DNA from: a virus
Reading direction: 5' to 3' (one strand)
IMG/VR virus record: IMGVR_UViG_3300017773_000100
Span: 1-27,753 of that record
DNA length: 27,753 nt
A model generated the notes under the pieces. The model had not been told where the DNA came from. It searched no databases and saw nothing but the letters and a program-made list of their open reading frames with translations. Made by a program: the position numbers and the translations under genes. Shown in pieces: positions 1 to 27,753 of the stretch. Within the stretch, counting starts at the first letter, position 1. Every line of letters begins with the position of its first letter.

Positions 1-68
1 TCACTTTTACATAAAATTTTTGAAATTTTTTTTGGCTAATTAGGATTACTAGTTGTACCTTAGTCGTC

Positions 69-272
69 ATGGAGTATATGGCTTTACCGATGATATTAAG
101 GCAGGTTCGATTGTCGCAGGGGTTGACTCAACGCAGCGTTGCGAAGCACTTAGGAATTGACTCTAATAAGCTCTGTGCCAAGGAGATGGGCAGAGAGTCT
201 ATGAATTTACGTCATATTGAGATGTATGCTCAATTCCTGGGATATGAGTTAACTTTATGTGTTAAGCGATAG
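69..272 (+). CDS. Small XRE-family helix-turn-helix regulator
   Basis: The 67-residue product is essentially one helix-turn-helix domain. Residues 10-30 (RQVRLSQGLTQRSVAKHLGI) match the XRE/Cro pattern of an Arg-rich first helix followed by GLTQ..VA..LGI, and residues 38-60 (KEMGRESMNLRHIEMYAQFLGYE) match the usual end of the fold. It probably binds DNA as a dimer and regulates transcription; the target is not visible here. In-frame ATG codons at residues 4 and 8 are alternative starts; the domain begins near residue 9, so all would give an intact fold. No Shine-Dalgarno sequence precedes any of them. It ends with TAG. It lies just upstream of the small-ORF cluster and the structural module, so it could be a late-gene regulator, but nothing proves that. 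The family call is firm; the role is open. Confidence 0.8.
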   Translation: MEYMALPMILRQVRLSQGLTQRSVAKHLGIDSNKLCAKEMGRESMNLRHIEMYAQFLGYELTLCVKR

Positions 273-305
273 TGTTTTTGTTATTTTTATATTTTTATTT
301 TATCT

Positions 306-458
306 ATGCGTATTATTTTCATTTATTTATTGGATAATATGTTTTGGTTATTTTTGTTACTTATTTGGTCTTTTGGTTTTATTTCGGGTTATGTTGTTTC
401 TTGGTCAGACATGAAGCGATCTTTGCGTAGGTATAATAAGCGAAAGTTGGGTGATTGA
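306..458 (+). CDS. Small single-span membrane protein, 50 residues
   Basis: This 50-residue reading frame starts MRIIFIYLLDNMF and has one strongly hydrophobic stretch at about residues 12-32 (rich in Phe, Leu, Trp, Ile), followed by a basic tail at about residues 36-47 (MKRSLRRYNKRK). That arrangement predicts a single membrane helix with the positive C-terminus in the cytoplasm. It is 33 bases after the helix-turn-helix gene and 10 bases before the next small frame, on the same strand, which fits a gene cluster. Small membrane proteins in phages can be holins, spanins or superinfection-exclusion factors, but nothing here chooses among them. The T-rich base composition makes chance hydrophobic frames likely, so reality rests on position and the basic tail. 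Confidence 0.45.
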   Translation: MRIIFIYLLDNMFWLFLLLIWSFGFISGYVVSWSDMKRSLRRYNKRKLGD

Positions 459-468
459 TTTGGTTGTT

Positions 469-621
469 ATGTTTCGTTTAGTTTGTTTGGATCGTGGTAT
501 TGTTAAGGTTGAGGTTTCTGATATTTTAGAGTTTTCTAGTGATTGTGATTGTGATCTTTGTTTATCTCGTTTATCTGATAGAGATTTTTTTTTAAGTTTT
601 ATTAAATTTCATAGTTTATGA
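469..621 (+). CDS. Hypothetical small protein, 50 residues, Cys-containing
   Basis: The frame starts MFRLVCLDRG and has a cluster of Cys and Asp at about residues 26-31 (CDCDLC). It begins 10 bases after the preceding small frame and its TGA stop overlaps the next ATG as ATGA at 618-621, the pattern of translationally coupled genes. I do not recognise a family. The three cysteines in six residues could bind a metal but do not form a complete standard zinc motif. The stretch is T-rich and short, so the frame alone is weak evidence; the exact stop/start overlap with its neighbour is the main support. Confidence 0.4.
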   Translation: MFRLVCLDRGIVKVEVSDILEFSSDCDCDLCLSRLSDRDFFLSFIKFHSL

Positions 622-728
622 GTTATTCGGGTATTCCTCATGTCAGTACTTGTCGGGAATTGTGTGGTGTTAGGCTTTATTTTGGTATGTTTTCTTATTT
701 ACGGAGGAAGAAAAGGGTTTTATTATGA
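618..728 (+). CDS. Hypothetical very small protein, 36 residues
   Basis: This 36-residue frame (starts MSYSGIPHVS, ends in a basic run RRKKRVLL) is joined by ATGA overlaps at both ends, with the frame before it at 618-621 and with the zinc-ribbon gene after it at 725-728. Two consecutive overlaps of this kind suggest a real coupled chain rather than random frames. No domain is recognisable; the only visible feature is the basic C-terminus, which could contact nucleic acid. It could also be just a short leader whose translation carries ribosomes onto the next gene. Confidence 0.35.
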   Translation: MSYSGIPHVSTCRELCGVRLYFGMFSYLRRKKRVLL

Positions 729-949
729 TGTTATCTAGTTGTGAATTTATTTTGGATGAGGGTTTATTTTTGGATAGTCATCGTCTTCGTATAATGGGAG
801 GGGGTTGTGAAAGGGTTATTTCACCTTTTAAGGATAGGTTACGAGTTTATTCTCGATTAAAGCGAGTTAGGCTTTGCGAGAGTTGTTGGATAATTTTGCA
901 GGATAATGATTTAAAGTGTCCTAATTGTTTATCAATTAATCATCCTTAA
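725..949 (+). CDS. Small zinc-ribbon protein, 74 residues
   Basis: The C-terminal third holds two CxxC pairs, CESC at about residues 51-54 and CPNC at about 66-69, about a dozen residues apart. This is the four-cysteine zinc ribbon typical of many small phage and host proteins that bind nucleic acid or protein partners. The N-terminal half (residues 1-45) has no motif I recognise. It starts at the end of an ATGA chain with the previous frame, so its translation is probably coupled; a second Met follows directly. A GGAGG sequence at 703-707 is 17 bases before the start, too far to act as a normal Shine-Dalgarno site. Function unknown; zinc binding is likely from the cysteine spacing. Confidence 0.6.
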   Translation: MMLSSCEFILDEGLFLDSHRLRIMGGGCERVISPFKDRLRVYSRLKRVRLCESCWIILQDNDLKCPNCLSINHP

Positions 950-1086
950 GTATTGTACCTGGTATGTGTCCTGTTGCAATTTCAATTTCTATGTAATCTT
1001 CTAAGTAGTCCATTTGTTAAAAATAAAAAAAACATAAAAAAAAAGTGTAGTATTATTGGTATTTATTTTTTTATTATCTTCACTTT

Positions 1087-1980
1087 ATGGCGAAGAAAAG
1101 TAAATTGGGTGTTCCTTCTGTAGGTGTAGATTCTTTTTTAAAGGATTATTTAGAAAAGAGGAAAAAACCTTCCAGTGATAAAGTTGATTCTGTTACTAAT
1201 TTTGAGTCAAGGATTCAAGACCCTTCAAAGTATATAGTAAATCCAGATGGTAGTACTAGTACTCATAAGATGTTTTCTTTTGAGGCAGGAGGTAAATATT
1301 ATGTTGCACCTGAGATAGCAGAAGATGAGAATGGAAATCTTATACATAGAACAGGTCGAGCAGCAGTAGATCATGCTTTAAGAACAAAAAATTATAAAGA
1401 GTTTGCTACGGATGCAGAAGCAAAGGCTTATGCTGCCGATGGTTATAAGTCAGGAACTCCAATGGAAAGTTTTGAGTACTTAGGCAGGAAAAAGACTGGA
1501 CCTAGTGTAAATTCTTTTTTAAAAACCAGGAATAAAAAAAAGGCAACGTCTTCAGAAGTTTCACCTACTTCGGGTGATCTTTTTTCTAAGTTTAAGGAGA
1601 CTTTACCAGATAATTTAAAATACACTAATGAGAAGGAGTATAATTTAAGGGGTTATTGGGAATCTTTGGGTAGTCCTTCGGAGTTTGATTATAGTCAGCC
1701 TAAAGAAAAAGATGGTTATTATCATGCTTTTAGTAGAAATCCAAGAACAGGAGAGATATTAAAAAAAGAAAATCATCCTACTTTTAATATGGCTATTGAT
1801 AAAGACATAAAATCTGGTTTCTATCCTTATAGAAATAAAAAAACAGGTACGGTTTATACTTTTGACAAAGAGCCTAATCCTAATGATTATGTCAAGTATG
1901 AAAAACCTTTTTCATACTTAGGTCTTAATAGGTCTATCCCTAGTGTAAATGCTTTTTTAAAAACCAGGAATAAAAAATAA
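1087..1980 (+). CDS. Two-module virion-associated-type protein with repeated PSVxxFLK tags
   Basis: The 297 residues are built as tag, module, tag, module, tag. The tag appears at about residues 10-27 (PSVGVDSFLKDYLEKRKK), 139-152 (PSVNSFLKTRNKKK) and 285-297 (PSVNAFLKTRNKK, the very C-terminus). Module one (about 60-122) reads like a small domain common in phage structural and internal proteins, with a KYYVAPEI strand, an AAVDHAL helix and a final F-T-D-x-x-x-A-x-A-Y-A helix. Module two (about 176-275) carries RGYWESLG, then DGYYHAF and ENHPTF, another pattern I associate with phage virion proteins. No catalytic motif is seen. It lies upstream of the packaging genes and 3 bases before the next gene. 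The function is unknown; a packaged or capsid-associated role is an inference from the module types and location. Confidence 0.65.
   Translation: MAKKSKLGVPSVGVDSFLKDYLEKRKKPSSDKVDSVTNFESRIQDPSKYIVNPDGSTSTHKMFSFEAGGKYYVAPEIAEDENGNLIHRTGRAAVDHALRTKNYKEFATDAEAKAYAADGYKSGTPMESFEYLGRKKTGPSVNSFLKTRNKKKATSSEVSPTSGDLFSKFKETLPDNLKYTNEKEYNLRGYWESLGSPSEFDYSQPKEKDGYYHAFSRNPRTGEILKKENHPTFNMAIDKDIKSGFYPYRNKKTGTVYTFDKEPNPNDYVKYEKPFSYLGLNRSIPSVNAFLKTRNKK
1501..1539 (+). repeat. 39-bp repeat, copy 1 (encodes a PSVNSFLKTRNKK tag)
   Basis: This 39-base stretch matches 1939-1977 with a single difference (T here, G there, at the 13th base). It encodes the middle tag of the 297-residue protein in the same frame as the second copy. 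The two tags are almost identical at DNA level, including silent positions, while the modules between them are unrelated, pointing to a recent duplication or gene conversion. Confidence 0.9.
1939..1977 (+). repeat. 39-bp repeat, copy 2 (encodes the C-terminal tag)
   Basis: This is the second copy of the 39-base direct repeat, differing by one base from 1501-1539. It encodes the last residues of the 297-residue protein, directly before its TAA stop, so the tag forms the exact C-terminus. Confidence 0.9.
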
Positions 1981-1983
1981 ATA

Positions 1984-2283
1984 ATGGATAAGATTGATTC
2001 GATAGACAGGCAGCCTATTTTAAATGTTATAGAGCTTATAGTTGCTGGAGGAGGCAAGGGAGTAAATTCTGATTTTGTTTGGCAGGTTGGCAGGGAGTAT
2101 AGTATAGGTAATGGTAGGAGGGCTAGGTGCAGTTCTATTCGTCATGATACTAATTCTTATTTTTTCAATGGTCAATCAAGGTGGACTGTATATGTTGAGA
2201 ATGAGAATGGGGATGAGTGTGCTTTTGTTCACTATGAGAATGCTGAACTTCATATAAAGTGTGACATTCCAAAAATTATTTAA
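1984..2283 (+). CDS. Hypothetical protein, 99 residues
   Basis: I do not recognise a family. The sequence begins with a short helical stretch (about residues 10-22, PILNVIELIVAGG), then looks mostly beta: VWQVGREYSIG, SYFFNGQSRWTVYVENENGDECAFVHYENAELHIKC. It has two Cys (about 77 and 93) but no metal motif, no signal peptide and no membrane helix. It starts 3 bases after the stop of the tagged two-module gene, so the two are surely co-transcribed and probably translationally linked. A 51-base A/T-rich gap with palindromes separates it from the next gene. Being next to virion-type genes suggests a small structural or assembly protein, which is inference only. Confidence 0.65.
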   Translation: MDKIDSIDRQPILNVIELIVAGGGKGVNSDFVWQVGREYSIGNGRRARCSSIRHDTNSYFFNGQSRWTVYVENENGDECAFVHYENAELHIKCDIPKII

Positions 2284-2294
2284 TATATTAGCGT

Positions 2295-2332
2295 AGTTAA
2301 TTAACTTTTTTTTTATTATAAAATATTTTATA
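2295..2332 (+). promoter_or_regulatory. Paired palindromes and T tract before the 238-residue gene
   Basis: Two perfect palindromes flank a run of T. The first is AGTTAATTAACT at 2295-2306; T's run 2306-2314; then TATAAAATATTTTATA at 2317-2332 is a 16-base perfect palindrome that ends two bases before the ATG at 2335. The arrangement could be a promoter with operator sites or a weak A/U hairpin covering the start codon. The DNA is so AT-rich that some palindromy is expected, but 16 bases without a mismatch placed against a start codon is notable. Confidence 0.35.
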
Positions 2333-2334
2333 CA

Positions 2335-3051
2335 ATGGCAATCTCAGTAAAAAGCGTAAGCTTTAAATTAAAAGGTGAAGATCAAAGTGCAGCATCATCA
2401 GATGTAGCAGTTATGTCTAACACAATTGTTTCTGTCGAAGGAACTCAAGATGATTTTACAGTGAAAGTTCCTGTAAATGGATTAGGTTTGAAAGAATTAG
2501 TTGGTACTAACGTATCTTCTAGTGGTAGTATTACTTTATCAGGAGGTATTGGTAACATAACAGCTTTAACAGTTGATGGTGTTCAGATTTTTGATGTTAC
2601 TTCTCCTATAGTAGGTGCAACTCCAGTAGATTTAACTTCTCAAGCTTTTGCTTTAGCAGTAGCGATAAATGATTATACTAGTGTTCCAAACTACACAGCT
2701 TCAGCAGCAGGGGCAGTTGTTACTATTGAAGCAGCAGGATCTGTAGGTACTGGTGCTAATACTAACGCAGTAGTAGGAACAAAGACAGGAGCTTTAACTT
2801 TAACTGCTGTTGATTTTTCAGGTGGTACAAACGCTATGTCAGTTTTTATAACAGCAGCAGGTACTATTTTTTCTTTGCCTTTACTGGCAGGAGGTTCAGT
2901 AAACTTAAACGCTTATGGTGTTAGAAGTGTAGTTCCTACTGCAACAGGAAGTAGTGTTTATTATTCAGATGAGTTTGGAGTATTTGTAAATGTTTACGAA
3001 TCAAGTTCAACGGTAGCACAGGTTAAAACTTTGATAAACGCATTGGTTTAA
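2335..3051 (+). CDS. Beta-rich structural protein, likely abundant decoration or fibre-type protein
   Basis: The 238-residue product has almost no charged helices and is rich in Gly, Ser, Thr, Val and Ala, as in phage decoration and fibre proteins. Residues about 63-167 form a module (SGSITLSGGIGNITALTVDG ... AINDYTSVPNYTASAAG ... ) that is repeated in the 623-residue fibre-like protein at 14030-15901 (AINAYVSTPEYTASASG there). The C-terminal part (about 168-238) contains GTIFSLPLLAGGSVN, GVRSVVPTATGSSVYYSD and a last helix, a pattern I have seen in small phage proteins without a known function. It stands alone between its own A/T-rich leader and a strong terminator, and it uses GCA/ACA/GGT codons like the capsid gene, so high expression is likely. 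Exact role unknown. Confidence 0.7.
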   Translation: MAISVKSVSFKLKGEDQSAASSDVAVMSNTIVSVEGTQDDFTVKVPVNGLGLKELVGTNVSSSGSITLSGGIGNITALTVDGVQIFDVTSPIVGATPVDLTSQAFALAVAINDYTSVPNYTASAAGAVVTIEAAGSVGTGANTNAVVGTKTGALTLTAVDFSGGTNAMSVFITAAGTIFSLPLLAGGSVNLNAYGVRSVVPTATGSSVYYSDEFGVFVNVYESSSTVAQVKTLINALV

Positions 3052-3111
3052 TAAACGCATTATAATATTTTTCTATACATTTTTTTTCCATAGGTGTGTG
3101 TTTTTAAGTTT

Positions 3112-3147
3112 GAGTCTAGGTTTAGTGAGCCTAGACTCTTTTTTTTT
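3112..3147 (+). terminator. Strong intrinsic terminator after the 238-residue gene
   Basis: A perfect 9-bp stem, GAGTCTAGG at 3112-3120 and CCTAGACTC at 3130-3138, encloses a 9-base loop and is followed by nine T's (3139-3147). This is a textbook rho-independent terminator on the + strand, isolating the upstream gene from the packaging genes. Confidence 0.92.
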
Positions 3148-3158
3148 GTTTATATTAG
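3139..3158 (+). promoter_or_regulatory. T9-N3-TATATT element, candidate promoter for the terminase unit
   Basis: A run of nine T's is followed after exactly 3 bases by TATATTAG (3151-3158). The same layout (T run, 3 bases, TATATT) occurs at 5647-5667 and 12199-12218, each between transcription units and upstream of a unit's first gene. TATATTTG in one copy fits the Bacteroidota -7 consensus TAnnTTTG, but no clear -33 TTG is present. A promoter is a plausible inference, not shown. Confidence 0.3.
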
Positions 3159-3184
3159 TATTAGTTAAAATTAGTTGTGATTAT

Positions 3185-3205
3185 TCACACATTTAAAATA
3201 TAAAA
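3185..3205 (+). promoter_or_regulatory. Conserved leader TCACACATTTARAATA-N5 before ATG, copy 1
   Basis: The 16 bases at 3185-3200 are followed by 5 bases and the ATG at 3206. The same 16 bases with one change (A to G) and the same 5-base spacing precede the ATG at 23558. The left end also forms TGTGA-N4-TCACA (3176-3189), an inverted repeat. A translation-start or promoter element is inferred. Confidence 0.5.
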
Positions 3206-3568
3206 ATGAAAAGACCAAAGATTACAGACAGTAAGGCTTCTAAGTATGTAGATTACTTAGAGGATAAGTTAAAGGGTTTTGAGATCGGTTCTATAGAGGC
3301 TGAGTCTTATTTATCTTTAAAGAATTTCATTTCTCAGGGCAATGCTTTATTGGCTAAGATTAAGTTTGATGGTAGTGAGTTGGGCGATAAGGATGACAAG
3401 CAGATAGAGAGGGGATTAAAGTTTGCAGATAAGATGTTGGATCACAATTCTGCTCTTCGTGATTTATTTGAGAAGGTAGGAGGGGAGAAGATTAAGGAGT
3501 TAGAGAGTAGGACTTATGAGAAGAAGGTAGCTTCGAGTTATGAGGCAGCTATGCCAGAGAGGAAATGA
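3206..3568 (+). CDS. Small helical protein before TerL, candidate small terminase subunit
   Basis: The 120-residue product is charged and predicted mostly helical: SKASKYVDYLEDKLKGFEIG, an ESYLSLKNFISQGNALLAKI helix, then GLKFADKMLDHNSALRDLFEKVGGEKIKELESRTYEKK as a long amphipathic or coiled helix (about residues 70-107). It overlaps TerL by the 4-base ATGA, so the two are translationally coupled. Small terminase subunits usually sit directly before TerL, are of about this size, and combine an N-terminal DNA-binding part with a helical oligomerisation part. No clear helix-turn-helix is seen here, so the terminase role rests on position, size and helical character. It could instead be another packaging accessory protein. 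Confidence 0.55.
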   Translation: MKRPKITDSKASKYVDYLEDKLKGFEIGSIEAESYLSLKNFISQGNALLAKIKFDGSELGDKDDKQIERGLKFADKMLDHNSALRDLFEKVGGEKIKELESRTYEKKVASSYEAAMPERK

Positions 3569-5646
3569 GGAAACGCAAAACGCTATCTCCTTCGGCAATG
3601 TTACCATCAGAATTTGAGAGGGAGCGAGAGATTAGGTTAAGTGGTGTTTTGGAATATACTATTACTTTGCCAGAGCCACCTTCTTATAAAAAGATAGCAG
3701 GTTGGAATCAGAACATTAATAATCAGAGGTGGAAGATCCCTAGTGATATATTGAGTCAAAAGGAGTTTGAGGCTTTAGACTTTGATGATCAGGTTATTTA
3801 TTTAAAGAAGATTACTAAGCGTAGGACTGAGGGTTATTGGTTTTACAATCATGGGAACATAGAGTATTTGACAGGGGATCATTATTTTTACTTAGCTCAT
3901 TGGAGGATAGATGGTATTGTACCTTATTGGAAGGATTCGGATTCCACTTTTTTTTACATAGAGAATCATTGTAAGTTTTTGGAGAACAGTTTAGGTTGGA
4001 TTCTTGTTACTAATCGTAGGGATGGTAAGACGGGTAGGGCTTGTTCTCTTATGTATAATAACATTACTTTACAGTATGATGCCAATGGTGGTATTCAGAG
4101 TAAGACTGGTGCAGATGCTAAGAAGATTTTCAGGAAGTTAATGTTATCTTGGCAGAAGTTGCCAGCATATTTAAAGCCTGTAGATGTTGGTGAGTCAGCT
4201 CCAAAGGCTTCTTTAGTTTTTGCAGAGCCAGCAAAGAGGAGTACTAAGGGAGCTAAGAAGGAGTACCGTACTGTTCTTAATTCTATGATAGATCATGGTC
4301 CAGCTACTGATACTCATTATGATGGTGATAAGATGAAGTATTATTATGATGATGAATTTGGTAAGACTGTAGAGGAGAATGTTTATGAGAGGTGGTTGAT
4401 TGTTAAGGAGTGTTTGGTTCAGGGTAGTACTGTTATAGGAAAGTCTATTCATACTACTACGGCAGAGGAGATGGAAGAGAAGGGTGGAGCGAATGCTAAG
4501 AAGTTGTGGGATGAGAGTAATTTACCTTTGGCTATTTCTAAGGGTAGGAATACAACTCCAACAGGATTGCTTCGTTGGTTTAAGCCAGCTCTTTTTGGTT
4601 TAGAGGGTTTTGTAGATGAGTATGGTTATAGTGTTGTTGAAGATCCTGAGAAGCCTGTTATGGGTATCCATGGAAAGGTTATAGAGTTTGGTTCTAGGAG
4701 TTATATTAACAAAAGGAGATTAGGATTAACTGGTTCTGCATTGGCAGGTGAGAAGAGGAAGTATCCTTTAACTATTGATGAGGCTTTTATTGAGGAGGGT
4801 AAGTTGAGTCCTTTTGACGTTATAAAGTTGAATGATCAGGTTAGTTATAATTCTGAGACTAATGGTATAGTTGTTACGGGAAATTTTGTTTGGTTAGATC
4901 AGGAGAAGACTGAGGCTGTTTGGCAGCCTACGGAATCAGGTCGTTGGAAGCAGTGTTGGTTACCTCATCCTAAAGATAGGAATAAGAAGATTTTATCTGG
5001 TAGACAAAGGAAGCCAGGGAATTATACTACGATAGTTTCTGGTTGTGATCCATTTGACCATAAGATAACTACAGATGGTAAGAAATCTAATGGTGCTAGT
5101 TATATTTTTCGCAAGTTAGATCCTTTAGATTCAGATAGGAGTAATATGTTTGTTTGTGAGTATGTTAATAGACCTGCGACTCCTGAGATGTTTTATGAGG
5201 ATATGGCAAAGCAGAGTGTTTATTATGGTTGTCAGTTATTGTGTGAGAACAATAAGATAGGGTTGATAAGGTGGTTTGAGAACAATGGTTTTGATTCTTA
5301 CTTAATGGAGAGACCTATGGAAACTCATACTGAGTATTCTAGGAAGCGACAATCTGAGAAGGGTATTCCTATGAGTGGTGAGGCAGTTAGGGAGGCTGCT
5401 GTATCTGTTACGGAGTCTTATATTTATGAGAATGTTGGTAGGGATTACAATACAAATGTCATGGGTAAGGTTTATTTTCAGGATTTGTGTAGGTGTTGGT
5501 TAAAGTTCAATCCTCAGAAGTGGACTGACTATGATGAGTTTGTTGGTGCAGCACTTTGTTTGTTTGCAGCGAGGAGTTATAGACCTCAAAAAAAGCCTAG
5601 AGGAAAAAAGAAATTCATTAAGACTTACAGAAAAAGGAGAAAATAA
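3565..5646 (+). CDS. terL: Terminase large subunit (packaging ATPase and nuclease)
   Basis: The 693-residue length and motifs fit a phage large terminase, which pumps DNA into the procapsid through the portal and cuts the concatemer. Residues 147-157 (VTNRRDGKTGR) are the Walker A-like loop with the GKT core; residues 258-265 (KYYYDDEF) are Walker B with its acidic pair; TTTAEEM at about 297-303 is in place for the coupling motif. The C-terminal RNase H-like nuclease shows its acidic residues at D495 (VSGCDP), E561 (LLCENN) and D657 or D655 (TDYDEF). The tail is strongly basic. It starts inside the stop of the preceding gene (ATGA). Lys and Arg are written almost only as AAG and AGG, unlike genes further right. 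The call is firm. Confidence 0.93.
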   Translation: MRKRKTLSPSAMLPSEFEREREIRLSGVLEYTITLPEPPSYKKIAGWNQNINNQRWKIPSDILSQKEFEALDFDDQVIYLKKITKRRTEGYWFYNHGNIEYLTGDHYFYLAHWRIDGIVPYWKDSDSTFFYIENHCKFLENSLGWILVTNRRDGKTGRACSLMYNNITLQYDANGGIQSKTGADAKKIFRKLMLSWQKLPAYLKPVDVGESAPKASLVFAEPAKRSTKGAKKEYRTVLNSMIDHGPATDTHYDGDKMKYYYDDEFGKTVEENVYERWLIVKECLVQGSTVIGKSIHTTTAEEMEEKGGANAKKLWDESNLPLAISKGRNTTPTGLLRWFKPALFGLEGFVDEYGYSVVEDPEKPVMGIHGKVIEFGSRSYINKRRLGLTGSALAGEKRKYPLTIDEAFIEEGKLSPFDVIKLNDQVSYNSETNGIVVTGNFVWLDQEKTEAVWQPTESGRWKQCWLPHPKDRNKKILSGRQRKPGNYTTIVSGCDPFDHKITTDGKKSNGASYIFRKLDPLDSDRSNMFVCEYVNRPATPEMFYEDMAKQSVYYGCQLLCENNKIGLIRWFENNGFDSYLMERPMETHTEYSRKRQSEKGIPMSGEAVREAAVSVTESYIYENVGRDYNTNVMGKVYFQDLCRCWLKFNPQKWTDYDEFVGAALCLFAARSYRPQKKPRGKKKFIKTYRKRRK

Positions 5647-5667
5647 TTTTTTTTTTATATATATTTG
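5647..5667 (+). promoter_or_regulatory. T10-N3-TATATTTG element, candidate promoter before the portal gene
   Basis: Ten T's (5647-5656), three bases, then TATATTTG (5660-5667), which fits the Bacteroidota -7 consensus TAnnTTTG. It lies 29 bases before the portal ATG. No hairpin precedes the T run here, so in this copy it is not a terminator tail. No convincing -33 TTG is visible at the usual distance. This is the best of the three related elements. Confidence 0.4.
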
Positions 5668-5696
5668 TTTATATAGTATAAATTCTTTAAGCAAGT

Positions 5697-8081
5697 ATGA
5701 GTAACGGAAATTCTATCAACACAAGCAAAAATTATCCATTCCCTAACTTGATGGCTACCCCAGAGGTTAAGAAAGAAAAGGGCTATGGTTTAGCATTCGC
5801 TAAGGCGATGTATGGTAAGTATATAAATGAGGACTACTCGATTTACAATAGAATATCTAGATTTGTAGAGAATCGAAAGTATGCTGAGGGTATGCCAAGC
5901 ATAGAGAAGTTTAAGGATCAATTGGACTTAAATGGAGATTCTTCTTATTTGAACTTAGACTTTCAATCGGTTTCTGTTATTCCTAAGTTTGTTAATTTGC
6001 TTGTTGGTGAGATGATTAATCAGGAGTTTGAGATTCAGGCAGAAGCTATGGATGAGGGCTCTATGAAGAAGTACGAGGAGGAGAAGGCTGCTATATATGC
6101 TAATATGTTGATGAAGGATTTCTCTGATCAGATGGAGCAGATGACTGGTTTTGGTTTAGTTGATAAGAGCAAGCCTGTTCCAAAAGACATAGAGGAGGCT
6201 AATATTCTTATAGAGACTACTTTAAAGCAGAGTGTTGAGTTGGCTATGGAGGTTGCGATTAAGTTTGTAAACAATAGCAATAATTACGACACAGAGATTA
6301 AGGAGAGGTTGATTAGGGATTTAATAGTTATAAAGATTTGTGCTACTCGTAGATATTTCGATGAGGCTAAGAACATACGAATGCGTTATGTAGATCCAGC
6401 TAATTTAATTTTACCTTACACTAAAGACCCTTATATGAGGGATCTTCCTTATAGTGGTGAGGTTATTAAGATGGGCTTTAATGAGTTTGTTGAATTAACA
6501 AAGGGTCAGTTTACTGATGAGGAGATAGCTAATATTTCTAAGATGGTTGGTAAGCGAAACGCTGTAAATAATCTTAATTTACGTGAAGAAAACGGCAGGT
6601 ATTATAATAGTTCTTGGAATGGTACTTACGGCTCTGATGATTTTTATATTACTGTTGTTGATTTCGAGTTTAGGTCTAATAATTTCGACCTTACTTATGA
6701 GAAAAAATACAAGAGTGATAACAAGTATTTTTTAAATCAGAAGAGTACAGGTTATAAGCCTAGTAAATATTCAAAAAGCAAGAGGGAGGTTTTCAGTAAG
6801 AACATCCAGGTGATGTATGAAGGTCTTTGGGTTGTTGGTACTGATTATATTGCTAATTATGGTTTAGCAGAGAATATGACTAGACCAAAGAGGAATGGAG
6901 CTTATTCTAATGAGGTTTACAGTAGGTATTCTATTGTAGCTCCAAATATCTATGATATGACTAATAAGTCTATAGTAGAGAGTATGATTCCTCACGATGA
7001 TCAGATTGAATTATCATATTTAAAGTTACAGCAGGCAATGATTAAGGCTAGACCTTCAGGGGTTGCTGTAGATGCTTCAGCTTTGGAGGATGTTCTTCAT
7101 GGTAGGGGAGAGGAGTTTTTAGACCCTATGGAGATTGTAGAGATTTTTGATCAAACGGGTAATATTTATTACAGGAATGAGTCTCCTGAGTTTGGTGGTT
7201 CTTACAACACTCAACCTATTAGGGAGTTAGCAAATGGTTTATCTGCTAATGCTTTAAATTTCGTAGCTATATACAATCACAATTTAGAGATGATAAGGCA
7301 TATAACTGGAATTAATGAGGCTAGAGATGGTACTACACCTTCTTCAAAGGCTTTACCAGGTGCACAGAAGATGGCTGTTAATATGAGTCGTAATGCTACT
7401 AGATTTTTAAATGAGTCTTATCTTAATATTTTCAAGCGTAATTCTGAGGGTATTGCAGTTATGATTCAGTTAAAAGCTATGGGTGATGGTTTAAAAGGTT
7501 TTGAGTTAGCTTTAGGGAAAGAAATAGTTGATGTTATTAACATAGTAAAGGATTTATCTTTTGCAGAGTTAGGTATTAATATTGTACCTCTTCCAGATTC
7601 TGAGGAGAGAGCTTATTTAGAAGGTTTAATAGAAAGGGCTATAAGTGTAGGTTCTATAGAATTGGAAGATGCTATGGAAATAAGAGATGTTTCTAAAGTT
7701 AATATAAAGAAAGCGACACATTTATTAAAGAAAACCCGTAAGGACAAACAAGAGCAAGCACAAAAAGCTGCTGAAGCTAATACACAGGCTCAATCACAGG
7801 CACAAGGTCAACAGGCTATGCAGCTTAAGGAGTTGGATATGCAACTAAAACAGATGGAGCATGAGCAAGCGATGCAGTTGCAGGCAGACAAGTATGCTAG
7901 AGAGATGGAGTTAGCTAAGGTTAATGGAATGGTTAAAGGAGAGGTAGAGATGATTAAGGGAGATGAGAAGTTGGAGCAGATAAGTGCAGCATTAGATGCT
8001 AATTTAGATGACTCTAAAGGCAAGGGTGCTCCTCAACCAAGAATCTTTTCAGGTATAAAAAACACTGAAAAACTTGATTAA
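5697..8081 (+). CDS. Portal protein
   Basis: The 794-residue product sits between TerL and a scaffold-like and capsid gene, the standard portal position. Its length, the N-terminal helical region with FVENRKYAEG (about residues 56-65) and SVIPKFVNLLVGEMINQEFEI (about 93-113), and the central ANGLSANALNFVAIYNHNLEMIRHITGINEARDG-type region followed by SSKALPGAQKMAVNMS fit portal proteins of Bacteroidota podoviruses including crAss-like phages. Portals form the twelve-subunit ring at one capsid vertex through which DNA passes. The C-terminal ~90 residues (about 676-765) are Gln/Glu/Lys-rich and predicted to be a long coiled coil, which would extend into the capsid interior as a barrel. A T-rich 50-base gap separates it from TerL. 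Confidence 0.88.
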   Translation: MSNGNSINTSKNYPFPNLMATPEVKKEKGYGLAFAKAMYGKYINEDYSIYNRISRFVENRKYAEGMPSIEKFKDQLDLNGDSSYLNLDFQSVSVIPKFVNLLVGEMINQEFEIQAEAMDEGSMKKYEEEKAAIYANMLMKDFSDQMEQMTGFGLVDKSKPVPKDIEEANILIETTLKQSVELAMEVAIKFVNNSNNYDTEIKERLIRDLIVIKICATRRYFDEAKNIRMRYVDPANLILPYTKDPYMRDLPYSGEVIKMGFNEFVELTKGQFTDEEIANISKMVGKRNAVNNLNLREENGRYYNSSWNGTYGSDDFYITVVDFEFRSNNFDLTYEKKYKSDNKYFLNQKSTGYKPSKYSKSKREVFSKNIQVMYEGLWVVGTDYIANYGLAENMTRPKRNGAYSNEVYSRYSIVAPNIYDMTNKSIVESMIPHDDQIELSYLKLQQAMIKARPSGVAVDASALEDVLHGRGEEFLDPMEIVEIFDQTGNIYYRNESPEFGGSYNTQPIRELANGLSANALNFVAIYNHNLEMIRHITGINEARDGTTPSSKALPGAQKMAVNMSRNATRFLNESYLNIFKRNSEGIAVMIQLKAMGDGLKGFELALGKEIVDVINIVKDLSFAELGINIVPLPDSEERAYLEGLIERAISVGSIELEDAMEIRDVSKVNIKKATHLLKKTRKDKQEQAQKAAEANTQAQSQAQGQQAMQLKELDMQLKQMEHEQAMQLQADKYAREMELAKVNGMVKGEVEMIKGDEKLEQISAALDANLDDSKGKGAPQPRIFSGIKNTEKLD

Positions 8082-8099
8082 TAGAGAAAATTTATTAAA

Positions 8100-8124
8100 T
8101 TTAGAATTAATTAAAATTAAATTA
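8100..8124 (+). promoter_or_regulatory. 25-base identical leader, copy 1 (before the scaffold-like gene)
   Basis: The 25 bases at 8100-8124 (starting TTTAGAATTA and ending TTAAATTA) are identical to 11041-11065. Both copies end 2 bases before the ATG, and the bases from there on (NAATGG) match too. The copies are nearly 3 kb apart and precede unrelated proteins, so the element belongs to expression control rather than to gene duplication. A/T-rich leaders promote translation in Bacteroidota, where Shine-Dalgarno sites are rare. Confidence 0.6.
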
Positions 8125-8126
8125 TA

Positions 8127-9257
8127 ATGGGATTAGAAGATTTTTTATCGTCACAAACAGGCGAAGATATTGTTTTAACAGATTCAAAAGAAGAGTCTGT
8201 AGACAAGCCAGAGGTTGCAGAAACGGAAGCTTCAGCAACTGAAGAGCCTACTTCTGAGGAAGCTGTTGATAGTTCTGAAGAGAACAAAGCAGAAAAAACG
8301 GAAGAAACGGAAGAAACAGAGAAGGTAGATTCTCCTACTGCTTCTTCTTTTGAGGAAATGTGGGCAGAGAGAATGGGCGAGAAGTATGGGAAGTTGGAAG
8401 ATTTCGATGACCATTATAGTTCTTTGAAAACAAAATCAGAACAAGAAAGATACGAGGATAAGTATTCTGAAGAATCTAGAGATAGGTTAGATAAGTTGCT
8501 AGAATCAGGTACTTCTTGGGATAAAATAAAAGAGATAGCGAGTGTTCAAACTTTAGATGTTGAAAAATTAACTGGTAGACAAGCTATGGCGAAAGCTTTA
8601 GAATTAGACCAGGGTTTAACAAGAGCAGAAATCGAGAATGAGCTTTATGACTACGATCAATTAAAGAATGTAGACTTAGATGACTTAGATGATAGAGAGC
8701 TTATTAAACACAATTCAGATTTAAGCAAGTTCGCACGTTTAGAAAGAGAATCAAAATCTTATCTTTCAGAGTTAAAACAGGATAAAAGGTTTTCCCTCCC
8801 TGAGTTAGCTAAAAAAGAGGAAGTTTCAGAAGAGACTTTAAAAGCTCAGGAGAAGATGAGAGAAGATGCAATACAGGCTTACGAAACTGATGTTAGTAAT
8901 CAGGTTAGTTCATTAAACAATTTAGACATTAAAATCGGAGAGAAAGATGTCTTTAAGTATGAATTAACTAAAGAAGACAAGCAGGCAGTCGAAAGTCAAA
9001 TGAAAGGGGTTAATAATTATTACACCAATTTCATGAATGATGGTAAGTTAGATATGAAATCTATGTCAGAAACTCTGGCAAAAGGTTTAGTATTTGATAA
9101 AGCTATCAAGGCAGCTCTAGAGAGTCAGTCAAATGCAGGAGAAGAGGCAGCAGTGAAGAAGATCAACAACACTAATTTCGATGCTAAATCAACTGCTCCA
9201 GACACTTCAGGTATGTCGGCAATGCAGCAAATAGCTGCGAAATATAGAGATGATTAA
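8127..9257 (+). CDS. Probable capsid scaffolding protein
   Basis: The 376-residue protein lies between portal and major capsid genes. Residues about 10-75 are extremely acidic and low-complexity (runs of Glu, Ser, Thr), and the rest is highly charged and helical: SSLKTKSEQERYEDKYSEESRDRLDKLL, ELAKKEEVSEETLKAQEKMREDAIQAYETD. It ends with GMSAMQQIAAKYRDD, a short amphipathic helix of the kind scaffolds use to contact capsid subunits. Position, acidity and helical character match phage scaffolds, which guide capsid assembly and then leave. No protease catalytic motif is visible, so a fused maturation protease is unlikely. It starts 2 bases after the shared 25-base leader, and its stop is 18 bases before the capsid gene. 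Confidence 0.72.
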   Translation: MGLEDFLSSQTGEDIVLTDSKEESVDKPEVAETEASATEEPTSEEAVDSSEENKAEKTEETEETEKVDSPTASSFEEMWAERMGEKYGKLEDFDDHYSSLKTKSEQERYEDKYSEESRDRLDKLLESGTSWDKIKEIASVQTLDVEKLTGRQAMAKALELDQGLTRAEIENELYDYDQLKNVDLDDLDDRELIKHNSDLSKFARLERESKSYLSELKQDKRFSLPELAKKEEVSEETLKAQEKMREDAIQAYETDVSNQVSSLNNLDIKIGEKDVFKYELTKEDKQAVESQMKGVNNYYTNFMNDGKLDMKSMSETLAKGLVFDKAIKAALESQSNAGEEAAVKKINNTNFDAKSTAPDTSGMSAMQQIAAKYRDD

Positions 9258-9275
9258 TTATAAAAAACAAAAAAA

Positions 9276-10694
9276 ATGGCTTTAGCTTTTCAAGGTGGTG
9301 CATTCGGTAGCACTACAGATTATAACTTTATTACGTCTTTGGACTTACACAAACCAGAGTACGATACAGAATTAACGGAGCGTTATGGAGACCAGAACTT
9401 ATCTGGATTCTTAACGATGATTGGTGCAGAAAAAGGTGTTTCATCTTTAGAGTACAATCACTTCGAGGAAGAAAGAATTTATCCTAAAATTAAGGTTGCA
9501 GCAGCAGCAGCAGGTGTAGCAAACACAGCAAAAGCTTTAACTTTACAAGCTGCTTCTACAATATCTATTCCTAATGCTGCTTCTCCTTATATAGCAGCAG
9601 GTAATAAACAATTTGTTACCCCTAGGGATAATGACTTAATTATGATTAAGCCTTTTACAGGAACAGCTTCTTCAGGTACTTACGTTAAAGCAATAGTATC
9701 AGCAGTTGATAAAGCAGCAGGTACTTTCTCAGCTACTCCAATTATTTTAGGTGAAGCTATTCCACAGGTAGCAGCAGGTACGGAAATCGTAATATACGGT
9801 AACGCAGCAGGTGAAGGATCAGGACAGCCAGAGGCTAGAATTTCAAGAACTGTTAAGTACACTAACAACCTTCAAACTATAAAGGAAACTTACGAGATTA
9901 CAGGTACTGAAAAGAACATTGTAACTTGGATTGACTTTAAAGGTAAGAATGGTGAGAAAGGAAGAGTTGCTAAGTTAAAAGGTGAGTCTGATACTTACAA
10001 GAGATTTATGACTGCAAAAGAGCTTACTCTTTTAGTTGGTGATAAATTAACTAACACAACTGTAGGTAATACTTTTGCAACAGCAGGTACTCCATTAGCT
10101 TTAACAGAAGGTTTAATTCCTTTCGTTTTATCTCAAGGTAACACAAGTAACTACTCTGTAGGAACAGGATGGGATAAGCAAAAAGCTGAATCTTTAGTTA
10201 AGACTTTAGACAAGCAAAAAGGTTCTAAGAAGAACTTAATGCCATGTGGTATTAACTTATCTATGCAGATTGATGATACTTTAGGAGATTATTCTAACGA
10301 TGGTCAAATCCAGTACGGATCTTATGACTTTGGTTCTGATGCTTCTAGAAACTTCCAATTTTCTTCTTTTAAGTATGGTAACTATATTTTTGACAAGAAG
10401 ACTTTTGATGTATTCAATGATCTTCAGACTTTAGGTGCAGATGGTTACGGATACCCAGACGAAGGAATGGTTATTCCAATGGATAAGAAAATTGACAAAG
10501 GTTCAAATTCTCAAGTTCAGTCTTTAAGACTTCGTTACTTAGCAGATCCAGAAACAGGAGCTTCATCAGCAAGATCAGAAGTAGTTGATAAGTTTAAAGT
10601 AGATGGTACTGATAAATTCAGTGTATTCTACAAAGCTGATTGTGGTTTTGAAGGTTTCGCAGGAAACAGATTTGCTTATATTAAGAAATCTTAA
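9276..10694 (+). CDS. Major capsid protein
   Basis: The 472-residue product follows portal and scaffold genes and is directly closed by a terminator, as expected for the most abundant virion protein. Its start (MALAFQGGAFGSTTDYNFIT, then TELTERYGDQNLSGFLTMIG) and later parts (KNLMPCGINLSMQIDDTLGDY, FNDLQTLGADGYGYPDEGMVIP, RLRYLADPETG, and a C-terminal FSVFYKADCGFEGFAGNRFAYIKK) read like capsid proteins of Bacteroidota podoviruses, which have the HK97 fold. Residues about 75-190 look like an inserted beta domain (Ala/Gly/Thr-rich strands with VTPRDNDLIMIKPF and AGTEIVIYG). The start is preceded by an A-rich leader with no Shine-Dalgarno site. Ala is written mainly GCA, giving a repeated GCAGCAGGT word. 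Fold assignment is by context and resemblance, not a structure search. Confidence 0.85.
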   Translation: MALAFQGGAFGSTTDYNFITSLDLHKPEYDTELTERYGDQNLSGFLTMIGAEKGVSSLEYNHFEEERIYPKIKVAAAAAGVANTAKALTLQAASTISIPNAASPYIAAGNKQFVTPRDNDLIMIKPFTGTASSGTYVKAIVSAVDKAAGTFSATPIILGEAIPQVAAGTEIVIYGNAAGEGSGQPEARISRTVKYTNNLQTIKETYEITGTEKNIVTWIDFKGKNGEKGRVAKLKGESDTYKRFMTAKELTLLVGDKLTNTTVGNTFATAGTPLALTEGLIPFVLSQGNTSNYSVGTGWDKQKAESLVKTLDKQKGSKKNLMPCGINLSMQIDDTLGDYSNDGQIQYGSYDFGSDASRNFQFSSFKYGNYIFDKKTFDVFNDLQTLGADGYGYPDEGMVIPMDKKIDKGSNSQVQSLRLRYLADPETGASSARSEVVDKFKVDGTDKFSVFYKADCGFEGFAGNRFAYIKKS

Positions 10695-10713
10695 TAATAA
10701 GAATCAATAAAAT

Positions 10714-10743
10714 AAAGGGGAGTGTTTATTCATTCCCCTTTTT
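10714..10743 (+). terminator. Intrinsic terminator after the major capsid gene
   Basis: AAAGGGGAGTG (10714-10724) pairs with CATTCCCCTTT (10731-10741) around a 6-base loop, with one G-U pair and otherwise complete, and ends in T's to 10743. The A's before and T's after make the stem partly bidirectional. It limits read-through from the capsid gene. Confidence 0.88.
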
Positions 10744-10768
10744 AATATTAACAATAAAATTAAGTGTT

Positions 10769-11038
10769 ATGGCTTCTAAAACTCCTGCTAAAGGAAAAAG
10801 ATTTGTTAAAGTTGTTAAGAATAGCAAAACAGGCAGAACTAAAAAAGTTTCTTATGGTCAGGCAGGAAAAGCTAAAAGTGGTGGAGACAGAATACGTCCT
10901 GGTACTAAAAAAGGCGATGCGTACTGTGCTAGAAGTGCAGGTATTGCTAAAAAACATCCTTCAGCACGAAAAAAGAACTCTCCTAATTCTTTAAGCAGGA
11001 AAAAGTGGAAGTGCGTAGGAAAAAAATCAATGAAGTAA
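10769..11038 (+). CDS. Small basic phage protein with GDAYCARSxGI motif
   Basis: The 89-residue product is very rich in Lys and Arg with few acidic residues. It carries GDAYCARSAGIAKKHP at about residues 49-64 and SPNSLSRKKWKCVG at about 71-84. I recall this pair of motifs from small conserved phage proteins annotated only as domains of unknown function, but cannot confirm a family name. The two cysteines (53 and 82) could pair or bind metal. Strong positive charge and location right after the capsid gene suggest a DNA-associated or capsid-interior protein. A second frame on the same DNA starting at 10764 is rejected: it begins 5 bases earlier and lacks these motifs. It is followed 29 bases later by the next gene, with which it shares a transcript. 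Confidence 0.72.
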   Translation: MASKTPAKGKRFVKVVKNSKTGRTKKVSYGQAGKAKSGGDRIRPGTKKGDAYCARSAGIAKKHPSARKKNSPNSLSRKKWKCVGKKSMK

Positions 11039-11040
11039 TA

Positions 11041-11065
11041 TTTAGAATTAATTAAAATTAAATTA
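11041..11065 (+). promoter_or_regulatory. 25-base identical leader, copy 2 (before the 360-residue gene)
   Basis: This stretch is identical over 25 bases to 8100-8124 and has the same 2-base spacing to ATG (11068). It fills almost the whole gap after the small basic gene, whose TAA ends at 11038, so it cannot carry a terminator as well. It may be a translation enhancer or a promoter. Confidence 0.6.
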
Positions 11066-11067
11066 CA

Positions 11068-12150
11068 ATGGCAAAATTAGCAAAAGCCCCAGCAGGCTTA
11101 ACAGTAACAGATTTCAAAAGTGTAATATATACACTAACAAGAGAAAATACAACAGGGAAAAAGTTTCCACCTTCAGTAGAGATTCCAGAAGTTGATGAAG
11201 TTTATATGACTTGGGAAGATGAAGATGGAGAAGAGATAACAGGAATTAGACAAATTAGATATTCAATAGGTGAGACTTCTATTTTTGTAGATGAGCAATC
11301 AGATTTCGCAGAAATGAAAAGAGGCTCTATTCATTTAATAGATGGTACATTAGTGGTTAATGAAAGAGAAGCTACTAAGTTAGAGTACTTAGAGCTTTGT
11401 AACTTTAACGAAAAGAATCAAGAAACAGCAATGCCTGGTAAATCTATTTTATTCAGAGCGAATGATTCTAACTATCAAGCAGACAAAGAAATAAAGAAGA
11501 GTGAGAAAAACACTAAGCTAAAAATGATTATTTATAGCATGAGCGATGAAGAGTCAGAAGGTTTAGCTTTATCTCTTGGTGTTCCTTATGACAAGTCTGT
11601 TAATTCAATTGCAGAAATTAAGCAGTTGTTTTTAAGAGAGATAGATGCAGATGCAGATAAATTTGAGAAAGAATTAAAATCAGATGAAAGAAAACTTAAA
11701 TTAGTTTTAATAAAAGCTATAGAGAAAAAAATTATTTCTGTTGATCCTCAAACAAATGCTATTTACAATGAGATAGGTAACAGAACTGTAATTGTAGAAG
11801 CTCCTGTTTACAAAGATGCTTTAGAATATTTTGTAGAGCTTTCTTTATTGAGAGAGGAGTATAAGTCAGCTTTTTCTGAGGTTAGTAAATTAGTTGACAA
11901 TAATGGTACTAAAACTGCTAAATCAAAAGAATGGGAAGATTACCCAGAAAATGATTTATTTGGAAGAGGTATTAAAGTTAAAGTTGTTTCTAATGCTTTC
12001 GGTTTCTTTAAAATGGTTAAGCATGGTAATTTAGGTAAGGTAAAAGGTCGTAGAGATGCTGTTCTTTATCTAAGACAGAACCCAGAAGTTAACAAACAAT
12101 TAAAAGAATTGGTTGAAGCAGCAGAGAAAGATCTAGCAAAAAAAGACTAA
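11068..12150 (+). CDS. Structural-module protein of unknown function, 360 residues
   Basis: I recognise no domain with certainty. The N-terminal ~150 residues look like mixed beta structure (VYMTWEDEDGEEITGIRQIRY, TSIFVDE, SILFRAND), the middle and end are helical and charged (QLFLREIDADADKFEKELK, DALEYFVELSLLREEYKSAFSE, NKQLKELVEAAEKDLAKKD). Residues about 289-340 (NDLFGRGIKVKVVSNAFGFF ... GRRDAVLYLRQNP) form a compact basic segment. It shares a transcript with the small basic gene and is closed by its own terminator. Genes in this position in related phages are usually annotated as hypothetical structural proteins, so a capsid-auxiliary or head-completion role is possible. No signal peptide or membrane helix is present. 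Confidence 0.68.
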   Translation: MAKLAKAPAGLTVTDFKSVIYTLTRENTTGKKFPPSVEIPEVDEVYMTWEDEDGEEITGIRQIRYSIGETSIFVDEQSDFAEMKRGSIHLIDGTLVVNEREATKLEYLELCNFNEKNQETAMPGKSILFRANDSNYQADKEIKKSEKNTKLKMIIYSMSDEESEGLALSLGVPYDKSVNSIAEIKQLFLREIDADADKFEKELKSDERKLKLVLIKAIEKKIISVDPQTNAIYNEIGNRTVIVEAPVYKDALEYFVELSLLREEYKSAFSEVSKLVDNNGTKTAKSKEWEDYPENDLFGRGIKVKVVSNAFGFFKMVKHGNLGKVKGRRDAVLYLRQNPEVNKQLKELVEAAEKDLAKKD

Positions 12151-12175
12151 TAAAACAAATTTTTTTATAAATATT

Positions 12176-12207
12176 AAAAAGACGCATTTCGATGTGTCTT
12201 TTTTTTT
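12176..12207 (+). terminator. Intrinsic terminator with TTCG loop after the 360-residue gene
   Basis: GACGCAT (12181-12187) and ATGTGTC (12192-12198) form a 7-bp stem with one G-U pair around a TTCG tetraloop, extended by A's (12176-12180) pairing with the T's, and followed by nine T's (12199-12207). UUCG loops favour fast hairpin folding. It separates this unit from the long tail operon. Confidence 0.9.
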
Positions 12208-12233
12208 ACCTATATTTATCGGTATAACGTTAT
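12199..12233 (+). promoter_or_regulatory. T9-N3-TATATT element and palindrome, candidate promoter of the tail operon
   Basis: The terminator T run (12199-12207) is followed after 3 bases by TATATTTA (12211-12218), the third copy of this arrangement, and then by a perfect palindrome ATAACGTTAT (12224-12233), 12 bases before the next ATG. The genes that follow run for more than 15 kb without a visible terminator, so a promoter is needed here. No clear -33 element is seen. Confidence 0.35.
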
Positions 12234-12245
12234 TTATATAAAAAG

Positions 12246-14030
12246 ATGTCTTTAATATCAACAAAATTAAATGTAGCTTACTCTTTGGGTACAACACCAG
12301 AGTTTGTCTTTACAGATGTCACAGATTACTCAGCCCAAGTAGGAGTTCAGCTTGCAGATATTACAGGTGTAATAGAAGTTACAGCTCCTAGTGGTATAGT
12401 TTATACGGGTGGATCTCCTGACATTACAGGTAGTGTTTCTAGGATTAATAGCACTACTATATTAATTCCTTTACTAGCCAATGGGAGTCCAGAGGTGGGG
12501 AATTATTCTTTTAAATATACAGCAACTGCTGGACCAGATACTGTTACCTATACGGTTGGATACAACTTTCAATATGTATCACCAACAGGTATCTTAACTC
12601 CTACAGTAGATTGTTTATCTCCAGAGCTAACATCAACAGATGCTACAAACTATTTGTCAGGATCTACAACTCCTTCAGATCAGTTTACTATAACTGGAGT
12701 AGATACGACAGCAAACACTTTTACTATTGCAGGAGAGAAGTCTGGATTGTTTTTAGTAGGTGACACATTTAATATAATAGGATCTACAGTTCATAATGGA
12801 AACTACACAGTAACTTCTGTAAAAATATCAACTACAGGAATAAATACTGAAATAGGTGTTGCTAGTATAACAAACTCTACAGTGGATGGTAAAATCTCCA
12901 CTAAGACAAACACAATTTACTACCCACCAAGTTTAGCACTTGCACCTGTTGTAGGTTATGAGCCAGTTGTAAGTACAAATACTTTTTATAGTCAAACACA
13001 ATCATTTAAAGTAATTACTAAATCTTTTTATGATTTTGGCAATGGTGTTTCAGTTATAGATACTGTATCAGCTAGTTCAGAATTAGATGTAGATTGTGAC
13101 GTAAGATTGTGTGAAGTTTTTTGTTGTATAAATTCTACTTTAAAAGGTTATTTATCTTATAGAGGTGTTAATGATGTTTTAGCAAATCAAGAACTTAATA
13201 AATATATTCTAGCTACTTCTCATTTATCAGCACTAAGACAAGCTTTTGAATGTGGTTATGATAAAGAGGTTAATTCTATTGTTCAAGAAATAATGACGGT
13301 TACTCAGTGTACTCCAGATTGTTCTTGTTCTGACACGACACCTCAACCAATTACAGGATTAGGAGCTGCTAATATAACTGTAGTAAACTCATCAGGTAAT
13401 GGTGTTACTGTAACTCCAAGTACAGTAGGTAATACAACTACATATACTTTAGGTTTATCTCAAGCTGTTTTAAACAGTATAACTGCTGCAACAGCTACAA
13501 GTTCTGTTGTATCTACAGATGGTAGTGTTACTATAACATCTTCAACAGCTTCAGGTAATACGGCTTACGATTTAAGCATACCAGCACCAGCACCAGCAGT
13601 TGCTCCAGTAGAGTTTATGAGTTTAAATGTTGAGTTGGCTATTGTAAATGGTGTTAAAACTTTTACTATAAAAGATCAAGTTATACAAGGTGTTAGTAAT
13701 TTACAAACTCCAACTATTTCTTATAGTACAACAGGAACATCAGGTTTTAATCCTAAAATTACTGTAAGTGGTTTTCAATCTTCTGCTAACAACACTTATA
13801 AAATGGATGTAAGTTCTTATTTTCAAGAGTTTTCTCCATTAGGAGTTCCTTTGTTTGATTCTAATTCAACAGGAACTAGTTTTTCTAGTTACTATTTAGT
13901 TCCAACCTTAAAGGGTAAAAGTTCAGGTTCTTTTTCTTTTGCTCTTTTAGATAAAGATGGAAATGTTACCCAAGGAGGTCTTATTAACTTATACAGTAAA
14001 ATTTACTTTAACATTAAAATATACGAATAA
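12246..14030 (+). CDS. Fibre-like multi-domain beta protein with cysteine cluster
   Basis: The 594 residues read as a chain of beta modules. Residues ~1-110 look immunoglobulin-like (DITGVIEVTAPSG ... GNYSFKYTATAG). Residues ~143-220 (DQFTITGVDTTANTFTIAG ... VGDTFNIIGSTVHNGNYTVTSV) form a small beta domain widespread in phage virion proteins, apparently inserted in a longer region. At ~284-361 lies a Cys-rich helical part: CDVRLCEVFCC, then helices, one more Cys near 336, and CTPDCSCSD, giving at least eight Cys. The end (about 455-594) is again beta, starting after a PAPAPA linker. A head or tail fibre or decoration protein is likely. It opens the tail operon and its TAA overlaps the next ATG (TAATG), so the two are coupled. 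Confidence 0.72.
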   Translation: MSLISTKLNVAYSLGTTPEFVFTDVTDYSAQVGVQLADITGVIEVTAPSGIVYTGGSPDITGSVSRINSTTILIPLLANGSPEVGNYSFKYTATAGPDTVTYTVGYNFQYVSPTGILTPTVDCLSPELTSTDATNYLSGSTTPSDQFTITGVDTTANTFTIAGEKSGLFLVGDTFNIIGSTVHNGNYTVTSVKISTTGINTEIGVASITNSTVDGKISTKTNTIYYPPSLALAPVVGYEPVVSTNTFYSQTQSFKVITKSFYDFGNGVSVIDTVSASSELDVDCDVRLCEVFCCINSTLKGYLSYRGVNDVLANQELNKYILATSHLSALRQAFECGYDKEVNSIVQEIMTVTQCTPDCSCSDTTPQPITGLGAANITVVNSSGNGVTVTPSTVGNTTTYTLGLSQAVLNSITAATATSSVVSTDGSVTITSSTASGNTAYDLSIPAPAPAVAPVEFMSLNVELAIVNGVKTFTIKDQVIQGVSNLQTPTISYSTTGTSGFNPKITVSGFQSSANNTYKMDVSSYFQEFSPLGVPLFDSNSTGTSFSSYYLVPTLKGKSSGSFSFALLDKDGNVTQGGLINLYSKIYFNIKIYE

Positions 14031-15901
14031 TGTCAGTTCAATCAGAATTATCAAAACTAGGCTCAGGGCAGGGTAAGATTTACCTTACTAATGCAAGTGG
14101 AAACCTAACAGGTTTACAGTTTGCAAATGAGCCTATAGGAAGAGCAGCAGCAGAAAAGATGATGTTAATATCATCTCCTGTTACTTCTAATATATCAGCG
14201 ATAGCTACGGTTGTGGTTACGGCAGGAGGAGGAACTATAACTAACTTAACTTATAATTCAGTTTCAGTTTTTAATACTTCTTCAGCAATAACAGGAGCTA
14301 CAACTTCAGATACTGCTACAAACTTAGCTAATGCTATTAATGCTTACGTTAGTACACCAGAATACACAGCTTCAGCTTCAGGAAGTACTGTAGTTGTTTA
14401 TTTAGATCCTGCTCAAGGAGGATTATTGAATGGTTCTGTAGGTACAATATCTGTTTCAGGTACGACAACTGCAACTACTACTAGTTTAGATGGTGGTGTT
14501 GGAACTTCTGATTTAGTAGATAAGCAGGTTGGTTATAAGATGTATTTAAACTCTAGTCCTACTGCACCAGATTTAAGTTTGGTTGGAGCTACAGATATTA
14601 CTACTGGTGTTCTTAGAAAATCAGCATCTACTCCTTTTACTCAAGAAAGTGTTACAATATCTTCAGGAGTTATTTCTCCTTCAAGAGATGGTAATATTAC
14701 AGTTCTTTCAGTAGAAACAGAGGGTTCTATAGCAGCAGATGTTTTGGAGAATATTGAAGCTGGAATTTTTACAGATGGAGACCTCTTAATAATAAGAGGT
14801 GTAAACGCTGCTAGAGTTGTAACGGTTCAAGAGGGTGGTAACATTCAATTGGCTAATAATAGTTCTTTTGCATCGGGCTCTAAAGACAATGTTATTTGTC
14901 TTCAATTTTTTAACGATGGAACACCAACTTGGTTTGAGTCTTTTAGAAGTCCAGGAATTGTTTTATCTGTGGCTAATTTAAGATCATCAGGGATCTCAGA
15001 ACCAGTCCAAGGGGTAAATACTCAAGCAATAACTTTAGGAGGCTCTACAACGACTTTAACAGCAGGTACAAGTAAAGGATATTTAGCATTAACAGGAACA
15101 GGAACTTTAACAGGTTCGGTTTCTTACGGTTTAGCTCCAGGTCTTGTGGATGGTGACACATTTATTATAGATTACAATGGTACTGTAACAATAGCAGGTT
15201 TCTCTATTACATTAATGGGAGTTGCTTTAACAGCAGAACAAGCGTTAAAAGGAAATATAGTAGCAAAAGGTGTTTGGGATTCTGCAAATACAAATTGGAT
15301 AGTTTCTTTTATAAGAGATACACAGTTAGTAGATTTAGCAGACAATACTGATTTAGCGTTAAAAGAGAATGCTTTAGGAAATCCTTCATCATCAGGTCAG
15401 ATACTTTCTTCTACATCGGCAGGTGTTAGGTCATGGATTTCAAATAGCACAGATATAGTTCTAAATGGTAATTCTAATACAGTAAGTTCAGCAGCAGGAA
15501 CAGAGACTACTTTAAGAACTATAACAATTCCTGCTAACACTTTAAGTTCTAATAATTCTTCTATAATTGTAAATGCTTTTGGAAACTTTGCTTCTAATGT
15601 TAATACTAAGAATTTAAAGGTTTATTTAGGTGGTACTTTAATAGCTCAGAATGTTCACACTTTAACTCCAAATGGAGTTGCTTTTACTTTAGATGTAAAC
15701 ATTACCTCAGCAGGTTCAGGTACTATTGCAAAGTGTGGTGTTTCTATGAATATAGCAGGAGGTGTTAGCGAAGCAGGTTATGCTCAAGTAGGTTCTATAA
15801 ACCTAACAACCACTTCTTACGATATAACAATAACAGGTCAAGGAGCAGGTTCTAGTGATGTTAATGTTTATGGTTCAATGGCAACTAAATTAATAGTATA
15901 A
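14030..15901 (+). CDS. Fibre-like protein with C-terminal beta-sandwich
   Basis: The 623 residues begin with a short region containing GKIYLTNASGNLTGLQFANEPIGRAA, followed at ~58-160 by the same module seen in the 238-residue protein at 2335 (AINAYVSTPEYTASASG matches AINDYTSVPNYTASAAG). Middle parts (ITTGVLRKSASTPFTQESVTISSG, TLTGTGTLTGSVSYGLAPGL) are Thr/Ser/Gly-rich strands. The C-terminal ~140 residues (TLRTITIPANTLSSNNSSII, NVNTKNLKVYLGGTLIAQN, then GSINLTTTSYDITITGQG) match a beta-sandwich often found at the tip of phage fibres or decoration proteins. A receptor-contacting or capsid-decorating trimer is plausible. The gene is joined to both neighbours by TAATG overlaps, so translation is coupled. 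Whether it belongs to head or tail cannot be told. Confidence 0.72.
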   Translation: MSVQSELSKLGSGQGKIYLTNASGNLTGLQFANEPIGRAAAEKMMLISSPVTSNISAIATVVVTAGGGTITNLTYNSVSVFNTSSAITGATTSDTATNLANAINAYVSTPEYTASASGSTVVVYLDPAQGGLLNGSVGTISVSGTTTATTTSLDGGVGTSDLVDKQVGYKMYLNSSPTAPDLSLVGATDITTGVLRKSASTPFTQESVTISSGVISPSRDGNITVLSVETEGSIAADVLENIEAGIFTDGDLLIIRGVNAARVVTVQEGGNIQLANNSSFASGSKDNVICLQFFNDGTPTWFESFRSPGIVLSVANLRSSGISEPVQGVNTQAITLGGSTTTLTAGTSKGYLALTGTGTLTGSVSYGLAPGLVDGDTFIIDYNGTVTIAGFSITLMGVALTAEQALKGNIVAKGVWDSANTNWIVSFIRDTQLVDLADNTDLALKENALGNPSSSGQILSSTSAGVRSWISNSTDIVLNGNSNTVSSAAGTETTLRTITIPANTLSSNNSSIIVNAFGNFASNVNTKNLKVYLGGTLIAQNVHTLTPNGVAFTLDVNITSAGSGTIAKCGVSMNIAGGVSEAGYAQVGSINLTTTSYDITITGQGAGSSDVNVYGSMATKLIV

Positions 15902-16590
15902 TGAATATAGATAAGGTATATACTTATATAGCGAAAACAATAGCTAATAAAGCACAGACGGGAAATTTAACTCCGTCTGACTTTAATTCTTTAATGCCAA
16001 GAGCTTTTCAGCAATGGGTTTATAAAACCTATGATGATATGACAGATGGTAGAGGTTGGCAAAGCAATCAATCTATAACAGATGACTTAAGGTTTCTTTT
16101 AGTTAGGAATAAAGTTATGCAAGTAGCTAAAGATGGATCTTTATCTGTACCTAATGATTATCTACACTTATCTAGTATAAACTATAATTACACTAGAGCT
16201 TATAAAGGAAAAACAATAACTAAACTAAAACCTGTAGATGTAGTTAGAGATAATGAAAGAGCAGCTTTTACAGGTAGTGATATTTATGCTCCTTTATTAG
16301 AGTCTAAGAAATATGTTATTTCTGCTTTTTTTGATACTTACCTTCAGTTTTACCCTGCTAATGTAGGAAGAGTTGAGTTTACTTATTTAAGAAAGCCTAT
16401 AGATCCAGTATGGAATTTTACCGTAGTAAATGGGAGACCTGTTTATGATCCTACTACTTCAGTAGATTTGGAAGCTCCAGACGAGGCAGTAGATGAGATA
16501 GCTATGATTGCTCTTTCTTTATTTGGTATAAACATAAGAGATCAAGAATTAATTAGTTTTAGTGAAGCTCAAAAAGCTCAAAATTTATAG
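15901..16590 (+). CDS. Connector-type structural protein, 229 residues
   Basis: The protein resembles a conserved family I associate with Bacteroidota podoviruses: an N-terminal helical part (MNIDKVYTYIAKTIANKAQTG ... LMPRAFQQWV), SLSVPNDYLHLSSINY at about 94-109, and a C-terminal block with YLRKPIDPVW, GRPVYDP, VDLEAPDEAVDEIAMIALSLFGINIRDQEL (about 162-217). The 'YLR.PI.P.W ... DLE.P....E' layout recurs in head-tail neck or ring proteins of these phages. It likely packs under the portal as part of the neck. It starts within the stop of the fibre gene (TAATG) and ends with TAG four bases before the next gene. No catalytic motif. The family call is from memory. Confidence 0.65.
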   Translation: MNIDKVYTYIAKTIANKAQTGNLTPSDFNSLMPRAFQQWVYKTYDDMTDGRGWQSNQSITDDLRFLLVRNKVMQVAKDGSLSVPNDYLHLSSINYNYTRAYKGKTITKLKPVDVVRDNERAAFTGSDIYAPLLESKKYVISAFFDTYLQFYPANVGRVEFTYLRKPIDPVWNFTVVNGRPVYDPTTSVDLEAPDEAVDEIAMIALSLFGINIRDQELISFSEAQKAQNL

Positions 16591-16594
16591 GTAA

Positions 16595-17221
16595 ATGAGA
16601 AATACAAGAAATATAATAGCAGAGCAGGCACAAAGAATTATAAATGGTGGTACTGCAACTCCAGATGTAGAGGTAAGAAAAGAGGAGCTTGTAGTTTTTG
16701 TAGATCAAGTTTTTACAAGATATATTAAGCAGAGTTTTTACGAGAACAGACAAGAGGGCTCAAGATACATAAATGGCTCTTTTATATATTCTTTTACAGA
16801 GGACGTACAGTATGATAAAATCAGAAAGAGACATTTTGCAGAGATACCATCTACCTATGTAAATCTACCTTTAGGTATAGGTCTTTATCAAGTTTCTCCT
16901 GTAGAGGACGAGTATAACTCTATGATCCCTGTAAATCCTAATTTTTTAGCTATGTCTAATGGTTTAGCAGTTGGAAGTTTAGAAGGTAAAAAAGGTTATT
17001 TTGTAGAGAATACGACAATGATTTTTGTAAATGTGCCAACTAGTTATAAAATGAAATCTGTTTTAATTAAATTAGTTGGAGGTGTTCAAGGAGAGGTAGA
17101 CCCTGAAAACATTGATATACCTGTAGATGCTCAAGCTGATATGGTAGAAATGGTAGTTAGATTATACACTCAACAAGGGCAAACAGCTATAGATGAGGTT
17201 AACAATAACAACAAAAAATAA
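16595..17221 (+). CDS. Connector or tail-ring-type protein, 208 residues
   Basis: No certain domain name. The N-terminus is helical (RNIIAEQAQRIINGGTATPD, then EELVVFVDQVFTRYIKQSFYENRQEG), followed by beta-rich sequence with INGSFIYSFTEDVQY and HFAEIPSTYVNLPLGIGLYQVSP (about 61-112), and a C-terminal helix QADMVEMVVRLYTQQGQTAIDEV. The pattern of an N-terminal helical hairpin, a 'NGSF' strand, a 'PSTYVNLP' segment and a C-terminal oligomerising helix fits small ring proteins between neck and tail in Bacteroidota podoviruses, next to two other proteins of that type. The start lies 4 bases after the previous stop and its TAA overlaps the following ATG (TAATG). Confidence 0.62.
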   Translation: MRNTRNIIAEQAQRIINGGTATPDVEVRKEELVVFVDQVFTRYIKQSFYENRQEGSRYINGSFIYSFTEDVQYDKIRKRHFAEIPSTYVNLPLGIGLYQVSPVEDEYNSMIPVNPNFLAMSNGLAVGSLEGKKGYFVENTTMIFVNVPTSYKMKSVLIKLVGGVQGEVDPENIDIPVDAQADMVEMVVRLYTQQGQTAIDEVNNNNKK

Positions 17222-17982
17222 TGGCAAACATGACACTAGACCAAACGGTTAGAGAATATCTTATAGAGAATCAATACCCAGAGCATAGGTATTTTCAAGC
17301 TTTGCAATTTGGTATTTCTTGTTTAAGAGAATTAAACTTAGATGTAACAGGAGTTCCTGTTTCTGTCGAGCTTTCGGTTAGTGCTTCAGATACGGTTGAT
17401 TTACCAGATGATTATATTAACTATGTAAGAATAGGATTTTGTGATTCTTCGGGTATGTTTCATGAGTTAGGTAGAAATAATAACATTTGTTTAAATAGGT
17501 CTTTAGATGATTGTGGTCAACTTAAAACAACTAAAAAAGATAGCTCTACATCTTTAACAGGTGTTTCAGCTTCAGAAGAATATTACTCTACTCACTATAG
17601 AAACGGAGAAAACATAGGTAGATTCTATGGAGCAGGTGGTGGTCAAAACAGATGGGGTAATTTTAGAATAGATTCAACATATAATCAGATACAATTGTCA
17701 GGTTATACAGGTGGAGATAAAATAAAGTTGGAATATTTAGGAGATCCAGCTAAAGCTAATGGTAGTTTTGTTGTTCAGCCTTTTGCTTTGGAGACTGTTA
17801 AATCTTGGATAGAATGGAAAATGTCTTCTAAAAATCCTAGTGTTCCTCAGTCTCAAGTTCAGAGTAATTATTTTCATTACCAGAGAAATAAAAAAATGTT
17901 AAGATCAAGGATCAAGTCTTTGAGTGTTCAAGATATACTTCAATCATTTAGAAAAGGGAATAAGCAATCTCCTAAATTTTAA
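17221..17982 (+). CDS. Tail-ring or tail-tubular-type protein, 253 residues
   Basis: Residues 1-45 form a helical start (DQTVREYLIENQYPEHRYFQALQFGISCLRELN), then SDTVDLPDDYINYVRIGFCD and GMFHELGRNNNICL (about 57-91). This 'DLP.DY..Y..IG..D..G....LGRN..I' motif is one I associate with ring proteins of crAss-like and related phages that sit directly before the large tail protein, as here. The end is a basic helical tail (KKMLRSRIKSLSVQDILQSFRKGNK) likely used for assembly. The stop is 2 bases before the ATG of the 1503-residue gene, so both are made together. It probably forms a twelve-fold ring of the short tail; exact ring position is not deducible. Confidence 0.68.
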   Translation: MANMTLDQTVREYLIENQYPEHRYFQALQFGISCLRELNLDVTGVPVSVELSVSASDTVDLPDDYINYVRIGFCDSSGMFHELGRNNNICLNRSLDDCGQLKTTKKDSSTSLTGVSASEEYYSTHYRNGENIGRFYGAGGGQNRWGNFRIDSTYNQIQLSGYTGGDKIKLEYLGDPAKANGSFVVQPFALETVKSWIEWKMSSKNPSVPQSQVQSNYFHYQRNKKMLRSRIKSLSVQDILQSFRKGNKQSPKF

Positions 17983-17984
17983 TC

Positions 17985-20900
17985 ATGGCTATAGAGAAAA
18001 GACAGTTTTTATTTGGAATGGATCAAGATTCTGATGATAGATACATCCAGCCAGGTTTTACGAGAAAGAATGTAAACGTAAGAGTTGGCTCTTCTGTTTC
18101 TGATGGAAATGGAACAGGTGAAAACATCTCAGGGAACACATTGATTCCTAACTTAGACCTTCCAGCAGGGGATAATAAGGTTATAGGTTCTTATTGGTAT
18201 AAGAAAAAAGATTTAAACTATTTCTTTGTTTGGAATGAGAACGGGGATCATGGTATTTATGAGTACAATCATGTTTCTTCTCATATTTCTACTGTAATGA
18301 TTGCTGAAGTTTTAGGCTTTAGTAAAGATGGTTTAATAACAGGTATAAATGTAGTAGAGTTTGATGATGACAATGATCTTCTTTATTGGTCAGCTCTTTC
18401 TATTAATCCAAGTAAGATTAATATTCAGAAGGCTAAATCTGGGGGTTACACACTTCCTATAAAGAAAGAGATAATAGATGCTATAAAATACCCACCTCTT
18501 TGTCCTATAGAAGCTCATTACGAGGTTGATGCTAATCAAAAGGTAAACTACTTAGAAGATAAGATAGTTCAAGTAAAGGCTAGGTATATATATGACGATA
18601 AAGAGAAGTCAGCTTTTTCTCCTATATCAGTAAATATTTTACCTATTAGCAGTTGTTCTGGAAATTCTTCAGGTAACACAATTCGTATAATAGTACCTCC
18701 AGGAGGAGAATTAGTAGAGAGAATAGAAATAGCAGCTAGGTTTAGCAATATATCTAGTTTTTATAAGATAGTAGACCAACCAATAGGTGATTACATTGTT
18801 AATACTACTACAGGGAATTATGAGTATATATTTAATAATGATGCTAAGTATGATATTGTAAGCCAAGCAGAGTCTGATAATTTATTTGATCGTATTCCTC
18901 AGATAGCAGGAGCACAAGAATTTATAGCAGGTAATAGAATTGCTTATGGAGATATTACAGAGAACTATGACAATGTTCCAATAGAAGTTAATTTAGATGT
19001 TAAATATCAACCAAAAGTATCTACTAAAACTAATACTATTTCAGGAGAGGTTACTATTAGGAATAGTTACGAGAGTGGAAATTATCAAAAGTTTCAGCCA
19101 ATCCATGATTTAGGATCAGGTATAGTTTTTGGTGGTTTTAATGATACGACTTATGAAGTAAACCCTTATAAGTATTCTCAGGATTTGCCATTAGGAGGTT
19201 TTGTTATTTACCTGGCAGGTACTGATTATTTTTCAGTATCAAAGCAGATTAGAGGTGGTAATCCTCAGATTCAATCGGACGGTGTTTACGACTCAAGTTC
19301 TTCCAGTAAAAGAGGAAAAATTAGAGATGAAATTGAAGGTTCATCTGTCGGTCCATTTCCTAGTACTAGAACTTATTCTACTTGGTCTATTCCTAATGTG
19401 CCAGATGGTACTTATGTTTTAAGGGTAGCTTCTAATTTTACCACACAAGCAGATTTAGATTCTGGAACTAGAGATTATCAAAAAACATCAACTTTTGTAA
19501 ATAGAATAGATCAACAATTTGTTTTTGAAAAAACAATAACAGTATCAGGAGGTCAGGTAGTTGGTAATATTCAAATTGAAATTAAAGACTTAACAGATCC
19601 AAGCGTTTTTGAAGAATCTTCGTCTATAGCTGGATACCTAGTTGATCCTAACACTAAAGGTTCTTTGCCGTCAGGTTCTACTATTAACACTTTGTTAGGA
19701 GAGTCTAGAATAGACAAAGCAGAAGTAACTATACTTTCAGATTTAACACCTCATTTTGTAAAAACGGATCATAATGGTTTCTTTTATTACGGAAATAACG
19801 GAGGAACTTTATCTGTAGCTCCTGTTCTTCAAGTGACAGATATTAGATCTGGAGTTTATTCAGATAACGGATTTGTGTCATACAATATAACAGACACAGC
19901 ATCTCCACCAACACCAACAGTATTAGCATTTAATGGTGTTGGTAAAATTGGTGTTTACTCTAATCAGTTGCAAAACATAACAGACTATTCAAGAACTCAT
20001 ATTTTATTTAATTTATTAAGTCCGTCAGGGGCAGGAGTAAATGATTCGTATGTAGTAGTTACAGGTGGTCAAGTAGGGCAATCAGATTCTTCAGGTTCGA
20101 TAGATCTTGTAGTTTATACTGACAGCTCTAATGTTTCAAGTGGTCAAACAGCGAGGTCTGGAGATATTTATTTTTATCCAAAATCTAGCAGTTGTTTAAT
20201 TGATTTTGTTCCAAAAACTTTATCTTTTTCAGACTTTATAGGTAAAAACAACAAAAACAACACTACCCCTATAATTCTACAAGATGTTTTAGCTACTTTA
20301 CTTAATAACACTTCAGCTTCTTATTTAAAAAGAGGAGCTTCTTATGATTACGGATTACTTTATTATGATAGGGCTAATAGGTCAGGTCAAGTAAACATTT
20401 CTTCAAGCAGTAATTTATTAATTCCTTTTTATACAGAACAAACAGGTTCTCCTGCTGTTGCTCTTCCAGATAGTGCTCCTCTTGTAGAGTGGGAGATAAA
20501 GCACGCTCCACCTTCTTGGGCTACGCATTACCAATGGGTTAGAACTAAGAATACTTTTTCTAATAGATATATACAGTGGGCAGCTAAAGATGTAAGTTAT
20601 TTAGATGATGCAGGAGTTTCTTCTAATTTTAATGACGGTACTCAAATTGCTATAGATATAACTAATTTATCTTCGGATTATATTTCAGCTCATCCTGATT
20701 CTGTTTTGTCTTATGATTATTCTCCAGGTGATAGAATAAGGTTTATTAAAGATTCTAATGGAAATCTTTTTACAGATTATTTTGATATAAAGATAACTTC
20801 TTTTGCTGCTGGTATATTAACAATGGAAAAGTTAAATGCTCTTCCTTTGTTAAGTGAAGGTTGTTTATTTGAGATATATAGTCCAAAGTTAGAATTAGAT

Positions 20901-22496
20901 GAAGATATTTATTATGAGATAGGAGAATGTTTTGAGGTTCAAGAAACTATTTTAAATGGAAAAAAATATTATTCGCATAAAGGTTTAGTTAATGCTGATG
21001 ATCAATCTCCTTTTGCTTTATCTACTAAACCTGCTACGGGTACTTTTAGATCGGGTGACACATTTTATAGAGGAAGAACTATACCTGTAACATCAGGTAG
21101 AAAGAACTATACTATAGATTCATCAAGATTCTCAGACTTTTTTGAATCTTCAGTATCTGATATAGGTAGACCTGCTTTAGAGGATCAAGATGCTTCTTCA
21201 GCTCATAGACCAACTACAATATACTATACTCAAAGATTTATACCAGAGACAAATATAAACGGTCTTAATACTGTTTACTCTTCTTCTTTTGAGACTTATG
21301 ACAGAAACAACGGAGCTATTAGAAAGTTATTTTCTATAAACAATAGATTAGATTGCTATCAAGAATTAAAGGTTAGTAAAATTTTAGTACAGGAGAATGT
21401 TGTTTATGATCAGTTTGATAAGGGAACGGTTGGAGTATCTGAGAGTGTTTTATCTAATCCTTCTGTTCCTTATCAAGGAGAGTATGGTACAATGAATCCA
21501 GAGAGTTTTGCAGAAGAGGGAGGAAGAAGGTATTTCTTTGATGTAAGAAATGGAGCTGTATTGAGATTATCTAATGATGGTTTAACTACTATTTCAGATA
21601 AGCAGATGCACTCTTACTTTGAGTCTAAGAGTAATTTTTATTCTTCTTTTGATCAGATACCAGAGATATGGGGTGTTTTTGATGAGAACCACGATGAATA
21701 CGTTTTAAATTTCGGTTCTATTTCTAGGGATAAAGGTTTTTCTCCCCAAGATTTAGCTTTAGTTTCTTCTCAGGCAGAAGTAGTAACAGAAACTAGAAAT
21801 GGTTTACAATATTCTTTTGTTATAGGTTATTCAGAAAATGACGATGGAGTTCCTACTCAGTTTGAAATAATAAGAGATGTATCTAACGGTACTTATGTTA
21901 TTAATTCTTCAGCAGGTAGTATAGATATGGATCGTCAAAAGATTTTAACCATACCTTCTGAGACTGTTGCTTTTAGTGAGAGAACAGGTTATTGGGATAG
22001 TTTTTATTCTTATTTACCAGAGTGTATGTGTAGGGTTGGTATTGATTTTCTTTCCTTTAAAAAAGGTAAGGCTTTCTTACACAATTCTAATAATTTAAGA
22101 AATAATTTCTACGGTGTTAGATTCCCAAGTGAACTATGGGTAGTATTTAACCAAGCACCTAGCAATAATAAAGTGTTTAATTCTTTAGGTGTTGAGTCTA
22201 CTACAATTTGGGAGGCTAGAGAAATTTTAACAGATAGTGGTCAGAAGTCTCAACTAATAGAGTCAGACTTTCAAGATGATCAAGGTCAAGGTTTGATTTT
22301 TGATGCTAAGGAAAATATACATTACGCAGCTTTAATGCAAGATGAGAATACTCCTAATGTTCAGTTTCCGTTAATAAATGGAGATGACATGAGGGATGTT
22401 AGTATTTTGTTTAAATTAACAAAAGATACTGACGATTTAGAGCGTATATTCTCAGCTAATATTAACTTTGCATTAAGTCAAAGAAGTAACAAATGA
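17985..22496 (+). CDS. Giant tail protein, crAss-like 'stabilization'/muzzle type
   Basis: At 1503 residues this is the largest complete gene. It begins FLFGMDQDSDDRYIQPGFTRKN, then VNVRVGSSVSDGNGTGENISGN; the 'GM..D.D.R....G...(K/R)N.NVR..SS....G..EN..GN' start matches crAss-like proteins usually called stabilization or muzzle protein, which form the outer tube of the short tail. At about 460-620 lies a beta-sandwich like the regulatory domain of carboxypeptidases (VPDGTYVLRVAS; SSIAGYLVDPNT; KAEVTILSD; VKTDHNGFFYY), and near 677-720 a second Ig-like unit (SGAGVNDSYVVVTGGQV). The C-terminal third has aromatic-rich repeats (SYFESKSNFYSSFDQIPEIWGVFDENHDEYVLNF) typical of propeller-like surfaces. 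It follows three ring-type genes and overlaps the next by ATGA. Confidence 0.7.
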   Translation: MAIEKRQFLFGMDQDSDDRYIQPGFTRKNVNVRVGSSVSDGNGTGENISGNTLIPNLDLPAGDNKVIGSYWYKKKDLNYFFVWNENGDHGIYEYNHVSSHISTVMIAEVLGFSKDGLITGINVVEFDDDNDLLYWSALSINPSKINIQKAKSGGYTLPIKKEIIDAIKYPPLCPIEAHYEVDANQKVNYLEDKIVQVKARYIYDDKEKSAFSPISVNILPISSCSGNSSGNTIRIIVPPGGELVERIEIAARFSNISSFYKIVDQPIGDYIVNTTTGNYEYIFNNDAKYDIVSQAESDNLFDRIPQIAGAQEFIAGNRIAYGDITENYDNVPIEVNLDVKYQPKVSTKTNTISGEVTIRNSYESGNYQKFQPIHDLGSGIVFGGFNDTTYEVNPYKYSQDLPLGGFVIYLAGTDYFSVSKQIRGGNPQIQSDGVYDSSSSSKRGKIRDEIEGSSVGPFPSTRTYSTWSIPNVPDGTYVLRVASNFTTQADLDSGTRDYQKTSTFVNRIDQQFVFEKTITVSGGQVVGNIQIEIKDLTDPSVFEESSSIAGYLVDPNTKGSLPSGSTINTLLGESRIDKAEVTILSDLTPHFVKTDHNGFFYYGNNGGTLSVAPVLQVTDIRSGVYSDNGFVSYNITDTASPPTPTVLAFNGVGKIGVYSNQLQNITDYSRTHILFNLLSPSGAGVNDSYVVVTGGQVGQSDSSGSIDLVVYTDSSNVSSGQTARSGDIYFYPKSSSCLIDFVPKTLSFSDFIGKNNKNNTTPIILQDVLATLLNNTSASYLKRGASYDYGLLYYDRANRSGQVNISSSSNLLIPFYTEQTGSPAVALPDSAPLVEWEIKHAPPSWATHYQWVRTKNTFSNRYIQWAAKDVSYLDDAGVSSNFNDGTQIAIDITNLSSDYISAHPDSVLSYDYSPGDRIRFIKDSNGNLFTDYFDIKITSFAAGILTMEKLNALPLLSEGCLFEIYSPKLELDEDIYYEIGECFEVQETILNGKKYYSHKGLVNADDQSPFALSTKPATGTFRSGDTFYRGRTIPVTSGRKNYTIDSSRFSDFFESSVSDIGRPALEDQDASSAHRPTTIYYTQRFIPETNINGLNTVYSSSFETYDRNNGAIRKLFSINNRLDCYQELKVSKILVQENVVYDQFDKGTVGVSESVLSNPSVPYQGEYGTMNPESFAEEGGRRYFFDVRNGAVLRLSNDGLTTISDKQMHSYFESKSNFYSSFDQIPEIWGVFDENHDEYVLNFGSISRDKGFSPQDLALVSSQAEVVTETRNGLQYSFVIGYSENDDGVPTQFEIIRDVSNGTYVINSSAGSIDMDRQKILTIPSETVAFSERTGYWDSFYSYLPECMCRVGIDFLSFKKGKAFLHNSNNLRNNFYGVRFPSELWVVFNQAPSNNKVFNSLGVESTTIWEAREILTDSGQKSQLIESDFQDDQGQGLIFDAKENIHYAALMQDENTPNVQFPLINGDDMRDVSILFKLTKDTDDLERIFSANINFALSQRSNK

Positions 22497-22747
22497 TAGA
22501 TTTAATATTAATAATTTCTAGTGGTGTAGGGCTTACTTTTATAGTTACTAGGAGTAATATTTTCAAAACTATTAGAGAGTGGGTAACGTATAGAAATAAA
22601 GGGTTTGGTGAGTTGATTACCTGCCCACAATGTTTCGGACTTTACAGTGGTTTTGCAAGTTATTTGTTAGTTCGATTTAATTTAGATATTTTAGTGTACG
22701 GGCTGATAGTTTCTTTAGTCTGTTTTATTTTAAATAAAAAGATATGA
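22493..22747 (+). CDS. Small DUF1360-like membrane protein
   Basis: The 84-residue product has a hydrophobic N-terminal span (about residues 3-20), a short basic loop with IFKTIREWVTYRNKGFGELI, the motif CPQCFGLYSG at residues 44-53, and a second hydrophobic region (about 53-80) that may cross the membrane once or twice. The 'R..I...IRE ... L..C..CFG...G' arrangement matches the DUF1360 family of small membrane proteins found in bacteria and phages, whose function is unknown to me. It is locked in the tail operon by ATGA overlaps on both sides. The CxxC could bind metal or be redox-active. Roles such as a membrane partner during DNA entry or host takeover are guesses. Confidence 0.72.
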   Translation: MIDLILIISSGVGLTFIVTRSNIFKTIREWVTYRNKGFGELITCPQCFGLYSGFASYLLVRFNLDILVYGLIVSLVCFILNKKI

Positions 22748-23529
22748 TTGATCCAATAACAGGGGGAGTATTAGCACTTCAAGCAGGAGCAGGAATTTAC
22801 CAAATGTATAAAGGTAATAAGTTAGCTAAAGAAGCTGAAGCTATGCGACAGGACTATAAAACTCCTCAAGTAATAGAAGACTCTTTAACTAATGCTCAGA
22901 TAAGAGCCTTAGAGGGTATGCCAGCAGCTATGAAAACTCAGTATTTGGAAGAGCTACAAAAATCAAGTCAATCAGGTATTAATGCCTTAAAAGACAGGAA
23001 GGCAGGTATTTCTGGTGTAGAAGGCATTCTTAGAAACGAGCAAAAATCTTTAATGGATTTAGCATCCCAAGATGCAAGCATGAGGCAAGCTAATCAAAAT
23101 AACTTACAAGGTGTTCAGCAGAACGTAGCAGGTTATAGGGATAGAGAATATGATATAAATGTTTTACAGCCTTACATGGCTAAATTAGGTGCAGCAGAAG
23201 CTATGAAGGGAGCAGGTCTTCAAAATGTAGGAACTGTTTTAGGTTCTTCTGCTGAGATGTCTCAAAACAGACGATTGTTAAATGACATATACGGTCAGAA
23301 TAAAAATAATCCTACTCAGAACCAACTTGACCCGTATATTGGTCAGAATTTATTATTAGGAACAAACACTTATGCGACTGGGAGTCCTTATAACACTTAT
23401 ATGCCTCAGAATCAAAATTTTTACCAAGGAACGGGTGGTTTTGGAGACCCACAAGGTGTTTATAGTTCTTACACTAAAACAGGTAATCCAAATTTTTTAG
23501 CAACAACATCTGGACTTCTTAATAAGTAA
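22744..23529 (+). CDS. Probable internal virion (ejection) protein, 261 residues
   Basis: The N-terminus (MIDPITGGVLALQAGAGIYQMYKGNKLAKEAE) is a hydrophobic, Gly/Ala-rich helix followed by a charged helix, a layout common in the smallest ejected protein of podoviruses, such as the gp14-type of T7. Residues about 45-150 are Gln/Ala/Lys-rich helices (EELQKSSQSGINALKDRKAG, LRNEQKSLMDLASQDASMRQANQNN), and the last 80 residues are low-complexity Asn/Gln/Gly/Tyr sequence. There is no enzyme motif. It is the first of three consecutive large helical proteins after the tail genes, where podoviruses keep proteins packed in the capsid and injected with DNA. It overlaps the preceding membrane-protein gene by ATGA. 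Role inferred from position and composition. Confidence 0.6.
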   Translation: MIDPITGGVLALQAGAGIYQMYKGNKLAKEAEAMRQDYKTPQVIEDSLTNAQIRALEGMPAAMKTQYLEELQKSSQSGINALKDRKAGISGVEGILRNEQKSLMDLASQDASMRQANQNNLQGVQQNVAGYRDREYDINVLQPYMAKLGAAEAMKGAGLQNVGTVLGSSAEMSQNRRLLNDIYGQNKNNPTQNQLDPYIGQNLLLGTNTYATGSPYNTYMPQNQNFYQGTGGFGDPQGVYSSYTKTGNPNFLATTSGLLNK

Positions 23530-23536
23530 AATATAG

Positions 23537-23557
23537 TCACACATTTAGAATAAGAAA
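23537..23557 (+). promoter_or_regulatory. Conserved leader TCACACATTTARAATA-N5 before ATG, copy 2
   Basis: The 16 bases at 23537-23552 match 3185-3200 except for one A/G change, with identical 5-base spacing to the start codon (ATG at 23558). The element occupies most of the 28-base gap between two genes of the tail operon. An A/T-rich start signal is inferred. Confidence 0.5.
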
Positions 23558-25120
23558 ATGGCAACACCATCAGGATTAGGAGTATCAACAGGAATAGGAA
23601 AAGGAGAAGCACAAGTGTTTGCTCCTGTAAAAAGCGAATACTTTAAGAATAAAGCTAATCTTGCCCTTAAAGAAAAGGCTGCTCAACAGGAGGAGATGAA
23701 GAGTATTGGTAGTATGCCTGTGTGGGATAGAGATTTAGGGTTGTTTAATAAAAAACGTGAAGAACTTATTGCTTTTTCTCAAGATAATCATAGATCTTTA
23801 ATGGAAGGTGATTATGCTAAAAAAGCAAAATTTAATAGTATGATGGCAGGATTGGCTCAATTTGCAGCTAGTTCTAATGCTGCTCAAAAAGGTCATCTAG
23901 CAAATAAGGCAATAATAAATAAAAACGATACTAAAATATACTCAGGTAGTAAAGATGAAGAACTTGCTTTTGCTTCAGACCCTGGTAATTTCAATGTTCC
24001 TACCTTAAGGCAGAACTTTAATTCTGAAGAATTTTTAACAGACCTTAATAACTCAATAGCTAAATTAGATCCAAGATTTAAAGGATTTAACAAGCAAAAC
24101 ATTTCTGGAACAAATATGCTTATAAATAAATCTAGTGTTGATGAGCAGGATATTAGATCCCTTATAGATTCTAAAACAGCATCGTACTCTAAATTATACG
24201 GAGAAGATCAAGTCCAAGGTTGGATAAAAAATTCAGGTACAGATTTATTTGCACAAGGACAAGCATTTTCTAAAACAGGAGAGAAGGCTATCCAAGAAAG
24301 ACAAGGCAACGTATTTAATATTAACACAGGAGGTAAAGACGAGGAAAATCCTTGGGCTTTTAATGATGAAGTTACTGAAACCACTCTTAATACTCCATAC
24401 GGAGTAGATGCTATTAAAAATCCTGAAAACAAAAATAAAATTTCATATAATTCAGGAACAATTAAGCTTATAGGTCAAAAAGCTTTAAAAGATGATATAA
24501 AATTAAAAATAGATCTTCCGACTGGTTTTGTTCCTTTAGATGCTGCTTATTCTTCTAAAGAGACAAAAGATGGAAAACCAACAAAAATAAAAGGTTTAGC
24601 AACTAGAGGGGAATTTTTTAACATTGAAGATTCAAGAAAGTCAATTAAATCATCAGATACTTGGATAATTCAATCATTTGCTATTTATCCAACATATCCA
24701 AAAGGCTACAAAACTTCAGAAAAAAACAGTTCTGTTGATATTTCTGGATTTCCAATAGGTCAAGAAGAGATAGATACTGAAAGGTTTAAAAAAGAATCTC
24801 CAAATGGTGTCAGCCATAATTTTTATGTTAAAGTACAAAATAAATATAAAGATGAACTTTTACTTCCTTTTTACAAAGCTGAAGACAGTATAATGCAAAA
24901 ATATAAAACGGATGAACAAAAAAAATATTTTAAACAATACAAGAAAGACACCAGAGAATATTTAATAAATAAACATAAAGCAGAGCCAAACTCAGGATGG
25001 GATCAAGCTTATTTTGATTTCACAGGAAAAGAAATTCCAACTAGTTCTACTACTAGTTCTACTAAAGGATCAGCAGCTAAAAAAGCAGCAGAATTATTAA
25101 AAAAATCCCAAAATAAATAA
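23558..25120 (+). CDS. Probable internal virion protein, 520 residues
   Basis: I recognise no catalytic domain. The N-terminal ~130 residues are helical (VKSEYFKNKANLALKEKAAQQEEMKSIG, LGLFNKKREELIAFSQDNHRS, then AGLAQFAASSNAAQKGHLANKAIINKN), starting with a flexible Gly/Ser-rich segment. The middle (about 290-410) is more beta-like (DIKLKIDLPTGFVPLDAAYSS, TWIIQSFAIYPTYPKG). The last residues are Thr/Ser-rich and then Lys/Ala-rich (GSAAKKAAELLKKSQNK), carrying a 12-base tandem duplication at 25040-25063. Position between two other putative ejected proteins and large helical content suggest cargo packed in the capsid. It begins after the shared 16-base leader and its stop is 8 bases before the next gene. 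It could also be a tail-knob component. Confidence 0.6.
   Translation: MATPSGLGVSTGIGKGEAQVFAPVKSEYFKNKANLALKEKAAQQEEMKSIGSMPVWDRDLGLFNKKREELIAFSQDNHRSLMEGDYAKKAKFNSMMAGLAQFAASSNAAQKGHLANKAIINKNDTKIYSGSKDEELAFASDPGNFNVPTLRQNFNSEEFLTDLNNSIAKLDPRFKGFNKQNISGTNMLINKSSVDEQDIRSLIDSKTASYSKLYGEDQVQGWIKNSGTDLFAQGQAFSKTGEKAIQERQGNVFNINTGGKDEENPWAFNDEVTETTLNTPYGVDAIKNPENKNKISYNSGTIKLIGQKALKDDIKLKIDLPTGFVPLDAAYSSKETKDGKPTKIKGLATRGEFFNIEDSRKSIKSSDTWIIQSFAIYPTYPKGYKTSEKNSSVDISGFPIGQEEIDTERFKKESPNGVSHNFYVKVQNKYKDELLLPFYKAEDSIMQKYKTDEQKKYFKQYKKDTREYLINKHKAEPNSGWDQAYFDFTGKEIPTSSTTSSTKGSAAKKAAELLKKSQNK
25040..25063 (+). repeat. Tandem duplication, 2 x 12 bp
   Basis: ACTAGTTCTACT occurs twice in tandem without a mismatch. 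The duplication is in frame and encodes TSSTTSST in the Ser/Thr-rich linker near the end of the 520-residue protein. A length-variable linker is a likely consequence. Confidence 0.85.
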
Positions 25121-25128
25121 GACATAAT

Positions 25129-27753
25129 ATGAATGAAGAATTTCTTAATCAGCTGTACTTAGAAACAGGAATGGAAAAAGAAGGAATTTCTGAAAGTCAA
25201 TTTTCAGAATTATTGCTAAATAACGAAGAATTAAGGACTACAACTTATGGAGAACTTGGTTTTGAGAAAGAAGGTGTTTCTATTGAAGATTTTAATTCTT
25301 TGTTAGGTTTAAAAAAAAAAGAACCTACTGCTTCAACTTTTTCGGATGGCGAATCACCATCGAAAGAGGTTAATGAAGAGGTTTCTAAGGAGGATGATTT
25401 TAGTGATGTAGTTTTTAAAGAGAATCCTACTCAAAAAGATCTTGAAGATTTTAGCAAGGTTGTATCTGATAAACAAAAAAAAGATAGTTTTAAACCAGTA
25501 GATCAAGATGTTTCTCCTGAGGAAAATATTTGGACTCCTAAAACTCCAGAACTAAAAAAGGTAGAAAAAAAGATAAGTGATTTTCAAAAATCTCCAGAAT
25601 ACAAAACAGGTTTAAGTGAAGATATAAAACAGATAGAATCTAAAGAGTTAAAAGGTGTTGATTATTTAACTATATTAGATGAAGAAGAATATACGGACAA
25701 TTTAGATTTAGGAGAATATAATTTTGCTAATTCTAATAATGTAGAAGATTTTATAAAAAACCAAAAAAGAGAAGTTTTTAAAAAAATAGGCTCAGATCAA
25801 CGCATTCAAACTATAGAAAATTACGCTACTGATATTGAAAATTCAGACCCTAGCTTTACAGATGAAGATGTATTAGAAATGGTTAACTCTAAGGAGTTGT
25901 CAGATATTAATAATTTTGGAATAAATAGATTACGGTTAGATGAAGATCAACAAAAAGAATACAAGGAAGATATATTAAGATTAACAGAATTAAAACAAAA
26001 TAAAAACAAGACAACAGAAGAAAAACTAGAACAATTCGATCTTAGTAAGAAAGTATCTAAATTAAGAGAAAATCAAGACAAGCAGTTTATTAATCCAGAA
26101 ACAGGGCAAATAGATGGTGCTGTTAAAAAAGAAGTTACAGATAAAGCTAAAGTATATTCTAAAGTTTTAAAAACAGATTACGAAAAGTTCTTAGATAAAT
26201 ATAAAGAAGAGTATTACAATATAAAAGGTATAGAAAAAGAGCTTAAAAGAGCTTTAGGTAAAGATGAAATACCTAGTAAGTTTGTGTATGATGCTGGTAA
26301 AAGTGGGTATTTTAGTCCTACAGATAACGAAGAAATCATGTCTGCTTATGCTGTTGGAGGCGAAGAGTTAGCTAAAAAATTAGAGTCTAATTTAAAGAAC
26401 GAAAGAAACAAAATTGAAAATCTTTATGCTGGTTTACAAACTTCAGAAAAAAACTTTATGGCTCTTAATAGAGCTTTGTTATTGAATGAAAATCCTGCTG
26501 CTGTTTCTAGAGGGTTTAAAATGTTAGAAGGAATCCCTATTTTACAAGGTGCAGGTGAAATATTAGTAGCAGGAGGTGAGGCTTTAGCAGAAACTGTAAC
26601 GGGAGATGAGATTGTAACCGATACGGATTACGCTAACACTATTGTTCAACTTGCTAATGAAACAGGAGTTAAGCTTACGGAAGAACAATACGATAGAAGT
26701 AAGTTAAATTTTAGAGAAAAACTAGGTGGTGCTATAGGTACTTCTTTACCTATGATGGCAGAGATAGCTTTTAATGTTCTTGTTACTAAAAACGCAGCAG
26801 CAGGTCTTAAAATTCCAGAATATATATCAAAAATTAAATACCTTCAAAAGAGTCCTAAATTAGCTAAATTTATAGGTCGGGCAATGGAGGCTACTACTCA
26901 GGCTATAGCTTTTGAATTTGCCGAAGGTGGTTCTCTTGCTATGGGTGCAGGTGAATATTACGGAGGTAAACTTGGGGAGAAATTAGTTTCAGCTATAACA
27001 AAAGGAAAAGGAGGTAAGTTCCTGTCTTTTATGGGTAAAGTTTTAGGGGCAGGAACAGCAGGAACAGCAGAAGAATATTCAGGTAATTTTGTAGATGAAG
27101 GATTTAAGCAAGGTTTTTTTACTAAGGAGCAATTTGAAAATACTTTTGGTAGGACTTATGACGAAGCTGTAGACAAGCTCCTTATTACAGCAGTCATGGC
27201 TACAACTATGTCTGGTGGTGCAGAATTAGGTAGTTTCTTACAGGACACTAAGGGTTATTATGAAAGATTAGGAAACACAGAAAATGTCACAGTATTAGAA
27301 GAGCTTATAGAGGCTAATAAAGAGTCTTCTTCATCTGAATCTAAAGGAGAAAGTAAAAATTTAGAATTAAAATTAAAGAAAGAAAAACCTGTAGGAGAAG
27401 AAGAGTTAGTTCCTTTTACTGAAGAAGTGGATCAAGACGGCAAGACTTTCTTAACTTCAGAAGGTGAAACTACAACCGAAAAAGCTATAGAAGAGAAAAT
27501 AACAGAGCCAACTCAAGAACAAATTCAGGAGGATATTGCTAATAATGATTTCGCTACTTTTAAATATGAAGACGAATCATCAGTACCTAAAGAATTAAAG
27601 GAGTACATAAGCTCTAAAGGATCTACTCAAGTAGGGAGAGGTTCTAGTAAAAAGAAATCTGTTAATGTTACCGTTCCTAAATCGTTAGCAAATTACCTCA
27701 ACTCTAAAGCAGAGGCATCTACACAACAAAGTAGTGAAACTACAACTGATACA
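25129..27753 (+). CDS. Giant internal virion protein, partial (5' 875 codons)
   Basis: The frame opens at 25129 (MNEEFLNQLYLETGM) and stays open for 875 codons to the window edge, so only the N-terminal part is here. Residues ~10-62 hold a duplicated short motif, GMEKEGISESQFSELL and GFEKEGVSIEDFNSLL. Residues ~70-440 are highly charged and helical. From about 500 to 720 comes an unusual Gly/Ala-rich amphipathic or hydrophobic region (GAIGTSLPMMAEIAFNVLV; AIAFEFAEGGSLAMGAGEYYGG; FMGKVLGAGTAGTAEEYSG; LLITAVMATTMSGGAELG), then acidic low-complexity sequence. This is like the large ejected proteins of podoviruses that cross or line the host envelope during DNA entry. Any enzyme domain, such as a peptidoglycan hydrolase, would lie beyond this window. 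Start chosen as the first ATG after the previous stop. Confidence 0.7.
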   Translation, partial: MNEEFLNQLYLETGMEKEGISESQFSELLLNNEELRTTTYGELGFEKEGVSIEDFNSLLGLKKKEPTASTFSDGESPSKEVNEEVSKEDDFSDVVFKENPTQKDLEDFSKVVSDKQKKDSFKPVDQDVSPEENIWTPKTPELKKVEKKISDFQKSPEYKTGLSEDIKQIESKELKGVDYLTILDEEEYTDNLDLGEYNFANSNNVEDFIKNQKREVFKKIGSDQRIQTIENYATDIENSDPSFTDEDVLEMVNSKELSDINNFGINRLRLDEDQQKEYKEDILRLTELKQNKNKTTEEKLEQFDLSKKVSKLRENQDKQFINPETGQIDGAVKKEVTDKAKVYSKVLKTDYEKFLDKYKEEYYNIKGIEKELKRALGKDEIPSKFVYDAGKSGYFSPTDNEEIMSAYAVGGEELAKKLESNLKNERNKIENLYAGLQTSEKNFMALNRALLLNENPAAVSRGFKMLEGIPILQGAGEILVAGGEALAETVTGDEIVTDTDYANTIVQLANETGVKLTEEQYDRSKLNFREKLGGAIGTSLPMMAEIAFNVLVTKNAAAGLKIPEYISKIKYLQKSPKLAKFIGRAMEATTQAIAFEFAEGGSLAMGAGEYYGGKLGEKLVSAITKGKGGKFLSFMGKVLGAGTAGTAEEYSGNFVDEGFKQGFFTKEQFENTFGRTYDEAVDKLLITAVMATTMSGGAELGSFLQDTKGYYERLGNTENVTVLEELIEANKESSSSESKGESKNLELKLKKEKPVGEEELVPFTEEVDQDGKTFLTSEGETTTEKAIEEKITEPTQEQIQEDIANNDFATFKYEDESSVPKELKEYISSKGSTQVGRGSSKKKSVNVTVPKSLANYLNSKAEASTQQSSETTTDT

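Follow-up and report, generated by a model that had tools for sequence, protein, structure and literature searches.

An accessory gene ahead of the terminase gene

The window, by which we mean the whole stretch of DNA that was analysed, is one virus record of 27,753 bases and a fragment, with further virion genes besides those for terminase, portal and capsid. On its plus strand, ahead of the terminase, portal and major capsid protein genes, lies an ORF of 297 amino acids in which copies of a short peptide tag alternate with two longer modules:

1087..1983, plus strand: extra segment of 897 bp, that is, one ORF and 3 nt (empty site ...GTCTTT/ATGGATAAG... in the relatives L018, L019 and L020)
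1087..1980, plus strand: accessory ORF, 297 aa, in the order tag 1, module A, tag 2, module B, tag 3 (ORF reading)
1114..1167, plus strand: tag copy 1, aa 10-27, PSVGVDSFLKDYLEKRKK, divergent (sequence reading and repeat comparison)
1198..1449, plus strand: module A, aa 38-121, predicted strands and two helices (homologues and model; block pLDDT 79-91 over aa 61-120)
1501..1539, plus strand: tag copy 2, aa 139-151, PSVNSFLKTRNKK (pattern match; low predicted confidence there)
1573..1899, plus strand: module B, aa 163-271, YNLRGYW...H.f.R.P.TGEILK..HPTF... (homologues)
1939..1977, plus strand: tag copy 3, aa 285-297, PSVNAFLKTRNKK, exact C-terminus, stop codon next (pattern match)
1984..2283, plus strand: following ORF of 99 aa, kept in relatives; delimits the extra segment on its right (comparison with relatives)
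3565..5646, plus strand: terminase large subunit (phrog_6681)
5697..8081, plus strand: portal protein (phrog_6547)
9276..10694, plus strand: major capsid protein (Pfam SU10_MCP; phrog_13704)

Copies 2 and 3 define the tag of this ORF as a lysine-ended peptide, PSVN[SA]FLKTRNKK, which matches twice in the whole window against 0.00 matches expected from shuffles. Two claims of a sequence-only reading of this DNA, that PSVNxFLKTRNKK follows each of two modules and that one copy forms the exact C-terminus, are thus borne out. Its further claim, that a related copy stands at the start of the protein, holds in part: there is such a copy at aa 10-27, but it is weak, as the best repeat spanning module A (copy 1 with copy 2) was equalled in 39 of 400 shuffles. 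Module B lies between copies 2 and 3, an arrangement that places the ORF among proteins that carry at least two copies of one short peptide, either at the N-terminus or on both sides of a module.

At the DNA level, the two clear copies are identical at 38 of 39 nt (1 difference) and are spanned by a 70-nt repeat of 80% identity, and a short stretch directly ahead of the tag, F.YLG, is repeated as well. Because all 12 unchanged residues use the same codons in both copies (P ~2e-4, assuming independent draws from the codon use of this genome), the tag DNA was probably copied recently. Such near-identity favours the main rival to a docking role for the tags, namely that they are a recombination linker, short direct repeats that were left behind by, and promote, the gain and loss of modules and have no part in binding; we consider this unlikely, and both readings may be true.

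The three nearest relatives (L018-L020, terminase 92-94% identical) keep both flanks and lack the ORF: in them, GTCTTT joins ATGGATAAG, the start of the next gene (the 99-aa ORF), directly. The records of 15 terminase relatives in IMG/VR, several of them fragments, gave no convincing match to the ORF; a match in G007 (28% identity, three stops, E 8e-5) was taken as chance. The ORF was likewise not seen in the upstream region of six more distant relatives (L022-L027), and gain is therefore likelier than loss. Terminase matches in the named collection comprised 115 records, none of them reaching 60% identity (68 under Flavobacterium, 23 uncultured, 15 under Cellulophaga and few under other names), from which we infer that the host likely belongs to the Bacteroidota.

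Two side observations concern the neighbouring genes. The six more distant relatives share a conserved ORF of ~200 aa (MRKIVPSVAKELN...HVEIKxxHNQN...; L022:645-1256 and its counterparts in L023-L027) upstream of the 99-aa ORF, which was not seen in the window and which we take to resemble a nuclease. Within the window, two proteins of the virion cluster (2335-3051 and 14030-15901) have, as judged by eye, a common domain of ~75 aa (GGGTITNLTYNSVSVFDT...AINxYxSxPxYTASASG), which is present in the corresponding ORF of L019 and L020 and missing from that of the closer relative L018.

The ORF as a whole matched no Pfam or PHROG family at E <0.1 (best PHROG match E 0.14; none to phrog_770), and 16 pattern stretches for it in IMG/VR yielded 0 confirmed cases. 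The sequence-only reading had proposed to look for the tag on other proteins of this phage and its relatives; the exact tag occurred on no other protein of the window and on no ORF of at least 80 aa in the retrieved parts of 18 other records, so that a docking site held in common with resident proteins is not visible. The tag DNA itself gave 0 stretches in IMG/VR, and the tag region gave one tblastn match in named phages, at E 7. Two degenerate IMG/VR scans for PSV[ND][SA]FLK, which used limited serine and leucine codons, returned 5 and 1 stretches; in these the peptide either fell in a frame with no long ORF or, in two cases, belonged to one unrelated protein (ORFs of 258 and 283 aa in L094 and L097), and they were rejected as tag proteins.

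Two modules with kin in virion proteins

Module A has significant similarity to proteins of named phages over the stretch ...DG..ST...(P)T....F....A..YA... (tblastn E 2e-6 to 2e-4). These are the Pseudomonas phages Littlefix and 98PfluR60PP (both Schitoviridae), CL and CRC2, and Erwinia phage UCB24. IMG/VR added 11 loci, one of them Littlefix again, and further queries reached Roseobacter CRP-738, Salmonella SPN1S and relatives, Proteus V3, Bas106, Citrobacter CVT22, Klebsiella Klyazma and Asterion, Aeromonas 4_4512 and Rhizobium phages. A search of bacterial and archaeal genomes produced 49 pattern stretches, 0 of them confirmed. Wherever the annotation of a module-A protein says more than "hypothetical", it names a head, (minor) structural, capsid and scaffold, DNA transfer or IVP-C-like protein; the module lies inside the DNA transfer proteins of Bas106 and Aeromonas 4_4512 and inside the IVP-C-like protein of Klyazma.

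The module also occurs as a small gene of its own. In Littlefix, 98PfluR60PP, L013 and L014 this gene comes immediately ahead of the terminase gene; in L010 it lies between the portal and scaffold/major capsid protein genes, with one gene of unknown kind in between. The Littlefix gp26 and 98PfluR60PP gp58 proteins consist of module A with neither module B nor a repeated tag, unlike the window ORF. In the SPN1S_0017 head protein (phrog_992, the family of epsilon15 gp15), module A is an insert of ~100 aa that is absent from the 82% identical phiv142-3 protein and from epsilon15 gp15 and precedes a stretch common to phage endolysin/transglycosylase-type families. So clean an insert would suit a recombination linker, but the SPN1S insert has no repeated tag, in which it differs from the window ORF, and no flanking repeat (155/400 shuffles as good).

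Module B shows significant similarity, over H..SR.P.TG.ILK..HPTF, to proteins of the crAss-like phages cr56_1 and cr111_1 (tblastn E 2e-8 and 1e-6), and was found at five loci in IMG/VR, three of which carry nearly the same protein. Its carriers include proteins of 1783 aa (L033) and 797 aa (L034), and L034 holds module A and then module B within one protein, in the order seen in the window. An uncultured Ayaqvirus has module B alone (90 aa), between its capsid-assembly and "minor capsid protein 10" genes. In cr56_1 gp73, two genes after the portal gene, in cr111_1 QOR59206.1 (both Crassvirales) and in L033, module B forms part of a larger protein in which neither module A nor a PSVN tag was seen. 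Separately, the cr56_1 protein (L002:5938-7467) reads through TAG codons and also has an HEMGH zinc-protease-like motif.

The two modules are unrelated to each other, as had been claimed from the sequence: hhalign gave a probability of 0.3 on its scale of 0 to 100 in both tests. MAFFT sometimes aligns them, but with no support from hhalign we rejected the idea that A and B are one ancient repeat.

The structure model of the full ORF, built from 10 sequences, has a mean pLDDT of 55.6. Only module A is modelled with confidence (79-91 in blocks over aa 61-120), and pLDDT falls below 50 at aa 122-204 and 269-297, the regions that hold tags 2 and 3. Low pLDDT is weak evidence for flexibility here, because module B had no homologues in the alignment behind the model; the values would be compatible with flexible tags and disfavour the possibility, raised earlier, that the tag is part of a single fold. 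Among the 50 BFVD matches listed, the best was the 98PfluR60PP module-A protein (E 1.3e-6), the only one at probability 1.00; the next had E 7.6e-4 and probability 0.25. No solved fold in the PDB was matched (phmmer, none up to E 10; best Foldseek E 0.22, with a weak model), and a model of module B (mean pLDDT 56) was set aside as a basis for any fold claim.

By comparison with annotated proteins, modules A and B are mobile pieces found in or beside head, internal-virion and DNA-transfer proteins. This recurrence, together with the placing of the modules beside terminase, portal and major capsid protein genes, argues against taking the ORF for a non-virion, moron-like accessory protein whose modules have some unrelated binding role, a reading that would suit a clean single-gene extra and the small size of several stand-alone module-A genes and to which we give a slim chance. 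This kinship and the neighbouring genes speak for the window ORF as a candidate ejection protein.

Repeated short peptides in other phage proteins

The arrangement of tag, module and tag recurs with other peptides. Module A is flanked on both sides by NPFDQFD in Aeromonas 4_4512 and by NFFDQFD in Proteus V3. Repeats spanning the module could be tested in the 17 of 22 module-A proteins whose flanks were of sufficient length, and the repeat was clear in the Aeromonas and Proteus proteins (0 and 1 of 400 shuffles as good, respectively); the window ORF and Bas106 each stood at 39/400, and the remaining 13 were weaker (44 to 382 of 400). The Aeromonas protein is annotated as a DNA transfer protein, and the Proteus one, annotated as hypothetical, aligns with P22 gp16 over V3 aa 303-722. 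Both resemble the window ORF in having module A between two short-tag copies near the N-terminus, and differ from it in their tag sequence, in a long body that follows and in having no module B. The P22 gp16-type DNA transfer family (phrog_770), matched by the Bas106 and L147 proteins, is not matched by the window ORF. In L007, three FDPDAFL-like tags all lie ahead of module A (382/400 across the module).

Three side observations belong here. A diguanylate cyclase domain (GGDEF; Pfam E 7.6e-19) lies in the L007 protein (5701-9700; 1333 aa), which has module A and the FDPDAFL tags at its N-terminus and is possibly a signalling enzyme injected by the phage. A protein of Vibrio phage D279 (L108:1114-3234) aligns with the Proteus V3 protein and starts with a twin tag, GRNLFAEQ and GRNLFAAQ, without module A. 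An exchangeable N-terminal piece (AWKDVIAS.QYQALAPEQKAQAQEQYFNEVVAPQ; L090, L107 and L111) is found on the DNA transfer proteins of Bas106, g341c and 720R6.

A scan of IMG/VR for NPFDQFD returned at least 120 stretches, against the 5 and 1 for patterns from the PSVN tag with an equal number of fixed bases. All 80 of the loci listed from these stretches have a tagged ORF; in 79 of them the first strict tag is no more than 60 aa from the N-terminus, and 45 carry at least two strict tags. Loosely defined tags number two or more in 58 of the 76 distinct proteins from the listed loci, and in 9 of the 76 a distance of 60-300 aa separates neighbouring tags; tags elsewhere are often spaced only 10-30 aa, with nothing between them. 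The piece between the tags is module A in two loci (L174 and L182), and in two others (L152 and L119) it reads like a putative muramidase. These N-terminal positions and the close spacing without an insert are left unexplained by a recombination linker. The copies also argue against fresh duplication: among NPFDQFD proteins with two exact copies, 21 of 25 pairs differ by 1-4 nt with the peptide kept (differences that are silent by construction, as the pairs were picked by exact peptide), and the Aeromonas and Proteus copies likewise differ at silent sites.

The genes around the NPFDQFD proteins point in part towards DNA ejection. In 4 of 4 loci scanned, the second gene upstream belongs to a DNA-ejection family (phrog_598); six loci were scanned for the gene directly upstream, of which two have phrog_2534 (described as "released from the phage upon host infection"), one has a transglycosylase-like gene and three have a gene whose family is unknown or absent. 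Seven of the tagged proteins themselves were scanned, of which one matched the DNA transfer family (phrog_770) and the other 6 had no match at all. The succession of genes at these loci is that of P22 genes 7, 20 and 16, of which gene 20 ahead of 16 was seen in our data.

The open-access papers searched contain no NPFDQF, PSVNSFLK, DPFAQF or FDPDAFL, and the string FDQFD appears in four papers, with titles that do not concern phages. Within this scope, which leaves most subscription literature outside and a prior description possible, the earlier statement that no described example has this tag agrees with what we found.

The window also holds a resident protein with a repeated tag, near its right end:

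25129..27753, plus strand: start of a giant protein, 875 aa to the window end (ORF reading)
25129..25311, plus strand: head of the giant protein, two copies of a ~28-aa tag, then KKK at 25312-25320 (self-repeat)

Where complete in relatives, this protein is 2231-2589 aa long. Profile scans gave it no family match of known function, and we infer that it is an ejection protein. Its head comes in several kinds: G001 has SLDLSGLDLSDLDLSVL twice, G006 and G011 a PEYGS..KEQL..YGE.W-like peptide twice and G010 FDNSAFEE three times, while G003, G009 and G007 carry variants of the window's kind. The heads of the window protein and seven relatives were self-repeating in 8/8 cases (scores 65-124, each at 0/60 shuffles). 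The controls, 134 other ORFs of at least 200 aa from the same loci, chosen mechanically with homologues included and ORFs cut by contig ends excluded, reached a maximum score of 55, with 5/134 at 0/60 shuffles. The start of L008, a large module-A protein of another phage, is not self-repeating (159/300 shuffles).

Outside this test stands G014, where a twin head, FYQSYDPEAYSEE / FYQSYDPDAYSEE (L085), similar to the FDPDAFL tag of L007, lies ahead of the giant ORF in a different reading frame from the body, and the break falls close to an A-run at KKK; it may reflect an assembly error, a broken gene or frameshifting.

Heads do not align even where bodies do, as in the window and G001 proteins (63% identity from aa 63/57) and those of G009 and G006 (73% identity from aa 64/70). 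Differing heads over conserved bodies, like twin tags identical at 50/51 nt in G001 and 24/24 in G010, would again fit a linker. The differing heads also fit a further reading, in which the head elements are the first to exit the virion and make contact with a host or prophage exclusion factor, so that quick replacement between relatives would be an escape. According to PMC10883804, changes in P22 gp16 and gp20 evade SieA exclusion, and few genes of the P22-like assembly cluster vary as much as those for the two proteins, which favours such an escape; the same paper places the gp16 changes in its C-terminal portion (G532, P546), which speaks against it. The window's C-terminal and between-module copies, moreover, need not exit first, and we regard this reading as improbable.

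Docking, processing and the meaning of a repeated tag

The sequence-only reading had offered two roles for the tag, a docking or sorting signal and a processing site. Of these, docking is the better supported by sequence comparison. Processing in the prohead, with release of two products, would agree with tags that lie at the edges of modules and whose last residues are basic, and with the KKK that directly follows the giant-protein head in 8/8 cases. Yet no protease family appeared among 20 proteins scanned from the window (a fragment), a cut at the copy that is the exact C-terminus would release nothing, and tag copies elsewhere lie only 10-30 aa apart; with, in addition, no [LI]xE site to be read in the three tag copies, we consider processing very improbable. 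The capsid targeting sequence of phage T4, a short peptide that brings proteins into the phage head, is single and N-terminal and is removed by the prohead protease at [LI]xE. The window's tags differ from it both in lacking this motif and in their positions (aa 10-27, 139-151 and 285-297), which include internal and C-terminal ones.

Partial support thus goes to the tags as docking or sorting elements of a virion-interior protein, which is the best supported reading because head, internal-virion and DNA-transfer proteins contain the modules or have them as neighbours and because the layout of tag, module and tag recurs in proteins of the DNA-transfer type. For the window ORF we propose, at a little under an even chance, a small accessory internal-virion (cargo) protein in which two mobile modules are combined with repeated tags that recruit or dock it. 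What is observed here is the repeat, its recent copying, the identity of the modules, the accessory status and the recurrence of the layout. The protein would be packaged into the head, where each of the probably flexible tags could serve as a weak address signal, and together they could attach the protein to a partner in the virion (the scaffold, the portal or a further ejection protein); their repetition would raise avidity, and the repeated DNA would allow modules to be gained and lost. A precedent for docking to a virion partner comes from P22, where the N-loop of the scaffold is suggested, in the part of PMC12005531 cited here, to help gp16 assemble into the head. The podovirus cargo protein gp45 of PhiCrAss001 binds the portal and the tail barrel through separate segments, a likeness by description, and these segments, unlike the window tags, are not presented as repeated tags in the part of the source that we cite (PMC10172136).

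The same layout in many other phages suggests that injected phage proteins bear a kind of address tag not described before. In the widest form of this idea, which we find doubtful but worth stating, short, exchangeable, repeated address tags would direct the entry of ejection proteins and add-on modules into the virion of tailed phages, or their exit from it. Each phage would pair its tag with a partner, a swap of tags would rewire loading, and the window gene would be a plug-in cargo that bears its own tag three times. The class would take in NPFDQFD, NFFDQFD, GRNLFAxQ, FDPDAFL, FDNSAFEE, SLDLSGLDLSDLDLSVL, TGLEKEGVTLEDF, PSVNxFLKTRNKK and others.

How podoviruses select ejection proteins for packaging is, in our judgement, poorly known outside a few models. 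If the docking reading is true, a portable repeated tag would make this choice directly testable and would ease the search for ejection proteins and for injected cargo in phages not yet characterised. It could, further, be used to load other proteins into phage heads, and it would account for some of the mosaicism known from ejection proteins.
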